From the NCBI GenBank assembly GCA_020854835.1, contig JAHKLX010000038.1:62001-126000 (forward strand): a stretch of 64,000 nt of DNA, read 5' to 3'. A program made the translations under genes and the position numbers. Below are positions 1-64,000 of this stretch, piece by piece (the stretch's first letter is position 1; each line of letters starts with the position of its first letter). The notes under the pieces were generated by a model. That model searched no databases, was not told the origin of the DNA, and saw nothing but the letters and a program-made list of their open reading frames with translations. The DNA is from Microcaldota archaeon. Its GTDB lineage: Archaea > Micrarchaeota > Micrarchaeia > Anstonellales > JAGGVH01.

Positions 1-1517
1 AACGCACCCGAAATATGATCCTCATTTGGAGCAATAATTAATCTACCGTGTCTTGGAGAAAGCACTTGTTTGTAAGGCTGCATAAGTTCTTTGATTTCAA
101 CCTGCGCCTCCACATTTTGAATGATATGCAAATTCATTTCATCCCCATCAAAATCTGCATTGTAAGGGGGACAAACAGCAGGATTAACTCTCAATGTTTT
201 TCCTGGAAGTATTTTGACAGTGTGACCCATCATTGAAACTCTGTGAAGAGAGGGTTGTCTGTTGAAAAGAGTTATATCTCCATCAATTACCTGTCTTTCA
301 ACAATTGAACCTGGTACAAGCGAATCGATTATCTCTTGTTTTGCAGAATCAGTTACTTTTACTCTGTGTCCATTTGGCATAATAACATAAATTGCTTGAG
401 GATATTTATCAGCCAAAATATATTTTTTAACTCCTTCAATATTCCAAGTTGTAACTTTTATAGGTATGGTAACTTCTCTTGCAACACCTTCAGGAACACC
501 AACTTCATCTATCTTTAATCTAGGATCGGGAGAAATAACTGTTCTTGCTGAAAAGTTAACTCTCTTGCCAGATAAATTATATCTAAACCTTCCTTCTTTT
601 CCTTTTAATCTTTGAGTTAGTGTTTTCAAGGCCCTTCCAGATCTGTGTCTTGCCGGAGGAGTGTTTGCCAATTCATTATTGAAATAAGTACTGCAGTGGT
701 ATTGTAAAAGCTCCCATAAATCTTCAATAATAAGTTGTGGAGCACCTGCATTAATATTCATATCTAATCTTTGATTGATTCTTATAATGTCAACCAATTT
801 ATGTGTTAAATCATCTTCAGATCTTTCACCAGATTCAAGAGTTATTGATGGTCTCATATTAACTGGGGGTACGGCCAAAACTGTTAAAATCATCCATTCA
901 GGTCTTGCATTAATTGGATCAAGTCCTAAAACTCTTAACTCATCATTGCTGATATTTTCAAGCCATTCTCTTATATCTGTAGGAAGCATAACTTTTTTGT
1001 TTTTGTAAAAGGTTGTTGGTTTTAATAAAGTTATTTCAGATTGTTTTTTTCCACAATGAGGGCATATTTTTCCTTTAACTTTTTTGGTTCTGAATTTAAA
1101 GATGGATGTTTGTTTTTTCTCCCCATCTTCTTCATCATCTTGATATTCCTCAAGCTCCTCTTTTAATTTCTCAATATCTTCATCCCCTAAAACAGTTTTA
1201 AAACATTTATCACATGTTGATTGGAGAATATAAAGAATCACTTTACCATATAATGGGTGAATAACAGGTCTCACAATTTCCATATGTCCGAAATGTCCAG
1301 GACACACGCCCATTCTTGCCCCACAAGTTCTGCATTTTAATCCAGGATCAATGACGCCCATTCTTGTGTCTACAAGTCCATTTTCTATTGGGTATCCATC
1401 ATCATTATAAGTATCTGGAATTGTTATTTTGACAGCACTCATTTTTCTAACTTCATCTGGAGATAAAACTGTGAATTTTACGCCGCCTATTTTTTTATCA
1501 GTTACTATATCAACCAT
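1..1517 (-). CDS. rpoA1: DNA-directed RNA polymerase subunit A' (rpoA1), 3' end outside window
   Basis: Largest catalytic RNAP subunit, N-terminal portion, about 505 residues visible. I translated the minus strand from the ATG at 1517 (MVDIVTDKKIGG). In order it shows a zinc-binding cluster (CRTCGARMGVCPGHFGH), a second CPHCG zinc motif after an acidic/Lys-rich stretch, the bridge region GRFRYNLSGKRVNFSARTV, and near the left edge the active-site NADFDGDEMN loop whose aspartates bind the catalytic magnesium. It starts 10 bp after rpoB' ends, as the last visible gene of an H-B''-B'-A' operon. The frame is still open at base 1, so the C-terminus (and rpoA'') lies outside. Identification is certain. 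Confidence 0.97.
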   Translation of the reverse strand, partial: MVDIVTDKKIGGVKFTVLSPDEVRKMSAVKITIPDTYNDDGYPIENGLVDTRMGVIDPGLKCRTCGARMGVCPGHFGHMEIVRPVIHPLYGKVILYILQSTCDKCFKTVLGDEDIEKLKEELEEYQDDEEDGEKKQTSIFKFRTKKVKGKICPHCGKKQSEITLLKPTTFYKNKKVMLPTDIREWLENISNDELRVLGLDPINARPEWMILTVLAVPPVNMRPSITLESGERSEDDLTHKLVDIIRINQRLDMNINAGAPQLIIEDLWELLQYHCSTYFNNELANTPPARHRSGRALKTLTQRLKGKEGRFRYNLSGKRVNFSARTVISPDPRLKIDEVGVPEGVAREVTIPIKVTTWNIEGVKKYILADKYPQAIYVIMPNGHRVKVTDSAKQEIIDSLVPGSIVERQVIDGDITLFNRQPSLHRVSMMGHTVKILPGKTLRVNPAVCPPYNADFDGDEMNLHIIQNVEAQVEIKELMQPYKQVLSPRHGRLIIAPNEDHISGA

Positions 1518-1527
1518 TATAACACCC

Positions 1528-3336
1528 CTATGCTTTATCCTCCAAAATTATTTTTGGATGGACCCCTAGAGAAATAATCTCTTCTAACAGTAATTTGAAT
1601 GCATAACTAACTTCAACTCTGTAAAATCTGTTGCTGTCGCATACTGGACAAACATCCCTATTTTTAGTGTGGTCGTGATAGCCAATTGCTCCGCACGTAC
1701 TGCACACCAAAATAGCTGTTTTGTCGCTTTCTTCCAACAGCCTTTCTTTAATTAGAATCGATGAACCGTAACCTATCAAACAATCTCTTTCCATTTCTCC
1801 GAATCTTAGACCGCCGTCTCTAGCTCTTCCTTCTGTTGGCTGTCGTGTCAATAATTGTATAGGTCCTCTAGATCTTGCATGAAGTTTGTTTGATACCAAA
1901 TGATGTAATCTTTGGTAATACACAGTTCCGATAAATATTTTTGCTTTGAGTTTTCTTCCAGTTATAGGATCATACATTTCTTCTTCCCCATATTCGTTGA
2001 ATCCATGTTCTTTTAATATTGCTTTGAATTCTTCGGTGTTTTCATTTATGAAAGCGCTTCCATCAATTATTCTCCCATCTAAGGATCCTGCTTTTCCACC
2101 AAGCATTTCAATAATATGTCCAAAAGTCATACGCGAGGGAATAGCGTGTGTATTAACAATAAGATCTGGAACTATACCCTCATTGGTAAATGGAAGATCT
2201 TCTTGTGGTAAAACCATTCCAACAATTCCTTTTTGTCCTGAACGAGCAGAGAATTTATCTCCTACTTCAGGTACTTTAACATCTCTAACTCTGACTTTAA
2301 CCATTCGATTCCCGCCCAATGTGTCTGTCAGCATAACTGAATCAACAGTCCCTTCCTGTCCGTGAGAAACTCCAACAGAACTTTCTCTTTTCTTTTCTTC
2401 AATAATTCCAAAGACAGAAATTTCCTCTAAAAATCTTGGAGGAGATGTTTTTCCAATAAGCACATCGCCACAGTTAACTGTAACTTCAGGAGCTATTGAT
2501 CCATCACTGCCCAAGTATTTATATGCCTCTTCACCCCTATATCCAGAAACAGTCGGAGGGGGAATTTCAAATTTATCTTTTTGTCCGCCAGGATATCTTC
2601 TTTCCTCGGCCACAGATGTTTTAAACATGACAACTCTACCCAAACCTCTATCCAGCGCACCTTTATTCAATACAACAGCATCTTCCATGTTATATTCATA
2701 GGACATTACAGCAACAATAAAGTTTTGGCCAGCAGGATGGACATCCATGTCCAAATACTCATAAGTTCTTGTAGAAACCATAGGTTTTTGAGGATAATAC
2801 ATTATATATGATCTTGATAAATAGTAATTACTATAATTTGCAGCATACAAACCTAATGACTGTTTGGTTTGTGACGCAGCCATTGAATTTCGAGCAGATA
2901 AATTATGATTGGGATAAGGAAGACTGCCTGCAACAATACCTAATATAGATATTGGATCTATTTCAAGATGTGTGTGTTCAGTGGTTAATTCTTCTTTCCA
3001 CTGGGCAATATAAACCATTTCTTCTTCCTCAGCATCTAAATATTCAATAATTCCCATATTAATTAAATCACTCCAAGAAAGTTCTTTGATTTTTAATTTT
3101 TCAATTAAATCAGAGGTTAATCTAGATTTTCCTTTATCAACCACTATATAAGGTCTTCTGGCACGGCCCCCATCAGTATTGATATAGAATGAATTGTATT
3201 TTTTACTATAAGAAAAATTAGATTGGTTTGTTACCTCCCCTTTTCTTCTAGTAGTTACGAGTTGATTATAAAAATTAACAGGATCATCGTGATACCCCAC
3301 TAATCTACCATTTACATAAACTGCACAACTTTTCAT
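1528..3336 (-). CDS. rpoB1: DNA-directed RNA polymerase subunit B' (C-terminal half of split RpoB)
   Basis: 602-residue subunit equal to the C-terminal half of the beta-like RNAP subunit. Visible hallmarks are the SYEYNMEDAVVLNK segment, GDKFSARSGQKGIVG in the hybrid-binding region, the GGLRFGEMERDCLIGYG clamp motif, and a C-terminal zinc ribbon (CSTCGAIGYHDH...CPVCDSN). B'' precedes it by 12 bp and rpoA' follows by 10 bp, so the four genes are very probably co-transcribed. Splitting of B into B'' and B' is a known feature of many euryarchaea. No sign of damage; both halves are full length. Confidence 0.97.
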   Translation of the reverse strand: MKSCAVYVNGRLVGYHDDPVNFYNQLVTTRRKGEVTNQSNFSYSKKYNSFYINTDGGRARRPYIVVDKGKSRLTSDLIEKLKIKELSWSDLINMGIIEYLDAEEEEMVYIAQWKEELTTEHTHLEIDPISILGIVAGSLPYPNHNLSARNSMAASQTKQSLGLYAANYSNYYLSRSYIMYYPQKPMVSTRTYEYLDMDVHPAGQNFIVAVMSYEYNMEDAVVLNKGALDRGLGRVVMFKTSVAEERRYPGGQKDKFEIPPPTVSGYRGEEAYKYLGSDGSIAPEVTVNCGDVLIGKTSPPRFLEEISVFGIIEEKKRESSVGVSHGQEGTVDSVMLTDTLGGNRMVKVRVRDVKVPEVGDKFSARSGQKGIVGMVLPQEDLPFTNEGIVPDLIVNTHAIPSRMTFGHIIEMLGGKAGSLDGRIIDGSAFINENTEEFKAILKEHGFNEYGEEEMYDPITGRKLKAKIFIGTVYYQRLHHLVSNKLHARSRGPIQLLTRQPTEGRARDGGLRFGEMERDCLIGYGSSILIKERLLEESDKTAILVCSTCGAIGYHDHTKNRDVCPVCDSNRFYRVEVSYAFKLLLEEIISLGVHPKIILEDKA

Positions 3337-3348
3337 AAGAATAACCTC

Positions 3349-4812
3349 CTATAATGCTTTTAATCCAAATTCTCTTATTTTGTCATAGATTGTTTCAATC
3401 TTTTCCTCACCTGGAGTAATCTCTGTTATCAATGCTAAATTCTTTACAAGCGCAATATTCGGACCCTCAGGACTTTCAGTAGGGCATAATTTTCCCCAAT
3501 GTGTTCCGTGCAAATCCCTTGCAAGAAAATGAGGATGCTTTTTACTGAGAGGAGAATTAACTCTTCTTAAATGTGACATTGTTGCAAGATAGCTTGTTCT
3601 ATCGAGAAGCTGAGCAACACCAGTTTGTCCTGCAATCCAATTTCCTGTTGCAAGTGAAGTTCTCATTTTATCGCTTAGTGCATCAGGCCTAACTAAATTT
3701 TGAACAATCAAACGTCTACCTCTTGCTTCTGCTCTGCTGGCCTGGTATTGAATATCCCTTACTAAAAATTGGAATGCGTATCTAAACAATTCTTCCATCA
3801 GCATACCTGAAAGTTTAACTCTTTTGTTGGCATAATGGTCTTTGTCATCAGGTGGAACTCTACCAGTACCAACAAGATTTGCGCGATATGCCATTTCGAT
3901 TAGGAATTTTGCTTTTTTCATCCGTGCTTCTTTTTCTGTGCTGATATGTGGAAGCAGATAGGAATCCAATAACAATTCTGCTCTTAAAAGCTGTTCGTCT
4001 TCTTCTCTTGTAGGCATTAGCATTTTTCCAATTTTCAACAACGCTTCAGGGGTGTTCTTTGTTGTGTCCACCTCAAAATTAATCAAAAGATCATTTTTCA
4101 AAGACATATCCCCAGGGATATTTGCTAAAATCTCATTATTACTTTTAAGACCCAAAGCCTTAAGAAGAACAGTGAGACGCAATTCAGACGGAGAGCTTGG
4201 AAAATCTGCTTTCATTGTTCCGTCTTCTTTTCTCTCAACAACACATCTCGCCCTAAAACCGGTTCTTGTTGAAAAGATTTTTGATATTGTTAATTTTTTC
4301 AAGTCTTCTTTTGTTGTGATCAATCTGTTTGGAGCTAAATCTTCTATACCTACTAAAACTTTTTCACTGCCGTTAATAATAAAATATCCTCCTGGATCAT
4401 TGGGATCTTCTCCAGATTCAATTAATTCTTCTTTCCCCATATTTTCAAGATAACATAATTTAGATTTTATCATAACAGGTAATTCACCTATATAAACCTC
4501 TGAAATTAATGATTCAATTCCATGCATAATGGGTATAACTTCTAAAAAAATAGGTGCCGAATATGTAATATTTCTTACTCGTGCTTCATTGGGAATAATT
4601 TCCCTTCTTGAACCATCTGCCTCAATAACCATTGGTTTTTCCAATCTTATTCTGCCAAGTTTAATTTCGAATCCCTCAATATTTGTTGAAATTTTTTCCG
4701 AGGAACTTATAATCTCTTGAAGATTTTTATCAACAAATTTGTTATATGAACTCAGATGTTGCCTTACAAAAGAGTTTTCCCTAAAGTATGCCTTTAATTC
4801 TTCTCCAACCAT
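3349..4812 (-). CDS. rpoB2: DNA-directed RNA polymerase subunit B'' (N-terminal half of split RpoB)
   Basis: 487 residues, N-terminal half of the split second-largest RNAP subunit (protrusion, lobe and fork regions). It contains GGYFIINGSEKVLVGIEDLAPNR-type protrusion sequence, DDKDHYANKRVKLSGML, and near the C-terminus THWGKLCPTESPEGPNIALVKNLAL, the fork motif found before the usual split point. The gene ends 12 bp before B', leaving no room for fused coding. The split site after this motif matches that in methanogens and other euryarchaea. Confidence 0.97.
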   Translation of the reverse strand: MVGEELKAYFRENSFVRQHLSSYNKFVDKNLQEIISSSEKISTNIEGFEIKLGRIRLEKPMVIEADGSRREIIPNEARVRNITYSAPIFLEVIPIMHGIESLISEVYIGELPVMIKSKLCYLENMGKEELIESGEDPNDPGGYFIINGSEKVLVGIEDLAPNRLITTKEDLKKLTISKIFSTRTGFRARCVVERKEDGTMKADFPSSPSELRLTVLLKALGLKSNNEILANIPGDMSLKNDLLINFEVDTTKNTPEALLKIGKMLMPTREEDEQLLRAELLLDSYLLPHISTEKEARMKKAKFLIEMAYRANLVGTGRVPPDDKDHYANKRVKLSGMLMEELFRYAFQFLVRDIQYQASRAEARGRRLIVQNLVRPDALSDKMRTSLATGNWIAGQTGVAQLLDRTSYLATMSHLRRVNSPLSKKHPHFLARDLHGTHWGKLCPTESPEGPNIALVKNLALITEITPGEEKIETIYDKIREFGLKAL

Positions 4813-4843
4813 CTAAACACCTCTAACTTTCCCAGGAGTAAAA

Positions 4844-5107
4844 TCATTCTACAACACGATAATAATAATGTTCGGTTGTAAAATCTTTTCTCATAATCTT
4901 AATAATTGTGCCTTTTGAAACCTTAAATCCCTTAAGCTTCATCATAATCTTTAAACCCATATCTTTTTTCTTGATTTTGGGCAGATTGTGCTTGAACGTG
5001 TTCAGTTTTTTAAGAAGTTCTACTTCTTCCTCCTTTGTTAAAGGAACATGCTCCGGAATAAGCTCATGGGGATGGTACTTAATTTCATCCTTCAAGAATA
5101 TCACCAC
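4844..5107 (-). CDS. rpoH: DNA-directed RNA polymerase subunit H
   Basis: 87-residue small RNAP subunit (eukaryotic Rpb5 C-terminal domain homologue). It carries the family signature HPHELIPEHVPLT near the N-terminus and ends with the typical KGTIIKIMRKD...YYYRVV. It is the first gene of the rpoH-B''-B'-A' operon, the normal archaeal order. The start is the ATG at 5107 (MVIFLKDEIKYH), giving a length close to the family norm. Confidence 0.95.
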   Translation of the reverse strand: MVIFLKDEIKYHPHELIPEHVPLTKEEEVELLKKLNTFKHNLPKIKKKDMGLKIMMKLKGFKVSKGTIIKIMRKDFTTEHYYYRVVE

Positions 5108-5130
5108 CAGTGGACACTAATGTATCTGTT

Positions 5131-5165
5131 TTAGATATTTAAAAAGCATTAAGTTTATAAATATA
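5131..5165. promoter_or_regulatory. Divergent TATA-like promoter elements between rpoH and fkbM-like gene
   Basis: On the minus strand a TTTTTAAATATC stretch lies about 30-35 bp upstream of the rpoH start. On the plus strand GTTTATAAATATA (about 5153-5165) lies about 55 bp upstream of the methyltransferase start. Both resemble archaeal TATA boxes and fit divergent transcription. This is inferred from composition and position only. Confidence 0.45.
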
Positions 5166-5218
5166 CGCCATAAAATAGAAAGTCTCAATAGAAATTAGCT
5201 TAAATAGGGTGTTATTTT

Positions 5219-5983
5219 ATGAGCAAACACGATAATGTTTTAACTTTAACAAAAATATTAATTAAATCTAGGTTACACCACATTAAAAATCTATTTTCAG
5301 GGAAAAAATCTCCTGTCGAGATAAAAACAGATTATGGAAACTATTTAATTGAACCAAAAACTTCCATGTACTGGATTGTTGAGGAAATTGTTAAGAAAAA
5401 AATATATGATGTGAAAAAAACTCCAAATGAAAAGGATGTAATTCTTGATTTAGGAATGAATATAGGAATATATTCTGTGTATGCTTCTAAAAGATTTGGT
5501 TCAAAAATTATAGGCGTTGAGCCGGTTAGAGATAATTTTAACATTGCAGTGAAAAACATAAAACATAACAAGCTTGATGAATTTATTATTACTTTGAATA
5601 AAGCAGTTTCAAATAAAGATGGAGAAAAATTGAAATTATGGATAGACGATAAAAATGTTGGTGGCCATTCGACGATAAAAGATTTGGGAAGAAAGCGAAA
5701 AAGATATGAAGAAGTTGAAACAGTTTCTTTATTAACATTGATAAAAGAGTATAACCCTAACGTTATTAAATGTGACATTGAGGGAGCAGAATGGGAAATC
5801 TTCACAGAAAATAATTTTGATTTGATGAAAAATGTTTATCTTGTGATGATGGAAGTTCACCAATTTGAAAATCATAACATTGAAGATATGAAAAAACTTT
5901 TTGAAAAAAATAACTATAAAACTTCTTTAGTCAAAGATGACTGGGATCAAAAATCTGCGATGCTTTATGCGATCAAAGAATAA
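5219..5983 (+). CDS. FkbM-family SAM-dependent methyltransferase
   Basis: 254 residues. The SAM-binding glycine motif is ILDLGMNIGIYSVYASKRFG (about residues 75-95), followed by the acidic GVEP motif after strand 2 and the family hallmark KCDIEGAEWEIF (about residue 180). FkbM enzymes methylate hydroxyl groups on small molecules or glycans; the substrate here is unknown. It is divergent from the RNAP operon, with no glycan genes next to it. The second gene downstream reads the same way but looks unrelated. Confidence 0.85.
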   Translation: MSKHDNVLTLTKILIKSRLHHIKNLFSGKKSPVEIKTDYGNYLIEPKTSMYWIVEEIVKKKIYDVKKTPNEKDVILDLGMNIGIYSVYASKRFGSKIIGVEPVRDNFNIAVKNIKHNKLDEFIITLNKAVSNKDGEKLKLWIDDKNVGGHSTIKDLGRKRKRYEEVETVSLLTLIKEYNPNVIKCDIEGAEWEIFTENNFDLMKNVYLVMMEVHQFENHNIEDMKKLFEKNNYKTSLVKDDWDQKSAMLYAIKE

Positions 5984-6030
5984 AATGACCTGGCGATTGT
6001 TTTTTATTTATTTGGTACTTTAATATCCTT

Positions 6031-7254
6031 ATGGCCCTCAAACCAATACTCAATTCATCTTTGCATACGAACGAGAAAAATGCTGTCGAAATTAAAAATA
6101 ATGAAACACTGATAATTTTTTATATGTCGCGATGGCTTGCACTTAATGATAAAAAAATAAATGAGAATAGATTTTTTGAGGTAACTGGAAAAGAATTGAA
6201 ACAGTGTAATTTTTCAACTGTAGAAGATTCAAAACTTCTTGATAGATATTCGCAGTATAGATTCGATGAAATAATGGGAAGATTTTCCGAAGAAAAAATA
6301 TTGGAGTATGTTGCTTCTCTCCAACCCGAGGAGCAGGCTTTTGCTTTTGTTTCAGTTTTGCTCAAAGGAAGAGAAGCTTATACTTTTATCAAAGAATGTG
6401 AAAAAAATCCTCCTGAAAATTTTTCAGAATCTATTAATCAAAAATTTGATATTTTTTGGCATAATGAACTTGTTTCAATGAGACAGTATAATTATTGGAA
6501 AACAAAAAAAATTACTATAAGCAGAGTGGCAGAATTTATTGAGAATGCTATGCCAGAATATCTGAACACGTTAACAACAGTTTATGGAATTCTCATGGGC
6601 AGGTTTGAAAAAGAGGATCAGGATTTCGTTGATGCTGTTAAACAGGCCGATGAAATTATGAAAAAACACAACTTATTGTCCAATGATATTGAATTAAATG
6701 CACAAAGAATTGCAAGATTAACTATCTCAGTATTTATACGAGGGCCTAAAAGAGCAGAAAGAATTTTGAAAAGAAATAAATACAAACCTGAAGACATAAG
6801 AGGGCCTAAATTTCTCTTCATTAAATCAAAACTTAGATTTAATATAGAAGGATTTGAAGATGCTTTTGCACAGTTTGATAAAACAGTTGAAGAAATTCCA
6901 CAACCATCACCTCCTGCACCAAAACCCTCTCCGACTGCACGCCCACCAGTTAAAAAACCCCAACCAGTCTCTGTTGCTGATGTTAGAGAAGCAAGATTGA
7001 TGTTGTATGATAGAATTATGGAAGAAGAAAGCGATGCAGATTCAAAATCAGTATTGAAAGAAAGAGGAAATGAAATTTATATTAGAGAAAAATTCGGAAA
7101 TTTTGTAGAATTTCTTAGAAATCGAGGGGTTTCCAAAAAAGTTTTTGATGAGGAAATTCTAAATACACTTGATGAAATAGCACGATGTGAAACAATGCGC
7201 TGTTTTAGCAATCTTATTGATGGAAAAATAGAAACCTATTTCAAAAGACAATAA
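6031..7254 (+). CDS. Hypothetical helical protein with proline-rich linker
   Basis: 407 residues, no family recognised. About residues 1-285 look all-helical and charged, followed by a Pro-rich linker (QPSPPAPKPSPTARPPVKKP, about residues 290-312) and a second small charged helical domain of about 90 residues. No signal peptide or membrane segment, so probably cytosolic. The linker suggests two independently folding domains. An alternative start is not obvious; the ATG at 6031 is preceded by an AT-rich promoter-like stretch (tttggtactttaatatcc). Composition matches its neighbours. Confidence 0.75.
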   Translation: MALKPILNSSLHTNEKNAVEIKNNETLIIFYMSRWLALNDKKINENRFFEVTGKELKQCNFSTVEDSKLLDRYSQYRFDEIMGRFSEEKILEYVASLQPEEQAFAFVSVLLKGREAYTFIKECEKNPPENFSESINQKFDIFWHNELVSMRQYNYWKTKKITISRVAEFIENAMPEYLNTLTTVYGILMGRFEKEDQDFVDAVKQADEIMKKHNLLSNDIELNAQRIARLTISVFIRGPKRAERILKRNKYKPEDIRGPKFLFIKSKLRFNIEGFEDAFAQFDKTVEEIPQPSPPAPKPSPTARPPVKKPQPVSVADVREARLMLYDRIMEEESDADSKSVLKERGNEIYIREKFGNFVEFLRNRGVSKKVFDEEILNTLDEIARCETMRCFSNLIDGKIETYFKRQ

Positions 7255-7608
7255 TAAAAATAAACTCAACAAAAAATAATGAAAACTTGGAAAATTGGAA
7301 TTTATAGTTTCACAAACCAGCAACTATTATGTAGTTCCTGGAGCTCCAGCTTTTCACTAATAGAAATTTTTTCCGAACAGTCCACTCCTCTAGCATTAAC
7401 AATTGTTCTGGGAGCTATGGGGTTATTGTGTGTAAAAGAGCATGTAAATCTATTACCACATTAAACCTCTTCATAAAATTCTTTCAGGGGTTTTCTTTCT
7501 CGTTTATGTTGTTGGATATTGAAATAACCTAGGCTAAAGCATATGGCAAAACAAAATTTTCAGGAATTCCGAAAACTTTTAGTTCTATATCCTCATACAT
7601 TATTGAAT
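7255..7608. other. Intergenic stretch with one doubtful 61-codon ORF
   Basis: 354 bp between the convergent ends of the 407-residue gene and the lipoprotein gene. A 61-codon plus-strand ORF (7279-7464) has no ribosome-binding site or recognisable motif, and its Ser/Leu-rich translation looks non-natural. I could not find a decayed gene in the six frames by eye. No tRNA fold or repeat was seen. Confidence 0.4.
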
Positions 7609-8523
7609 CTACCTAACTAGAAAATTTCCAGGTGAGGATCTCCCATCTTTTGGTGCAATTACTGAACATTTATCTGAAACATAAACTGTTTCCAATCCAG
7701 TTTCGAGTTCAGGATTCACTGCCCAAGTTGGAACTGAATCTAGAATTACATAGTTAACTCTTTCATCTCTAATAAATGCTCTTACACCAGAATCGGTTAG
7801 ATCTCCACTGTATTTTTTCGCCCCTAAAAAGTAATACTCAACTAGGGGAGAATATTTGTTTTGGATTGCTATGGTCGCATTGGTTGTATTCAAATAGGCC
7901 CATATAAAACAATCTGTTACATTAGATAAAAAGAGATCACGGGATTGGTTATAATAATTTAAATTTATGGATTTTTCATATTCGCACCAATTTTTTAAAA
8001 ATTTGAGATTGTTGCAGGTTTTTATATTATTAAATTCATATGCACTTAAATAACAGTATTCTTTTTTAGGTCCGTCGTATACATCACAAGCTTCTAAATT
8101 CCCAACATAATACCCAATATAAAAATAACATTCATTTCGCATATCTGATAAGTCCATCAAATCGCATGCTTTGGCAGTCTTGCTTTCAATTGATATATTC
8201 AATAAGCATTCATCCGGATTTGATGTAAAACTGCATACTTCAGGGCTATTTAGTTGAATCCCACATTCTAAAAAACATTGATCCCTCTTAGAATTATCTT
8301 GAAAAGACGCGCAACTGCCAACAGTGTGAATAGAATAACCCTCAAATTCCACATTTATTTCTTCGGCTAAAATTTGATGTTCTTCTGTATATGTTTGATA
8401 TTCATTTACTTCCCATAATTCAAATTCTAACTCAGTTGTTTTGTTGTTTAAAACTTCTGGTTCTTCGTTCACACAACCAAAAAATAATAAAAAAATTAAA
8501 ATAAAACTAATCTTCTTTAACAT
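7609..8523 (-). CDS. Cysteine-rich secreted lipoprotein, unknown function
   Basis: 304 residues. The N-terminus has a lipoprotein-type signal peptide (MLKKISFILIFLLFFGCVNEE, Cys at about residue 17). The mature part carries about five short units with paired cysteines (patterns such as QCFLECGI, CYFYIGYYVGNLEACD, KEYCYLSAYEFNNIKTCN), like the Cys-pair repeats of exported archaeal proteins. The C-terminal 80 residues have no such pairs. It overlaps the 3' end of the upstream 89-residue gene by 17 bp and is the last of a three-gene envelope cluster. The ligand or role is unknown. Confidence 0.8.
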   Translation of the reverse strand: MLKKISFILIFLLFFGCVNEEPEVLNNKTTELEFELWEVNEYQTYTEEHQILAEEINVEFEGYSIHTVGSCASFQDNSKRDQCFLECGIQLNSPEVCSFTSNPDECLLNISIESKTAKACDLMDLSDMRNECYFYIGYYVGNLEACDVYDGPKKEYCYLSAYEFNNIKTCNNLKFLKNWCEYEKSINLNYYNQSRDLFLSNVTDCFIWAYLNTTNATIAIQNKYSPLVEYYFLGAKKYSGDLTDSGVRAFIRDERVNYVILDSVPTWAVNPELETGLETVYVSDKCSVIAPKDGRSSPGNFLVR

Positions 8524-8776
8524 CTGAAACCACCTGTCTCCATGATCCGCCTATGTAATGCCAAAGTTGTTTTGTTGTTGAATCATAAACTAATGACGTT
8601 TTATTCGCAACTTCCATGGGCCGGTCTATCTCAATAAAAATTTTGCTTTGTGTCCATTTGATATCCTCTTTGAATGGATTGCGCTCAAGAATATATATCT
8701 TATTTTTTTCTTTTTTGGTTTTCTCACACCATTCTGTTATTTGATTGATTTCGTTTTGCGATACCAATGAAATCAC
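8507..8776 (-). CDS. Small hypothetical protein
   Basis: 89 residues, no family recognised. The GTG start at 8776 overlaps the stop of the upstream membrane-protein gene (GTGA), so translational coupling is likely; a TTG at 8767 is an alternative. No signal peptide or membrane helix. Aromatic, beta-rich end (LVYDSTTKQLWHYIGGSWRQ). Because it sits between a two-helix membrane protein and a lipoprotein with overlaps on both sides, a shared envelope-linked role is plausible but unproven. Confidence 0.65.
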   Translation of the reverse strand: MISLVSQNEINQITEWCEKTKKEKNKIYILERNPFKEDIKWTQSKIFIEIDRPMEVANKTSLVYDSTTKQLWHYIGGSWRQVVSDVKED

Positions 8777-9156
8777 CTTTTTTTCTTGACTTTTTTTCTC
8801 TTGGTTTTGGGAGTAGATGATTTTTTAACTGACTTTTTTACAGTGGTTTTTTTATTGGTAGATTTTTTAACAGGTTTTGGTTTTTGAACTTTTTTAGAAG
8901 TTGGTTCAATCATTACGTGAGTAACCGGAACAGAAACTGGAGAACGTGGTTTTTTGCCCAAATATCTGTTGACCAACATTATTAATATCCCTACGGGAAT
9001 AAAAATTACTGATAAAACAATCAGACCTGAGAACAATAAGGACATTATTCCATCAGATAAAAGTCCGGTTTGTAAATACCATAATACAAACGTAGTTAAA
9101 GCACCCAAAAAAGCAAGTATACCAATCAACAAAAACGCCATTCCAAATTTTCTCAT
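8773..9156 (-). CDS. Two-helix membrane protein with lysine-rich tail
   Basis: 127 residues: two hydrophobic helices (about residues 5-30 and 35-62), then a strongly basic low-complexity tail rich in KKS/KPVKK to the C-terminus. It should sit in the cytoplasmic membrane with the basic tail inside (positive-inside rule) and may contact nucleic acid or acidic partners. It starts the three-gene cluster 9156-7609. A similar composition in reverse order (basic N-terminus, then two helices) is seen in the gene at 60982. Confidence 0.7.
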   Translation of the reverse strand: MRKFGMAFLLIGILAFLGALTTFVLWYLQTGLLSDGIMSLLFSGLIVLSVIFIPVGILIMLVNRYLGKKPRSPVSVPVTHVMIEPTSKKVQKPKPVKKSTNKKTTVKKSVKKSSTPKTKRKKVKKKR

Positions 9157-9201
9157 GTGATCACCTAGTTATACTAAAAAGAAAAATAATATAAACATTT
9201 G

Positions 9202-9297
9202 TGGACCTGCCGGGAGTTGAACCCGGAACCTCTGCCTTATTCTAAACATATAAAATTTATGCGAAGGCAGCACGCTACCAGATTGCGCCACAGGCCC
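9202..9297 (-). tRNA. tRNA-Ala(CGC) with 22-nt intron
   Basis: The minus strand folds as a full cloverleaf: acceptor GGGCCTG/CAGGTCC with the G3:U70 wobble that identifies tRNA-Ala, discriminator A, and T-loop TTCAACT. Anticodon stem CTGCC/GGCAG encloses loop TTCGCA plus A38, so the anticodon is CGC. A 22-nt AT-rich intron (9238-9259) sits at the canonical 37/38 position. No CCA is encoded. Confidence 0.93.
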
Positions 9298-9321
9298 AAA
9301 AAAATAAAAAAAGGGAAAAAA

Positions 9322-10011
9322 TTAAATAATTTTTTCGATTTCTTTTTGTTTTTTCTTAACAATGTCCTTGACAATATCTTTGGACCCGAGTCCAATAGCT
9401 ATTGCTCCACCAAGACCTAGTGCAATTGCCACAGTGAAGAACAAAGCATTTATTGCAGTCATAAACGTATTTTCAAGAAGGTTTATGTTTGCACCTGGCA
9501 AAACTAAAGGCAATGCCATCACAACACCAATATATGCAATTGCAATTTCAAGTATTAAACCAATTGGTTTTGCAAATGGTGTTTTGCTGTCTTTTATTTG
9601 GTTTGTAATATAATCCCCAAACATCAAAGCAACAACTATGATTGCAATACCCTCAACAAGCCCTGGCAAATACGCAACGATTCCAGATATCATTATTGTT
9701 AAGAATCCGAATTCAGCTATATCTGCAGCAATTCCAAGGAATATGAAGAAAATCCATATCTCGAGCAGGAATTTTATTACACCTGTCAAAGTCCATCCTA
9801 ATAATGCGTCATGCAATCCATGATTTTTAAGGAATATCTCTAATTTCATTTTGTCAGATGCTTGTTTCCATAACCAACCCATCAATTTAGCGAGTATAAA
9901 ACCCACTATGGATATTAGCAAGAAAACTGCAGCTGCGATTGCACCTTGTAATAGATTGGTGCTAATCACATTGATATCTATTAAACTTAACAGTTCTGGT
10001 AAAGTTATCAT
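9322..10011 (-). CDS. Multi-pass membrane protein, MscS-like TM-helix family
   Basis: 229 residues with about five hydrophobic helices (residues 25-50, 72-100, 102-130, 145-165, 180-210). The repeated pattern of a long N-terminal helix followed by GWLWKQASDKMKLEIFLKNHG resembles the conserved TM-helix proteins related to small mechanosensitive channels. The soluble MscS beta domain is missing and the protein ends in a basic helix (KDIVKKKQKEIEKII). It is probably a membrane pore-like or scaffold protein; function is inferred only. Confidence 0.7.
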   Translation of the reverse strand: MITLPELLSLIDINVISTNLLQGAIAAAVFLLISIVGFILAKLMGWLWKQASDKMKLEIFLKNHGLHDALLGWTLTGVIKFLLEIWIFFIFLGIAADIAEFGFLTIMISGIVAYLPGLVEGIAIIVVALMFGDYITNQIKDSKTPFAKPIGLILEIAIAYIGVVMALPLVLPGANINLLENTFMTAINALFFTVAIALGLGGAIAIGLGSKDIVKDIVKKKQKEIEKII

Positions 10012-10063
10012 TTACACACCTCCTTCATTAATGTTATTTCTAAGAATAGAACATAAGTTATGT

Positions 10064-11278
10064 TTATAAATTTTTCGTTATGAATTCGTGAAACCTGTCA
10101 ATGTCATAATCATTATGAATTATGTTGCATACAAACATCTGAAGAAGTTCCTGTATCCGAACTGCGTTTCCGAATTCTAATGTTGTGTTTCCATCAACAA
10201 TAGAATTAGTTGTGATCATTCTTTTTTCAGATATTCCTGCCGAGCTTATCCAGGCGCCAGCTCCTGCTAAACCCAGGTTATGAACAACACCCAGCATTAA
10301 ATCAATACTGTTCTTCCCATTGAAAACATTTGATAGAGGTTTGATAATTAAATTATCATTTACTGTGATGTTGTGCGAATATGCAATTTCTCTTATTTTA
10401 TTTATTGATTTGACAATTGAACTACCTGATGAAACCATATCATCAATAGGACATACAATTTGATGATTTAATAATAGTTCAGCTGTTAAATCACCACTAT
10501 CCACACAAGTTATTTCAACTTTTCCATTTGAGAAATCGCCGTCACGTTTTTTTCTTAGATTAACATCTGCCAAATAACTTCCACCTTCATCTGGAGAAAT
10601 ATATAAAATTCCTTTTTTATTTGAATTGGGATTTAGATATCCTCCCCGCATGGCAACATCCAATACCTTTCTTTTCAAAGGATTTCTCATTGTTAAATTG
10701 ATAACTGTTAAATTGGGAGGTATTATTGAAAATTCATCTACCTCATTCCCATATTTATCTAAAGGGAATCTTCTGTGTTTCGGATTGGTTGAGTAAATTC
10801 CTTCCTCTTTAAAACAATGACCATCCAAGGTGATTAAATACTTTAAACCAACATCGCCTAATGCGCCCAATGCCAACCAAGCAGTGTGGCCCTCGTGTGT
10901 TTTATAAGGATCTGTGTCAGCTGAATCATGGTCTTGTCTCAAAAAAGGCATATAAGGCACAACAAGAGTTACCCTAGCACCTTGAGATGCAAGATTCTTG
11001 ATAAGAAAATAGGTCATTAAAAATCGTTCCTTGGGTTGCGGATATATTCTATCAAAAATAAAAACATCTGAATTTCTAAATTGATCTATGGATTTGGTTG
11101 CTGGACTTTTCCAAGGAGAATTAAACATAAAAATGGTTTCTGTGTCTGCATAATCCCTAAAACCCACCTTTATGGGCTTCGGACCGTGGGGATGCAGGTT
11201 AACAGGTATCAGATCAGTTGAATCTTGAGTGTAAAGTATAATTGAATTTGGTGTAAATGTTTTGCGCAACGTGACCAT
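10064..11278 (-). CDS. prs: Ribose-phosphate pyrophosphokinase-like protein, divergent
   Basis: 404 residues, longer than usual PRPP synthetases (about 290-320). The N-terminal half has the family's YMPFLRQDH motif (about residue 112; usual form YFGYARQDR), preceded by GARVTLVVP. The C-terminal half carries a PRPP-binding loop in unusual form (CPIDDMVSSGSSI instead of VDDIxxTGGT) and GYSHN-like insertions. PRPP would feed pyrE/pyrF and purine synthesis. The altered loop keeps the two Asp residues but swaps Thr/Gly for Ser, so activity is likely but not certain. TATTTAAATA about 35 bp upstream of the start is a likely TATA box. Confidence 0.75.
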   Translation of the reverse strand: MVTLRKTFTPNSIILYTQDSTDLIPVNLHPHGPKPIKVGFRDYADTETIFMFNSPWKSPATKSIDQFRNSDVFIFDRIYPQPKERFLMTYFLIKNLASQGARVTLVVPYMPFLRQDHDSADTDPYKTHEGHTAWLALGALGDVGLKYLITLDGHCFKEEGIYSTNPKHRRFPLDKYGNEVDEFSIIPPNLTVINLTMRNPLKRKVLDVAMRGGYLNPNSNKKGILYISPDEGGSYLADVNLRKKRDGDFSNGKVEITCVDSGDLTAELLLNHQIVCPIDDMVSSGSSIVKSINKIREIAYSHNITVNDNLIIKPLSNVFNGKNSIDLMLGVVHNLGLAGAGAWISSAGISEKRMITTNSIVDGNTTLEFGNAVRIQELLQMFVCNIIHNDYDIDRFHEFITKNL

Positions 11279-11392
11279 AATAATCCCCCAGTATATTTAT
11301 TAGTGCCATAGTATTTAAATAAATTATTAAACACAAATGTTTATAATTAATAACAAAAAGATTTATAAATAGGTCTGAACATAAAATAAATT

Positions 11393-11986
11393 ATGGGAAA
11401 AAAAGTATTTAAAACAGATCCAAGTCCTAAACCTAATAAAGAAATAACCTTCAGAGGTATGATTAAAAAAAGAGATGATATTCCCTTTCCAAAGTCAAAA
11501 GCAACTGAAGTTTTTTTATCTAGACGAATAAATGGATTGGCAATAGACATTTGCAAAATTCAATCGGGTTTGTTTGAAGTGGCTTATGAATTTCCAACAT
11601 CAAGATTTTTAGTCAATAAAGAAACTGTTTTGATTGGTTATCCTAATTCTAAAGAAAATTATAAATTAACTGAATTTTTAGAAGAAACTGCAAAAAGAAT
11701 TGGGACAGAATTGGATATACGAACGGATAAAAAAATAATTATTATTGTTAAAGATGGAAAAAAGAGACAAGAATTTTGGCAAGAGATGGGAGAACTAGCA
11801 AGAGAATTACAGTTATCTACAAAGCCATTAGATATAGCATTGAAGGAACATGATGAATTATTAACTGAACCTGGAGAAATAGATGAGATATATGAAGAAT
11901 TGGGTGAAAAATTTGCATCTATTCAAAAAGAAATGACAAAATCAGCAATAAGTCAAATTTTGTTTTTCGATAGAAAAACAGACTGA
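11393..11986 (+). CDS. Hypothetical protein
   Basis: 197 residues, unrecognised. Basic N-terminus (GKKVFKTDPSPKPNKE), a central alpha/beta-looking portion (KIIIIVKDGKKRQEFW), and an acidic helical C-terminus. No export signal. A TATA-like GATTTATAAATAGG lies about 25-30 bp upstream of the ATG, so the transcript is probably leaderless or nearly so. It is followed by S6e on the same strand but with its own promoter between. Confidence 0.7.
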   Translation: MGKKVFKTDPSPKPNKEITFRGMIKKRDDIPFPKSKATEVFLSRRINGLAIDICKIQSGLFEVAYEFPTSRFLVNKETVLIGYPNSKENYKLTEFLEETAKRIGTELDIRTDKKIIIIVKDGKKRQEFWQEMGELARELQLSTKPLDIALKEHDELLTEPGEIDEIYEELGEKFASIQKEMTKSAISQILFFDRKTD

Positions 11987-11996
11987 TCTTAGCAAA

Positions 11997-12007
11997 GGTT
12001 TATAAAA
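11997..12007 (+). promoter_or_regulatory. TATA box of the S6e-aIF2gamma operon
   Basis: GGTTTATAAAA lies 53-63 bp upstream of the S6e start with an A-rich BRE-like stretch (agcaaa) just before it. A leader with the Shine-Dalgarno sequence AAGGTGAT follows, 5 bp before the ATG at 12060. Confidence 0.5.
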
Positions 12008-12059
12008 AAAACTATTTATATTCTATTCGAAAACTTATTCATTAATTAAGGTGATAAAT

Positions 12060-12446
12060 ATGAAACTTGTAATATCTGTGAAAAATGGACAAACATTCCA
12101 GACTGAACTATCAGAGGATAAATCAGTGTTATTAACTAATAAAAAAATTAGTGATGTGATTGATGGTGAAGTTTTGGGAATTCCAGGATATAAACTTAAG
12201 ATTACTGGTGGAAGTGATTCCTCAGGTTTTCCAATGCGGCCCGAAGTTGAAGGAACAAAAAAATACAAACTTTTGTTGTCAAAAGGTCCAGGATATAAAC
12301 CAAAAAGACGAGGAGAAAGAAAAAGAAAAACAGTGCGCGGAAACACTGTCGATCAGTCAATCATTCAGGTTAACACAAAAGCAATTGAAGAGGGCCCGAC
12401 TCCATTAAGTGAAATATTTCCTAAAAAAGAGGAAAAGAAAGAGTGA
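12060..12446 (+). CDS. rps6e: 30S ribosomal protein S6e
   Basis: 128 residues. Begins MKLVISVKNGQTFQTEL and holds the S6e signature GYKLKITGGSDSSGFPMRP, followed by a basic segment (KPKRRGERKRKTVRGNTV) that contacts rRNA. The ATG at 12060 is preferred over an upstream GTG because of the Shine-Dalgarno AAGGTGAT. It ends 4 bp before aIF2gamma, a common archaeal pairing. Confidence 0.95.
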   Translation: MKLVISVKNGQTFQTELSEDKSVLLTNKKISDVIDGEVLGIPGYKLKITGGSDSSGFPMRPEVEGTKKYKLLLSKGPGYKPKRRGERKRKTVRGNTVDQSIIQVNTKAIEEGPTPLSEIFPKKEEKKE

Positions 12447-12450
12447 TTAG

Positions 12451-13635
12451 ATGGAGGATACAGGTCAAGCTGTTGTTAACATAGGGATGTTGGGCCATGT
12501 TGATCACGGCAAAACAAGCTTAACCAAAGCATTAACAGGGAAATGGACTGATACTTTTAGTGAAGAACTTAAAAGAGGAATCACTATAAGAATCGGTTAT
12601 GCAGATATTTCTTTTTATAAATGTGGTGAGAAATATTGGATGAAACCTAAATGTCCTTCTGGAAAACAAGGAGAATTTGTTAGGAAAGTTTCTTTTTTGG
12701 ATGCACCAGGACACGAAACACTGATGGCGACAGCCATATCTGCATCTGCGATAATGGACGGCGCTATATTAGTAATTGGTGCGAATGAAACTTGCCCCCA
12801 ACCTCAAACAAAAGAACATTTGATGGTTTTAGAAGCACTTGGTATAAAAAATATTGTTATTGTTCAAAACAAAATTGATCTTATTTCAAAAGAAAAAGCA
12901 AAAGAACATTATGATCAGATATCTGATTTTATTGGAGAATTTGGAATAAAAGCTTCAATAATTCCGACATCTGCAAATTATGGAATCAATCTTGATTCAC
13001 TCATTGAAGCTATTCAAACTTCAATACCTACTCCAAAACGCGATTCAAAAGCAGATTATAAAATGTATGTGACTCGATCGTTTGATATAAATAAACCCGG
13101 AACTGAAATAAATAAACTTGAAGGAGGAGTTATGGGGGGTTCATTAATTCAAGGAGAATTGAAAATTGGTGATGAAATTGAAATTTCACCAGGATTCACT
13201 TATAAAGAAAAGTCCGAACCTTTTATAACTGAAGTTACTTCTTTGTTTGCAGGAGATAAAAAAAGAGATGTTGTTCATCCTGGAGGTCTTGTTGCGATTG
13301 GAACTCCACTAGATCCTTCTTTAACAAAATCTGATGGGATGATTGGTCAGTTTATTGGAAAACCTGGAAAAGTTCCAGAACCAACAGATGTTTTTACAGT
13401 TGAATACTCTTTATTTGGAAGAACAGATTTTGAAAACAATCAAATTATCAAAGGCGAACCAATGGTTTTAAGTGTTGGTACTGCCTCAACAGTTGGTGTT
13501 GTAATTGAAACTAAAAAAGATGTTGCAACTTTAAAACTTAAAAGAAAACTTTGTGCAGAAGTGGGGGGGAAAGCCGCATTATCAAAGTTAATAAAACAAA
13601 GGTGGAGATTATCTGCACATGGCAAAATAGTCTGA
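12451..13635 (+). CDS. eif2g: Translation initiation factor 2, gamma subunit
   Basis: 394 residues. GTPase motifs are visible: G1 GHVDHGKTSL (residues 14-23), a switch I region with KRGITIRIGYAD, G3 DAPGHE, G4 NKID, and a domain 2/3 tail with GGVMGGSLIQGELKIGDEIEI. Binds initiator Met-tRNA with GTP and delivers it to the 30S subunit. Normal family length is about 410, so it is slightly short. Directly downstream of S6e, probably in the same transcript. The initiator tRNA itself is at 45428. Confidence 0.96.
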   Translation: MEDTGQAVVNIGMLGHVDHGKTSLTKALTGKWTDTFSEELKRGITIRIGYADISFYKCGEKYWMKPKCPSGKQGEFVRKVSFLDAPGHETLMATAISASAIMDGAILVIGANETCPQPQTKEHLMVLEALGIKNIVIVQNKIDLISKEKAKEHYDQISDFIGEFGIKASIIPTSANYGINLDSLIEAIQTSIPTPKRDSKADYKMYVTRSFDINKPGTEINKLEGGVMGGSLIQGELKIGDEIEISPGFTYKEKSEPFITEVTSLFAGDKKRDVVHPGGLVAIGTPLDPSLTKSDGMIGQFIGKPGKVPEPTDVFTVEYSLFGRTDFENNQIIKGEPMVLSVGTASTVGVVIETKKDVATLKLKRKLCAEVGGKAALSKLIKQRWRLSAHGKIV

Positions 13636-13712
13636 TTTTTAATATCTAAAAACATTAAAATAAATCATCTAAAAACAAAAACTTTAAATTGTTAAACTTT
13701 ATTGAAAGCAGT

Positions 13713-13859
13713 ATGGATTTGAAAGGTTTGTGTCATATTTGTGGGAACCCTGCAGAAATATCGTGCAAAATGTGTGGCAGACTTGTTTGTAAAAAACACC
13801 ATAGAGAAGGTATTTGTGATGTTTGTAGAAAAGGAGTTCAAATAAAAAATTTATACTGA
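13713..13859 (+). CDS. Tiny zinc-finger protein (48 aa)
   Basis: ATG at 13713, stop TGA at 13857. The 48 residues contain CHICG, CKMCG, CKKHH and CDVC in a CxxC-x8-CxxC-x4-Cx3H-x5-CxxC spacing, resembling a HIT-type or B-box-like double zinc site. No other domain. It follows aIF2gamma on the same strand, with a TATA-like TTTAAATT about 30 bp upstream of the ATG. Role unknown; metal binding is a confident inference from the cysteines. Confidence 0.75.
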   Translation: MDLKGLCHICGNPAEISCKMCGRLVCKKHHREGICDVCRKGVQIKNLY

Positions 13860-14010
13860 AACAATAATATTGCCAACTTTTTCCATGATAATAATTTCAG
13901 TTTAAATCTGAAATCCGAGCAGGTTATAAAAAAAGCTAAAAAAATAAATTCTATTAAAATAAAAATTTTAAAAGTAAAATATAAAAAAATATTTTACAAA
14001 TTTTTTAAAT

Positions 14011-14484
14011 TTATTTATCTAGGGGCGATGCGCATCCGTTTTGGTAACAGTAATCAATATAAGCTTCCATATCTCCTTTCATACTGTCTGCAAAACCAAT
14101 CCAATGTTTTTCTCCTATAAATGTAGTCGGAACTCCCCTAACTTCTATTCCATAAGATGCTGCTGTCTGCTGAAATAATGCTTTGTTTGATGCATCTTTC
14201 CAGGTTTCAAACATCTGAATCTCCAAATCAGGATATTTTACTCTTAATTCTTCCAAATAAACTTTTTGTTTAGAGCAAAAACCGCAACCATCCCCCCAGA
14301 AGAAATAAAGCGTAACTTTATTGTTAGATTCTTGGATTGGAGGATCGATATTTAAATCAGGTTCGGAAATTTCTTCAGGTGCATTAAACATTGCATATCC
14401 TGATTCAGGAAATGCGAACATCGCAAATGCAAAAATAACCAAAAGAACCCCTACTCCTGCAATAATCTTTGTTTTATTATCCAT
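14011..14484 (-). CDS. Membrane-anchored thioredoxin-fold protein
   Basis: 157 residues. N-terminal signal anchor (about residues 6-27), short linker, then a thioredoxin-fold domain with the redox motif CGFC (in WGDGCGFCSKQK, about residue 72) and the cis-proline segment RGVPTTFIG. The domain faces outside the membrane and probably oxidises, reduces or isomerises disulfides in exported proteins such as the Cys-rich proteins encoded at 7609 and 19530. The C-terminus adds two cysteines (YCYQNGCAS). Confidence 0.88.
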   Translation of the reverse strand: MDNKTKIIAGVGVLLVIFAFAMFAFPESGYAMFNAPEEISEPDLNIDPPIQESNNKVTLYFFWGDGCGFCSKQKVYLEELRVKYPDLEIQMFETWKDASNKALFQQTAASYGIEVRGVPTTFIGEKHWIGFADSMKGDMEAYIDYCYQNGCASPLDK

Positions 14485-14684
14485 GAAATCACCAATCTAA
14501 ATATGTGTACAAATAAATAAAAATCTATGGAATACGAAAAAATTTATAGAGGATATTTCAAACTATAGTATTGTTAAAAAATGTAGAAGATATATTTAAC
14601 TTTTTTTTAATTTTTTACCACATAAATCATTTTATAAACCTTTCTTAGATTTAAAAAAGCACTAATCCATAAAAGGTGATTTGT

Positions 14685-14792
14685 ATGTTTCATAAAATGG
14701 ATGACGAAGACGATGAAGATTGGGATGATGACGAAGAAGTTGATGATGACGAAGACTTTGACGATGAAGATTGGGATGATGACGAAGAATAA
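14685..14792 (+). CDS. Tiny, extremely acidic repeat protein (35 aa)
   Basis: ATG at 14685, TAA at 14790, with a good Shine-Dalgarno (AAAAGGTGAT) 5-6 bp before the start and a TATA-like TTTTATAAACC about 55 bp upstream. After MFHKM the chain is almost only Asp/Glu with two tryptophans, made of two near-copies of DDEDWDDDEE with an in-between variant. Signals for expression are good, but low-complexity coding could be chance. Possible metal or basic-protein binding. Confidence 0.6.
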   Translation: MFHKMDDEDDEDWDDDEEVDDDEDFDDEDWDDDEE

Positions 14793-14894
14793 ATCTCTAC
14801 TAATCTAAATCGTTATTTATCTTTTTTTTCTTTTTTGTTATTTGAAAGTAAGTGATTGAAAGATTTTTAAATTAAAACTATTCTAAGTTTTATT

Positions 14895-15647
14895 ATGATA
14901 GATATTGTTTGGGCATATTCACTAGTAAGTGTTATTTTTGTGAGTTTAATGTCTTTGGTAGGGGTATTCGGTTTTTTTATAAAGGAAAAAACAATGAATA
15001 AAACACTATTATTTTTAGTTAGTTTTTCAGCAGGCTCTCTTTTAGGAGGAGCATTTTTACATCTTTTGCCAGAGGTAGTTGAAGAAAAAGGATTTGGACC
15101 AGAGATAGGACTGGCAGTATTAGCAGGATTAACTGTTTTCTTTGTTTTGGAAAAATTTATTCATTGGAGACATTGTCACATTCCAACTTCCAAAAACCAC
15201 CCGCATCCCTTTGCTTATATGAACCTAGTGGGTGACGGTCTGCACAATTTTATTGATGGAATTGTTATTGGTGTAACATATCTTGTAAGTATACCCTTGG
15301 GCATATCTACAACCTTGGCAGTAGTATTCCATGAGATACCTCAGGAAATTGGAGATTTTGGTGTTTTGCTGCACGGAGGTTTTGATAAAAAAAAGGCTTT
15401 GCTATTGAATTTTTTAACGGCATTAACTGCCATTGTTGGAACAGTTGTAGGGTTAATTGTGGGGAATATGTTTGAAGAATTGACAATATTTATTATACCA
15501 TTTACTGCAGGGGGATTTATTTATATTGCAGGATCTGATTTGATTCCCGAACTCCAAAAAACATGCCATGTTACAAAATCAACTGTTCAGCTTATTGGAA
15601 TACTTTTGGGTTTTGGTATGATGTTGCTTTTATTGTTTTTGGAATGA
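14895..15647 (+). CDS. ZIP-family divalent metal transporter
   Basis: 250 residues, about eight membrane helices. Metal-site motifs lie in helices IV and V: DGLHNFIDGIVIG and FHEIPQEIGDFGVLLHGG, the canonical ZIP HN-x3-DG and HE-x2-E patterns. A His-rich loop (HWRHCH...HPHP) precedes them and may sense or collect metal. It probably imports zinc or iron across the cytoplasmic membrane. Its stop overlaps the possible start of the UvdE gene (ATGA at 15644-15647), so the two are likely co-expressed. Confidence 0.93.
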   Translation: MIDIVWAYSLVSVIFVSLMSLVGVFGFFIKEKTMNKTLLFLVSFSAGSLLGGAFLHLLPEVVEEKGFGPEIGLAVLAGLTVFFVLEKFIHWRHCHIPTSKNHPHPFAYMNLVGDGLHNFIDGIVIGVTYLVSIPLGISTTLAVVFHEIPQEIGDFGVLLHGGFDKKKALLLNFLTALTAIVGTVVGLIVGNMFEELTIFIIPFTAGGFIYIAGSDLIPELQKTCHVTKSTVQLIGILLGFGMMLLLLFLE

Positions 15648-15652
15648 TTAAT

Positions 15653-16522
15653 ATGAGAATAGGTTATCCCTGCATAAATTTGGGTTTGAATTGTACCCCT
15701 AATAAAACTTTTAGGCTTGCAAATTATTCAAATGAAACTTTGATAAGAAAAATTGAAGAAAATCTTGAATGTTTGAAAAAAACTTTAGAGTTTAATTTTG
15801 AAAACAAACTTATGTTTTTTAGAATTGGTTCGGGTCTAGTTCCCTTTGCTTCTCATCCCATTTGCAAATTCAACTGGCAGGATTATTTTAAAAAGGAGTT
15901 TGAAAACATTGGAAAGTATATTAAAAAAAATAAAATTAGAATATCTATGCACCCTGATCAATTTGTTTTGATAAATGCATTAGACAAAAAAATTGTTGAA
16001 AGGAGTGTTGCCGAGTTGGAATATCACTGCAAAATTTTAGATTTGATGAAATTGAATAAAACTGCAAAAATTCAAATGCATGTCGGCGGAGTTTATGGCG
16101 ACAGAGAAACTTCAATAAAAAGATTTATCTCAGAATACGAAAAATTACCTCCAAATATCAAAAAAAGACTTGTTGTAGAAAATGATGACAGATCTTATTC
16201 TTTAAAAGATTGTTTAATGATAAGCAATGACATAGGCATACCTGTTGTTTTTGATGTTTTCCACCACTCATGCATAAATAATCATGAACCTGTCAAACAA
16301 GCAATTGAAATGGCAAGTAAAACCTGGAAAAAATCAGATGGGGTGTTGATGGTGGATTACAGCACTCAAAAGATAAATGGAAGAAGATGTTCACACACAG
16401 AACATATTGATATCAAACACTTTAAAAATTTTTTAAAACAAACAAGAGGCTTGGACTTTGATATAATGCTAGAAATAAAAGATAAAGAGAAAAGTGCACT
16501 AAAAGCAATAAAATATGTATAA
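15653..16522 (+). CDS. uvsE: UV damage endonuclease UvdE/UVDE
   Basis: 289 residues from MRIGYPCINLGLNC, the typical N-terminus. TIM-barrel metal-dependent nuclease that nicks 5' of pyrimidine dimers and other lesions. Conserved segments are RIGSGLVPFASHP, MHPDQFVLINA, QMHVGG.YGD, VVENDDRSYSLKDCL and FDVFHHSCINN, supplying the His/Glu/Asp metal ligands. A start at 15644 (ATG ATT AAT ATG) overlaps the upstream stop by ATGA and is also possible. Frameshift-free and full length. Confidence 0.94.
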   Translation: MRIGYPCINLGLNCTPNKTFRLANYSNETLIRKIEENLECLKKTLEFNFENKLMFFRIGSGLVPFASHPICKFNWQDYFKKEFENIGKYIKKNKIRISMHPDQFVLINALDKKIVERSVAELEYHCKILDLMKLNKTAKIQMHVGGVYGDRETSIKRFISEYEKLPPNIKKRLVVENDDRSYSLKDCLMISNDIGIPVVFDVFHHSCINNHEPVKQAIEMASKTWKKSDGVLMVDYSTQKINGRRCSHTEHIDIKHFKNFLKQTRGLDFDIMLEIKDKEKSALKAIKYV

Positions 16523-16531
16523 AAACACAAT

Positions 16532-16543
16532 ATTTATAAATTA
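16532..16543 (+). promoter_or_regulatory. TATA box of the nucleotidyltransferase gene
   Basis: ATTTATAAATTA lies about 23-33 bp before the ATG at 16565 with no Shine-Dalgarno sequence, which fits a leaderless mRNA. Confidence 0.45.
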
Positions 16544-16564
16544 TAACATTATAATATATATATT

Positions 16565-17314
16565 ATGAAAACAATTGTTTTGGCAGGAGGATTTGCCAAA
16601 CGTCTGATCCCTACCACTGATGAATTACCCAAACCTTTGCTCCCAGTAGCAGGCAGACCTCTTCTTACCCACGTTCTTCAAAAAGTGGATAGATTTAAAC
16701 CGCCAGAAGAAAATAGATGTTATTTAACAACAAATAAAAAATTTGAAATTGATTTTAGAAATTATTTGCTCGATAACTCTCCAAAAATACCCATAGAGTT
16801 AATATCTGAAGAATCGATTGAAAACACTGAAAAACGCGGAAGTGTTGGGGCAGTAGGATTGGTTTTAGAAAAGGCAAAGATAAAATATGATGAGGTTATG
16901 GTTATTGGTGCTGACAATTTATTTTCTTTTGAATTAGATGAATTATATAGCGAATATGTAAAAAGAGGGAAAGTTTCAACTGTAGCTCTTTTTGATGTTG
17001 GAGACAAAGATTTGGCAAAAAAATACGGTGTGGTCTCGATTGATAAAGACAATAAAATAACTGATTTCCAAGAAAAACCTGAAAATCCAAATTCTACATT
17101 GATTAGCACTGCGATATATATGTTCAATCCTCATGACTTTCAAATGATTGATGATTATTTGAAACAAGGAAATCCTCCTGACAGAATGGGAGATTTTATT
17201 GTATGGATGTCTAAAAGAGTAAATCTCCAAAGTTTTGTCTTTCAGGGATATTGGTTTGATATTGGTTGCCATGAATCCCTCTCTAAAGCAAACATACAAA
17301 TGAGGGGACAATAA
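16565..17314 (+). CDS. Sugar-phosphate nucleotidyltransferase
   Basis: 249 residues, N-terminal NTP_transferase domain only. Shows the signature LAGGFAKRLIPTTDELPKPLLPVAGRPLL (pyrophosphorylase loop and lysine) and acidic metal site VIGADNLF. It probably makes an NDP-sugar from a sugar-1-phosphate; sugar specificity cannot be read. No left-handed beta-helix follows. A TATA box (TTTATAAATT, about 16533) lies 30 bp before the ATG. Confidence 0.9.
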   Translation: MKTIVLAGGFAKRLIPTTDELPKPLLPVAGRPLLTHVLQKVDRFKPPEENRCYLTTNKKFEIDFRNYLLDNSPKIPIELISEESIENTEKRGSVGAVGLVLEKAKIKYDEVMVIGADNLFSFELDELYSEYVKRGKVSTVALFDVGDKDLAKKYGVVSIDKDNKITDFQEKPENPNSTLISTAIYMFNPHDFQMIDDYLKQGNPPDRMGDFIVWMSKRVNLQSFVFQGYWFDIGCHESLSKANIQMRGQ

Positions 17315-17384
17315 ATTATTTTTTTCCTTTAATTTTTAATAAAATTTTTTTTAATTATTTAAATCTATAAAATCAAAAAAACAT

Positions 17385-17555
17385 GTGGAAAACTTGAAAT
17401 CTGATGAAAAAAGGGAGAAATTAAAAAAACCAAAATCTATTAAAACTTTTTTTAAGGAAATGTTTTCAACTCCTCCCCAACTACCTGAAACTTATTGGAA
17501 CAAATTAATTGAAATCTCGGAATTTTACGGTTCTGATTGTAAAATCAGAGAATGA
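17385..17555 (+). CDS. Small hypothetical protein with GTG start (56 aa)
   Basis: GTG at 17385, stop TGA at 17553. The N-terminus is Lys/Glu rich, followed by a more ordered KTFFKEMFSTPPQLPETYW...EISEFYGSD segment. A TATA-like ATTATTTAAATC lies about 25-30 bp upstream of the GTG. No ATG or clear Shine-Dalgarno. Amino-acid use looks protein-like, so I keep it at low confidence. Nothing else was seen between 17315 and 17633. Confidence 0.4.
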   Translation: MENLKSDEKREKLKKPKSIKTFFKEMFSTPPQLPETYWNKLIEISEFYGSDCKIRE

Positions 17556-17633
17556 AGGTATAATATTTAAAAATATATATATTGAATTATTTGTATTCTA
17601 AAAATAAATTATGAAAAAGAGGATATTGGATAT

Positions 17634-18926
17634 ATGGAACCAAAAAAATTCTTGTTTATGTCTTTGGATAATCTGAGTGCAGACCTTGCTTGGACTATCA
17701 AAAAAGAGGGACACCAAGTCAAATTTTATGTGAAATGCCCAGAAGAGAGAGAAGTTGGCAGTGGTTTTGTAGATATTGTTGATGAATATGAACCATATCT
17801 AGATTGGGCAGATACTATCATTTTTGATGATGTGTTGGGCGAAGGTACAAAAGCAAAAAAACTTAGAGAAGAAGGAAAGGCTGTTGTGGGTGGAACAACC
17901 TACACAGACCAGCTAGAAGATGATCGTTCGTTTGGACAGGAAGAATTGAAAAAAATGGGCGTTCCAGTTATCCCATATAAAACATTTACATCATTTGATG
18001 ATGCAATTGATTATGTAAAAAGTAATCCTGGAAAATATGTTATAAAACCAGATGGGGAAGCTGCAAACGTTAAAGGATTGCTTTTTATTGGAGAAGACGA
18101 TAATGGCACAGATGTTATTCAGGTTTTGACGGATTATAGAAACGCTTGGTCAAATAAAATACCTTCTTTTCAATTACAAAAAAAAATGACCGGGGTTGAA
18201 ATAGCAGTTGGCGCGTTTTTTAATGGAAATGAATTTATCTATCCTATAAACGTAAATTTTGAACATAAGAAATTATTCCCGGGAAATTTAGGACCCTCAA
18301 CAGGAGAAATGGGAACTGCTTTATTCTGGTCAGGACCTAATAAAATTTTCAATAACACGCTTAAGAAATTTGAAGAAAAATTGGCCCAGGAAAAATTTGT
18401 GGGTTATATTGATATAAATTGCATTGTCAATGGTCATGGAATACATCCCTTAGAATGGACTACGCGATTCGGATATCCAACAATAAGCATTCAGCAAGAT
18501 GGTATATTGAATTTGAAAGGTGAATTTATGCATAGTCTTGCCAGAGGTGAAAAGATAAAACTTAGAACAAAAACCGGTTTTCAAATTGGTGTCAGGATTG
18601 TTGTTCCACCTTTTCCTTTTGATGATCCAGAAACCTTCAGGGTCAAATCTAAAGATTCAGTTATCCATTTCAAAAAATTAAACTACGAAGGAATCCACAT
18701 AGAAGACGTTAAACTTGTAAATGGAGAATGGGTAGTTACAGGAAATGCAGGAATGGTGTTGGTTGTAGTAGGGATGGGAAATACAATGAAACAAGCGCAG
18801 GCACAAGTTTATAATCGCATAAACAATATAATCATACCTCACATGTACTATAGGGACGACATAGGGGACAGATGGTTAGAAGATAGTGATAAATTGCATA
18901 ACTGGGGATATTTAAGAGAACTTTGA
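17634..18926 (+). CDS. PurD-like ATP-grasp ligase (phosphoribosylamine-glycine ligase family)
   Basis: 430 residues. An N-terminal Rossmann-like domain is followed by an ATP-grasp fold: KYVIKPDGEAANVKGLLFIG (ATP-binding lysine and small loop), GVEIAVGAFFNGNEF, GNLGPSTGEMGTALFW (PurD signature NMGPxTGGMG in changed form) and the C-terminal acidic metal site HPLEWTTRFGYPT (usual ARFGDPE). The signatures differ enough that the substrate may not be phosphoribosylamine. No other purine-synthesis genes are nearby; a GNAT acetyltransferase follows by 17 bp, possibly in the same operon. Confidence 0.75.
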   Translation: MEPKKFLFMSLDNLSADLAWTIKKEGHQVKFYVKCPEEREVGSGFVDIVDEYEPYLDWADTIIFDDVLGEGTKAKKLREEGKAVVGGTTYTDQLEDDRSFGQEELKKMGVPVIPYKTFTSFDDAIDYVKSNPGKYVIKPDGEAANVKGLLFIGEDDNGTDVIQVLTDYRNAWSNKIPSFQLQKKMTGVEIAVGAFFNGNEFIYPINVNFEHKKLFPGNLGPSTGEMGTALFWSGPNKIFNNTLKKFEEKLAQEKFVGYIDINCIVNGHGIHPLEWTTRFGYPTISIQQDGILNLKGEFMHSLARGEKIKLRTKTGFQIGVRIVVPPFPFDDPETFRVKSKDSVIHFKKLNYEGIHIEDVKLVNGEWVVTGNAGMVLVVVGMGNTMKQAQAQVYNRINNIIIPHMYYRDDIGDRWLEDSDKLHNWGYLREL

Positions 18927-18943
18927 TTTCCCGGGTGATGTAA

Positions 18944-19492
18944 ATGCCAAATATAAAAATTAAAAGAATTACAAAAAATAATTTTGATAGATATAGTGAT
19001 TTAATTTTAGAATCAGAACAGTCCCATCCTAAAAAAATTAGATCGGATTATGGAGATTATAAAGACATATTAAAAACCAAAGATAGTTTGGGCTTGATGG
19101 TTTTTGAGAAAGATGAATATGTTGGAAATATAATTGGCTGTCCATACAGAAGGTGGGAAGTTGAAGAAGATAAAATAAAAAATATTGAACGTGGAAAAAG
19201 AGTTTTCTATATCTATAATTTAGTTATTGAACCAGAATACAGGGGAAAGGGATATGGATATGTGTTAGTTGAAAAATTTATTGAGAGAATAAAAAGAAGA
19301 AAATATAATTATATAGTAGCACATGTTAAAGTCGGAAAATCATTATCTTTATTTAAAAAATTTAATGCCACGATTGAAAAAGAATTTAAAAATTATGAAA
19401 AAACTGGAAAGAGATATGATTTGATAGTTATTGACTTGAAGAAAAAATATTTTGATGCCGACCCCAAATTACTTGTTAAGCGAAAACTTTAA
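18944..19492 (+). CDS. GNAT-family N-acetyltransferase
   Basis: 182 residues. The acetyl-CoA pyrophosphate loop EPEYRGKGYGYVLVE (about residues 95-110) follows the beta-4 strand VFYIYNLVIEPE, as in GNAT enzymes. The C-terminal strand ends with KRYDLIVIDLKK. Starts just after the ATP-grasp gene with Shine-Dalgarno GGGTGATG. Acceptor is unknown; the partner ATP-grasp ligase could supply it. Confidence 0.85.
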   Translation: MPNIKIKRITKNNFDRYSDLILESEQSHPKKIRSDYGDYKDILKTKDSLGLMVFEKDEYVGNIIGCPYRRWEVEEDKIKNIERGKRVFYIYNLVIEPEYRGKGYGYVLVEKFIERIKRRKYNYIVAHVKVGKSLSLFKKFNATIEKEFKNYEKTGKRYDLIVIDLKKKYFDADPKLLVKRKL

Positions 19493-19529
19493 ATACATGA
19501 TAATACATAAACATTAACGGGGGATGTTT

Positions 19530-20882
19530 ATGTTAAGAAGTAAATTTTTGATAATAGTAGTGCTTTTACTTTTACCGACCATATCTGCTTATAGTTTGGG
19601 AGTGCAAAAACAAGGAGAAGGCACTGTTAAAAGTGATGCTTTTGGAATTGATTGTGGATGGTACTGCAGCAAAGATTACGCTCCAGGATCTCGAATTACT
19701 TTAACTGCAACTACAGGTCACAGGTCTTCTTTCTCACATTGGGAGGGCGCATGCTCGGGCACAGAACCCACATGTGTAGTTGATATGAATTCGGACAAAA
19801 TAGTTATTGCTATTTTTGAAAGCGCTAAACTAACTATTGAAAAAGAGGGAGTAGGAGAAGTTAAAAGCAATGCGTTTGGGATTGACTGTGGATGGTACTG
19901 CAGCAAAGACTTCCCAGTAGGGGTGGAAATTATTTTAACTGCTACTCCTAATGCAAGATCCTCGTTCATCAGATGGGAGGGCGCATGCTCGGGGAGTGAG
20001 CCAACATGTGTTGTAACCCTAGAAAACAGTAAAAATGTCACTGCTGTTTTTGAAAGCAGGAGACTTGGTGTGAATAAAGTAGGGACAGGTCAAATCAAAA
20101 GTGCTCCTTTTGGGATTGACTGTGGATGGCATTGTGTGAGAGATTATCCTGTTGGAACTGAAGTCACTCTTGTAGCAACCCCGAATCATAGGTCTTCCTT
20201 TTCTCATTGGGAAGGAGACTGCTCAGGGAGTGAGCCGACTTGTGTTATAACAATGGATGAGAATAAAAATGTTGAAGCGGTTTTTGCAAGTTCGGGATTA
20301 AGTATTTATAAACAAGGAAATGGAGACGGAATTGTTAAAAGCAATGCATTTGGAATTAGTTGCGGATGGTACTGTAGCAAAGACTTCCCAGTTGGTGCAG
20401 AAATTACATTAACTGCTACTCCTAATGCAAGATCCTCGTTCATCAGATGGGAGGGCGCATGCTTGGGGAGTGAGCCAACATGTGTTGTAACCCTAGAAAA
20501 CAGTAAAAATGTCACTGCTGTTTTTGAAAGCAGGAGACTTGGTGTTGAAAAAGAAGGTTTGGGAGAAATTAAGAGTGCTCCTTTTGGGATTGACTGTGGA
20601 TGGCATTGTGTGAGAGATTATCCTGTTGGAACATTGGTAACTCTAAGGGCAACTCCAAATATACGATATTTGTTTGATAGATGGGGGGGCGCATGCTTGG
20701 GGAGTGAGCCGACTTGTGTTGTTGATATGAGTGAAAACAAAAATGTTAAAGCAGTTTTTATTTCAAGAACTGAACCTTATGGCATACCCTTGGAAACGCC
20801 AAACAAAATAAACGATGATCAAAAAAATAAACTCCAGGATATACTCAAACAAGTTTTTGATGTAGATATAGAAATAGAATAG
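19530..20882 (+). CDS. Secreted protein with five InlB-B/bacterial-repeat-like domains
   Basis: 450 residues. The ATG at 19530 is 6 bp after GGGGG, a better start than the ATG at 19524. A signal peptide (LIIVVLLLLPTISA) is followed by five tandem units of about 79 residues with the consensus GxGxVKSxxFGIDCGWYCSKDxPxGxxITLTAT...SSFxxWEGACSGSEPTCVV...KNVxAVFES. Each unit has four cysteines, probably two disulfides outside the cell. The units resemble the divergent InlB B-repeat domains of bacterial surface proteins. The C-terminus has no anchor. Unit pairs were recently duplicated (see repeats). Confidence 0.88.
   Translation: MLRSKFLIIVVLLLLPTISAYSLGVQKQGEGTVKSDAFGIDCGWYCSKDYAPGSRITLTATTGHRSSFSHWEGACSGTEPTCVVDMNSDKIVIAIFESAKLTIEKEGVGEVKSNAFGIDCGWYCSKDFPVGVEIILTATPNARSSFIRWEGACSGSEPTCVVTLENSKNVTAVFESRRLGVNKVGTGQIKSAPFGIDCGWHCVRDYPVGTEVTLVATPNHRSSFSHWEGDCSGSEPTCVITMDENKNVEAVFASSGLSIYKQGNGDGIVKSNAFGISCGWYCSKDFPVGAEITLTATPNARSSFIRWEGACLGSEPTCVVTLENSKNVTAVFESRRLGVEKEGLGEIKSAPFGIDCGWHCVRDYPVGTLVTLRATPNIRYLFDRWGGACLGSEPTCVVDMSENKNVKAVFISRTEPYGIPLETPNKINDDQKNKLQDILKQVFDVDIEIE
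19860..20160 (+). repeat. Intragenic direct repeat, copy 1
   Basis: About 300 bp that recur 474 bp downstream (two protein units, 158 codons). The stretch from 19941 to about 20070 is nearly identical, with a single C/T difference seen (catgctcgg versus catgcttgg). Similarity fades at both ends. Confidence 0.8.
20334..20634 (+). repeat. Intragenic direct repeat, copy 2
   Basis: Second copy of the 474-bp-spaced repeat. The near-identity at synonymous sites indicates a recent tandem duplication or gene conversion within the surface-protein gene. Confidence 0.8.
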
Positions 20883-20892
20883 AGGTGAAAAA

Positions 20893-21657
20893 ATGAGAAA
20901 GATGAATGCACAGCTTTTAAAAGCAAGAGAGAAGGTTTGTCTGCCATTAGACAATTTGAATACAATGGAAACAGCTGAAGCGAGAGTTAAAGCACTGCAC
21001 GAGTATGTGGGATTGTTCAAAGTGGGTAAAGGTTCGTTTACACGTTTTGGCCCAGATATTGTCAAAATGGTGAAAAAACATGGTGCAAATGTGTTTCTGG
21101 ATTTGAAATACCATGATATCCCAAACACTGTTAAAGATGCAGCATGTGCTGCAACTGAAATGGGAGTTAACATATTCAATGTTCATGCCTTTGGAGGAAG
21201 TAAAATGATGTTCGCAGCATTGGAAGGTGCAGATGAAACAGCTAAAAGATTGGAAATTGCTCCTCCAAAAGTTATTGCAGTAACTGTTCTTACAAGTATT
21301 AATATAGACATACTTTATGGAGAACTGAACGTCGAATTAGATATGGAAGATCAAGTTTTGCATTTGGCTCAGATGACAGCAGATACAGGATTAGATGGAA
21401 TAGTCTGTTCTGCAAATGATTTATCAGCAATAACACAGTTTTTACCTAAAGATTTCATGTATATAACCCCGGGTATCGTCCATCCAAATAAAGGGATGGT
21501 TGGTTCTGATCAAAAAAGAATTGCAACTCCGCGCAATGCTATTGAAGATGGAGCAAGTATCTTAGTAGTTGGAAGAGCAATAACTGGTTATGAAACTGTT
21601 GAAGAACAGCAAAATGCTGCCCATGAAATTTTGGTTGATATTGCCGAAGTTCTTTAA
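20893..21657 (+). CDS. pyrF: Orotidine 5'-phosphate decarboxylase
   Basis: 254 residues. TIM-barrel signature VFLDLKYHDIPNTV with the catalytic D-K-x-x-D array, and the phosphate-binding end IEDGASILVVGRAIT. Converts OMP to UMP. The DLKYHDIPNT form and length are closer to the bacterial type than to the short archaeal DLKxADIPNT type. The Shine-Dalgarno GAGGTGA is 6 bp before the ATG and the gene begins 10 bp after the repeat-protein gene. pyrE is elsewhere, at 42128. Confidence 0.94.
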   Translation: MRKMNAQLLKAREKVCLPLDNLNTMETAEARVKALHEYVGLFKVGKGSFTRFGPDIVKMVKKHGANVFLDLKYHDIPNTVKDAACAATEMGVNIFNVHAFGGSKMMFAALEGADETAKRLEIAPPKVIAVTVLTSINIDILYGELNVELDMEDQVLHLAQMTADTGLDGIVCSANDLSAITQFLPKDFMYITPGIVHPNKGMVGSDQKRIATPRNAIEDGASILVVGRAITGYETVEEQQNAAHEILVDIAEVL

Positions 21658-21682
21658 TCTTTTTTCTTTTTTTATTTTAAAA

Positions 21683-22417
21683 TTAATATTCTCCTTGGTA
21701 AATATAATCTCTAACTTCAACTGTTTTGAAATGAGGTTTTGCGATATTTACTAAAAATTGGATTTCACTTTGTTTAAACAACCCAGGATTAAAACTTTTA
21801 TCAACTAACTCTGCACCCTCAGGTTTGATAAATGTTTGAATTATATATCTATCTCTTTCCCCTAAACTGTTTAACCAAACACCAATGTCTTCCATGATTT
21901 GATCATTATGCAATCCAGGAACAATTGTAGTTCTGAAATCATGAGGTATTCCAGAATCTATTATTAATTTCAAAGACTGTTCAACTTTATCTGCAAATGA
22001 CTGGTTTAAACCAGTTGCTTTAGGGTATTCAGTTTTTGAAGTTTTGACATCAGTTGCCCAATAATCAACAAGTTTTTCATCAATCAACTGTTTTACCTTT
22101 TCAGGACTTGTACCATTAGTATCCATTTTTATTTGAATTCCCAAAGACTTAACTTTTCTTATAAATTCAACTATATCTTTATGCAGTAGTGGTTCCCCCC
22201 CAGTTATGCACAAAGCATCAACAACATTTTTTCTTTTTTCCAATATTTCTAAAACTTTTTCTTCACTTATTCTCTCTTTTATGTACTCATTAGGTATAAC
22301 TAAATTCCTATTATAGCAAAAGGGACATCTGAAATTACACCCAATAGTAAATAAAGTTGAACATATTTTGTTGGGATAATCTACTAAACTTGTTTTTTGT
22401 ATATATGCAAATTCCAT
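21683..22417 (-). CDS. nrdG: Anaerobic ribonucleotide reductase activating protein NrdG
   Basis: 244 residues, radical SAM activase. The 4Fe-4S motif is CNFRCPFCYN (about residues 27-36), followed by the GGEPLL SAM-binding motif. It installs the glycyl radical on the NrdD C-terminal domain, here encoded by the 50-residue ORF just upstream. Begins 18 bp after that ORF with Shine-Dalgarno GGTGAG. Last gene of the nrdR-nrdD-nrdD'-nrdG operon. Confidence 0.94.
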   Translation of the reverse strand: MEFAYIQKTSLVDYPNKICSTLFTIGCNFRCPFCYNRNLVIPNEYIKERISEEKVLEILEKRKNVVDALCITGGEPLLHKDIVEFIRKVKSLGIQIKMDTNGTSPEKVKQLIDEKLVDYWATDVKTSKTEYPKATGLNQSFADKVEQSLKLIIDSGIPHDFRTTIVPGLHNDQIMEDIGVWLNSLGERDRYIIQTFIKPEGAELVDKSFNPGLFKQSEIQFLVNIAKPHFKTVEVRDYIYQGEY

Positions 22418-22435
22418 ATGAAACTCACCAGATAC

Positions 22436-22588
22436 TTAACATGATTCATCAAAAGATCGTCTTTCGTTAAATTCAGCTTGTTTACCTTCGTTCCACTGTT
22501 GAACCGGTCTTATATAACCAACAACTCTGCTATAAACCAAACACTTTGTCCTTTTTTTCTCCAAATCTTTAATTTCTTCCTCATTCAT
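22436..22588 (-). CDS. Stand-alone NrdD glycyl-radical domain (50 aa)
   Basis: ATG at 22588 with a strong Shine-Dalgarno (GAGGTGG) placed after the NrdD stop; TAA at 22438. The 50 residues are exactly the C-terminus of class III ribonucleotide reductases: a Cys in RTKCLVYSR, the glycyl-radical motif RVVGYIRPV (Gly24), then QQWNEGKQAEF...RRSF. The domain is normally fused to NrdD. It lies in the same reading frame as NrdD, separated by TAA GAG GTG GGT TAA ATG, two in-frame stops. Probably translated separately and assembled with NrdD. Confidence 0.88.
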   Translation of the reverse strand: MNEEEIKDLEKKRTKCLVYSRVVGYIRPVQQWNEGKQAEFNERRSFDESC

Positions 22589-22600
22589 TTAACCCACCTC

Positions 22601-24646
22601 TTAATTTTTTACTTCCATTTTTTGTTTTAATTGAGTATAACCAATCTCAGCATCGCATTTTGGACAATAATTATGTTCCCCCGGTATATAACCATGAACA
22701 GGACAAACTGAAAATGTTGGAGTTATAGTATAATAGGGAAGTTTATAATTCTCAGCTATTTTTCTAACCAAATTTCTAACAACCTTCCAGTCATTTATTT
22801 TTTCACCCAAAAATGTGTGAAAAACAGTTCCTCCAGTATATCTAGTTTGTAATGGATCTTGAAGTTCCAAAGCCTCAAACAAATCTAATGGTGTAGCAAC
22901 ATGCAATTGAGTTGAATTTGTGTAGTATGGAGGAGAATCATTATTTTGATATTGGTTTTCATTAGCGACTATAATGTCTTTGTATTCTGATTTATCTAAT
23001 CTTGCCAACCTGTGGGAAGTTCCCTCTCCAGGGGTGGCTTCCAGATTAAATATACTGTTAGTTTCAGATTGATATTCTGATAACTTGTCCCGCATGAAAT
23101 CCAAAACCTTTATTGCAAAAGTCCTTGCGTCATTATCAATTAAATCTTTTTGTTCACCAAATAGATTTATCAAAGATTCGTTCATACCTATTAAACCTAT
23201 TGTGCCAAAATGATTTTTCCAATATTCTTTGTTTTGTTCTTTAACATTACGCAGATAAAATTTAGAATATGGATAAAGTCCGCTTTCAGTGAATTTTTCT
23301 AAAACTTTACGTTTTAATATCAAACTTTCTTTTGCAACATCCATTAATTCTGCAAGCATTTCGAAATATTGATCTTCGTTTTTTGATAGATAACCAATTC
23401 TAGGCATGTTTAATGTTACAACACCTATACTGCCCGTTAATGGGTTCGCTCCAAACAAGCCCCCCCCTCTTTTTCTAAGTTCGCGATTGTCTAATCGTAA
23501 TCTACAACACATTGATCGTGTATCTTCTGGATTCATATCAGAATTGATAAAATTAGAAAAATAGGGAATTCCATATTTTGCAGTCATTTCAAATATAGGT
23601 TTTAATTGCTCTCTTTCCCAATCAAATCCTTTAGTTATATTGTAAGTAGGAATGGGGAATGTGAACACCCTGCCTTTCGCATCACCTTCCATTACAACCT
23701 CAGAGAAAGCACGGTTGAAAATATCCATTTCCTCTTGGAAATCTCCATATGTATCATCCATTATTTTTCCACCAATTACTATTGGATCATTTTTCATCAT
23801 ATTGGGAATATCCATATCCATTGTGATGTTTGTAAAAGGAGTTTGGAAACCTACTCTTGTAGGAACATTCATTCCAGACATAAACTCTTGCATTGCTTGT
23901 TTTACTTCTTTGTAACCTATTCCATCGTATCTTATGAAAGGGGCAAGATAGGTATCAAAATTTGAAAAAGCCTGTGCACCAGCAGATTCTCCTTGCAAAG
24001 TATAAAAGAAATTAACTATCTGACCTAGTGCAACCCTTAAATGTTTTGCAGGTTTAGATTGGATTTTATCTGGGGCTCCTGTAAAACCTGTCATCAATAC
24101 ATCTCTTAAATCCCAACCTACACAATAGGTTCCCAAAGTAGACAAATCATGAATATGTAATTCTCCAGATTTATGTGCTTTTGATATTTTTTCAGGATAA
24201 AGTTTATCCAACCAATAATTTGCAACTATGGTTCCTGCAATATGATTATTTAAACCCTGTAAAGAATAAGACATATTGGCGTTTTCTTTAACTCTCCAAT
24301 CTGACTTATTCAAATATGATTCAACAATACCTGAATTCCCTATTAATATTGCTAAATTTCTTAAATCCTGATGTTGTTTTCTATAAAGAATATATGCTTT
24401 GGCTGCCTTGGTATAACCGTTGATCATTAAAACTTCTTCTACAACATCCTGCACATTTTCAACAGAGGGAGTGTATTTATCACCATATTTTATATTTAAA
24501 ATATCTTCTACATTTTTCCCTAGTTTTTCTGCCATAGAGATTTCTCCCTCTCCTGCAGCATCTAAGGCCTTCCAAATAGCATCGACAATCTTTTTTGGAT
24601 TATATAAAACATATTTTCCATCTCTTTTTTGCACTTGTGAAACCAT
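22601..24646 (-). CDS. nrdD: Anaerobic ribonucleoside-triphosphate reductase large chain, lacking the glycyl-radical tail
   Basis: 681 residues. N-terminal ATP-cone (VQKRDGKYVLYNPKKIVDAIW), then the 10-stranded barrel with active-site segments DLSTLGTYCVGWDLRD, SMCCRLRLDN and NPLTGSIGVVTLNMPRIGYL, and a C-terminal zinc site (CPVHG...CPKCD). The chain stops 17 residues after the last zinc cysteine, before the expected RVxGY glycyl-radical motif, which is on the next ORF. Reduces NTPs to dNTPs without oxygen using formate or thiols. The start overlaps the nrdR end closely (TGATATG). Confidence 0.95.
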   Translation of the reverse strand: MVSQVQKRDGKYVLYNPKKIVDAIWKALDAAGEGEISMAEKLGKNVEDILNIKYGDKYTPSVENVQDVVEEVLMINGYTKAAKAYILYRKQHQDLRNLAILIGNSGIVESYLNKSDWRVKENANMSYSLQGLNNHIAGTIVANYWLDKLYPEKISKAHKSGELHIHDLSTLGTYCVGWDLRDVLMTGFTGAPDKIQSKPAKHLRVALGQIVNFFYTLQGESAGAQAFSNFDTYLAPFIRYDGIGYKEVKQAMQEFMSGMNVPTRVGFQTPFTNITMDMDIPNMMKNDPIVIGGKIMDDTYGDFQEEMDIFNRAFSEVVMEGDAKGRVFTFPIPTYNITKGFDWEREQLKPIFEMTAKYGIPYFSNFINSDMNPEDTRSMCCRLRLDNRELRKRGGGLFGANPLTGSIGVVTLNMPRIGYLSKNEDQYFEMLAELMDVAKESLILKRKVLEKFTESGLYPYSKFYLRNVKEQNKEYWKNHFGTIGLIGMNESLINLFGEQKDLIDNDARTFAIKVLDFMRDKLSEYQSETNSIFNLEATPGEGTSHRLARLDKSEYKDIIVANENQYQNNDSPPYYTNSTQLHVATPLDLFEALELQDPLQTRYTGGTVFHTFLGEKINDWKVVRNLVRKIAENYKLPYYTITPTFSVCPVHGYIPGEHNYCPKCDAEIGYTQLKQKMEVKN

Positions 24647-24647
24647 A

Positions 24648-25103
24648 TCAACCCCCCTTTTTCTTTTTTAAAGTGTCTAAAGCCTCTTCAAAAGCATCAA
24701 TATCATCAAACTCTTGATAAACTGATGCAAACCGTATATATGCAACAGGATCGAGAACCTTTAATTTTTTCATAACGCAATTTCCAACTTCCTGGCTTGT
24801 TACTTCAATATCTTTTTTCTTTCTTAAAAAACTTTCGATTGAATCGATAATCGATTCTATTTTATCCTGGCTTATCTGTCTTTTTTCACATGCTTTGATG
24901 ATACCAATTCTGAGTTTGTTTCTATCAAATCTCTCTCTCCTCCCATCTTTTTTAATAACATAAAATTCCAACAGTTCTGGTCTTTCAAAAGTAGTGAATC
25001 TCTTACCGCATTTTTCACATTCCCTTCTTCGCCTAATGACTTCATCTTCTTGGCGAGAATCCACAACTTTTGTTTCAGGAAACATGCAGTAAGGACATTT
25101 CAT
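24648..25103 (-). CDS. nrdR: Transcriptional regulator NrdR
   Basis: 151 residues from ATG 25103, 9 bp after GGAG; an upstream GTG is less likely. Zinc ribbon MKCPYC...ECEKCGKRFTTFERPE, then an ATP-cone (VIKKDGRRERFDRNKL...ACEKRQIS...V.DPVAYIRFASVYQEF). NrdR represses ribonucleotide reductase genes when dATP binds the cone. It heads its own target operon, which has two NrdR-box-like sites upstream. NrdR is a mostly bacterial protein, so its presence suggests horizontal origin. Confidence 0.95.
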   Translation of the reverse strand: MKCPYCMFPETKVVDSRQEDEVIRRRRECEKCGKRFTTFERPELLEFYVIKKDGRRERFDRNKLRIGIIKACEKRQISQDKIESIIDSIESFLRKKKDIEVTSQEVGNCVMKKLKVLDPVAYIRFASVYQEFDDIDAFEEALDTLKKKKGG

Positions 25104-25129
25104 TTTAAACACACTCCTTTTTTAGCCAA

Positions 25130-25145
25130 ACACAATATATGGTGG
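25130..25145. promoter_or_regulatory. NrdR-box-like operator 1
   Basis: ACACAATATATGGTGG, an imperfect palindrome matching the bacterial NrdR box (ACACWAYATMTTGTGT) in most positions when read on the minus strand. It lies 27 bp upstream of the nrdR start, overlapping the likely promoter. Confidence 0.7.
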
Positions 25146-25161
25146 TAAGAAAGTAATAATA

Positions 25162-25177
25162 ACACAACATATAGGTT
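25162..25177. promoter_or_regulatory. NrdR-box-like operator 2
   Basis: ACACAACATATAGGTT, a second partial palindrome in the same orientation, separated from box 1 by 16 bp (32 bp centre to centre, three helical turns). That tandem arrangement is characteristic of bacterial NrdR-regulated promoters. The rest of the 25178-25396 intergenic region shows no gene. Confidence 0.65.
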
Positions 25178-25396
25178 TTTAAAGGTGGGTGGTCTCCGAG
25201 GTTGATTTTTTAGAAGGTATGCTTACATAGGTTAACAAACCCACACATTATAATGACTTTAACCTCTGTAAAAAATACAATTCAAAAATGTTTTAGAACA
25301 CTTATTCTTGATGTTTTTATAAAAAAAGGGAAAATGGGAGAATATATGCTGGCATGACTATTAAAAAAAATATAATTGGTTGATAAAAATAGAAAA

Positions 25397-26650
25397 TTAA
25401 AGGGTTTCAAAATCCACATATCTTTTCAATGCTTCGGGAACTTTAACCAAACCATCGTTCTGGATATAATTTTCGATTATGGCCACTAGTGTTCTTGTAT
25501 CCACTATAGCTGTGGCATTAAGTGTATGTACCCAGTCTTTTTCTTGGTCTTTTCTATATCGTATATTTGACCTAACGGATTGATATGCCGTACAATTTGA
25601 ACAAGACATAAGTTCACGGTATTTTTGAGATGCAGGCATCCATACTTCAATATCATATTTTTTGGCTGCAACAATACCAATATCTCCTGTGCAGATATTA
25701 ACCACCCGATAGGGCAGTCCCAGTCCCTGCATAATCTCTTCTTCAACAGATAGAAGTTTTTCATGCATTTCCCAACTTTGTTCAGGTTCTGAAATGATAA
25801 ACATCTCGAGCTTGTTAAATTGATGCACGCGGAAAATTCCTTTTGTATCTTTGCCATGCGAACCTGCTTCTTTTCTGAAAGAAGGCGAATATGCTGCCAT
25901 TTGAATTGGAAGTTTAGTTAACGTTTCATTGCCATACATACCCAGCATAACATGTTCAGAGGTTGGTATTAAGTATAAGTCTTCGTTTTCGATTTTATAA
26001 ACAACATCTTGGAAATCTGCCAAATCTGTCGCACCTGCAATTACTTCCTTCCTTACTAAATAGGGCGGACTTATTAATTCAAATCCATTTTTTTTAACAA
26101 TATCAAAGGCATATCTAAATAATGCATTTTGGAGCTCGACTAGTTTTCCTTTCAAAAAATAGAATCTGGCACCAGATGTTTTTGCTGCCCTTTCCAAATC
26201 CGCATAATTTTTTTCAATGATCCAATCAGAATGGCTTTTAACCTCATCGTTTCTTGGCTCGCCCCATGTTTTAACAACCGGATTATCTTCATCTGTTTCC
26301 CCAAAAGGAACAGATTCGTGTAGAATATTGGGTATTCTCATCTGATAATCATTTAATTTTCCTTGAAGTTCTTCTACCTTGGCATCAAGTTTGTTTATTT
26401 TGATAGGAATTTGTTTGGCTTCTTCCAGTAAAAATGTTACGTCCGAACCTTGTTTTATTTTATCATTAATTTCAATCGAAACTTTATTGCGCTGAGCTTT
26501 GAATTTTTCAGATGCCTGTTTAAGCTCTCGTATTTGTTGGTCCCATTCTATAATTTGATGAACCCATTTTATTTTTTCTTTATCATGTCTTTTCTCCAAA
26601 CTTTCGATTATTATTTCTGGATTTTCTCTAAATACTTTAATATGAATCAT
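25397..26650 (-). CDS. serS: Seryl-tRNA synthetase (bacterial/common type)
   Basis: 417 residues from ATG 26650 (MIHIKVFRENPEII), which follows GGGGTGG; an upstream TTG is less likely. N-terminal coiled-coil arm (about residues 25-100) that holds the tRNA-Ser long arm, then a class II core with motif 2 (FRKEAGSHGKDTKGIFRVHQF) and motif 3 (TLNATAIVDTRTLVAIIENY). This is the common SerRS, not the rare methanogen form. Substrates in the window are tRNA-Ser(UGA) and tRNA-Ser(CGA). Confidence 0.96.
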   Translation of the reverse strand: MIHIKVFRENPEIIIESLEKRHDKEKIKWVHQIIEWDQQIRELKQASEKFKAQRNKVSIEINDKIKQGSDVTFLLEEAKQIPIKINKLDAKVEELQGKLNDYQMRIPNILHESVPFGETDEDNPVVKTWGEPRNDEVKSHSDWIIEKNYADLERAAKTSGARFYFLKGKLVELQNALFRYAFDIVKKNGFELISPPYLVRKEVIAGATDLADFQDVVYKIENEDLYLIPTSEHVMLGMYGNETLTKLPIQMAAYSPSFRKEAGSHGKDTKGIFRVHQFNKLEMFIISEPEQSWEMHEKLLSVEEEIMQGLGLPYRVVNICTGDIGIVAAKKYDIEVWMPASQKYRELMSCSNCTAYQSVRSNIRYRKDQEKDWVHTLNATAIVDTRTLVAIIENYIQNDGLVKVPEALKRYVDFETL

Positions 26651-26698
26651 ATTTTTCCACCCCAAGATAAATTAGAAAAAATAGAATTATAAACATAT

Positions 26699-27613
26699 CT
26701 AAAATTCAAATGAAGCATTGACTCGGGGAACAGTATCGGGCTGGTAAACCAAACCCTTGACTCCTTTTTTAACAATCATTAGATTTTCAGATTTAACGGT
26801 TAATTGGTTTTCTTTTTGTTCAACGATTCTAACAACTGAATCTGCCAGTAAATAAGACAAATGAACGACAGGAGGTAAAGGATTTTTGATTAAACTTTGA
26901 TTGAATTTGATTGTGATTTCGTTTTCAGTTGTTTGCCATTCCATGTTATTCTTTGAAACCAAAAGAGAATCATCTTTTATTTTATCAACAACCACATTCT
27001 TCAAGGATAATCCCACCCTATCACCCGAGTTTGCAGTTTTAACATCAACATCATGAACTTGAATTGAACGAACTTCAGTTAAAACTCCTGAGGGCAAAAG
27101 TTTAACAGTGTCCCGCACGTTTATTTCTCCACTTAAAACTGTTCCAAGTAAAACAACCCCTATTCCTTTAACCGGAAAAACCTGGTCTATTGCAATTTCC
27201 AGTTCTTTGCTTTCATTGTTTGTTTTTTTGATCAGATCATTGAGAATTTCGTCAGTTTCAGAATCATAAAACTTCCAATCTTTTAAATTTGTTTTAGCAA
27301 TAAAAGATGAAATATCTTCCTTGGAATAAATTGATGAGAATAAAACACCTGGCTTCTCAGATAAATGTGCAGCTAGAATCATTTCTCCCAGAGTTTTATC
27401 TAACTCGTCAACATTAAGAAAAATCATATCTGCCAAATTTAAGCTCCTACACAAACCTTTAATTTTTTCGGGATATTTAACTGGATCTAAGAAAGTTAAC
27501 CAACTATCTTCTATCTTCTTATGTGCCATTAAAATATCGGTTTCACTACCCCTTTTCCCAAACTTTTTTGAAAAGGTATGAGTTTTATCAAGCATAGCAA
27601 TTAAAGTATTCAT
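26699..27613 (-). CDS. EF-Tu/SelB-like protein with degenerate G domain
   Basis: 304 residues. Residues 1-140 occupy the place of a translational GTPase domain but lack GxxxxGK and the NKxD motif (NVDELD is the closest). Residues 145-215 match EF-Tu domain 2 (AIDQVFPVKGIGVVLLGTVLSGEINVRDTVKLLP) and the rest looks like domain 3. Such GTPase-dead EF-1A/SelB paralogues are known in archaea; their role is unclear, perhaps binding tRNA or a partner factor. Located between serS and a lipoprotein gene. Confidence 0.8.
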   Translation of the reverse strand: MNTLIAMLDKTHTFSKKFGKRGSETDILMAHKKIEDSWLTFLDPVKYPEKIKGLCRSLNLADMIFLNVDELDKTLGEMILAAHLSEKPGVLFSSIYSKEDISSFIAKTNLKDWKFYDSETDEILNDLIKKTNNESKELEIAIDQVFPVKGIGVVLLGTVLSGEINVRDTVKLLPSGVLTEVRSIQVHDVDVKTANSGDRVGLSLKNVVVDKIKDDSLLVSKNNMEWQTTENEITIKFNQSLIKNPLPPVVHLSYLLADSVVRIVEQKENQLTVKSENLMIVKKGVKGLVYQPDTVPRVNASFEF

Positions 27614-27658
27614 AAGAATAACATAATAACAGATATTTTTAAAAACAGGAAAGAACGC

Positions 27659-28069
27659 TTATTCTTCATATACAATGGCACTATATAGTTCGTATGCAGA
27701 ATCATAAGATTTTGAAGTAATTAAATATCCTTGTGTGGATTTATTGCAAACAGAGTCAGATACCAGGACTTCTTCAAAACTTTGATCGTTTACTTTTACT
27801 TTAATATAATTATCCTGATTGGGTAGACAATCAAAAGTAACATTTTTTCTTAAGCTGAAACCAACAGAATATATTTCATCAAACTGATTCATGTAAACTG
27901 TATCTTTATCAATATCATCTTCATCAAAAACGAGTTTATCATTTAAGTAAACTGAAACAAAATCATTGTTTGGATTGGGCGATGGTGTTGAATTTATTGG
28001 CACATCTGAAATACATCCAAACAATAAAACAACCACTGCAAACATGGATACAAAAAATAACTTGTTCAT
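27659..28069 (-). CDS. Small secreted lipoprotein
   Basis: 136 residues. Signal peptide with lipobox-like FGC (Cys at about residue 19), then a Pro/Asn linker and an Asp-rich beta-looking domain with two cysteines (FDCLPNQ, VCNKS). Unknown family and function; extracellular and membrane-anchored by inference. Confidence 0.7.
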   Translation of the reverse strand: MNKLFFVSMFAVVVLLFGCISDVPINSTPSPNPNNDFVSVYLNDKLVFDEDDIDKDTVYMNQFDEIYSVGFSLRKNVTFDCLPNQDNYIKVKVNDQSFEEVLVSDSVCNKSTQGYLITSKSYDSAYELYSAIVYEE

Positions 28070-28143
28070 ACACTCTATTAGGAAGAGATATGTTTAAAAT
28101 AATGAAGGAATAGATTAAAGGGCAGTACGATGAAGGTGAAACT

Positions 28144-29034
28144 ATGACAAAAGACGAAACATTTGAATTGTTGGAGATATTAAAAAGTACGGGTCAAAGT
28201 GATGAAAATCGCATAGATGCAATAAGACAACTTGGCAATATGAAAGAAATTATGGCTGTTGAACCTCTAATCAGAATAGTTTCAAATTCATACAACAGTC
28301 CTCTAGTTCGCATTGTTGCCGCATCAGCTTTGGGCAGTATCGGTCATAAAGGTGCTGTTGAACCTCTAATTAAAGTTTTAGAACAAAATGAAAAAGACAA
28401 TGAAGTTTTTAGTTGGAGCATAAATGATGTAAGAGTTAGTATTGTTTTTGCTCTAGGAGATTTAGGAGGAGATAGAGCAATTTCAAGTTTGACAAAAACC
28501 TTGGATGATGAAATTGGTCAGGTTCGTTGGGCAGCTGCTAGTGCATTAGGTAAAACAAAAAGTCCGCGAGCAGTTGATAGTTTATTGCGAAAATTTAAAG
28601 ATCCAGTTTTTGATAATGATGACGCTATCGCTTCAGCTTTAGGTGTTTTGGAAGATGAAAAAGCTGTTGAACCCCTTTTACAATATTTAAACGATGAAAA
28701 AAATAAAAATAGGAGAACTTTAGAAACAGTTGCATTAGCACTTACAAAAATCAGTGATAAATATGATGAAAAAATCGCAACCGCAATTATTGCCGCAGCA
28801 TCAAGAGTAAATAGCAATTATTTGATGGAGATATATGTTGATTACCAAAAAAATAAAACAAGTATTAAAAGTAACATGTACGATGAGGCTGAAAAAGGAA
28901 TTTCCCACATGCCTTCAGAACAAAGAAAATGGGCAACAAACAAATTAACAGAATTAAGAAAAAAGGAACAATTAACAACTTTAATACCTATAAAAAAACA
29001 AGATGAAACTGAAAATGAAAAAATACGTATTTAA
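28144..29034 (+). CDS. HEAT-repeat protein (PBS lyase-like repeats)
   Basis: 296 residues. At least four short HEAT units with the pattern AVEPLIRIV...VRIVAASALGSIG (residues about 35-75, 78-115, 118-145, 148-180). No enzymatic domain. Such repeats mediate protein binding or act as lyase partners in other systems; the client is unknown. It has its own promoter region and is divergent from the lipoprotein gene. Polar helical C-terminus. Confidence 0.85.
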   Translation: MTKDETFELLEILKSTGQSDENRIDAIRQLGNMKEIMAVEPLIRIVSNSYNSPLVRIVAASALGSIGHKGAVEPLIKVLEQNEKDNEVFSWSINDVRVSIVFALGDLGGDRAISSLTKTLDDEIGQVRWAAASALGKTKSPRAVDSLLRKFKDPVFDNDDAIASALGVLEDEKAVEPLLQYLNDEKNKNRRTLETVALALTKISDKYDEKIATAIIAAASRVNSNYLMEIYVDYQKNKTSIKSNMYDEAEKGISHMPSEQRKWATNKLTELRKKEQLTTLIPIKKQDETENEKIRI

Positions 29035-29081
29035 TTTGAAAAAAGACAGTTTTATAAACTTTTTATCACAAAATAATAACC

Positions 29082-29708
29082 ATGACACATTCAAAAATAA
29101 TTAGAAGATATATTATTGATGGGGCAGTAGGTTCAGGAAAAACCAGTTTAATATTTGGAAAACCTGAAGATTCTGGCAAAATGATAAAACCAAATTTATT
29201 GGCATTGGGATTGAATTGTATGACAGAATCTCCTTGCAAAGCAGTTATGGAATTTAATAAAGAAGGTTTGGCACCTGAAGCAAATATGAAAGCATGGTTT
29301 GAAAAAATGATGCAATACGAAGTGGAAAACTACAGAGATGCAAAACCTGGAGTCAATATTTACGATCGATCCATTTTATTTCTTGAATACATTCATGGTA
29401 AAGATGGAATTGCGCTCCCCGAATGGTATGATTCTGCCAATTTTAGATATGACAATCCCGTTTTTCTTTTGATGCCTGTTGAAAGTGTTGACATGACAAT
29501 AGGAAATGAAACTCACCCAAGCAAAAGAAAAAAAACTTTAGAACAGAGATGGGAACAATATGAAGGAGTAAAAGTCTTATATAGAAACAAAGGTTACAAG
29601 ATTGTTGAAGTGCCCATGTTTGTTGAAGGAAACGTTGCAAGAAACAATCAAGAGAGAATGAATATTATATTAAACCATATTCTTAAAGACGGTCCAATCC
29701 AACATTAA
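29082..29708 (+). CDS. P-loop NTPase/kinase-like protein (AAA_28-like)
   Basis: 208 residues. Walker A GAVGSGKTS (residues 15-23), a DR motif typical of nucleoside or nucleotide kinases (IYDRSILFLEY, about residue 90), and a lid-like basic segment (THPSKRKKTLEQRW). Could phosphorylate a small molecule or nucleoside; the substrate cannot be read. TATA-like TTTTATAAAC lies about 30 bp upstream. Two intron-bearing tRNA genes follow. Confidence 0.75.
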   Translation: MTHSKIIRRYIIDGAVGSGKTSLIFGKPEDSGKMIKPNLLALGLNCMTESPCKAVMEFNKEGLAPEANMKAWFEKMMQYEVENYRDAKPGVNIYDRSILFLEYIHGKDGIALPEWYDSANFRYDNPVFLLMPVESVDMTIGNETHPSKRKKTLEQRWEQYEGVKVLYRNKGYKIVEVPMFVEGNVARNNQERMNIILNHILKDGPIQH

Positions 29709-29761
29709 GTTTAAAAATGTTTGATTAGATAAAAATGATTCATAATACCACTAGCTTTAAT

Positions 29762-29893
29762 GCAGGGGTGGCGGAGCTTGGTCAAACGCGCTGGACTTAA
29801 GGAACTTTCTTTGCGAAGCAAAGAACCTTCACTAAGAAAGCTTTGGATATCCAGTGGCTTAGGCCTGCGTGAGTTCGAATCTCACCCCCTGCA
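29762..29893 (+). tRNA. tRNA-Leu(UAA) with 47-nt intron
   Basis: Acceptor GCAGGGG/CCCCTGC with discriminator A, class II variable arm (TGGCTTAGGCCTGCG), T-loop TTCGAAT. Anticodon stem CTGGA/TCCAG encloses CTTAAG plus A38, anticodon TAA. The intron is placed at 37/38 (29802-29848) and has an inner hairpin TTCTTTGC-GAA-GCAAAGAA. The expected central helix pairs at three of four positions, so the exact junction may differ by a base or two. Confidence 0.9.
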
Positions 29894-29900
29894 CATTTAT

Positions 29901-30025
29901 GCTGAGGTGGCGGAACTTGGTAACGCGCTAGACTTGAATACTTTGTATTCAAGAATACTCAAAGATCAAGAATCAAGTCATCTAGTGCCCTTCGGGGCTT
30001 AGGAGTTCAAATCTCCTCCTCAGCG
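29901..30025 (+). tRNA. tRNA-Ser(UGA) with 41-nt intron
   Basis: Acceptor GCTGAGG/CCTCAGC with discriminator G (Ser), class II variable arm (TGCCCTTCGGGGCTT). Anticodon stem CTAGA/TCTAG, loop CTTGAA plus A38, anticodon TGA. Intron 29939-29979; exon CTTG pairs perfectly with intron CAAG, leaving three-base bulges AA^T and TC^A, a classic bulge-helix-bulge. Only 7 bp after tRNA-Leu, so the two are probably co-transcribed. Confidence 0.94.
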
Positions 30026-30043
30026 TTTTTTTAGGGGGATTAA

Positions 30044-30922
30044 ATGATAGGACCAATTGTCGCAATTTCAAGAAGTATTTTTCAAGCAGGACAATTTGTT
30101 GAATCAAAAAAATTAACCGAAAAAATAGACCCTTTGATTGTAGAATTTCTAACATCCTTGCTTTTGTTTTCAATTTGTGTTTTTGTTTTGTTGTTAGGAT
30201 ACCAATTAGAAATAAATGATGATAACTTTTGGATTTACATAGTTGTTGGTTGTGTTTTCACAACAACAACAACTCTCCTAACTATTTCTGCATTGGGCAA
30301 AACAGATCTTTCTATAGTAGGCCCCTTTTACTCCCTTATACCAGTTTTTACGATGGTATCTTCCATTATACTGATAAATGAAATACCCTCGCTTTTGGGT
30401 TTTTTAGGTATAGGTCTAGTTTTTTTGGGAGGATATTTATCTCATTTAAATAAAAAAAATATTAAAGATTCAAAACCCTTCAAAGATTTAATGAAAAATA
30501 GAGGAGTACAATTAGTTTTTATAGCTACAATAACTGCAGCGATAGGAAATCCAATGGTGAAAGCAGCAATTCTGGCATCAACTGTTTGGACGCAGATAAT
30601 TGTTTTCACAATTATACATTCAACACTGACAGGAAGTTTAATTTTAATTTTTAAAAGAAAAAAAATAAATGACGCAGTTAAACAAGTTAATGTTAAATGG
30701 AAAAACGCACTGATGGGGAATTTCCACAGAACGCTTACTTTAGTTTTAGGCCAAATTGCTTTTAGTTTGATGTATACTGCATACGCAACCGCCATATTTC
30801 GTTTATCAATATTTTTTCAGATTTATTTTGGCGGAAAGTTTTTCAATGAGCAAAACATAAAACAAAGAATGATTGGCGCAATTTTGATTTTTGCAGGTGT
30901 TATCCTGATTTTGATAAGTTGA
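30044..30922 (+). CDS. EamA/DMT-family transporter
   Basis: 292 residues with about nine or ten hydrophobic helices in two homologous halves, as in drug/metabolite transporters. Repeated motifs are ISALGKTDLSIVGPFYSLIPVFTMVSSIILINEIPS in half one and a matching C-terminal ending QRMIGAILIFAGVILIL. The substrate is unknown. The ATG is 18 bp after tRNA-Ser with Shine-Dalgarno GGGGG. Confidence 0.85.
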   Translation: MIGPIVAISRSIFQAGQFVESKKLTEKIDPLIVEFLTSLLLFSICVFVLLLGYQLEINDDNFWIYIVVGCVFTTTTTLLTISALGKTDLSIVGPFYSLIPVFTMVSSIILINEIPSLLGFLGIGLVFLGGYLSHLNKKNIKDSKPFKDLMKNRGVQLVFIATITAAIGNPMVKAAILASTVWTQIIVFTIIHSTLTGSLILIFKRKKINDAVKQVNVKWKNALMGNFHRTLTLVLGQIAFSLMYTAYATAIFRLSIFFQIYFGGKFFNEQNIKQRMIGAILIFAGVILILIS

Positions 30923-30971
30923 AAACAAAAAATATGCAAACCTATTTAAATCTAATAATAAGATTTAAATT

Positions 30972-31379
30972 ATGAATCATGTGCTTGTAGCCGAAGACAT
31001 TGTGAAAATTTACGGAAAGAAAGTTGTGCTCAACAATTTATCCCTTAAAATCAAAAAGGGAGAAATATTTGGTTTGTTAGGACATAATGGTTCGGGCAAA
31101 AGCACATTCATAAGAATTATTTCTGGGCTGGAAACACAAGATACTGGAACATTAAGTATTTTTGGAGAGAAAGCGAACACAAAAAGCCGTAAGCGAATTG
31201 GTGTGGCTCCACAAGAAAATGCAGTTTATCCTCTTTTAACTTGTATGGAAAATCTTATGTATTTTGGGTCGCTTTACGGAGTCGGCGGAAAAAAGGCCAG
31301 GGGAAAAGCTGAGAATTTGCTTGAGCAACTGGGATTGAAAGACAAAAAGGATGTTGCTTCTGCTTTACTGACAAACTAA
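30972..31379 (+). pseudogene. Truncated ABC transporter ATPase
   Basis: 135 residues equal to the N-terminal half of an ABC ATPase: Walker A GHNGSGKST (residues 38-46) and Q-loop APQENAVYP are intact. The reading frame stops before the LSGGQ signature, Walker B and the H-loop, which are needed for function. The last codons (about DVASALLTN) are read out of frame through the neighbouring radical SAM gene, so the break is at about 31340-31355. Its base composition is visibly less AT-rich than that of its neighbours. No permease partner is present. Confidence 0.85.
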
Positions 31380-32218
31380 AAAAGACACTAACACAGAATG
31401 AGATAAAAAACGCAATTGACCAGCTTGCAGATATTGGGACTCATGCTATTGATTATTTAGGGGAGGGTGAACCAACATTGGACAAGGATTTCTTTGCAAT
31501 TATTGAGTATACTGCCCAGAAAGGCATTCAGCCAGTAATTTTCACAGACGGCGCTACAATGATGAGAGATCTTGCATTTATTAAAAGAGTAAAAGATTTA
31601 GGAGCAAGTGTTGTACCAAAATGCGATAGCCTTTACGATAACGAATATCAAAATTGGGTTGTTGGTGATGAAACCGGAAGGTATTTTTATGAACGAAACG
31701 AGGTCATTGAACTGCTTATTGATGAAGGCTTCAATAAGATAGAAATGGATGGCACAACCAGACTGGGGTTTGACATGGTAATTTCAAGAGGTAATCTTTC
31801 AGAAGTGGCAGACACACTTACATTCTGCAGACAGAACAATCTCTGGATCGTTTTTTCGTTTTATCTCCCTGCAGGCCGTAGTGGAAGTAAAGAATTTGAA
31901 AAATACAAATGGCTTGTGCCTTCGGAAGAAGAGAAAACCCAACTCAGGAGAACTATTGAAAAGATTGATAGGAACTGCTTTGGTTTTGTCCACCCAGTCT
32001 TGAACAACTTTGTAACTATGCCTTGTGTTGAGAGGCTTCAGATTTATGGAGATGGAAGGGTAAGTCCGTGTCCTGGGAACGAAACATGTATTGGGCATAT
32101 ACAAACAGACTCAATCGGTGACTTGTCAAAGAAAATACTCGTGGATTTCCCAGGTCACAACCCAGAATGTTTTGAGGGTCATTGTTTGTACAGGCCAAGG
32201 ATAAAAGAAGATAATTGA
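31352..32218 (+). pseudogene. 5'-truncated radical SAM/SPASM-like gene
   Basis: 289 codons open from 31352 in a frame overlapping the end of the ABC fragment. The first residues CCFCFTDKLKK are the second half of a CxxxCxxC cluster motif; the first cysteine and the normal start are lost. The rest looks intact: YLGEGEPTL (SAM-binding GGEP-like motif), a barrel, and a C-terminal Cys-rich SPASM-like end (CVERLQIYGDGRVSPCPGNETC...CFEGHC). No usable start codon restores the cluster. Probably a non-functional remnant of a paralogue of the next gene. Confidence 0.75.
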
Positions 32219-32231
32219 AGAGGTGATTATT

Positions 32232-33389
32232 GTGGATAAAATATTTGAAAATCCTGAAATAGAAGAATTTTTTATGCCCTACATTGAAAGAAGTTTTCCA
32301 TCGCAGAAAGATTTTGGGGATAATTTTGTTAACGGCGTAAAAAACTGGTGGTTTCCTTCTGAAGAAATAAACCAAGTCTGTTCAGAGGATGTATTGTGGA
32401 TTCTTGATTTAGAGTTTGGGATCAAATGCGGGTTAAAATGCCAATATTGTTTCAGGTATGATGACAATAGAGATAATAATATCAAACCTTCTAAACAAAG
32501 GAACCCTCTAAGTTTGAGTGAATGGCATAATTTAATAGACCAAGCCTGTGAATGTGGTGTTAAAACAGTTAAGTTAATTGGAGCTGGGGAATTTTTTGAG
32601 GATTCTAATTTCATGTCTGCATTAAGATACCTAACTGATAAAGGGATAAAAGTTGTTTTGTTCACCAGCGGATATGTTTTAACTGATGAAGAAAAAATAA
32701 AAAGATTGCATGGCATGAGCCCAGACGAGATTATTGACTACTTATACATAAATGGACATAGTGTTTTTATTAAAGCAGACAGCTTCAAACCAGCAGTCAT
32801 GGATAAAATAGTTCAAACACCAGATTTTACAGAACGAAGGAATATAATTTTGGCCAAATTACTTGAGAAAGGTTTTACAAAAGAAACACCAACAAGGCTG
32901 GGTTTTGAGGTGCAAGTCAATGTATACACTTTGCCCGAATTGCGTGATCTTGACAAACTGAAACATTATCTTAACATATATTCAGACATGGTAACTTCCA
33001 TGCCGTGCGGCGTTTATAATATAAGAAAAGAACGCGGCGAATCAATAGATATAACATTGGACCAAAAATCAAAATTATATGAGGATGTTTACAACCAAAA
33101 CATCAGGTTTGACATTTCATTCAATGGCCTCTCGCCTTTCATAGGTGGACTTCGCTGCACACAACTTGGTTATGGATTATATATTAATGTGGTGGGAGAT
33201 GCATATGCATGCCCAGGTTGTTTTGATAAGATTGGTAACATCAGGGAAAGTAAATTAAAAGAATTGTGGGAGAGCCATCTGCAAAGAAAAAAATACCAAA
33301 ATGAGAGATATATCTGCCCACCAAGAGAAAATGCAGATATTACCCCTACAAGGATGTATAAAACAGTTCAAACAAAGCTTCGCAGGTGA
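32232..33389 (+). CDS. Radical SAM protein with C-terminal SPASM-like domain
   Basis: 385 residues from GTG 32232, 4-5 bp after GAGGTGAT. The N-terminal 50 residues are followed by the 4Fe-4S motif CGLKCQYCF (about residue 65), the SAM-binding GAGEFFED segment, and a C-terminal Cys-rich end (RCTQLGYG...GDAYACPGCF...YICPP) that can hold an auxiliary cluster as in SPASM enzymes. Such enzymes modify peptides, proteins or small molecules. Substrate unknown; no precursor peptide was recognised. It starts 13 bp after the truncated paralogue. Confidence 0.85.
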   Translation: MDKIFENPEIEEFFMPYIERSFPSQKDFGDNFVNGVKNWWFPSEEINQVCSEDVLWILDLEFGIKCGLKCQYCFRYDDNRDNNIKPSKQRNPLSLSEWHNLIDQACECGVKTVKLIGAGEFFEDSNFMSALRYLTDKGIKVVLFTSGYVLTDEEKIKRLHGMSPDEIIDYLYINGHSVFIKADSFKPAVMDKIVQTPDFTERRNIILAKLLEKGFTKETPTRLGFEVQVNVYTLPELRDLDKLKHYLNIYSDMVTSMPCGVYNIRKERGESIDITLDQKSKLYEDVYNQNIRFDISFNGLSPFIGGLRCTQLGYGLYINVVGDAYACPGCFDKIGNIRESKLKELWESHLQRKKYQNERYICPPRENADITPTRMYKTVQTKLRR

Positions 33390-33404
33390 GAATAAAAATA
33401 ATTG

Positions 33405-34025
33405 TTATTTATCAATAACCCGCTTTTCCAGCTCTTTCATTGTGTCAACTATATAATCTGGATTGGCAGTCTGCAACTGCTCACGTGTTTGGTATCCATA
33501 AGTTACAGCAACTACTTTGACGCCGGCATGTTTTCCGGCATCAACATCATGTGTCATATCACCAACATACACAGTTTCTTCAGGAGTGAAATTGTTTCGT
33601 TTCATTATTTTGTTGATTTCTGAAACTTTGTCATGCACACTGCCATTTACCTCTGAAAAATATTCTCTAAATCCGTTTTGATCAACTTCTAAATTAAGCT
33701 CTTTTGACAAGTGCGAACTTAAAAGAATGCAGTTTATATTTTTTTGTTTTAATTTTTTTAGAAGAGATTCAGCACCTGGAAAAGGTTTGGGGCTGCCCAA
33801 TTTTTCAAACTCAATAAGAAAAAGCTTATCTATTTCTTCTTTGCTCCGAACTTTGTCAAACTTTCTATAGAATTTCATATACGGAAGCTCATAAATACGC
33901 CTATACTCTTCAAAAGATATGGTTTCTATGTTGATTTTTTTGAAAGCATTCATGGTTGCAGTGTAAACCAAAATCTGATCATTGCTTAACGTTCCCGACC
34001 AATCAAATATAACATTTTTATACAT
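33405..34025 (-). CDS. HAD-superfamily phosphatase
   Basis: 206 residues from ATG 34025 (MYKNVIFDWSGTL). Motif I FDWSGTL (DxxGT), motif II LLSSHLS, motif III K with the C-terminal acid pair VYVGDMTHDVDAGK and a helical cap, as in phosphoglycolate-phosphatase-like enzymes. Its start overlaps the Pop5 stop (TGATG), so it is co-expressed with the L15e-RNase P genes rather than with the radical SAM gene opposite. Confidence 0.88.
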   Translation of the reverse strand: MYKNVIFDWSGTLSNDQILVYTATMNAFKKINIETISFEEYRRIYELPYMKFYRKFDKVRSKEEIDKLFLIEFEKLGSPKPFPGAESLLKKLKQKNINCILLSSHLSKELNLEVDQNGFREYFSEVNGSVHDKVSEINKIMKRNNFTPEETVYVGDMTHDVDAGKHAGVKVVAVTYGYQTREQLQTANPDYIVDTMKELEKRVIDK

Positions 34026-34324
34026 CAAATCACCGTCTTCTTTATTGTTCCACTTGTTTTAAGAATTAAAGGTCTTGCTTTATAGTTACCAAGCTGTTTT
34101 ATCAAGGGTATTATCCCACGAACAATATTCAAATAATCTCTCTCAACTTTGATAAAAAATTTGTTATTTTTACTCATAACTTTTATACCCATCTCAGCTG
34201 CACCAATCTTTCCAACAAGATTAATTAATTCCTTATAAACCATCTTCTCAGGTTCTTCCACCTTCTCACCAATAACCTCAAAAAGAATATACCTGTATCT
34301 TGTTCTTAAAGATGGCTTAAGCAT
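34025..34324 (-). CDS. rnp2: Ribonuclease P protein component 2 (Pop5)
   Basis: 99 residues. Pop5 signatures are LKPSLRTRYRYILFEVIG at the N-terminus and KFFIKVERDYLNIVRGIIPLI in the RRM-like core. Binds and activates the RNase P RNA catalytic domain together with Rpp30 to mature tRNA 5' ends. The start overlaps the stop of the Rpp30-like gene (TAATG). Gene order L15e-Rpp30-Pop5 is widespread in archaea and supports the assignment. Confidence 0.9.
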   Translation of the reverse strand: MLKPSLRTRYRYILFEVIGEKVEEPEKMVYKELINLVGKIGAAEMGIKVMSKNNKFFIKVERDYLNIVRGIIPLIKQLGNYKARPLILKTSGTIKKTVI

Positions 34325-34629
34325 TATTTTCCCTCCAGCATAAATTCTATAAATTTCAATTCTTTCCCGTTTCTTTTTTCCCAGTCCTTTCCGGAAGAAA
34401 TCAATTTATAGCTAACAGAATATTTCTTGCAGAGTCGAACAAACTTTTGAATTTTATTGATCAAAGATAATTTGTTAACAATATCATTAACATCAATGAT
34501 AAATATCAAATTCCTATCTCTGGCTATTTGTTTTAAAGTAGAACTAAGCTTATAAGAGGATAAATAAACCTCTTCATTTTTATAGCTTAGTGCAGATTTT
34601 TCAGGATTTTTGAGATCTAAAACTTTCAT
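34324..34629 (-). CDS. rnp3: Miniature Rpp30-like RNase P protein (component 3)
   Basis: 101 residues, about half the usual Rpp30 length (around 210). The visible part resembles the C-terminal half of the TIM-like barrel: NLIFIIDVNDIV, NKIQKFVRLCKKYSVSYKLISSG. The typical N-terminal barrel strands are missing or highly reduced. The identification rests on this similarity plus its position between L15e and Pop5, where archaeal Rpp30 is normally found. It may retain only the Pop5-contacting surface. Confidence 0.6.
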   Translation of the reverse strand: MKVLDLKNPEKSALSYKNEEVYLSSYKLSSTLKQIARDRNLIFIIDVNDIVNKLSLINKIQKFVRLCKKYSVSYKLISSGKDWEKRNGKELKFIEFMLEGK

Positions 34630-34645
34630 GATAAATCCTTAAAAG

Positions 34646-35143
34646 TTATTTCTTTTGTTTAGTTTTTAAAGCCCTTGATTTTTTGCTGGCACTTGTTAAT
34701 CCTCTGAAAGCTCTGCCTTTTGATAGTTTTAATCCTGTGACGAGAGGATCAACCAATATCACTTCAAAATATTTATATTGTCCATCTTCTCCAACCCAGT
34801 AAGAGTTTAAAACTTCTAATAAAGGATATTTTTTTACAACTCTCTGTTCTGCAATGGCCTGGTATGTTTGCCCAGGAGCTTTATATTTATAATTATGTCT
34901 GGGTTTTCTTCCACCAGTTGGACTAGGTCTTGCTCTTAATCCTTTGCCAATTCTTATTCTTAAAACAAAATAACCCTCTTTTGCTTTGTAACCTAATGTT
35001 CTGGCTCTCGCAATATTAACTGGTTTTTCCAATTCAGTTATAACCTGACCTTTCCTCCAAGCCCTAATCTTTTCCTTATACTCTGGAGCTTTTGTTGAAT
35101 AGCCCTTTTGAAAAGCTTTTTTAATATAGCTGTATAATCCCAT
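34646..35143 (-). CDS. rpl15e: 50S ribosomal protein L15e
   Basis: 165 residues (family about 190-200). Begins MGLYSYIKKAFQKG and contains the L15e core KEGYFVLRIRIGKGLRARPSPTGGRKPRHN with the basic C-terminus KGRAFRGLTSASKKSR. Somewhat short at the C-terminus but conserved. First gene of the L15e-Rpp30-like-Pop5-HAD operon. Confidence 0.95.
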   Translation of the reverse strand: MGLYSYIKKAFQKGYSTKAPEYKEKIRAWRKGQVITELEKPVNIARARTLGYKAKEGYFVLRIRIGKGLRARPSPTGGRKPRHNYKYKAPGQTYQAIAEQRVVKKYPLLEVLNSYWVGEDGQYKYFEVILVDPLVTGLKLSKGRAFRGLTSASKKSRALKTKQKK

Positions 35144-35232
35144 TTAAAACACCTCAAATTCAATAAAACTACATTTTAACTTAAATTATTTAAACCGTTA
35201 AGTATAAAAAGGATTTTGTAGATAAAATAAGT

Positions 35233-36195
35233 ATGCCGCCCGAAACAAATAGATTAATTACTGCTACTCATACAGAAAAACAAAAAAGGAAATTTGATCC
35301 TAGTATAGGTAAGACTGAAACTCCGACAACTGGAGTGCTTTTTATGCGTGAGGGATTTAGGGCAGACTATATTAAAGATTTGAAAAGAATTCTTGAAGAT
35401 TTGTCACCTGAAGAAATTGATAAAGTAAAAGATATAGTTAGAAGTGTGGGCAAGAGAGTGATGAATCCCCATGAACAAGTTGGTATTTTCGCAGAATTAA
35501 TTACATCATGCAATACAAATGTTAGATTTAAGCATTTTATTTTTGATATAATCCTATCAATAATAAAAAAATCTTCAGAAAACCATGAATTTTATTTCAA
35601 TGACCTATTCAAAATTTACGAGTCAAGATATTTAACATCTGAAGAGATTAAAATGTTTGATAGAAAAATTACAAAAATAATAGATTACTTGAAAACAAAA
35701 GATGTTGAGTTATCTAAACCATTCAGAATTATATATCTAACACATCATTACAACGTTAGTGAAGATCGATCAGCGTTAGAAGAACTTCTAGAATTATCTG
35801 AAAACATGATGAAAACAAAAAATTTGGGCCTTCCTGAATTTTATAAAATTTTAAATGTTTCAGAAAAATTAGAAAGCAATACAAAAAAAGAATTTGTAGA
35901 ACTTATTGAAAGATATATTGAACAGTTAATAATTGGAGAACATTTTGATATTTTGGGCCAAATGTTAAACGAACCTCTTTTTAAAAGAAAATTGTTGGGC
36001 GTTCTTACAGATAAAACTATTGTTCTCATGTTTAAAGCATTTGAAGATAAATATGCCAACTTAGTTAGAAATGATGAAGAAGATAGATATTTGCGCATTA
36101 TATTTATATTGCTTAATTCATCAAGAACAAAAGATATTTCAAACATTAGAAAAAAAATGGCCAAATATACTGATAATATATTTACATTCCGATAA
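35233..36195 (+). CDS. Hypothetical helical protein
   Basis: 320 residues, no family recognised. All-helical, charged, with a short disordered N-terminus (TATHTEKQKRKFDPS). Helix pairs of about 35-40 residues (for example residues 45-90, 95-140) suggest an alpha-solenoid, similar in style to the products at 28144 and 45490. No signal or membrane segment. Convergent with the exchanger gene, with a 1-bp gap. Confidence 0.7.
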   Translation: MPPETNRLITATHTEKQKRKFDPSIGKTETPTTGVLFMREGFRADYIKDLKRILEDLSPEEIDKVKDIVRSVGKRVMNPHEQVGIFAELITSCNTNVRFKHFIFDIILSIIKKSSENHEFYFNDLFKIYESRYLTSEEIKMFDRKITKIIDYLKTKDVELSKPFRIIYLTHHYNVSEDRSALEELLELSENMMKTKNLGLPEFYKILNVSEKLESNTKKEFVELIERYIEQLIIGEHFDILGQMLNEPLFKRKLLGVLTDKTIVLMFKAFEDKYANLVRNDEEDRYLRIIFILLNSSRTKDISNIRKKMAKYTDNIFTFR

Positions 36196-36196
36196 G

Positions 36197-37165
36197 TTAA
36201 GGCAGACCAATTCTATAGAATATAGATAATATGTAAAGCCCATAACATATAATAAGAACTAATGCTTCCCATTTTTCTATTGATCTTGCTTTTTTACCCG
36301 TAAACAAAACTACAAAAAGCAGATACAAAGACACTAGAGCGACAATTAAATCCAGATTCAATGAGGCATTATACACAACAGGAGAAATTAATGAGGTTAT
36401 GCCCAAAACAAAAAGAATGTTGAATATGTTTGAACCAAGTATATTTCCGATAAGAATATCCGTATTTTTTTTATGTATTGAAACAATGCTTGTAATCAGT
36501 TCTGGTAGTGAGGTCCCTAAAGCAATAACTGTCAAACCAATAACCTCGCCACTTATATTTAGATGAAACATTAGATTAGTTGCTGATTCAACAGCATATT
36601 TTCCACCTATGAATAAAAATATTATTCCTAGAATTATAAGAAGTGCAGATTTTGTTTTGTTAACTTTAATATTTTTTTTGGTTTTTTTAACTTCCATTTT
36701 TGTTACGCCAAAGGTATAATACAAAAATACAAAAAATAAAGCCAATAATATCAATCCTTCATTTCTTTCAAGCGTATTATATCTGCCTTGAATAAATAAC
36801 GAATCATTTACCATTAAAAAAAGAATAAATAATGCTAAAATGGCAAAGGGGATTTCTTTCCACATTGTTGAGGATTTGACTTTGAAGGGATTTATGAATG
36901 CTGCCACACCCAAAATCAATAATATGTTTGCGATATTAGAACCAAAGATATTTCCAAAACTAATACCCCCTTGTGAACTGAGAGCTGAGAAAACATTTAC
37001 GGATAGCTCTGGCAAAGAAGTGCCAAAAGCAACAATGGTTAAACCAATGATGAGAGGAGGTATTCCAAAGTGTTCAGCGATGTATGTGGCCCCATCTATA
37101 AGAAAATCTGCCCCTTTAATAAGCAATATTAACGACGCTGCCAGCAGTATTATGTAAAACCACAT
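36197..37165 (-). CDS. Ca2+/Na+ (or cation/H+) antiporter, CaCA superfamily
   Basis: 322 residues with ten membrane helices in two inverted halves. Each half has the alpha-repeat signature: GTSLPELSVNVFSAL with GNIFGSNIANILLILG, and GTSLPELITSIVSI with GNILGSNIFNILFVLG. Exports Ca2+ in exchange for Na+ or H+ across the cytoplasmic membrane. Divergent from the Cgi121 operon; about 50 bp lie between the starts. Confidence 0.94.
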   Translation of the reverse strand: MWFYIILLAASLILLIKGADFLIDGATYIAEHFGIPPLIIGLTIVAFGTSLPELSVNVFSALSSQGGISFGNIFGSNIANILLILGVAAFINPFKVKSSTMWKEIPFAILALFILFLMVNDSLFIQGRYNTLERNEGLILLALFFVFLYYTFGVTKMEVKKTKKNIKVNKTKSALLIILGIIFLFIGGKYAVESATNLMFHLNISGEVIGLTVIALGTSLPELITSIVSIHKKNTDILIGNILGSNIFNILFVLGITSLISPVVYNASLNLDLIVALVSLYLLFVVLFTGKKARSIEKWEALVLIICYGLYILSIFYRIGLP

Positions 37166-37217
37166 GAGAATATACAGATTATTAATCTTTAAAACGTTAT
37201 CTGTTATTAAAAAAGTT

Positions 37218-37643
37218 ATGCATATGCTAGAAGGAGAAATTCAAGAAACTGATGTTTTCAATAAAATTAAAGAATTTCAAAAAAATAATATGTTGCAGTT
37301 ATTTGATTTGGATTCGATATCTTCGAAATATTTTATTGAATATGCTGTATATATTGCTAAAAAGAGATTTGACAAAGGTGTCAATATTGCTAACAACTTA
37401 TCTACAGAAATCCTTCTTGTGGTAGGGCAAACTCCCCACGTGCAAAAAGCTATATCCTCAGTAGGTATTAAAAATCCAAAAAGAGTACTTTTAATATCTG
37501 ACTTCGATAATAAAGAATTGGATGGTATATTAAAAGAATTAAAATTTAAAAAACATAAAATATTTGACAAACAAACAAAAAAACAAGAAATTTATACTGA
37601 AGAAGAAATGGCCATAGAGAATAGTGCCATTAATTTGATGTGA
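37218..37643 (+). CDS. cgi121: KEOPS complex subunit Cgi121-like
   Basis: 141 residues from ATG 37218 (MHMLEGEIQETD); an upstream in-frame ATG at 37164 would overlap the divergent gene start. Family pattern FIEYAVYIAKKRFDKGVNIANNLSTEILLVVGQTPHVQKAISSVGI is typical of Cgi121 (A.....g.niak.l..EiLl...g...i..Ai...Gi). Cgi121 helps the KEOPS complex bind tRNA for t6A37 synthesis. Next in the operon come a LAGLIDADG-like protein, MetRS and Maf. Confidence 0.8.
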   Translation: MHMLEGEIQETDVFNKIKEFQKNNMLQLFDLDSISSKYFIEYAVYIAKKRFDKGVNIANNLSTEILLVVGQTPHVQKAISSVGIKNPKRVLLISDFDNKELDGILKELKFKKHKIFDKQTKKQEIYTEEEMAIENSAINLM

Positions 37644-37647
37644 TTAA

Positions 37648-38130
37648 ATGAAATTTAAACTAACTCCAGAACTATCATACATAATAGGTCTATGGAAAGG
37701 TCGTGCAACCAAAGAAGGAATTGGTGTTGTTGGAGGCGATGAAGTCATTAAAACATTCGCCCTTTCAGTTATAGATGCAGGTTTAACTACACATGAAAAA
37801 ACTCAAATGCGCGAAGATAGAATGTTTTTTTATCATTCAAAATACAGATTGTTTTTTCAAGATATAATAAAAAATAGATTAGAAAGATTCCAGTATGAGA
37901 ATAAATTTTCAGCTTCATATTTGGCGGGGAGATTTGATAGTTGTGGAGGGTATAATAAAGATGAAAAGAGCATATATATTACATATTCTGACAAAATTGA
38001 TGAGATGATATTATTAAGATTAGGATTTGAAGCAAAATTAATAGGAAAAAAAATTGTTATAAAAAATAAAGAAAAATTTTTAGAATACGTCAAATATTTC
38101 AGAAAGATGAAAGTAGGTGAAGAAAAATGA
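37648..38130 (+). CDS. LAGLIDADG-like protein, probably domesticated
   Basis: 160 residues. Two LAGLIDADG-style helices: LSYIIGLWKGRATKEG (residues 9-24) and SASYLAGRFDSCGGYN (about residues 90-105), each followed by a strand as in monomeric homing endonucleases. The catalytic acids of the motif (D/E at the end) are lost from the first helix and uncertain in the second. It is free-standing, not in an intron or intein, and overlaps MetRS by ATGA. DNA or RNA binding without cleavage is plausible, for example as a maturase or regulator. Confidence 0.65.
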   Translation: MKFKLTPELSYIIGLWKGRATKEGIGVVGGDEVIKTFALSVIDAGLTTHEKTQMREDRMFFYHSKYRLFFQDIIKNRLERFQYENKFSASYLAGRFDSCGGYNKDEKSIYITYSDKIDEMILLRLGFEAKLIGKKIVIKNKEKFLEYVKYFRKMKVGEEK

Positions 38131-40151
38131 AAATACTGATTACTTCAGCATTGCCTTATGTGAATAATGATCTGCATTTGGGACATATGATAGGATCTTT
38201 GCTACCTGCAGATGTGTTTGCAAGATACATGAGGATGAAAGGTCATGATGTTATGTTTATTTGCGGAAATGATGAATATGGAACTGCTACAGAAATTGCC
38301 GCCCATAAAGAAGAAATATCTCCAAAAGAACTTTGCGACAAATATCATGAAATCCATAAAAAAGTTATAAAGTGGTGGGGAGTTAGCACAGAAAAATTTG
38401 GAAGAACTACAACAAAAGAACATACTGAGATAACTCAAAATATTTTTATGGGATTGTATAAAAACAAATACATCATTGAAAGAGAGATAGAACAGCCCAT
38501 TGATCCCGAAACCGGAACTGCCTTGGCAGATAGATATATTGAGGGAACTTGTCCCGAGTGTAATGTTGGCGGGGCAAGAGGGGATCAGTGCGAATCCTGT
38601 GGAAAACTATTATCTCCAAAAGATTTGATTAATCCCATTAGTAAAATTTCTGGCAAAAAACCTATATTCAAAAAAACAAAACATTTATTTTTAGATTTGC
38701 CGAGCTTACAACCCAAATTGTTTGAGTGGCATGAACAAAGAATTGGGAACTGGAATAATCTTGCTAAATCAATTACTAAAGGATGGGCGAAAGAAGAATT
38801 ACATGAAAGAGATATAACCCGAAATATTAAATGGGGAATACCTGTACCTCTAGAAGGTTATGATGATTTGGTTATTTATGTGTGGTTTGATGCACCGATT
38901 GGGTATATATCAATAACACAAACCTACACCAAAGATTGGGACAAGTGGTGGCTTTGTCCAGATGAAGTTAAATATTACCAGTTCATGGGGAAAGATAATG
39001 TTCCTTTTCATTCAATAATATTCCCGTCAATATTAATAGGCGATAATAAAAATTGGAAAACAGTTGATGTTCTGCATGCAATGGATTATTTAAATTTTGA
39101 AGGAAAAAAATTCTCCAAATCTAAAAATATTGGGGTGTTTTGTACACAAGCGATGCAATATCCCTTTCCAACTGATTATTGGAGATTTTATTTGTTTTCA
39201 ATTGCGCCAGAAAATGGAGACACTAGTTTCAAATGGGATGAATTTGTTGAAAGAGTCAATAAAGAACTTATAGATAATGTTGGAAACTTGGTTAGAAGAT
39301 TGGCAACAATGACTTCTAGATACGGTCCAGTAACGCCAGAACCAGATGAAACTTTTATTAAACAAATTAACGCCTTGGTGGAACAGTATTCGACACACAT
39401 GGATGAAAGAGAATTTAAAAAATCATTAAGTGTTGTTTTAGAATTGAGTGCCAAAACCAATGCATATTTTCAAGAGCAAAAACCATGGGATAAAATGAAA
39501 GAAAATAAACAAGCATGCAATAAAATATTTTACTCTATTGGTTATGCAATCCAAAGAATTGCAACTATGTTATCCCCCTTCACACCAAAAATATCACTAG
39601 ATATAGTCAACCAATTTGGTTTTGTGTTGGGATATGGGTTAGTTTCAGAATTTCAAGTATACCAAGTAGTCTTTATGTTAGATAAAATGGAAGTGCCAAA
39701 AGAAAAAGGTATAATTGTGAAAGTGGGAAAAATAGAAAAAATTGAAAAACATCCAGAAGCTGAAAAATTGTATATTGAAACAGTTAATATGGGAAATAAA
39801 AACATAACAATTGTTTCCGGGTTAGTTCCGTATTACAAGGAAGAGGAGCTTTTAGGAAAGAAGATATTGGTTGTTGAAAACCTTAAGCCGGCAAAATTAA
39901 GGGGAGTGGTATCAGAAGGGATGCTGCTCGCAGCAGATGATGGGGCAAGTGTTGAAGTTCTTTTCACAGAAGAAGAAATTGGAACAAAAACTGTTCTGCC
40001 ACATAATACTCAAAAAGACCAGATAACAATTGAGGAGCTTTTTGAGCATAAGCTGACAGTCAAAGACAATCAGGTTTACTTTGACGGGAAAGAATTGGTT
40101 ATTGGAAAGCTAGTTAAAACTTCCAAGATAAAAGAGGGCGAGGTAAGATGA
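38127..40151 (+). CDS. metG: Methionyl-tRNA synthetase with C-terminal tRNA-binding domain
   Basis: 674 residues. Class I motifs HLGHMIGSLLPADVFARY (HIGH-like, residues 12-30) and KFSKSKN (KMSKS variant, about residue 330). Zinc knuckle CPECNVGGARGDQCESC, anticodon-binding helical domain, then a tRBD/EMAP-like domain from about residue 525 (VKVGKIEKIEKHPEAEKLYIE). Charges initiator and elongator tRNA-Met; initiator tRNA is at 45428. It overlaps both neighbours by 4 bp (ATGA), forming a tight operon. Confidence 0.97.
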   Translation: MKILITSALPYVNNDLHLGHMIGSLLPADVFARYMRMKGHDVMFICGNDEYGTATEIAAHKEEISPKELCDKYHEIHKKVIKWWGVSTEKFGRTTTKEHTEITQNIFMGLYKNKYIIEREIEQPIDPETGTALADRYIEGTCPECNVGGARGDQCESCGKLLSPKDLINPISKISGKKPIFKKTKHLFLDLPSLQPKLFEWHEQRIGNWNNLAKSITKGWAKEELHERDITRNIKWGIPVPLEGYDDLVIYVWFDAPIGYISITQTYTKDWDKWWLCPDEVKYYQFMGKDNVPFHSIIFPSILIGDNKNWKTVDVLHAMDYLNFEGKKFSKSKNIGVFCTQAMQYPFPTDYWRFYLFSIAPENGDTSFKWDEFVERVNKELIDNVGNLVRRLATMTSRYGPVTPEPDETFIKQINALVEQYSTHMDEREFKKSLSVVLELSAKTNAYFQEQKPWDKMKENKQACNKIFYSIGYAIQRIATMLSPFTPKISLDIVNQFGFVLGYGLVSEFQVYQVVFMLDKMEVPKEKGIIVKVGKIEKIEKHPEAEKLYIETVNMGNKNITIVSGLVPYYKEEELLGKKILVVENLKPAKLRGVVSEGMLLAADDGASVEVLFTEEEIGTKTVLPHNTQKDQITIEELFEHKLTVKDNQVYFDGKELVIGKLVKTSKIKEGEVR

Positions 40152-40726
40152 TTATTTTAGCAACAGGATCTCCACATAGAATACAATTCTTTAAAGAACT
40201 GGGCTTAGATTTTATTGCTGAGACAAGCAGTGTAGATGAAAAGACAAATGACAGGCCTGATGACCCAGTTGAGTTGGTCAAGTATTTGGCAAAATTAAAA
40301 GCAGAAGCAGTTGCAAAAAACTATTCATCAGGAATTGTGATTGGTTTTGATTCTGTTGGCGAGTTTGACGGAGAAATATTAGAAAAAGTTTCTTCAAGGC
40401 AAGAAGCTTTTGACAGATTGAAAAAACTTTCTGGGAACAAACACAACTTTTTTACGGGAATCCATATTATTGATTTGGATACAGGCAAAACATTAACAGA
40501 TGTTGCTGAAACGTTTGCCCATATGCGAGAACTAACTGATGATGAGATAAAAAAATTTTTAGACCAGGATAAAAATGAATCTTACAAAACTTATGCTTTG
40601 GCATATGATCCTTTTGGAAAATATAGTTCCTCATTTATTGAAAAAATTGAAGGAAGTATGTTCAATATTCTTCAAGGCCTGCCTGTTGAAAAAATAGTTG
40701 TGATGTTGAAAGAAATAGAAAAATAA
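40148..40726 (+). CDS. maf: Maf-like nucleotide pyrophosphatase
   Basis: 192 residues. Maf signature LATGSPHRIQFFKELGLDF and the acidic catalytic VIGFDSVGEFDG (usual GaDTvV). Hydrolyses non-canonical or excess NTPs to NMPs. The GFDS in place of GADT could change the preference. Overlaps metG by ATGA. Confidence 0.85.
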   Translation: MIILATGSPHRIQFFKELGLDFIAETSSVDEKTNDRPDDPVELVKYLAKLKAEAVAKNYSSGIVIGFDSVGEFDGEILEKVSSRQEAFDRLKKLSGNKHNFFTGIHIIDLDTGKTLTDVAETFAHMRELTDDEIKKFLDQDKNESYKTYALAYDPFGKYSSSFIEKIEGSMFNILQGLPVEKIVVMLKEIEK

Positions 40727-40730
40727 AAAG

Positions 40731-41411
40731 TTATTTTTTAGATTGATGTTTTGCTTTGGAGGCTGTGAGTGGACTGAAAAGATTTTTGATCGCCTTGTAA
40801 GCGTCAATCTGCTCTTCATCCCTGACAATGATGCAAAGCTCGTTGTAAGTGGATATAACCTCAACAACGTTTATCTCACGCCATGCAAGCTCTTTCAAGA
40901 TATGCGCGAGAAATCCCGGCTCTTCAAACATGTTCTTGCTGAAAAGTACAGAAACTTCGGAAAGCCCGACAATCTCTGCAAGGATTTTTTCGCCTTTTAA
41001 CTTCTCCTTGATCTTATCCATCTTCTGTGACTCAAATATGATGGTCGTCTCACTGTTGCCATGCACAAAATTAACAATCTCGCCACGGTCGCTGTCAATT
41101 ATATTATATACTGCACTAATGATATCTCGAATTTTGGGAGTTTTGGCAATGCTTATTTCTGAAAGATTTGAGCGAGTGGTAATATTCCGAATTGAAAAAT
41201 CCTTAATTTTTTGTTCTTTTTTGGAAAACGAAAAACGCTGTAGAGCCATAACGATTGCTGAAAGATTAACTTCTTGCCCTTTTGCTTTTTCAACATCGTT
41301 ATGAATATATTTGGCTATTTTGACATGACTAGCAATGCCGGTTTTCATAGAATATTCCATCAAAGGATTTTCTTCAATTATCCTCTCAACTATGCTTGTA
41401 ACTGATTTCAT
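40731..41411 (-). CDS. ACT-domain regulatory protein
   Basis: 226 residues. N-terminal half helical (about residues 1-75), possibly a winged-helix-like domain. The C-terminal half has one or two ACT-like modules; the best is VGLSEVSVLFSKNMFEEPGFLAHILKELAWREINVVEVISTYNELCIIV (about residues 145-200), as in the C-terminus of aspartokinase. ACT domains bind amino acids. No kinase domain is fused, so it may be a stand-alone sensor or regulator. Less AT-rich than its surroundings. It ends 4 bp from maf (convergent). Confidence 0.75.
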   Translation of the reverse strand: MKSVTSIVERIIEENPLMEYSMKTGIASHVKIAKYIHNDVEKAKGQEVNLSAIVMALQRFSFSKKEQKIKDFSIRNITTRSNLSEISIAKTPKIRDIISAVYNIIDSDRGEIVNFVHGNSETTIIFESQKMDKIKEKLKGEKILAEIVGLSEVSVLFSKNMFEEPGFLAHILKELAWREINVVEVISTYNELCIIVRDEEQIDAYKAIKNLFSPLTASKAKHQSKK

Positions 41412-41532
41412 ATTATATTAACATATTGTTAATATATAAACATTACTGTTAATTTTTTGTTAATAGGTAAACACTACTTTTAATTGGTCAAAAACAAATG
41501 AAATAATATTATGGTTATGAGGTGATTTAGAA

Positions 41533-41736
41533 ATGGCAGTAAAACCATTAGTACCACAAAATGGAAAAACAGAAGGAAATATAACACCAGAAGCATGTGG
41601 AACATGTAAAGGGAGAGAAATCAACTTTGGCGGAAAAACAATGTATGTGTGCAAAAATGCGTTTACTGCTATTGGCCCCTGTGGTGAATATGAAGAAAAG
41701 CCCGTACAACATATATCTGAATTTAAGACAGAATAA
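41533..41736 (+). CDS. Small four-cysteine protein (67 aa)
   Basis: 67 residues with CGTCKGRE and YVCKNAFTAIGPCGEY, a CxxC...CxxxxxxxxC arrangement likely to bind zinc. GAGGTGAT lies 6 bp upstream of the ATG. Unrecognised family. A second copy, with the same motifs, follows at 41792 but with a frameshift, so the gene is tandemly duplicated. Confidence 0.7.
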   Translation: MAVKPLVPQNGKTEGNITPEACGTCKGREINFGGKTMYVCKNAFTAIGPCGEYEEKPVQHISEFKTE

Positions 41737-41791
41737 ACATATTCTGTATTTTTTATTTTTCATTTTCTGAAAATTAATGTGGGATGATCAA

Positions 41792-41997
41792 ATGGCAGTA
41801 CCTATTATAAAAATCAAAAAAACACAGGATCCAATAACGCCCGAAGCATGCAAAACATGTGAAAGAAGAAAAAAATAATTGTTTCTGGAAAAACTCGGCA
41901 CATATGCAAAAACGCGTTTGAAGATATTGGATTATGCAAAGAATATATGCATGACCTATATTGTTTTTTTAGAGACTGGCCTGTTGATCATTTTTAA
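41792..41997 (+). pseudogene. Frameshifted paralogue of the four-cysteine protein
   Basis: ATG 41792 reads MAVPIIKIKKTQDPITPEAC-KTCERRKK then stops at TAA 41876. In the -1 frame the homology continues through IVSGKTRHICKNAFEDIGLCKEY to a stop at 41995. The switch is at a run of seven A (41869-41875), in zero-frame phase A_AAA_AAA, directly before the stop codon. Either the copy is decaying or it is expressed by slippage. The rest of 41998-42127 has no gene apart from the tRNA-Trp fragment. Confidence 0.7.
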
Positions 41998-42002
41998 ATA
42001 TA

Positions 42003-42031
42003 ATAAAGAGTGGGGTCATGAGGATTTGTTC
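42003..42031. repeat. Direct repeat: copy of tRNA-Trp 3' end
   Basis: 29 bp starting ATAAAGAGTGGGGTCATG match 42923-42951 (the 3' end of tRNA-Trp plus 8 bp downstream) with one mismatch, in the same orientation and exactly 920 bp away. The segment between holds only pyrE. Confidence 0.85.
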
Positions 42032-42127
42032 TTTCCCTTTTAATATACAAAATGCTAATTTTAACTTAAAAGAAGTTAATTAATATCATAGCAGTTCTTT
42101 TTTTATTTTAAAAAAGTAAATTGAAGT

Positions 42128-42874
42128 TTATAAGTTTCCTACAACAAATCCGCCCAATGTGGCAGATCCGTTACCTGTTGAAAGATCCGGGACCCCATAT
42201 TCTGCCCTATACTCTAGGAACTTTTGAATGGTTTCATGTGTAACATGAACTTTTCCATCGATTTCGACATTATACAAAGCAACAAACAATTCTGTTGCAG
42301 TAAGTAAACTGTAAACGGGAATTCCTGTTTCATCCACAAACATTTGGATGGCATTTTCTCCGTTTTCATTAACTTCCTGCCTGTCCAAGCAAATCAAAAC
42401 TCCCACAATATTAACATCTGCAATTGATTTCAAAAGAGAAATTGCTTCCATTTTTGTATCGCCAGTGGTAAAAACATCGTCCAACATCAAAACATTTGTT
42501 CCATCTTTTAATTCAGACCCAAAAACCAGTCCTTTTTTATCTCCATGACCTTTTGCTTCTTTTCTATTAACAACCCATCCTTTTTCCTCGCCAACAATAG
42601 CAAAATATTGCATACTGGTTGCAACAGCCAAAGGAATTCCTTTATATGCTGGGCCAAAGAAAACATCGAAATTTTCAGGACGCATTATTTCATGTGTACG
42701 ATTAGAGAGAGCGTCCCCAACTGCCTTAATTGATCCTCCGCTGTTGAATAAACCCGCATTGAAAAAATAGGGTGATAGTCTCCCACTTTTCAAAGTAAAT
42801 TCGCCGAACCTTACTGCCTCTGCTTTAACAGCCAATCTAATAAAATCCAACTTAGCCACGTCCATCTGCGCCAT
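42128..42874 (-). CDS. pyrE: Orotate phosphoribosyltransferase (bacterial type)
   Basis: 248 residues. N-terminal GEFTLKSGRLSPYFFNAGLFNSGG and RKEAKGHGDKKGLVFG are typical of the E. coli/yeast-like PyrE, longer than the roughly 180-residue archaeal form. The PRPP loop is VLMLDDVFTTGDTKMEA. Makes OMP for PyrF (20893). Flanked by a direct repeat of the tRNA-Trp 3' end, so it may have arrived with an integrative event. Confidence 0.94.
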   Translation of the reverse strand: MAQMDVAKLDFIRLAVKAEAVRFGEFTLKSGRLSPYFFNAGLFNSGGSIKAVGDALSNRTHEIMRPENFDVFFGPAYKGIPLAVATSMQYFAIVGEEKGWVVNRKEAKGHGDKKGLVFGSELKDGTNVLMLDDVFTTGDTKMEAISLLKSIADVNIVGVLICLDRQEVNENGENAIQMFVDETGIPVYSLLTATELFVALYNVEIDGKVHVTHETIQKFLEYRAEYGVPDLSTGNGSATLGGFVVGNL

Positions 42875-42922
42875 AAAATCCCCCCAAACAAATTAGTGAT
42901 ATTACATTAATATAATACTATT

Positions 42923-42951
42923 ATAAAGAGTGGGGTCATGGGGATTTGTTC
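42923..42951. repeat. Direct repeat: tRNA-Trp 3' end (original copy)
   Basis: Matches 42003-42031 with one mismatch. Includes tRNA positions 73 to the end of the T-loop intron plus 8 bp outside the gene. Looks like an attachment-site type duplication. Confidence 0.85.
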
Positions 42952-43078
42952 AACTTCTTTCTTGATGAAACTTCTTTCGGAAAGAAGTTTCTTGAACCCC
43001 AATATGCAGGTTTCTTATTCACGGTAATGTTCTTGCGAACCTGGAGCCTACCGTGCTACCTGGTTACACCATGACCCC
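42931..43078 (-). tRNA. tRNA-Trp(CCA) with two introns
   Basis: Acceptor GGGGTCA/TGACCCC, discriminator A. Anticodon stem GTAGG/CCTGC encloses CTCCAG plus A38, anticodon CCA. Intron 1 (43012-43040, 29 nt) is at 37/38 and has a GTTC-GCAA-GAAC hairpin. The T-stem TGGGG/CCCCA encloses TTCAA and AT that together make the T-loop TTCAAAT, split by intron 2 of 46 nt (42946-42991, or shifted by up to 3 nt because of repeated bases). The intron 1 length is too short for the box C/D guide found in many euryarchaeal tRNA-Trp introns. Confidence 0.9.
42956..42991 (-). repeat. Shared tRNA-intron sequence, copy in tRNA-Trp T-loop
   Basis: First 36 nt of the T-loop intron, beginning GAAACTTCTTT and ending CATCAAGAAAGA. 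33 of 36 nt are identical to the first 36 nt of the tRNA-Gly(CCC) intron, the three differences falling in the hairpin loop (CCG versus AGA). Confidence 0.9.
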
Positions 43079-43127
43079 AAATAGATTACTTTAATGTATG
43101 AAATGATTTTTAAATGTTGAGAAAAAC

Positions 43128-43388
43128 TTATAAAAGAATTTTTAGTAACTTCATTCGGATATTTTCTGTTGTAACTGCTTTCATCAAAGAAATTTTTTTG
43201 GCTTTTGTTTTCTCCCCAATATGTGAAATCCAGGGACTGAAATGTTTATTGGTTTGATGATAGTATAAAGATTCTGCGGGTAAAGTATGAATTAAATCAA
43301 TAAATTCTTTTATGTTTGCAGCTTTGCCGATGATTTGTTCATTCGGCATTTTAAAGTAAAATTCCTCCCCAGGATTACAAGTTTTCAT
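43128..43388 (-). CDS. DUF5752-like small protein
   Basis: 86 residues from ATG 43388 (MKTCNPGEEFYFKMPN), 6 bp after GGTGAT; an in-frame extension to 43433 has no ribosome site. The pattern FYFKM...AANIKEFIDLIHTLPAESLYYHQTNKHFSPWIS resembles the DUF5752 family (helix with a conserved YYH). Function unknown. It follows the secreted protease gene on the same strand. Confidence 0.6.
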   Translation of the reverse strand: MKTCNPGEEFYFKMPNEQIIGKAANIKEFIDLIHTLPAESLYYHQTNKHFSPWISHIGEKTKAKKISLMKAVTTENIRMKLLKILL

Positions 43389-43429
43389 ATTATCACCCAA
43401 AAAACCTACAAAGATTAGATTTATAAAAC

Positions 43430-45121
43430 TCACTGTCTGCTTAAAATAATTATTGCGACAGATTGTATCAGAATAATGAACAAGCCTACACCAACCAAAA
43501 TCATTAGATTGTTAAAAGAATTAATTTTAGAATAGTCACACTCAGTTTGCAATTCGTCAAAATGTATATCTTCCTTTTGAAGAGTGTCATAAACATCTTC
43601 ATAAGCATTATCAAAATAAACTGCCATAATCATTAGTTTATATGCTTCTTCTTCATTTCCATTTTTCAACAAATACATGCCCTGCCCAAAATATAATTTT
43701 CCCCACAATCCTTTTGGAGTATACACTTCAGCAACATCCAATATCAGTCCCATATCCTCATCATCACCATCATTTGCCCTTTGTAAAGCTTGTGCAAAAG
43801 CGCTTTCATAGACTGCTGCAATGTATTGTTTGTTATCTAGATTATCTTTGGCTAGAGAATAATGCCAAACTGCATCTGATGAAGGATTGGGTGAGCGAGT
43901 CAATATTTTTTCGGTTTCTAAAATCCATTTTTCAGCTGTTTTTTGGACTTTGTTCTCATTTATTGTTTCTCCTGAGGTGTCCATAGTATTTAACAACAAA
44001 CTTACTTTCAACCATGCTGATGCATAAGACAAATCATAAGCTAAAGAATATTGTTCGTCACCTACTGCTTCTATTTGATCACCAACAGCTTCAACCTTAC
44101 TTTTTGCCCAAGTATACCTCATATAACCTCCCACTACCGATTCAAAATTTTTATCTGTTTTTTCGGTTACGGGTTCGAATTCTTGAACAGTTTTGTTGAT
44201 GTGTGAATGATATAATTTTAGATTTTGATATTTTGTTAAGTATTCTACAAATAATAGATCAGTATAATGTAAAAATAAATTATTTGCAGCTGTAAACTTG
44301 TAACCTTTTTCATTTAATTTGTTTTGATATTCAATATCATCTATCATAAAACCCACTATGTTCGACAAGATAGAGGTATTCGGAGAAATTGTATCAACTT
44401 CATCAAGAACCTCATAGCCCAAACCATAAACAACTGTATCAAAATTATTTATATTTTCTGTTTGTAAATCTTCAACATTAAGATTTGGGTGCGGGAGAGA
44501 ATAACTAACTTCGGGAAGCTCCTCATCTGAAAAAACATAATTAAACAAAGTATCAATATCCTCAACATGAACAATAGTAACACCATATTTCTCATTTATC
44601 GTTGAAACGAGGAGATAATCTTTATTGGATACAATTGGAGTTATAAAATAATTTTTATTGTATATTGATGCTGTTTTGGCTTTGCCATCCAATCCACCCA
44701 CAGAACCAATACTGCCGCGCGTATTAACTGAACCAGTTATGATAATATCATCTCTCATGGTTTGATTTGTGATTGCACTATAAACTGCACATGTGAATAA
44801 TGCTCCTGCAGAAGGACCATCTATAAATCGTGCGCTGCTAGGTATTGTATAAAAAACATTGCATTCATTTAAATTGTGTCCTGATTTTTTGAAAGCGAGT
44901 TCAACTGCGTTTTGTGCAGATTGCTGCGTACTGATGCCAATATATGGATCGATAGAAGTGTAAACATTTCCATCTCCTTCAGCAACTAAAACATATATTT
45001 TCAATAATCCTCCTTTCGCATCCCCCACAATTGCAGGCGCCTCAACAACCGCCAAGCCTGTAGGGCATTTTGAAAATACAATTGATGATATAAACAAAAA
45101 CAATATTAATATTTTTTTCAT
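43430..45121 (-). CDS. Secreted Lon-like (S16) serine protease, membrane-anchored
   Basis: 563 residues from ATG 45121 (after GGTGGGTGTGATA). N-terminal signal peptide, then an S16 domain with the catalytic Ser in DGPSAG (Ser104) and Lys in GGLDGKAKTA (Lys147), no AAA domain. The long helical C-terminal part (residues about 220-535) ends in a membrane helix (LVGVGLFIILIQSVAIIILS) and short tail. The active site should lie outside the cell, anchored at the C-terminus. Substrate processing or quality control of exported proteins is likely. Confidence 0.88.
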   Translation of the reverse strand: MKKILILFLFISSIVFSKCPTGLAVVEAPAIVGDAKGGLLKIYVLVAEGDGNVYTSIDPYIGISTQQSAQNAVELAFKKSGHNLNECNVFYTIPSSARFIDGPSAGALFTCAVYSAITNQTMRDDIIITGSVNTRGSIGSVGGLDGKAKTASIYNKNYFITPIVSNKDYLLVSTINEKYGVTIVHVEDIDTLFNYVFSDEELPEVSYSLPHPNLNVEDLQTENINNFDTVVYGLGYEVLDEVDTISPNTSILSNIVGFMIDDIEYQNKLNEKGYKFTAANNLFLHYTDLLFVEYLTKYQNLKLYHSHINKTVQEFEPVTEKTDKNFESVVGGYMRYTWAKSKVEAVGDQIEAVGDEQYSLAYDLSYASAWLKVSLLLNTMDTSGETINENKVQKTAEKWILETEKILTRSPNPSSDAVWHYSLAKDNLDNKQYIAAVYESAFAQALQRANDGDDEDMGLILDVAEVYTPKGLWGKLYFGQGMYLLKNGNEEEAYKLMIMAVYFDNAYEDVYDTLQKEDIHFDELQTECDYSKINSFNNLMILVGVGLFIILIQSVAIIILSRQ

Positions 45122-45234
45122 TATCACACCCACCTTCTATGTTTTGAAACAAAACAAACTTTTGAAAATCAAAAACTGTTTTGTAATATGCGCTCGCCGG
45201 GAATCGAACCCGGTTCTCAAGCTTATTCCAAACC

Positions 45235-45275
45235 AAAGAATCTCATCTTACTTCTTTTCTAAAGAATCTCATCTT
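45235..45275 (-). repeat. Tandem 26-bp repeat inside the tRNA-Gly(CCC) intron
   Basis: AAAGAATCTCATCTT occurs at 45235-45249 and 45261-45275 on the plus strand (26-bp period), with shared flanking CTTCTTTTCTAAAG elements. It accounts for the unusual intron length. Confidence 0.8.
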
Positions 45276-45307
45276 TCTTGATGAAACTTCTTTTCTAAAG
45301 AAGTTTC
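45272..45307 (-). repeat. Shared tRNA-intron sequence, copy in tRNA-Gly(CCC)
   Basis: First 36 nt of the tRNA-Gly(CCC) intron, matching the tRNA-Trp T-loop intron at 33 of 36 positions. Both copies begin right at the 5' splice junction with GAAACTTCTTT. Confidence 0.9.
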
Positions 45308-45427
45308 TGGGAAGCTCGTATCCTACCGGTAGACTACGAGCGCACAACAATAAGTTTAAACAGAAGTTTTTTAAATTCTTTCCACTACAGTATTCTAAAA
45401 GAAAACTATTTGTTGCTTTAATTTTAA

Positions 45428-45502
45428 AGCGGGATGGGGCAGCCAGGAGTGCCCGCCGGGCTCATAACCCGGAGGTCGGTAGTTCAAATCTACCTCCCGC
45501 TA
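45428..45502 (+). tRNA. Initiator tRNA-Met(CAU)
   Basis: 75 nt, no intron. AGCGGGA/TCCCGCT acceptor with the A1:U72 pair of archaeal initiators, discriminator A, and the GGG-C-U-C-A-U-A-A-CCC anticodon arm of three consecutive G:C pairs. T-loop TTCAAAT. No CCA encoded. Its last 13 bp overlap the end of the convergent 1199-residue gene. Confidence 0.96.
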
Positions 45503-48500
45503 TAATTAATTTTAACGGAATTAGTGACAGCATTTTCTGGAAGGGGTTTAGTAAAGGGATGTTTTTCCACAAAAGTTTTATATTTTGAAAACATTTCAAT
45601 TTTATCCCAGAAATTTATATCGGAAAATAGGGAAAAGGCATTATTTTCTCCAAGTTTATCGATTATTATCCCCAGACCTTTCGCGTACTCCTGACCTGTA
45701 GTCATTCTGTCTTCAACAATTTTCATAGCGCATTTGCATACAGCGGGTTTTGACATAGATTCTGCTTTATCGAGGATAGTTTTTACAGCAACATCATATG
45801 GAACTAGGGGTAAAAGAATCTTGTGAAGATTCTGTGGGGCGTTGTTCATATAAAAATTCAAAAGCTTATCATAAAAAATGTGGGCCCCTTCATTTTGTTT
45901 TATGTAGTCTGAACCTCCAAAAGAAACAATTCCATCAATAAGTGATTCAATACCAAAATATTTATTGTATGAAAGTTCACGAAGTATAGACTCTGTCCTA
46001 TTGGGGTCATTTTGATTTAAAACCGCCTCTAAAAACTCAGATTTTTGATCTTCTGTAAAAACCCTCCAAGCGTATGCGACAGTTTCACGCACTCCAAAAT
46101 TTTCAAACAGGGTATTCAATGTTTCTGAACGGTTATATTCCCACATATGTTTTAGAGTGTCAGATGCATAAGCTGTAATTTTGGCGACTTGAAAAGTTTT
46201 ATCTTTTCCAATTTTTTCTCTAAATATTTCATAAGCTGTATCTACTCCAAAATTACTGCACAAATACTCATATAATCCCAAGCTAAGATTATGGTTTGGT
46301 TTTAAAGCAGTTTCAATTCCTATGTCCCCCATCTCAACAAATGCATTGTACATTTCATTGTGATCGTTTTTTTCTTTCAACTTATTTATCACAATACTAA
46401 CTCCTTTATTTTCAGATACTGTTATTTTTAAAATATCAATTAAAGATGTTGTTTTTTCCATATGTTCAATTGCGTAAGTAATACTTTTCGAAGTTAAAAC
46501 ATCATAAGCATTTTTAACGAGTCCAATATCTAAAAGAAGATCTGCAGTCTGCTCTCTTGATACTCCGTGTTTTCCCAAATTTCCTAGCATTTTTCGAGTT
46601 TGGTTTTTGCCTTCAGTTTCATCAATATCATATAAAACCTTGAATCCTTGTCTAATGATATCATGCTTAATACAATATTCAGTATATTCATCAAGATTTG
46701 AAACTTTGTTTAGAAGCACTAAGAATTTGTTTAAAGTTTTGGGTTGCAGTGCATTTGCATTTTCATCCATACCTAATGAGCTTTCAAATATTTTTACTGC
46801 TTCGGGCAAAACAAAATCCTCAGATATATAATCTATAACTTCATTTGAATACTTCTCCATTGCCTTTATAGTTCGCTCAATTCCCCAAATTTTAATTAAA
46901 CCATTATAAAGAATCCACACCCCTGTTTTTGAGATGTTTGGGGACATTTCAGTATCCAGGGGTTTTGTGGATTCGTTTAAGATTTTGAGCATACGATCTA
47001 CAATTTCAATATCGGAATTTTTTTCTTTTTCTAGATATTTAACTGCTGCAAAAACAAAATTATTATGTATTAATAATCTCAAAAACATATCTTTAGGTAT
47101 AATTTTATCAACATAAGATGAAAATTGAAAAGGATTTTGGCCAGATGCTTTATTTAAAAAAGTCTCCAAGTCATCTATATCCTTGGCTAAAAGTAAAGAT
47201 GCCTCCAAACCAATACATTTTATTGTATCGATAGGTTTGTGGATTAGGGAGAATATATACGATTCAAAATGGCCAGATTGTAAAAGTATTTTTGAAGATA
47301 TTTCTTTTTTTGGTCCGATTAAATTTGCCCTGACAAGTTCGCGATATGCAATTTCCAACTCTCCCCTATCATTTGCCAGATTTAATGTTTCTTCCTCACC
47401 AAGAATATCAAAAGTTAATAAGTAAACATCCCTATAGCTATTACACAAAGCAAACAATTTTTCAAATCCCATTATGTTTCCAAATTTATTGTATAGAATA
47501 TCTGCAGTTTTTTTGTCCCCTAAACCTTTCAGAATTTCAACATAAGCTTTATTATCGGGAAATTTATCAAGCAAACAATTAAGTATATCTTTTTTGTAAC
47601 CTTTATCATAAAAAAATTCTATTGTTGTTGAAATTTTGTTGTGATGTTTGTTGTTGACTTTCCAAAAAACATAGTTAAAACCTTTTTTTTCAATTAAATT
47701 TACCAATCCTTCTGCATTTTCAAAGGCTATATTTTCTTCAAGATTTGATAAAACTTCTGGTGAAATGCCACAAGATTTTAAAAGATCATATAAAAATATT
47801 AATTCATTTTTATGTTTTGCAACCATTAAAACAGTGCCGTATTTCTCATATTTTGAAAGCAGTTTGTAAACATCCTCTTTAGAAAAAACACTCGATAATT
47901 TATCATATACCTCCCCTATGTCCTCAAATTGATATTTCAAAATATCGTAAAATCTGTTTCCAAAAATGGTCCTAAGAGTTTTGATTTTATCTGAATCTTC
48001 TCCAGCCAACAATCTGTAAACTTTTGGACCGTAACCTTGATTATAATAAGTTAAAACTGCAAATTCCAAACCTTTCTTTTCAATCAATTCATTGAAAATT
48101 TTTTGTTCTGTGCTTTTTTTGATACTGTAATCGACAAGAATTTTCCAAATTGACTCCTTGGAAATTTCCGATGGTGCATTCTTCAACAGGTGTAAATTTT
48201 CTGATGTCAAATCTAAAGCTTCAATAATGCCTATAGATTCTGCCAAAATTTTTAAACTTTCTAAAAATTTTTTATTATCTGAAAACAAACAACTTAAAAC
48301 AGTGGACCTGTATTTATCAAGAAATGTTTTAACTGCCGCTTTCTCTCCATGTTCTCTGGCAACTAATGCATAAGCTGTATGAACTGAATTCATATCAATA
48401 TATTTTTTTACCTGTTTCCGTATGGCAGACTCCTTGTCTATATACTCTATATGTGGGGCATATTTAGCATATGTGTTTGCACTAGGTTTAGAGTGTTCTT

Positions 48501-49089
48501 TTTGAATTGGCGGAGTAAAAGACTTTTCCTCATTTTTATTTGATAAAAAAAGTTTTGGATCAATTGGTTTTGAAAGTGAAACAAAATCCTTTTCATCAGA
48601 GAGATCTGATTCCACATATGATTCATTGCTCTGAAGCAAGATATATTCTTTTATCGTATTTGCTTTTTTCAATTTTGAAATTAATGGTTCAAGTGATTCA
48701 ATAATTTCTTTACCAGTATTGAATTTTAAACTGCAATCGATCGCATATCTTAAAAAAGTATATTTTTCATTGACCTCTGCATCATATAGTCCTATTTTTA
48801 ACATCAGCAAGTCTGTGTCTGGTTCTGAGCCAGAATAAAACAATAACGAACTCATTATTTGTTCGAATATATAATTGACATCCAATTGATAAGTTTCAAT
48901 CTGTGCATGTAATTTTGGCAAGATATTGTTGACAATATCAAATATTTTTTGATCTTCAGAAACATCAGATTGAAGGAATGTAGGATAAACTCTATTGATA
49001 AGTATGAATGCACCAGGAATTCCTTTTTTTTGTTTGTTTGAATTGCTGAACGTTCCTTCATCATTAGTAGTACTATCGTCCCCAAACAT
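45490..49089 (-). CDS. Very large alpha-solenoid-like hypothetical protein (1199 aa)
   Basis: 1199 residues, cytosolic, no signal or membrane segment and no enzyme motif. After a low-complexity N-terminus (SNSNKQKKG) and a roughly 120-residue helical domain, residues about 210-1190 read as continuous amphipathic helix pairs with repeating patterns like EKKGLEFAVLTYYNQGYGPKVYRLL and CNSYRDVYLLTFDILGEEETLNLAN, suggesting TPR/HEAT-like solenoid repeats of about 35-45 residues. Cysteine-poor. A scaffold role is a guess. The last four codons lie antisense within the initiator tRNA 3' end. Confidence 0.75.
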   Translation of the reverse strand: MFGDDSTTNDEGTFSNSNKQKKGIPGAFILINRVYPTFLQSDVSEDQKIFDIVNNILPKLHAQIETYQLDVNYIFEQIMSSLLFYSGSEPDTDLLMLKIGLYDAEVNEKYTFLRYAIDCSLKFNTGKEIIESLEPLISKLKKANTIKEYILLQSNESYVESDLSDEKDFVSLSKPIDPKLFLSNKNEEKSFTPPIQKEHSKPSANTYAKYAPHIEYIDKESAIRKQVKKYIDMNSVHTAYALVAREHGEKAAVKTFLDKYRSTVLSCLFSDNKKFLESLKILAESIGIIEALDLTSENLHLLKNAPSEISKESIWKILVDYSIKKSTEQKIFNELIEKKGLEFAVLTYYNQGYGPKVYRLLAGEDSDKIKTLRTIFGNRFYDILKYQFEDIGEVYDKLSSVFSKEDVYKLLSKYEKYGTVLMVAKHKNELIFLYDLLKSCGISPEVLSNLEENIAFENAEGLVNLIEKKGFNYVFWKVNNKHHNKISTTIEFFYDKGYKKDILNCLLDKFPDNKAYVEILKGLGDKKTADILYNKFGNIMGFEKLFALCNSYRDVYLLTFDILGEEETLNLANDRGELEIAYRELVRANLIGPKKEISSKILLQSGHFESYIFSLIHKPIDTIKCIGLEASLLLAKDIDDLETFLNKASGQNPFQFSSYVDKIIPKDMFLRLLIHNNFVFAAVKYLEKEKNSDIEIVDRMLKILNESTKPLDTEMSPNISKTGVWILYNGLIKIWGIERTIKAMEKYSNEVIDYISEDFVLPEAVKIFESSLGMDENANALQPKTLNKFLVLLNKVSNLDEYTEYCIKHDIIRQGFKVLYDIDETEGKNQTRKMLGNLGKHGVSREQTADLLLDIGLVKNAYDVLTSKSITYAIEHMEKTTSLIDILKITVSENKGVSIVINKLKEKNDHNEMYNAFVEMGDIGIETALKPNHNLSLGLYEYLCSNFGVDTAYEIFREKIGKDKTFQVAKITAYASDTLKHMWEYNRSETLNTLFENFGVRETVAYAWRVFTEDQKSEFLEAVLNQNDPNRTESILRELSYNKYFGIESLIDGIVSFGGSDYIKQNEGAHIFYDKLLNFYMNNAPQNLHKILLPLVPYDVAVKTILDKAESMSKPAVCKCAMKIVEDRMTTGQEYAKGLGIIIDKLGENNAFSLFSDINFWDKIEMFSKYKTFVEKHPFTKPLPENAVTNSVKINYSGR

Positions 49090-49152
49090 AAATAGTATTA
49101 TGTCATAAAAGGTTTATAAATGTTAGTTTTTATGAAAAAACGTGTTTATTGG

Positions 49153-50883
49153 TTATTTGTTTAATTTGTACATATCGTAAACTTCTTCAGAGGTGGTTGC
49201 GTCATAAGGCCCTTTTGTTTCCCTAAGATTCAACATCCTTGGAAATCTCAAAGCAAGACCTTTGTCCAGTTTAAATAAAGCACTGGCACAGGTGTGCATA
49301 GGAGACTTGGTTATTTCATCTGCAGCAACAACAACAATATATTTTGGAGTTACCCAGAAATCGGGTTCAATTTTGGAAATTATGTTATTAGGTTTTTTCT
49401 TTAATTTTATTTTATCCAAAAGTTCTTTGAAATTCCTCATTTCGTCCTCAGTGAAACCTGAACCAACACGAGCCACAGTTTCAAAAACTCCTTGAGAATC
49501 ATTATATGTACCTATCAGTATTCCTCCAAATTCAAATTCTGCTCTTTTTCCTTTGCCTAAATAATAACCCAAAATTACTGCATCGATTGTATCAACCAGA
49601 CTGCTATAAGATTTTTTTAATTTGACCCATGCAAACTTTCTAGCCCCTGCAATATATGGCTTTGATAGATCTTTGGCAATTATACCTTCCAATCCTTTTT
49701 TAACACATTTATCAAAAAACTTTTGTATGTCTTTTTCATTTTTCGCATAAACAACCTCTGAAGGTTTCAGAATATCATAATTTTCTGGGATGATATCTTG
49801 TAGTTTTTTTCTTCTATTTTCATAAGGCTCATCAACCATGCTTTTGCCATCAACATACAAGACATCAAACAAATAAACGTGAAGGGGGATAGCCTTGCTG
49901 GTTTTGTGAACATCATGCTTTCTTTTTCTTTGAATAGTGAATTGAAAAGAATAATACTTGTCTTTTTCAGCATCATAGCCTATTGCTTCTCCCTCCAAAA
50001 TCAATTCTTTTTGTTTTAAGTTTTTTATTGCCTCAACAACATCTGGAAACATGTATGTAACGTTCTCAAGTCTTCTAGAATAAATTTCAACTTTATCGTT
50101 TTTTTTGTGTGCTTGGATTCTTACCCCATCATATTTTCCATCCACATAACATTCTCCAAGTTTTTCAAATATATGTTTTGCAGTTGGCAACCTTTCTGCT
50201 AGAGCAGGACGTATGGGATAAAATGGTGTAGGAATAAATCCTTTAAGTTTCTCAGGATTTTCAAACAAAGTTTTCGCAACTAAAGCTAAATCCGATCGAG
50301 TATTATATGCTCGTTCGATGTATTCCCTCATACTTTTATCCCCTGCATTGATATAAGAAAGGGCATCTAAAATAGTTGGATCTCCTATCCCGATTCTCAA
50401 ATCTCCCTGTGCAAATCTTGCGATATAACGAGCTTCCAGAGGTGATGAAGAATTAAACAATTCCGCAAGGTATCTTATCTTCCGGGTTTGGCTTCCGCCA
50501 CCCGAAGAATCTGCAATTTTAACAAAAGTTTCATAAAATTCTCTGATAGTTATATCTTTTGCTGTTAAAGCTTGTTGTTTTCTTGTGGCCGAAAGTTCTT
50601 CGGCAAGCAATCCAAAATCCCCTATTTTATTGAATCGGTTTTCAACTGATTTTACAGTATGGCCTGTTGATACTGCAATGCTTTGGATAATGAATTTTTC
50701 ACCCAATCCCAAAGGCATATTTTTGAAAGGAGGAGCTATTTGACCTTGTAAAAGCAGTATTAGAGGCTCAATATCTTGTTTTGAACACAAAGAAAGGAGT
50801 TTGGAAAGAATTTCAGTTATAACTAATCTTGAGCTTTCATTTTCGATTTCTTTTAAATATTCGACCACAATTGAAAATTTCAT
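49153..50883 (-). CDS. lig: ATP-dependent DNA ligase
   Basis: 576 residues. DNA-binding helical domain (1-215), adenylation domain with motif I CYVDGKYDGVRIQ (nucleophilic Lys250), motif III YSFQFTIQRKRK region after LEGEAIGYD, motif IV EGIIAKDL, motif V WVKLKKSY, then the OB domain (VILGYYLGKGKRAEFEFGG). Seals nicks during replication and repair. It neighbours the five-HTH protein and PolD genes. Confidence 0.96.
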   Translation of the reverse strand: MKFSIVVEYLKEIENESSRLVITEILSKLLSLCSKQDIEPLILLLQGQIAPPFKNMPLGLGEKFIIQSIAVSTGHTVKSVENRFNKIGDFGLLAEELSATRKQQALTAKDITIREFYETFVKIADSSGGGSQTRKIRYLAELFNSSSPLEARYIARFAQGDLRIGIGDPTILDALSYINAGDKSMREYIERAYNTRSDLALVAKTLFENPEKLKGFIPTPFYPIRPALAERLPTAKHIFEKLGECYVDGKYDGVRIQAHKKNDKVEIYSRRLENVTYMFPDVVEAIKNLKQKELILEGEAIGYDAEKDKYYSFQFTIQRKRKHDVHKTSKAIPLHVYLFDVLYVDGKSMVDEPYENRRKKLQDIIPENYDILKPSEVVYAKNEKDIQKFFDKCVKKGLEGIIAKDLSKPYIAGARKFAWVKLKKSYSSLVDTIDAVILGYYLGKGKRAEFEFGGILIGTYNDSQGVFETVARVGSGFTEDEMRNFKELLDKIKLKKKPNNIISKIEPDFWVTPKYIVVVAADEITKSPMHTCASALFKLDKGLALRFPRMLNLRETKGPYDATTSEEVYDMYKLNK

Positions 50884-51002
50884 TGGATTTGTATTGTATT
50901 GTAAATTAAAAAACGTTTCTGTTTTTTATGAAATTAAACTTATATATCGCCTAATTATCATAACAAAACATTTAAAAGCACAATATTGTATAACTATAAT
51001 AC

Positions 51003-53840
51003 ATGTATAATAACAAATCCAACACTCCTCCTATTTCAATAAAAAAACGATTTAAGAATGCGAATGATAGGGAAAAATTGGATATATTACTGGAGATTAT
51101 AAACTTATTTGAAGAGGCTCCCACAGTACATACTATAGCAAAAAATATAGGGGTAAGTGGAGGTACTATTTACGCAAAAAAAGGAGCAAATCCTTCTGTT
51201 GGTGTTTTGGGAAGAAATCCCGAATTTATCCAAGCGTTTATTGATGCATGCAACTCTAAAGGATCAAATTATCAATTATATGATTTTGGCATCGGGGAGA
51301 AACCAGATACTGATTCAAGCAATTTCCATAAACTGAGCGATGAAGAAAAACTAAATATTTTACTGAGAACTGTAGAAGAATTAGAAACTATCCCGACAAT
51401 AAATTCTGTTTGTAAGAAACTTGGAGTTTCGACCAGCACTGTTTATAATTTAAAAAAACATGGGAAAGCAGTGGGGCTGTTGACAAGAAATCCTGATTTT
51501 ATGGATAAATTCAGTGATGCTGTTATCCAACGAATAAGAAATATGCCTTTAGATCTTTTTATAAAAGACATCTCAAATCCCAAACCAAATATTCCTGAGG
51601 AGCATAGAAAAGAAGTTGATCTTCGGTTATTTGAATACCTGATTAAAGAGACTGAAAATTATGATGGAGTACCTAGCAGAAATCAAATTTCAAAAAACAT
51701 AGGGGTTTCGATGGGTGCAATATACCTAAAAAATCAAAAAACCAAATCCTCTGGACTGTTGGCAAGAAATCCCAAATTTAAAAAAATATTTGATGATACA
51801 ATAGTTAGAAAGATTAATTCTTTAGATGAAAAAATATTTTTAGAAGAACTATCAAAATCCTATCCATCCATGCCCAAGTTTCAACAATATGCCATCGATA
51901 AAAGAATTTTTGATATTTTTATTAGAGAGATGAAAAAATTTGAAGGTGTTCCTATAAAAATTGCAGTTGTTGAAAAAATGTATCCTGATAACGGTTTTTA
52001 TCAAAGACATATATTGAATGGATTAAATAATGCTTTTAAAAGAAATCCTGATTTTGAAAAAGAATTCAACAAATTTACAGATAGAAAAGTGAATGCTTTG
52101 AGTGACAAAGAATTTTTTGAAGCAATTTCAAAACAGATATCTGATCTTTCAAAATCGCCCTTAAAAGCAATTGATGTTAGACTATTAAATATAATACTAG
52201 GAGAAATTGAAACGTGTGAGGAACCAAAGATGGGAGAAATTCTGTCAAAACTAGGACATTCGCACAGCACTATATATGCTAAATTTTGGGAGATGCCAAT
52301 TAAAGGAATATTCGTTAGAAATCCTGAATTTATTCCCGTTTTTAACGAAGTTTTCAGAAGAAAAAATTCAGAATTTGATTTTGTTGAATTTAGAACAGGG
52401 AATGATAAAAAACAAAAAAAAGAAATAAAAAGTATGTTAACTGGAGATGAAAAAGCAGAAATTAAAAATAAGTTCAGCCCCCAAACAATAAAACTACAAA
52501 AAGCATATGAAAAATTTGCAAATATGGTTGTAAGAAATAATTTTGATTTGTTTGAAAAAAGATACGTGCTTGAAATTGCAAAATTTGAAAGAAAATTGAG
52601 GGATGTTTTTGTTGAAGAAAGAGTGCAAGTAGAAGATACTGATTTTGCTTTTGTTAAAAATAATTTGACAGTTGGTGAAAAAAAACCAGAATACAGAATA
52701 AGTTCGTATGCAGACAAATCATTTTCTACAATTTTTGCAAATAATTCTTTGTACGCCAAGAATGTTATACAGCATACAGGATTAATTTTATCTGAAGCAA
52801 ACCGGCTTTTATTTGCAGGAGGTGTGTTGATAATAACGTTTCCTTTAACCTATTCAATTACTAAAAATTTTGATGAATTAATAAAGAATTGTGGTTTCGA
52901 ACTTGAAGAAGTAGAACGTTTCACACCATCAAATAAATCAGTTAAAAAAATAGAAGATATTTGCAAGTTATTTTCTAAAAATGAAATATGGTTTGGAGGG
53001 TATGCATTATACCTTAGAAAAACTAGAGATATATCCTGTCCCAAAAATTTCAAATGTTTTTATCCAGTCAAATTAACCAATAGTGAAAGAGAATTCTATA
53101 AAATAAATATGCCAGAAATTCCGATAGAAGTTTTTGAAACCATGGAATTTGATACAACTAAACAAAACGCAATGGAACCTTTTAGAAGCAGGACTAATTC
53201 ATCAACACCAGGCAAAATAGAATGTTTATTTGACCATGACTTTGCCAAAAGTTTGGGCATAACCATAGAATATGAAAACTGTTGTTTCGTTGACAACTCG
53301 CGAAAAAGTGAAAGAACAGGTAGAAAGATTAAAGAAGTCGAACAAAAAACAAATAAAAAAATAAAAGAAATGGATAATAGGATTAATTTTGGAACTCTTG
53401 ATGTAAGACTTGCAGTTTATGATATTTACAATATAGCTATGCGCAAAACAGGATTTGATCCAGTAACAGTGGAAAAAATAGATGGATCCCCTTATTTATA
53501 TGATATTGAAAGAAAAATTTATATAGATTTTTTAGATTCGTTGTATGATAGAATAGAAGAGGGTGTGGAAGGATTAGCCCCAAAACCAGTAGATATGCCG
53601 GGAGAGAACTATCAAAAAAGCTGGGACATGTATTTACTAGAGAACGGAATCAATGAATTTTTAGATGCGTATAAACAAAGAACTTCAGAAGAATTTTCAT
53701 TTAAAAAGCTTATAATATTAACAAAAGCTTTGTTGATGAGCGCAAACAAACGTGAAAAGGTTATATCTACTTTTAATGGTCCAAAGAGTGAAAAAACTGA
53801 GTTTGAAAAACCAGATTTGAAAAAAGGTTTAAAAAATTAA
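51003..53840 (+). CDS. Novel protein: five HTH-like repeats plus methyltransferase-like domain
   Basis: 945 residues, unrecognised as a whole. Residues about 24-83, 115-175, 207-266, 301-357 and 392-450 are five copies of a unit with a helix, a turn such as IGVSMGAIY (unit 3) or LGVSTSTVY (unit 2), and the closing motif GLLxRNPxF (units 1-3; units 4-5 keep RNPxF). These look like helix-turn-helix DNA-binding modules. Residues 560-640 resemble the C-terminal half of a Rossmann methyltransferase (SEANRLLFAGGVLIITFPLTY then NCGFELEEVERF), but no SAM glycine loop is clear. The last 200 residues are helical and charged. It lies between DNA ligase and PolD genes. Confidence 0.8.
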   Translation: MYNNKSNTPPISIKKRFKNANDREKLDILLEIINLFEEAPTVHTIAKNIGVSGGTIYAKKGANPSVGVLGRNPEFIQAFIDACNSKGSNYQLYDFGIGEKPDTDSSNFHKLSDEEKLNILLRTVEELETIPTINSVCKKLGVSTSTVYNLKKHGKAVGLLTRNPDFMDKFSDAVIQRIRNMPLDLFIKDISNPKPNIPEEHRKEVDLRLFEYLIKETENYDGVPSRNQISKNIGVSMGAIYLKNQKTKSSGLLARNPKFKKIFDDTIVRKINSLDEKIFLEELSKSYPSMPKFQQYAIDKRIFDIFIREMKKFEGVPIKIAVVEKMYPDNGFYQRHILNGLNNAFKRNPDFEKEFNKFTDRKVNALSDKEFFEAISKQISDLSKSPLKAIDVRLLNIILGEIETCEEPKMGEILSKLGHSHSTIYAKFWEMPIKGIFVRNPEFIPVFNEVFRRKNSEFDFVEFRTGNDKKQKKEIKSMLTGDEKAEIKNKFSPQTIKLQKAYEKFANMVVRNNFDLFEKRYVLEIAKFERKLRDVFVEERVQVEDTDFAFVKNNLTVGEKKPEYRISSYADKSFSTIFANNSLYAKNVIQHTGLILSEANRLLFAGGVLIITFPLTYSITKNFDELIKNCGFELEEVERFTPSNKSVKKIEDICKLFSKNEIWFGGYALYLRKTRDISCPKNFKCFYPVKLTNSEREFYKINMPEIPIEVFETMEFDTTKQNAMEPFRSRTNSSTPGKIECLFDHDFAKSLGITIEYENCCFVDNSRKSERTGRKIKEVEQKTNKKIKEMDNRINFGTLDVRLAVYDIYNIAMRKTGFDPVTVEKIDGSPYLYDIERKIYIDFLDSLYDRIEEGVEGLAPKPVDMPGENYQKSWDMYLLENGINEFLDAYKQRTSEEFSFKKLIILTKALLMSANKREKVISTFNGPKSEKTEFEKPDLKKGLKN

Positions 53841-53910
53841 TTTGGCCACAAGCCAAAGATTAAAAACCTTAACTACTTTATATTATGTTCTAATCCTTGG
53901 GGGTGAGAAA

Positions 53911-54183
53911 ATGGAAATTGATAATAAACTATCTAGTATAATAGGAGTGATTGAAACCGTATCTGAGGACACAACCCTCCCTAGGAACATAAGACGGGCT
54001 TTGACTGAATCTGTGGAACATTTGAAAAGTGATGAAGAAAATTTGGTTAAAGTAGGTGCAGCAGTTTATGTTATCGAAAGTTTGACTGAAGACATCAATA
54101 TGCCTCCACATGCAAGAACTCAGATATGGAACATATTAACCGCTTTAGAATCAATTTTAAAAGAGTTGAGGGAAAGCAGTTGA
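53911..54183 (+). CDS. UPF0147 family protein
   Basis: 90 residues from ATG 53911, 5 bp after GGGGTGA. Family pattern LSSIIGVIETVSEDTTLPRNIRRALTESVEHL and VYVIESLTEDINMPPHARTQIWNILTALE, a duplicated helical motif. A small conserved archaeal protein of unknown function. Ends 6 bp before the PolD small subunit, likely co-transcribed. Confidence 0.9.
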   Translation: MEIDNKLSSIIGVIETVSEDTTLPRNIRRALTESVEHLKSDEENLVKVGAAVYVIESLTEDINMPPHARTQIWNILTALESILKELRESS

Positions 54184-54189
54184 TTTAGG

Positions 54190-55632
54190 ATGGATGTAAA
54201 AGAAATATTTTTAGAACATAATATGAGGTTAACTCCCGAAGCAGAGGAATACTTAAAAAACCTCACAATTGATGAGGTTAAAGATATTGTTCTAACTTTG
54301 ATGGAAGAAAAAAAAGTTTTTGTTGAATTAGATGATCTAAAAAAAGAAGAAAAAGAAAAAATTACAGTAATTAGATCTACTTTTAAAGAAATTGAAGCCA
54401 GAGAATACAGCTCTAATTTCAAAATACACTGGGAAAGAGATATTACAAATAAATCGCGTTCGAAAGGAAAAATTGAGGATTTTGTTGAAAATGTCAGAGA
54501 TAAATACAAAAAATTATCGTCAATTGTACGAACTAAGATGACAACTTATCAAAATGTTAGTTTTAAAAAAATAAATGGGGGAGGAATGGAATCTGAAAAA
54601 GTAAGGGTCATAGTTATTGTTTCTGATAAGCGAACAACACAAAAAGGAAATCTTCTTTTAGAGGTTGAAGATGAAAGCGATACTGGAATAATAATTATTT
54701 CTGATAAAGAAACTAAATTGTTTGATGAGGCTCAAATGATTTCAAATGATTCAGTGATCGGAATTGAAGGATCTATTTTTAAGAACATGGTTATTGCCGA
54801 AAGAATTGTTTGGCCAGACATACCTGTAAATCATAAACTCGAACCTTTAAAAGAAAACTTATCGATTATGTATATATCTGATACGCATATAGGGAGCAAT
54901 TTGTTCTTAGATAAACCATTTGAAAAAATGATTGACTGGCTTAAAGAAGGAGGAGAGCAAGCATCAAGAGTAAAATATATGTGTATAGCGGGTGATGTTG
55001 TTGATGGGGTGGGTATATATCCTGGACAAGAAAAAGAACTTGTAGTGAAAGATATCTATGAACAATATGATATTTTTGGGAAATATATGGAACAGATTCC
55101 TGAATATATTGAAATTTTTATCATCCCCGGAAATCATGATGCTGTTAGAAGAGCACAGCCCCAACCAAAAATACCTAAAGAACTGATAAATCTTAATGGG
55201 AGAGTGCATTTGTTAGGGGATCCTGCATGGGTCACTATAGAAAAGTATCTGCATTTGTTGTACCATGGGGATGCCTTAGATTCTGTTATTGCATCGCTAC
55301 CTGGACTAGATTATAAACAACCAGAAAAAGCAATGGTGGAACTTTTGAAACGAAGACATCTTTCACCTATTTACGGAACAAATCCCATAGTCCCAGAGAC
55401 AACAGATTATTTGGTTATTGATGAAGTTCCTGAAGTTGTTTGTATGGGACACTTGCATAAAAATGGTGTTTCAAAATATAGAAATGTTTTCAATATTAAC
55501 GCAGGAACATTTCAGCTTAAAACAGAATATCAAGCTAAATTTGGCCATGTTCCTACTCCTGGAATCGCAACTTTGTTTAATATGGATTCGCTTAATATTT
55601 CACACGTTAAATTTTATGAGGGAGAGGTATGA
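54190..55632 (+). CDS. polB: DNA polymerase D small subunit (DP1, exonuclease)
   Basis: 480 residues. Helical and OB-fold N-terminal part, then a metallophosphatase (Mre11-like) proofreading domain: YISDTHIGS, CIAGDVVDG, IPGNHDAVR, YHGDALDS and MGHLHKNGV bear the metal ligands. Full set of acids and histidines, so the 3'-5' exonuclease should be active. Overlaps DP2 by 4 bp (ATGA). Confidence 0.96.
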   Translation: MDVKEIFLEHNMRLTPEAEEYLKNLTIDEVKDIVLTLMEEKKVFVELDDLKKEEKEKITVIRSTFKEIEAREYSSNFKIHWERDITNKSRSKGKIEDFVENVRDKYKKLSSIVRTKMTTYQNVSFKKINGGGMESEKVRVIVIVSDKRTTQKGNLLLEVEDESDTGIIIISDKETKLFDEAQMISNDSVIGIEGSIFKNMVIAERIVWPDIPVNHKLEPLKENLSIMYISDTHIGSNLFLDKPFEKMIDWLKEGGEQASRVKYMCIAGDVVDGVGIYPGQEKELVVKDIYEQYDIFGKYMEQIPEYIEIFIIPGNHDAVRRAQPQPKIPKELINLNGRVHLLGDPAWVTIEKYLHLLYHGDALDSVIASLPGLDYKQPEKAMVELLKRRHLSPIYGTNPIVPETTDYLVIDEVPEVVCMGHLHKNGVSKYRNVFNINAGTFQLKTEYQAKFGHVPTPGIATLFNMDSLNISHVKFYEGEV

Positions 55633-58600
55633 ATTATCCAGAATGCAGTGAAAAACTAAAAAAATACTTTGATGAGCTCACTGATAAAACAAATAAAGGT
55701 TTTGATTTCGCAAGTGAAGCCAGAAAAAGAAATCTTGATCCTGTAGATTATGTGGAAATAAAATTGGCAGAAGATGTTGCAGGAAGGGTCGAAGGATTGA
55801 TAGGTCCAGAAGGGATATCCCATGTTATAAGATCCATGGAAAACGAAGGCTTGTCCCGACAAGTTGTTGCTGCTGAAATCGTGAAAAAAATTGTGAGAGG
55901 AGAAGTTATTAAAAAACCAAAAGAAGAATTGTTGGATTTGGCAGTCAGAGTTGGTGTTGGAGTTTTGACAGAAGGTGTTCTTGTCGCACCAACAGAGGGA
56001 ATTGCAAAGATAAAAATTGCAAAAAATGCGGATGGTAGTGAACGAATTGATGTGTATTTTGCAGGACCTATAAGATCTGCAGGAGGAACTATTGCTGCAT
56101 TAAGCGTTGTATTAGCAGATATTGCAAGAATAGAATTGGATGTTGGAAAATATCAGCCCACTGAAAGTGAGATTGAAAGATATGTGGAAGAAATTGATTT
56201 GTATGACAGGCGTTGTGCAAGACTTCAGTACAGACCAACAGAAGATGAAATAAGAATTATTATTAAAAACACACCAATTTGTATAAATGGAGAACCAACC
56301 AATGATATTGAAACATCAGTTCATAGAAATGTACATGGTGTTTCAACAAATAAAGTTAGGGGGGGAGTTGCTTTAGTTGTTGGCGAGGGAATTGCGCAAA
56401 AAGCACCCAAAATTTTAAAATATGCGAAAAAAGTAGATTTGAAAGGATGGGAGTGGGTTGAGAAAATTGTTAAAGTTAAAAAGAAAAAAACTGATGAAAA
56501 AATTAAACCATTGTGGACATTTATAAGTGAACTTATAGCAGGTAGACCAGTTTTCGCATATCCTTCTACTGAAGGAGGTTTTAGACTTAGATACGGTAGA
56601 AGTCCATTGACTGGAATTATGAGCAAAGGATTCAATCCAGCAACTTTAGAAGTTTTAGATGGTTTTTTAGCCATAGGAACTCAAGCAAAAATTGAAAGAC
56701 CTGGAAAGGGGTGTGTTGTTACTGTTTGTGAGCATATTGAAGGACCTGTTGTTTTGATGGAGGATAATTCAGTTAAAAAATTAAAAACGCGGGAAGAGGT
56801 TCAGAAACTCAAACCACAAATAAAAAAAGTTTTGTTTGTGGGTGATATGCTTGTCCCAATTGGAGATATGTTGAAATCGGGCCATCCGATAATACCTAAT
56901 TGTTGGTGTGAAGAGTGGTGGGATGCATTATTAAAAAATAAAAATATTGCAAATAAAAAACTTGAGGGTTGGGAATTGGTAAATTTTTCATTTGATAATG
57001 AACTGCCCCTTCACCCAAAACTAACAAAACCTTGGGTTAAATTAACGGAACAAGAAATTGATGTTTTGAAAAAAAATGTTGAAAAAAAAGTTATAAAAGG
57101 AAACCAACCAGAAATTTTATCATTAAATTACAGTGATGAACTTGTTGATGTTCTTAAAGAGCTTTTGGTAGAATATCACATTGAAGAAAACGAAGTACAT
57201 ATAGATGAACATCCTTCGGCATTAATTGTTCCTTTGGGATTCTGGAAAATTAAGAAAGGTACCAGAGATAATAATTATGAGGAAGGTTTGAAAACAATAA
57301 ATGATATTTCTCCTTTGGAAATAAAAAATTGGGTTTCGTATTATATTGGCGTAAGAATGGGCAGACCTGAAAAAGCAAAAATGCGGGAGATGAAACCCTC
57401 AATACATACTCTATTTCCTGTAGGCGAATATGATAGAATGAGAAATGTTGTTGCAACAGTAAAAAATCTTGAAACAAATGGAAAAAGTTTGTATATTGAA
57501 ATAGCAAAAAGAAAGTGTGTTAAATGCGGGACTGAAACTGTTTTTTCCAAATGTGATATTTGTGGTGAAAAATCAATACCCTCAGATGAAAAGAAATATG
57601 ATAAAAAAGCAGTAAACCTTAGTCTTTTATGGAAAAAAGCAATTAGTGACCTGAATATCTCACCTCCCCAAGTAGTTAAAGGTGTAAGAGGTATGATGAG
57701 TTCTGAAAGAATACCTGAAAGATTAGAGAAAGGAATATTGAGAGCAAAACACGGAATATCTATGTATAAGGATGGAACCTGCAGATTTGATGCAACTGAC
57801 ATTCCTTTAACGCATTTTAGACCAAAAGATATTGGAACATCAATTGAAAAACTTCATGAATTGGGGTATGATAAAGATTGTTATGGAAATTCTCTTGAAA
57901 CTGAAGATCAAATAATTGAGATTTTTCCACAGGATATAGTTGTAAATGAAGAAATTAAAGAAGGGTTATTTAAAACGGCCAACTTTGTTGATGAATTATT
58001 AGAGAGATTCTATAAGGTTGAACCTTATTATAAATTAAGAGACCAAAATGATATAATAGGCCATTTGTGCATTGGATTGGCACCTCATATATCTGCAGGA
58101 ACTATTGTCAGAGTGATTGGTTCTACAAAAATACGGGGAACCCTGGGCCACCCTTATTTTCACATGGCGAAAAGACGGAACTGTGACGGTGATGAAGACG
58201 CCATAATGTTATTAGTGGATGCTTTGCTTAATTTTTCATTTAAATTCAAACCCGAAATCAGAGGAGGAACTATGGACATGCCAATTGTTTTAACAGCCAT
58301 TATCAATCCTAAAGAAATTGATGATGAAGTATTTAGTATGGAAATTTCAAATGAATATCCCCTCTCATTTTTTGAATCAGCAGAAAAATTTGAGTCGAAC
58401 TTAGAGGGTATTAAATTTGTTCAGGATGTCTTGGGAAAACCTGAGCAATATGAAGGGTTTGGATTCACAAAACCTGTTGACAATATGGGTGACGGTCCTG
58501 TAATGTCAAGATATGTTAAATTCAAAACAATGAGGGAAAAAGTATTTACTCAACTGGAGATTCAAGATAAAATTAAAGCTGTGGACAATAGAGATGCCGC

Positions 58601-58925
58601 AGAAAAAGTTATACTTTCGCATTTTATACCTGACCTTTATGGTAATTTAAGAAAATTCTCACAGCAAACATTTAGGTGTGTGCAATGCAATCAAAAATAC
58701 AGGAGAGTTCCAATGAAAGGAAAATGTTTGAAATGTGGGGGGAAGTTGGTTTTGACAATACATGAAGGGAGTGTGAAAAAATATTTGAAAATATCAAAAG
58801 AAATAACTGAAAGATATTCATTGCCCGAATATCTTAAACAAAGATTGATGCTGTTGGAAAAAGATATTGACAGTATATTTATTGACGAACAAAAAGAACA
58901 ATTGAATTTAACTGAATTTTTATAA
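55629..58925 (+). CDS. polC: DNA polymerase D large subunit (DP2, polymerase)
   Basis: 1098 residues. Two-barrel polymerase core with the catalytic loop NCDGDED (residues 851-857), zinc ribbons CVKCGTETVFSKCDICG (about residue 640) and near the C-terminus CVQCNQKYRRVPMKGKCLKCGG. No intein. Replicative polymerase together with DP1. Translationally coupled to DP1; QueA follows by 5 bp. Confidence 0.97.
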   Translation: MNYPECSEKLKKYFDELTDKTNKGFDFASEARKRNLDPVDYVEIKLAEDVAGRVEGLIGPEGISHVIRSMENEGLSRQVVAAEIVKKIVRGEVIKKPKEELLDLAVRVGVGVLTEGVLVAPTEGIAKIKIAKNADGSERIDVYFAGPIRSAGGTIAALSVVLADIARIELDVGKYQPTESEIERYVEEIDLYDRRCARLQYRPTEDEIRIIIKNTPICINGEPTNDIETSVHRNVHGVSTNKVRGGVALVVGEGIAQKAPKILKYAKKVDLKGWEWVEKIVKVKKKKTDEKIKPLWTFISELIAGRPVFAYPSTEGGFRLRYGRSPLTGIMSKGFNPATLEVLDGFLAIGTQAKIERPGKGCVVTVCEHIEGPVVLMEDNSVKKLKTREEVQKLKPQIKKVLFVGDMLVPIGDMLKSGHPIIPNCWCEEWWDALLKNKNIANKKLEGWELVNFSFDNELPLHPKLTKPWVKLTEQEIDVLKKNVEKKVIKGNQPEILSLNYSDELVDVLKELLVEYHIEENEVHIDEHPSALIVPLGFWKIKKGTRDNNYEEGLKTINDISPLEIKNWVSYYIGVRMGRPEKAKMREMKPSIHTLFPVGEYDRMRNVVATVKNLETNGKSLYIEIAKRKCVKCGTETVFSKCDICGEKSIPSDEKKYDKKAVNLSLLWKKAISDLNISPPQVVKGVRGMMSSERIPERLEKGILRAKHGISMYKDGTCRFDATDIPLTHFRPKDIGTSIEKLHELGYDKDCYGNSLETEDQIIEIFPQDIVVNEEIKEGLFKTANFVDELLERFYKVEPYYKLRDQNDIIGHLCIGLAPHISAGTIVRVIGSTKIRGTLGHPYFHMAKRRNCDGDEDAIMLLVDALLNFSFKFKPEIRGGTMDMPIVLTAIINPKEIDDEVFSMEISNEYPLSFFESAEKFESNLEGIKFVQDVLGKPEQYEGFGFTKPVDNMGDGPVMSRYVKFKTMREKVFTQLEIQDKIKAVDNRDAAEKVILSHFIPDLYGNLRKFSQQTFRCVQCNQKYRRVPMKGKCLKCGGKLVLTIHEGSVKKYLKISKEITERYSLPEYLKQRLMLLEKDIDSIFIDEQKEQLNLTEFL

Positions 58926-58930
58926 AATGG

Positions 58931-59941
58931 ATGAAAAAGATGGGAAGTATAGAAGATTACAATTATTATCTCCCGAGGGAAATGATAGCACAGTATATTG
59001 AACCCAAAGATAAACATAAACTTCTCGTTTATGATCTGAAAACAAAAAAAATTAATCATGAAATGTTCAAAGATATTGGAAAATATATGAAAAAAGGAGA
59101 TGTGATTGTTGTCAACAAAACCAAAGTTTACAAAGCAAAAATACCTGCTAAAAAAGATACAGGTGGAAAAGTCACTATTCTATTGACAAAAAAAATCAAT
59201 GAAAATGAATGGGAATGTATTATAGAAGGAAAAACAAAACTTGGGGACAAAATTATTTTTCCAGGGAACGAAGCTGTTCTTATTGAACGTAAACCAGAAA
59301 TATATAAATTTGTATTAAAGTTTAAAAAAAGCTTTAACCATGATGAAATTGAAAAAATAGGGGAAACCCCCTTACCGCCATATATCAAAAAAGAATCTCC
59401 ATTACAAGACTACCAAACTGTTTTTGCAGAAGATGTAGGGAGTGTTGCTGCACCCACTGCAGGATTTCATTTTAGTGAAGAGCTAGTTGAAAAACTCAAA
59501 AAAAAAGGAGTCAAATTTGCTTATGTTTGTCTGCATGTAGGTTTAGGAACTTTTGCAGAAGTGAAAGAAAAAAACTATAAAAACCATGACATACATTCCG
59601 AAGAATTTTATTTAGATAAAGAAAATGCAGATGTGATAAATAATGCAGAGGGGATATTTGTTGTCGGAACTACAACTATGAGAGTTTTGGAAACGTTGGC
59701 AGATGAAAACAGTAAAATTAAACCGGGCAGGGGAATTACTAAAATATATATTTATCCAGGTTATAACTACAAAATTAAATTTAAAGCATTTATAACAAAC
59801 TTTCACCTTCCAAAAACAACACTTCTTTTAATGGTTTCAGCTTTGATGGGAAAAGAAGAACTATTTAGAACCTATAAAGAAGCAATTGGTAAGAATTATA
59901 GATTTTATTCTTTTGGAGATGCTATGATGATCAAAACTTAA
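58931..59941 (+). CDS. queA: QueA-like S-adenosylmethionine:tRNA ribosyltransferase-isomerase
   Basis: 336 residues. QueA signatures: MIAQYIEPKDKHKLLVYD, AAPTAGFHFSEEL, LHVGLGTFAEV, HSEEFYLDKENA, and NFHLPKTTLLLMVSALMG. In bacteria it adds a cyclopentene-diol from SAM to preQ1 at tRNA position 34 in queuosine synthesis; most archaea make archaeosine instead. All core motifs are intact. The second ATG (58940) is an alternative start. Its 3' end overlaps the convergent Nudix gene. Confidence 0.9.
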   Translation: MKKMGSIEDYNYYLPREMIAQYIEPKDKHKLLVYDLKTKKINHEMFKDIGKYMKKGDVIVVNKTKVYKAKIPAKKDTGGKVTILLTKKINENEWECIIEGKTKLGDKIIFPGNEAVLIERKPEIYKFVLKFKKSFNHDEIEKIGETPLPPYIKKESPLQDYQTVFAEDVGSVAAPTAGFHFSEELVEKLKKKGVKFAYVCLHVGLGTFAEVKEKNYKNHDIHSEEFYLDKENADVINNAEGIFVVGTTTMRVLETLADENSKIKPGRGITKIYIYPGYNYKIKFKAFITNFHLPKTTLLLMVSALMGKEELFRTYKEAIGKNYRFYSFGDAMMIKT

Positions 59942-60368
59942 TTTTCCCCTTAAGAAAATCTATACAAAACTGTTTTACATTTGGCGCGAGTGGATGATTT
60001 TTGTATTCGTCAATGGGCATCAAAAATAATTTATTAAATCTTTCAGGTTCGGCAATAAAAGGTTTTGTACCTGGCAAAACACGGGCAAGAAAATTATGGC
60101 TTCTTATTTTTTTACCATTATGAGTAAAATCATAATAATTGATATGTTTAATTAGTTTAACATCGCACCCAAGTTCTTCTTTTGTCTCTCGTATTGCAGC
60201 TTCTTCCAAAGATTCTCCTTCTTCTACTCCCCCACCAGGGAATTCATAGTGTTGGTGTTTTATTCTAAATAAAATTAAAATGCTCACATTACTAAAAATT
60301 ACACATCCAGAATTAAGCCGTTCAGGAGTATTTAAATGTTGTTTTAACAAATTTTTAAGATTTTCCAT
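59931..60368 (-). CDS. Nudix hydrolase
   Basis: 145 residues. Complete Nudix box GGGVEEGESLEEAAIRETKEEL (about residues 44-65) with the metal-binding REXXEE core. Probably hydrolyses nucleotide or sugar-nucleotide pyrophosphates; substrate unclear. The 3' ends of this gene and queA overlap by 11 bp. Confidence 0.92.
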   Translation of the reverse strand: MENLKNLLKQHLNTPERLNSGCVIFSNVSILILFRIKHQHYEFPGGGVEEGESLEEAAIRETKEELGCDVKLIKHINYYDFTHNGKKIRSHNFLARVLPGTKPFIAEPERFNKLFLMPIDEYKNHPLAPNVKQFCIDFLKGKIKF

Positions 60369-60431
60369 ACTTTTATTTTTATCGCAATCTTTTTAAAACA
60401 TCTTAAGAATAAATATCTATTAAAATATTTT

Positions 60432-60505
60432 GCGGCTGTAGTATAACCTGGTTAGTACATGGCGTTGCCAACGCTATAACCCGGGTTCAAATCCCGGCGG
60501 CCGCA
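60432..60505 (+). tRNA. tRNA-Gly(GCC)
   Basis: 74 nt, no intron. Acceptor GCGGCTG/CGGCCGC, discriminator A, T-loop TTCAAAT, anticodon stem TGGCG/CGCTA around TTGCCAA, anticodon GCC. TATA-like TTTTTAAAAC lies about 40 bp upstream. Confidence 0.95.
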
Positions 60506-60537
60506 TTTCAACTTCTTTGATAGCAAACGGTGAATAA

Positions 60538-60918
60538 ATGGATGTTGTTGTTAAAAAATCAAAAATTGAAGGAAAGGGAGTTTTTGCAGCTAGAGATTTC
60601 AAGAAAGGGGAAGTTGTTATTAAATGGAATCTACTTCATCAATTGACAAAAGATGAAGCAAAAAAACTTTCTGAAAAAGAAAAAAAGTATTTGGCCCATA
60701 TTGATGGGAAAATAATTGTGCAACAATCTCCTGCGAAATATGTGAACGAGTCCTGTAATCCAAACACTCACGTAAAAAATTTTTGTGATGTCGCATTAAG
60801 AAACATAAAAAAAGGTGAAGAAATAACATCAGATTTCTCAAGTAATTTAGGGCCTGGTGAAACAATGAAATGTAATTGTGGAAGTAAAAACTGTAGAAAA
60901 ATTATAATTGGGAAATAA
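60538..60918 (+). CDS. SET-domain protein methyltransferase
   Basis: 126 residues, essentially a SET domain with a post-SET tail. Starts with the SET-I type IEGKGVFAARDFKKGEVV, then YVNESCNPNTHVKNF (the NHSC-like catalytic motif with Asn and Cys), GEEITSDFS, and the zinc-binding CNCGSKNCRKII at the C-terminus. Predicted to methylate lysines on a protein; small archaeal SET proteins have been shown to act on chromatin proteins. The exact substrate is unknown. Confidence 0.88.
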   Translation: MDVVVKKSKIEGKGVFAARDFKKGEVVIKWNLLHQLTKDEAKKLSEKEKKYLAHIDGKIIVQQSPAKYVNESCNPNTHVKNFCDVALRNIKKGEEITSDFSSNLGPGETMKCNCGSKNCRKIIIGK

Positions 60919-60981
60919 CCTTTTCAAAACAATATCGAAACCTTTATATTTTTATTCTCTGTTGGATGTAGTGGTGATGAG

Positions 60982-61422
60982 ATGGTAACTAGTAAAACCA
61001 AATCTAAAAGTAAAAAAACTGAAAAGAAAAAAACATTGAAGAAAAGTAATGTTAAGAAAAAAACCAAAGTTGTAAAAAAGAAAGTTGTAAAAAAAGCGGT
61101 AAACAAAGAACTTATTGATAATTATAAAAAACCAATTTTAGTATCTAAAACAATACCCCCCACATATAAACCAAAAATAGGTTTTAAGGATGTTAAAACA
61201 TCTGAAAAACCAATGACAGATGTTCCTTTCAATATTGAAAAACCACTAAAAAAAGGAATTGATTACGTATCTCTCGCACTTAGTTTGATAATTGCAATGC
61301 TTGTGAGCACACTTATTTTTTTAATTTTAGGGAATATGGATCACTTGATTAAAGTAGCGATAAGTGTGGCGGCATTTGTAATTTTCACTGTTGGGATATT
61401 GCAGTTATTATCAAAAGATTAG
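60982..61422 (+). CDS. Membrane protein with lysine-rich N-terminal tail
   Basis: 146 residues from ATG 60982 after GTGGTGATGA. Residues 1-45 are very basic (repeats of KKK/VKKK), the centre is polar, and residues about 92-142 form two membrane helices (LALSLIIAMLVSTLIFLILG, VAISVAAFVIFTVGILQLL). The basic tail should be cytoplasmic. Similar composition to the protein at 8773. Confidence 0.7.
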   Translation: MVTSKTKSKSKKTEKKKTLKKSNVKKKTKVVKKKVVKKAVNKELIDNYKKPILVSKTIPPTYKPKIGFKDVKTSEKPMTDVPFNIEKPLKKGIDYVSLALSLIIAMLVSTLIFLILGNMDHLIKVAISVAAFVIFTVGILQLLSKD

Positions 61423-61428
61423 TTTTGA

Positions 61429-61554
61429 CGCCGGCGGCAGGATTTGAACCTGCAAGCCCCGAAAGGCACTGGTTATCTCAGAAGTTTAAAATGAACTTTG
61501 GTTTTGTAAAGAAGCTCATTCGAGACCAGCGCGTTACCGTTCCGCCACACCGGC
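61429..61554 (-). tRNA. tRNA-Ser(CGA) with 44-nt intron
   Basis: Acceptor GCCGGTG/CGCCGGC with discriminator G, class II variable arm TGCCTTTCGGGGCTT. Anticodon stem CTGGT/ACCAG, loop CTCGAA plus A38, anticodon CGA. Intron 61475-61518; exon CTCG pairs with intron TGAG (one G:U) with bulges AA^T and AT^A. Convergent with the upstream membrane-protein gene; a 6-bp gap. Confidence 0.93.
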
Positions 61555-61617
61555 ATACGTATTTATTACCTACACAAAGAATAAAAAATATGCTTATTCA
61601 ATAAACAAGTTGATATT

Positions 61618-62235
61618 ATGAATAAAATTATTATAATTGATTGGAATGGTACACTGATTAGAAAAAATATTTTGGACCGAGCCACAGTTTTGCGAGGAGA
61701 ATCAATAAGTTCTGATGAAAATCATAAAGAGTCCCTTAAAAAATTCTCAGGAATAATGGACGAGGAATTACTTACTATTGAATTAACTCATTTGTTGAAC
61801 GTTTATTACATGCACATGGTTAATTTGGAGGGAGAAGAAATTTTCTATCCTGAAGTTTTGAAATATTTGAATAAGTGGTCTGCAGGAGGGTATAAGCTAT
61901 TTATCGTATCCAATATGTGGAAAAGAACTGTTGAAACAACTTTAGAACTGATGGGTATAAGTCATTTGTTTGAAGGAATTTATGGAAATACTCAAAACTT
62001 AATATATGATAAAAAATCTTTGATTGAAATGATAATAACTGACGTTGGAAAGCCCTGCATCTATATTGGTGATGATGTTGAAGATGTAGATGCTGCAAAA
62101 AAAACAGGAATAAAATCGGGTATTGTTACATGGGGTAGGCCCTGGACATGGGACGACTATCCTGAATATTTGATGGACACGTTTCATGAAGTTAATAATT
62201 TGATTGAACTTTATGAAGATCTCAAAGAGATATGA
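61618..62235 (+). CDS. HAD-superfamily hydrolase
   Basis: 205 residues. Motif I IIDWNGTL, motif II IVSNMW, Lys then motif III YIGDDVEDVDAAKK, all present. A helical cap (residues 17-85) suggests small phosphorylated substrates, like phosphoglycolate phosphatase. Ends 9 bp before the AsnB-like gene, likely in the same transcript. Confidence 0.85.
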   Translation: MNKIIIIDWNGTLIRKNILDRATVLRGESISSDENHKESLKKFSGIMDEELLTIELTHLLNVYYMHMVNLEGEEIFYPEVLKYLNKWSAGGYKLFIVSNMWKRTVETTLELMGISHLFEGIYGNTQNLIYDKKSLIEMIITDVGKPCIYIGDDVEDVDAAKKTGIKSGIVTWGRPWTWDDYPEYLMDTFHEVNNLIELYEDLKEI

Positions 62236-62244
62236 GTGAGTTTT

Positions 62245-64000
62245 ATGTGCGGAATTTTTGGACAATTTAATAATGAATATTCTATTGAAAAAAATTTACT
62301 TTCACATAGGGGCAAGGATGATTTTAAACAAATTGATTTGCCAAAAGGAAAACTAATGCATTTTCTTCATAGCATGGTTGGCAATACCCCCCAACCACTT
62401 AAAAAACAGGGTATTCTAGTTGCGAATTGTGAAATTTATAACTGGAAAAAAATAAATAAAAAGTTCGGTTTTAACACAAATAATGATGCTGAAACTTTGT
62501 TAGAGTTATTGGACCTGAAATTCAAAGAAAAAAATTTTATTGAGAAAGTTAAAAAAGAACTTGATGGAGAATTTGCTTTTGCATATTATATCAATGGAAA
62601 AGTATTTTTAGTTAGAGACACACTAGGAACAAAACCCTTGTGGTATATATGTAAAAAAGGAATTGTTTTTGCATCAGAAGGAAAAGTTTTGTATGGTTAT
62701 GGAAAACCAATTGAATTACACCCAAGACATATTATCGAATATGATGTTGAAAAGGATAGGATTGTTGACCACCACACAGAATGGAACCCCCTTGGGAAAG
62801 AAAAAGATTTAACTGATGAGGAGCTTTTTGAATCAATTAAACAAACTGTTGCAAAAAGAACTGAAGGCTTTGATAAAGTTGCAATTCTTTTTTCAGGAGG
62901 AATGGACTCAACAATTATTGCAATTGCTTTAAAAGAGTTGGGAAAAAAAGTGTATGGTTATGTCGGCGGTGTTGAAAACAGTAAAGATATATTAAAAGCT
63001 AATGAAATTGGAGATAAGCTGGGTATAAACATAAAAACACATATGATTAACGAGGATAAATCTGAAGATTTGATTGAAAAAGTGGTTTATATATGCGAAT
63101 CTTGCGACCCTATGAAAATAGGGGTTGGAATTCCAATTTATACTGCTTGTTTTTCTGCTTCCAAAGACAAACATAAAATGATTTTGACAGGGGCAGGTGG
63201 AGATGATTTATTTGCAGGGTATGAAAAACATCTAAAAACTAATCAATATGGCCATAATATAAATCGTGAACTTTTAAGCAGTTTGAGAAGCATTTATGAA
63301 CGTGATTTGTATAGGGATGATGTCGTTGCAATGGCCAATGCAATTGAAACAAGAGTCCCATATCTAGATATTTCTTTGATTGACAAAGTTCTTAATTCGC
63401 CAGGGGAGAGAAAAATTCAAATGGGAAAAAAAAGTATGATAAAAAAACTTTTGAATTATCTTAAAAATGAAAAAGTTATTGAAAATGAAGTTAATCCTGA
63501 AAGAATTGCTGCACAATATGGCAGCGGTATAAACAAACTTATTGATAAAATACGTAAGAAGAAAAAATATACTACACGAACTAATTATTTGATGGGTATT
63601 CAAAATAAAAATAAACATTCAAATTCAAAATTGGGAGTTTTATTTTCTGGAGGAAAAGATAGTTTTTTGGCTTTGAGGATGATGAAAAAAAGAGGATATA
63701 TCCCCTCTTGTTTGATAACCATCCAAAGCCAGAACAAAGATTCTTTTATGTTCCATACTCCTAAAATTTCGGAAGTTCCAAATTTATCAAAAAAACTAGG
63801 AATACCCTTAATTCTTGAAAAAACAAAAGGAGAAAAAGAAAAGGAACTTATAGAACTCGAAAGCGCAATATGCAAAGCAAAAAAAAGATATGGTATTGAA
63901 GGAGTGGTTTCTGGTGCTGTAGCATCAACTTACCAAAGGAATAGAATTGAGGATATCTGCGAGCATATCGGATTGAAGATGTATTCTCCCCTGTGGTATC
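62245..64000 (+). CDS. Asparagine synthetase-like protein fused to Dph6-like ATP pyrophosphatase, 3' end outside window
   Basis: 585 codons open to the right edge; I translated it and saw no stop. MCGIFGQF begins a class II glutamine amidotransferase (catalytic Cys2), followed by a synthetase domain with PP-loop SGGMDS (residues 217-222), TGAGGDDLFAGYEKH and ETRVPYLD, all AsnB signatures. From about residue 462 a second, different PP-loop domain begins: LFSGGKDSFLAL (468-473 core) and later GAVASTYQRNRIEDIC with SPLWY, the signature of diphthine-ammonia ligase Dph6. AsnB part is about 450 residues, the Dph6 part probably about 220. Confidence 0.88.
   Translation, partial: MCGIFGQFNNEYSIEKNLLSHRGKDDFKQIDLPKGKLMHFLHSMVGNTPQPLKKQGILVANCEIYNWKKINKKFGFNTNNDAETLLELLDLKFKEKNFIEKVKKELDGEFAFAYYINGKVFLVRDTLGTKPLWYICKKGIVFASEGKVLYGYGKPIELHPRHIIEYDVEKDRIVDHHTEWNPLGKEKDLTDEELFESIKQTVAKRTEGFDKVAILFSGGMDSTIIAIALKELGKKVYGYVGGVENSKDILKANEIGDKLGINIKTHMINEDKSEDLIEKVVYICESCDPMKIGVGIPIYTACFSASKDKHKMILTGAGGDDLFAGYEKHLKTNQYGHNINRELLSSLRSIYERDLYRDDVVAMANAIETRVPYLDISLIDKVLNSPGERKIQMGKKSMIKKLLNYLKNEKVIENEVNPERIAAQYGSGINKLIDKIRKKKKYTTRTNYLMGIQNKNKHSNSKLGVLFSGGKDSFLALRMMKKRGYIPSCLITIQSQNKDSFMFHTPKISEVPNLSKKLGIPLILEKTKGEKEKELIELESAICKAKKRYGIEGVVSGAVASTYQRNRIEDICEHIGLKMYSPLWY

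Follow-up and report, generated by a model that had tools for sequence, protein, structure and literature searches.

Homologous introns in two unrelated tRNA genes of a Micrarchaeota genome and the probable dispersal of a short intron family

Two similar introns in unrelated tRNA genes

Why should two unrelated tRNA genes carry almost the same intron, and at different positions of the molecule? The question is raised by two minus-strand genes in the window (i.e., the whole 64,000-nt stretch of DNA that was analysed). The gene for tRNA-Trp(CCA) (42931..43078, identified by sequence reading; exons at 43041-43078, 42992-43011 and 42931-42945, with coordinates also obtained by BLAST of the spliced tRNA) has a canonical 29-nt intron at 37/38 (43012..43040), unrelated to the family described below, and a 46-nt intron in the T-loop (42946..42991), which we place at 58/59 and which can be written at 56/57 or 57/58 without changing the spliced sequence. 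Taking out both introns leaves a regular tRNA-Trp(CCA). The gene for tRNA-Gly(CCC) (45189..45343, also by sequence reading; exons 45308-45343 and 45189-45223) yields a regular tRNA once an 84-nt intron at 37/38 (45224..45307) is removed. As the original prediction stated, the T-loop intron (GAAACTTCTTTCCGAAAGAAGTTTCATCAAGAAAGA..) and the Gly(CCC) intron (GAAACTTCTTTAGAAAAGAAGTTTCATCAAGAAAGA..) are identical at 33 of their initial 36 nt, and the three mismatches are exactly the 3-nt hairpin loop. None of 300 alignments of shuffled introns reached the observed score (z ~10), and a 35-nt pattern with the loop left free was found at only two places in the window (none expected), namely GAAACTTCTTT-CCG-AAAGAAGTTTC-ATCAAGAAAG in Trp (42957..42991) and GAAACTTCTTT-AGA-AAAGAAGTTTC-ATCAAGAAAG in Gly(CCC) (45273..45307), both on the minus strand. 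At the level of sequence, the alignment establishes that the two copies are homologous. Both begin at the predicted 5' splice junction, with central-helix pairs of 4/4 of a bulge-helix-bulge (BHB) motif in each, and the surrounding tRNA bodies are unrelated, which excludes duplication of a whole tRNA gene.

The genome that contains the window (G000) belongs to a Micrarchaeota genus, and its nearest relative in our set is Candidatus Micrarchaeota archaeon AUK095 (G001, JAGGVH010000046.1). Its assembly comprises 145 contigs at 87% completeness and 5.6% contamination, and all genomes compared are metagenome assemblies. Within the window ARAGORN reported only two tRNAs (tRNA-Met and tRNA-Gly(GCC)) and Rfam six, adding four with introns; tRNA-Trp and tRNA-Gly(CCC) were missed by both and were read by eye. 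By the same visual reading, about 25 of the roughly 36 archaeal tRNA genes of the genome have introns. Several small contigs (C131, C124, C137, C35, C113) carry bacterial-looking tRNA genes (L007, L008, L012, L004, L019, L028, L030), several with an encoded CCA, that point to assembly contamination; bacterial-looking, CCA-encoding tRNAs on small contigs were left out of the tally. Standard scanners likewise return mere fragments of some AUK095 genes with T-loop introns.

Copies within the genome, across archaeal phyla and in different RNA genes

The unit common to the two introns, hereafter family 1, has as its core a perfect hairpin whose 5' arm starts with GAAACTT and whose 3' arm ends with AAGTTTC, followed by the tail ATCAA. 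With up to 3 mismatches allowed, the pattern occurs seven times in the genome and its reverse never. Six copies are tRNA introns (Val(UAC), Trp T-loop, Gly(CCC), Gly(UCC), His(GUG) and Arg(UCU)) and begin at the 5' junction or one base off; the seventh lies between two protein genes, beginning in the TAG stop of an apparent prolyl-tRNA synthetase and preceding a Kae1-like start (both named by reading the translation). The Val, Gly(CCC), His and Arg introns can be aligned over ~60 nt with 50-53 identities in 58-61 positions (53/58 between Gly(CCC) and the Val(UAC) intron at C5:49093), and thus whole introns are homologous, beyond the hairpin. Since the same intron occupies at least four other tRNAs of the genome, the Trp and Gly(CCC) loci, 2.3 kb from each other, are no special pair, which could not be seen from the window alone. 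A longer family-1 unit with the loop CGGGTTGCCT (L114) is also present as a direct repeat, its two copies 2.5 kb apart (G000:C17:10492 and 13000) and both with the 5' flank CCTGGAGCACTGATA; related loops are present in G031 and G163.

Across 295 Micrarchaeota genomes, the relaxed motif GAAACTTN{3,20}AAGTTTCATCAA gave ~100 matches in 54 genomes, and in the phylum of ARS1286 it gave 26 matches in 11 of 194 genomes; the reversed motif, an equally palindromic control, gave none in either case. Among 61 distinct inner sequences, the stem extends past the required 7 bp by a mean of 2.57 bp vs 0.41 in shuffles. Searched for in 84,980 species, the exact 28-base form matched six contigs, each with the label of a DPANN-type archaeon (Nanoarchaeota, Micrarchaeum, Micrarchaeota and Aenigmatarchaeota), and no Thermoproteales contig. 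The Aenigmatarchaeota copy lies in a second, non-canonical intron of a tRNA-His whose 37/38 intron also starts with GAAACTTCTTTCAAAAA, and the Micrarchaeum copy is the inverted half of a tRNA-Arg intron. Two exact family-1 forms were without a match in viral contigs, as was the control, and a viral vector was rejected on this ground. In G471 and G480 (L227, L228, L235, L238), a conserved GAGTTGACGGCGG-like sequence stands before the hairpin, right after stop codons, and is possibly another 3'-end element.

A total of 96 Micrarchaeota copies were classed by hand from their flanks, with Rfam used for rRNA; hosts were assigned by eye because ARAGORN, run on excised copies, handled single-intron tRNAs only and sometimes returned a wrong anticodon. 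About half of the copies lie inside stable RNA genes. Inside tRNAs there are 41, i.e., 26 at 37/38, 7 in the D-arm, 5 in the T-arm or variable region, 2 that are inverted halves of palindromic introns and 1 that is a duplicated 5' part, and a further 7 sit on tRNA 3' flanks. Three copies were found in 23S rRNA, one each at the 3' ends of 23S and 16S, one downstream of 16S, and six in apparent C/D box sRNAs; four fall in pilin-like N-terminal coding sequence and 32 elsewhere. Stable RNA genes account for roughly 1-2% of a genome of this kind, and the copies are therefore strongly enriched in them, with the caveat that copies in related genomes are not independent and that the binomial test ignores shared ancestry. 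Near protein genes, again with shared ancestry ignored, copies are mostly on the sense strand (~14 vs 2-3, counted where the two neighbouring genes have one and the same direction).

Some individual insertions have features of their own. In the pilin-like genes (L109, L127, L133, L152), the hairpin is read in frame close to the N-terminus (SAMEYLMTYG), and the near-repeats of the SAMEY coding stretch on either side of it look as though the target had been duplicated. At L172 (G130:C56:4300-5300), a tRNA-Gly gene has its initial ~14 nt in three repeats separated by a hairpin element, which is a tandem duplication of target plus element. In C/D box-like guide RNAs (L086, L089, L120, L135, L138, L144), the inserts lie between the D' and C' regions and consist of a palindromic two-hairpin element in either strand orientation.

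Family 1 is not alone. The intron of tRNA-Leu(UAA) (29762..29893, plus strand; intron at 37/38, 29802-29848; ACTTTCTTT..GCAAAGAACCT-CACTAAGAAAG), proposed earlier as an older relative of the Trp intron, was rejected as such: its similarity to Trp is marginal (1/300 shuffles) and it fits better to a second family, matching the Thr(CGU) intron of G001 at 34 of 43 positions. The introns of Ser(CGA), likewise proposed as a relative, and of Ser(UGA) were rejected for lack of significant similarity (Ser(CGA): 21/300 shuffles against Trp, 73/300 against Leu). The signature of family 2, GCACTTT-hairpin-AAAGAACCTGCACTAA(A/G)AAA, is present in 25 of 295 genomes, many times above its control, in tRNA introns and directly 3' of tRNA-Leu, where CCTGCA is the tRNA end itself. 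Units of this family, in some cases tandemly repeated, abut tRNA 3' ends at L175, L178, L194 and L201 (for Leu, ..CCCCTGCA directly followed by CTTTCTTT..), an arrangement suggesting that family 2 originated in the 3' terminus of a tRNA together with the trailer. A third set comprises the G001 T-loop introns of Trp, Lys, Arg(UCG) and Ala(GGC), which start with (C/T)G(A/T)CCTTTT (L252, L060, L076, L077), and a fourth the 37/38 introns of G001 Trp and G000 Arg(UCG). Several distinct intron families are thus in circulation, at least two of them with phylum-wide signatures. The orthologous tRNA-Ile(UAU) introns of G000 and G001 (L010 and L066) begin with TGACCCGTTCTG; the one in G001 contains a C/D-box-like TGATG..CTGA and possibly encodes a guide RNA.

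Filled and empty sites, splicing and competing explanations

The original prediction had suggested a comparison with intronless orthologues, and the T-loop of tRNA-Trp is indeed uninterrupted in G035, G023, G008, G041, G032 and G018 and, by BLAST coordinates, in G017, G038 and G003. The Trp T-loop of G001 is interrupted by a different intron, 86 nt long and identical at 83 of 86 positions to the T-loop intron of tRNA-Lys in the same genome; judged from these sequences, this pair is a clearer case of transposition than the Trp/Gly(CCC) pair of the window. The tRNA-Lys(UUU) of G001 is interrupted in the D-loop, at 37/38 (family 1) and in the T-loop, and its orthologue in G000 nowhere; tRNA-Arg(UCG) has a T-loop intron in G001 only and a 37/38 intron in G000 only; and tRNA-His has a 37/38 intron in both, with the element in G000 and without it in G001. 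In the 23S rRNA of one genus, G163, G160 and G031 have an insert at site A, and G057 alone has one at site B, 46 nt long and with a textbook BHB (central CAGU/ACUG, inner GGAAACUU/AAGUUUCC). Both sites are empty in six congeners, and such filled and empty sites show precise gain or loss. Highly similar introns at different positions of unrelated tRNA bodies and intronless orthologues in close relatives, two marks of the transposed-intron class, are both present.

Can these insertions be removed from the precursor? The Gly(CCC) intron forms a BHB (bulge CA|G, central helix TTCC/GGAA with 4/4 pairs, inner helix of 5 bp), and so do Val and 23S site B (central 4/4; inner helices of 5-8 bp over the three). 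The Trp T-loop intron also has a 4/4 central helix (GTTC/GAAC) and is best described as a relaxed BHB, because its inner helix needs a one-base slip. Arg and Lys have the central helix only, and in His, Ile and Gly(UCC; by eye) the BHB is not clear; for His, Ile, Arg and Gly(UCC), the placement of the junctions is uncertain. A second copy of the 3' arm at the intron end can pair with the 5' arm in Val, in 23S site B and, with the slip, in Trp. The first 3' arm is able to compete for this pairing; for the Trp precursor without its 37/38 intron, RNAfold chose the distal pairing. The genome encodes a three-unit endonuclease of the epsilon2 type, a full-length match to the ARMAN-2 enzyme (E 3e-100), for which broad substrate specificity is described in PMC12397907. 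With this enzyme encoded and exons that join to normal tRNA-Trp and tRNA-Gly, removal of the introns can be inferred in the absence of RNA data. Group I and group II introns were rejected, as no such Rfam family matched in the window, where the introns measure 46-84 nt.

On these grounds, we consider it likely that the Trp and Gly(CCC) introns belong to a single family of short, dispersed introns of the BHB type, cut by the endonuclease and spread by transposition, a reading in which both splicing and the route of transposition are inferred; dispersal from a common ancestor as such we regard as very likely. In the precursor, going by established biology, the 5' arm would pair with the second 3'-arm copy near the intron end to form the inner helix of a BHB or relaxed BHB, the epsilon2 endonuclease would cut both junctions and RtcB would join the exons, so that a spliced insertion would be nearly neutral. 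The part of RtcB is assumed here on general grounds. The intron may then be mobile at the RNA stage: the hairpin RNA, freed or as a circle, would be ligated in sense orientation to abundant structured RNAs, either within their loops or at their 3' ends, and a DNA copy of the product would enter the gene by recombination. The sense orientation of the copies and their location in loops and at the 3' ends of RNAs are consistent with insertion at the RNA level, yet we offer this weaker inference only tentatively, with none of its steps demonstrated. Several observations count against the dispersal of a BHB intron: a number of copies are without a perfect BHB (Arg, Lys, His, Gly(UCC)), and the Gly copy in G084 does not start at the junction. 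Moreover, every intron ends in a 3' sequence that complements the exon of its particular host, a fit that is not accounted for if a single sequence was merely pasted in.

Other explanations have to be weighed against this one. Chance, i.e., AT-rich convergence of two short introns, had been named as the outcome that would refute transposition, and both introns are in fact A/T-rich and hairpin-forming; the shuffles, the empty reversed palindromic control against ~100 matches and the conservation of a tail outside the stem refute it, and we give it practically no credence. Gene conversion or recombination among existing tRNA introns, with hairpins overwriting parts of other introns and no dedicated mobility, would account for the His introns with and without the element and for the G000 Arg(UCG) element, which lies in an intron that corresponds to the G001 Trp intron in its first half (48/59 in total). 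It is partly refuted by filled sites whose counterparts in relatives lack any intron (Lys, 23S A and B, Trp T-loop) and seems unlikely to us.

Two further proposals take the hairpin itself as the unit, and both appear improbable. If hairpin and ATCAA were a functional RNA element (a processing, stabilising or protein-binding signal) under selection, with similar copies arising or kept independently in tRNA introns, RNA 3' ends and UTRs, the observed conservation of the tail over large distances and the exact sense-strand abutment seen at the 3' ends of tRNA, 16S and 23S and at stop codons would be accounted for; however, the closest relatives lack the hairpin at the same sites, a Trp T-loop of the same genus carries quite a different intron and the homology runs past the hairpin to ~60 nt. 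A REP- or MITE-like hairpin transposon, moved as single-stranded DNA by a Y1/HUH transposase and surviving in RNA genes through removal by the endonuclease, would agree with a hairpin that has a conserved foot and a flanking tail, with some copies that resemble a pair of hairpins inverted about ATCAA..TTGAT (L079, L122), with the existence of tandem copies and with the approximately one third of copies outside stable RNA genes, a fraction that also counts against our preferred reading. Nevertheless, Y1_Tnp is present in 22 of 54 element-bearing and 87 of 241 other genomes (Fisher p 0.54, no association), G001 and G078 have copies and no detected Y1, the sense-strand bias beside protein genes speaks against it and a search for a common upstream target sequence found none.

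Relation to known systems and implications

The inferred spread of family 1 by transposition has a precedent, at least in kind. Transposition of tRNA introns is known from Thermoproteales, according to PMC4090602, which cites Fujishima 2010; what we claim for the introns of the window is the same kind of event and not common descent. Here the carriers are Micrarchaeota and other small-genome archaea, a different phylum-level group, the signature hairpin and ATCAA tail are common to genera and phyla, and the hosts extend to 23S rRNA, C/D sRNA and RNA 3' ends, with at least two families having phylum-wide signatures. ARMAN/Micrarchaeum (4FZ2, 9W2K; PMC12397907) belongs to the same group and has the same enzyme type, to judge by the full-length match, and introns at non-canonical positions are expected; in contrast to our findings, the accessible part of that paper makes no mention of intron transposition or of a shared intron family. 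In Atabeyarchaeia and Freyarchaeia, as here, most tRNAs have introns, many of them non-canonical or multiple, but the available part of PMC11291895 reports no intron sequence that is dispersed in homologous copies. The disruption of tRNA-Thr(GGU) in Caldiarchaeum (PMC3293823) resembles our case as a population-level intron gain in an archaeal tRNA, yet it was explained by integrating plasmid-like elements with an integrase, whereas the inserts described here are tens of nt long and geneless.

Bacterial REP/PU elements are short dispersed hairpins moved by RAYT Y1 transposases. Family 1 is similar in being short, dispersed and hairpin-forming; unlike them, it is not dominated by intergenic copies and has no association with Y1 transposases. 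In the open literature we found no report of tRNA intron transposition in Micrarchaeota, nor of shared intron families that reach rRNA and sRNA (subscription papers were mostly outside the scope of the search).

The original idea of a transposed tRNA intron is therefore supported and was, if anything, understated, as the element recurs throughout the genome and the phylum and has filled and empty sites in relatives, with its splicing still without RNA data. It is possible, although we hold it to be less likely than not, that family 1 represents a minimal mobile element living in RNA genes: a ~30-nt hairpin with an ATCAA tail and no gene of its own, which would insert in the sense direction into loops and 3' ends of tRNA, rRNA, C/D sRNA and some mRNAs across several small-genome archaeal phyla, survive through splicing by the host tRNA endonuclease and move by RNA ligation and copying back to DNA.

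The way in which archaea acquire tRNA introns has yet to be settled, and a review (PMC4090602) calls the mechanism unknown; family 1 shows the spread of a tRNA intron unusually clearly. Many tRNA genes in this archaeal group escape tRNA scanners, and intron gain is here linked to an endonuclease type known for broad specificity. These intron families can be followed across hundreds of genomes by their sequence signatures; they have hosts other than tRNA and sites that are filled in one close relative and empty in another, which makes their insertion preference, orientation, target structure and rate measurable.

Follow-up and report, generated by a model that had tools for sequence, protein, structure and literature searches.

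The closest described counterparts of the repeats treated here are the helix-turn-helix (HTH) domains of resolvases, transposases and homeodomain-like regulators, which likewise carry an HTH with a GVS-type turn. The window protein (the window being the whole 64,000-nucleotide stretch of DNA that was analysed) differs from these in having five copies, each set in a frame of ~92 aa with extra helices, and in reaching no family cut-off. The core of the protein family has the fold and the element order of class I SAM-dependent methyltransferases (BioC and similar), but motif I (GxGxG) is replaced, and conventional SAM binding by the core is predicted to be lost. This core also resembles, in fold or sequence, the methyltransferase-like domains of three other proteins: anamorsin, nucleomethylin (RRP8) and SAMTOR. 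In anamorsin the methyltransferase fold serves a non-enzymatic purpose; in contrast to anamorsin/CIAPIN1, the core is here fused to HTH repeats, and the C-terminal Fe-S (CIAPIN1) domain was not matched. TAL effector arrays offer an analogy only, being tandem repeats of changing number, as in the window family, for which DNA recognition is likewise proposed; their repeats are ~34 aa (33-35 aa with a variable di-residue), whereas the units of the window family are 92-aa HTH units. A match to a TAL effector, obtained when the PDB was searched by sequence, was rejected, as it was the sum of 16 sub-threshold GLTxDQ matches with no significant single domain.

The source assembly is 2.04 Mb in 145 contigs (87% complete, 5.6% contamination). 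From N to C terminus, the gene product consists of five ~92-aa repeats (aa 22-465), junction helices, a core (~aa 515-690) and a tail. The features of the locus are:

50971..50994, + strand: putative promoter region, with a TATA-like TTTAAAA (50971-50977) and a AATATTGTATAAC element (50982-50994)
51003..53840, + strand: whole gene, an intact ORF of 945 aa, ATG to TAA
51066..51290, + strand: HTH repeat 1, aa 22-96 (self-comparison, profile, AF2 model)
51339..51575, + strand: HTH repeat 2, aa 113-191, with the most sub-threshold Pfam HTH matches (profile, AF2 model)
51618..51854, + strand: HTH repeat 3, aa 206-284 (self-comparison, profile, AF2 model)
51897..52130, + strand: HTH repeat 4, aa 299-376, turn degenerate (profile, AF2 model)
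52173..52397, + strand: HTH repeat 5, aa 391-465, model confidence low (profile, AF2 model)
52398..52544, + strand: junction helices, with a GLTxDQ-type segment in relatives
52545..53072, + strand: pseudo-methyltransferase domain, ~aa 515-690, limits approximate, with VLEIAKFERKL where GxGxG is expected
53073..53837, + strand: tail, the first part common to the family, followed by a ~115-aa insertion otherwise found only in the paralogue of the same genome
53841..53857, + strand: perfect 6-bp hairpin TTTGGC-CACAA-GCCAAA directly 3' of the stop codon, a possible transcript end

The C-terminal half, tail included, had no match in the Pfam search, in keeping with the original prediction that the tail is novel.

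When the 945-aa protein was compared with itself, 40-residue windows scored 62-96 (BLOSUM62) against a background of ~20-36, and the high-scoring windows lay at offsets of ~91-93 residues or multiples of these, giving a period of ~92 aa. In a small, self-trained profile search five units were recovered, with domain E values ranging from 2e-12 to 4e-18. The original prediction had a unit IGVSxGxIY...G-LxRNPxF occurring five times. There are indeed five units and RNPxF is present five times, but the IGVSxGxIY half is clear only in repeats 1-3; it is recognisable as LGHSHSTIY in repeat 5 and degenerate (MYPDNG-FYQ) in repeat 4. The consensus of the family repeat unit is ERIDEIILEAIESMEGIPTAKAIAKALGEKGIYYSKNSISRRLKRNPELKEAIEKKTIEKIENLSDEEFFRQI.

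The HTH-like reading of these units, for which structure prediction and profile searches had been proposed as checks, gained support from both. In the AlphaFold2 (AF2) model of the window protein, the first four repeats are helical units predicted with confidence (pLDDT mostly 77-90), and repeats 1-3 each contain a canonical HTH made up of H2, a three-residue GVS turn and H3. Model confidence is low for repeat 5 and for most of the C-terminal half. In a relative (L067) the repeats were modelled at pLDDT ~75-94, each as a bundle of ~5 helices. In the Pfam search, 12 HTH-type families matched repeat 2 at one shared position (E 0.001-0.1, all below cut-off), and weak matches in repeats 1 and 2 were to HTH_23, HTH_Tnp_1, HTH_7, TetR_N and CENP-B_N, while ten shuffled repeats gave no Pfam HTH match. 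No match reached the gathering cut-off, the best being TetR_N with 21.1 bits against the 24 needed. Repeats 3-5 had no Pfam HTH match even at E 0.1, and most of the relatives' repeats, taken alone, had none to the HTH families.

Averaged over 64 repeats, the charge of H2-H3 is positive (~+1.2 to +1.6 per 13 columns) and that of H1 and H5 negative, a pattern that supports nucleic-acid binding, short of proof. A diversifying recognition helix was considered and rejected: the change between close repeats was 0.455 in H3 against 0.42, 0.42 and 0.40 in H2, H4 and H5, which is no useful margin, and the variable residues are not concentrated in H3.

The same models could be taken to depict an uninterrupted alpha-solenoid with protein or RNA as its ligand, in which the HTH-like element would be only a structural turn and the pseudo-methyltransferase would cap the scaffold. 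Long helices connect the repeats with little linker in both the L067 and the window-protein models, the charge of the repeats is near-neutral or acidic in some relatives and net-acidic in several, and Foldseek with the window-protein model placed no HTH protein among the top matches and returned weak armadillo/importin-type ones. The latter are poor, however, with TM-scores of ~0.1-0.2, the only clustered sequence matches are to HTH families and are absent from the shuffles, and the positive charge is concentrated on H2-H3. A solenoid is considered rather unlikely, and DNA binding by the repeats is the function that we infer.

The core was predicted originally as half of a methyltransferase with no clear SAM loop. 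It is methyltransferase-like, but the fold is actually a near-complete class I one: the model of L067 has the Rossmann-like class I methyltransferase fold, and all 42 of its 42 Foldseek matches in the PDB with E<=0.001 were methyltransferase-fold proteins (prob 0.97-1.00). The low-confidence core of the window protein itself matched the anamorsin methyltransferase-like domain and nucleomethylin, its evidence for the fold being weaker than that from L067; the paralogue in the same genome has a weak Anamorsin_N match in Pfam. Bromodomain matches were non-significant and were rejected. The family profile also catches ordinary methyltransferases elsewhere in the phylum, at the motif IV-VI region. 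As for the SAM loop, the claim stood, since motif I (GxGxG) was absent from every family member examined. In its place the strand-1 loop reads LYPEPL, YYPAVI, IYGRIL and similar in relatives, and most members examined have a conserved S-x-Y-P/G loop. The core is best read as a pseudo-methyltransferase whose usual SAM site is missing because the strand-1 loop has lost GxGxG; the conserved substitute loop suggests that a non-standard function is retained.

That conserved loop, together with a fold that is clearly that of a methyltransferase, could also belong to an unusual active enzyme, guided by the repeats to DNA or RNA and with its cofactor site re-made around SxYP. We regard this as very unlikely, for GxGxG is kept by no member examined, and the window protein and its paralogue are without even the SxYP loop (AKFERKL and ARLENTL, respectively).

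The gene adjoins a divergent ATP-dependent DNA ligase gene and is followed downstream by UPF0147 and the PolD subunit genes DP1 and DP2. These neighbours had prompted the proposal that the protein acts in origin recognition, DNA marking or genome maintenance. A genome of the same genus (G001) has the same order as the window, namely a Lon-like protease, a 1142-aa protein, ligase, UPF0147, DP1 and DP2, but its ligase and UPF0147 ORFs lie only ~80 bp apart, without a repeat gene in the gap; no family member was found anywhere in that assembly (88% complete, with the empty site itself assembled through). The gene order ligase, repeat protein, UPF0147, DP1, DP2, whose conservation was to be checked, is thus kept in G001 with the repeat gene missing. 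UPF0147, DP1 and DP2 stand together in G002 and G005, where the ligase is missing from the stretch compared; in none of the three genomes compared besides G001 was the ligase found beside UPF0147-DP1. Relatives of the gene adjoin Trm5, LonB, enolase, Suf genes, UvrA, SerRS or FolD (gene names partly by eye). Scattered homologues in unrelated contexts had been named beforehand as the finding that would count against the proposal, and the contexts found are largely unrelated. The lost SAM motif further argues against DNA marking. Apart from the adjacency itself, then, conserved placement with ligase and PolD genes, as expected of a component of a replication cluster, was not observed, and most genomes of the phylum are without the gene. 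An origin or genome-maintenance factor of the ligase/PolD cluster is extremely improbable, being largely refuted by the empty site. The replication neighbourhood is uninformative on function because of this empty site and because members stand beside unrelated genes elsewhere.

Two further genes of this neighbourhood are conserved in G001. The 1199-aa predicted protein at 45490-49089 (- strand) has no Pfam match above cut-off and keeps its position; it is 29% identical to its G001 counterpart, compared with 55-71% for neighbours, and is therefore very fast-evolving. The gene at 43430-45133 (- strand) encodes a Lon-type (S16) protease-domain protein with an N-terminal signal-like and a C-terminal membrane-like segment.

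Of the 301 Micrarchaeota genomes covered by profile searches, 14 had the repeat. A contig search gave four Micrarchaeota loci. Micrarchaeota and 'ainarchaeum' MAGs are among the named relatives, and it is from these that the window was assigned to this phylum. Full-length or near-full-length members occur in the same order (G055, G064, G068, G031, G037 with two copies, G025, G056 and G010) and others in another family of the same class (G136, G137, G138 and G162); weaker, more divergent relatives were found in G044, G030, G034 and G002. Among the latter, a 1602-aa protein of G030 (L115:4216-9021) has four diverged copies of the family repeat and a 987-aa protein of G044 (L113:4450-7410) has one; both may represent a distant branch. 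The family is accessory and sporadically distributed. It looks undescribed, as was originally claimed for the architecture: no curated family matches or covers it, and no relevant paper was found in the literature searched.

Members have 2-5 repeats. Repeats 1 and 2 of the G010 member agree at 271 of 273 nt, which indicates a fresh tandem duplication. The window genome has a second, diverged family copy, split between contigs C73 and C72; a contaminant was rejected as its source, the composition fitting the same organism. Its C72 part (L009:550-1560) contains four units of another repeat (AAKVYVETDGNRSINAFSQWLIETYPN...), ~83-92 aa apart and belonging to no Pfam family, and the HTH array appears to have been partly replaced by this repeat. 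In several members (G055, G010, G162 and C73/C72) the contig ends within the array; the breaks fit repeat-rich or strain-variable DNA, weakly so as the assemblies are fragmented. In G031 and G037 two members lie in the same Suf cluster in different slots and on different strands. Between G136 and G137 the gene position is kept, with a protein identity of 74% against 64-98% for the neighbours, and therefore vertical descent also occurs. Mobile-element ends were sought and rejected, as neither terminal inverted repeats nor shared flanks could be made out convincingly.

Such turnover would suit a silencer of mobile elements or viruses whose array tracks invaders by repeat gain and loss, much as is the case for animal zinc-finger silencers, or alternatively a binding protein that belongs to a selfish element. 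The sporadic presence, the unrelated sites within one genus, the differing Suf-cluster slots, the two copies in some genomes and the duplication of repeats all agree with this. No transposase, integrase or defence genes were recognised beside the gene, however, PADLOC and PHROGs gave only short, weak matches, and no relatives were found in viral contigs, phages or plasmids. With the position stable between G136 and G137 and diversification not focused on H3, such a role is distinctly unlikely.

The AATATTGTATAAC element ends 8 nt before the ATG, which suggests that the gene is its own, near-leaderless transcription unit. Family genes in different contexts likewise have a TATA-like box upstream and then, near the ATG, a TATAAC-type element. 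TATAAC was found before 6 of 9 family genes as opposed to 1 of 242, the motif having been chosen after looking, and the Gibbs total for the upstream element of family genes was 119 versus 93.5 +/- 4.7. Since unrelated genes of these genomes, too, have a CATAATATATAAC-like element in front of them, an autoregulatory operator was rejected and a leaderless core-promoter feature is more likely. An exact CATAATATATAAC, with a TATA-like box upstream, abuts the ATG of a long ORF unrelated to the family (L158:1501; G000:C84:4293-4305), PLP-enzyme/threonine synthase-like by eye, and is possibly a recurring leaderless promoter type in the window genome.

The reading that we prefer, and to which we give about an even chance, is that of an accessory multi-HTH DNA-binding regulator with a non-enzymatic methyltransferase-fold head, which is not part of the replication machinery. 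Each ~92-residue repeat would form a helical unit built around a central HTH, whose second helix would sit in the DNA groove. Arranged in series, the repeats would let a single protein cover a long, composite, sequence-specific footprint, and duplication or loss of repeats would alter it. The methyltransferase-shaped C-terminal domain, with its usual SAM site gone, probably serves as a platform that binds proteins or ligands. The gene, with a promoter of its own, would most likely encode a transcriptional regulator or silencer. A bolder proposal, unlikely in our estimation, is an array of whole HTH units that would read DNA addressably, repeat by repeat, with a target that shifts by repeat duplication and shuffling and a dead methyltransferase that recruits effectors; by analogy it would be an archaeal counterpart of zinc-finger or TALE arrays.

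The analysis corrects a misleading guilt-by-neighbourhood reading of a gene beside the PolD genes and points to one more lineage that seems to have put the methyltransferase fold to new use without its cofactor. If DNA binding is true, the protein would be an uncommon example of HTH units that serve as a long modular array, one that grows and shrinks by tandem duplication, and it would sit in archaea with very small genomes and few known regulators.
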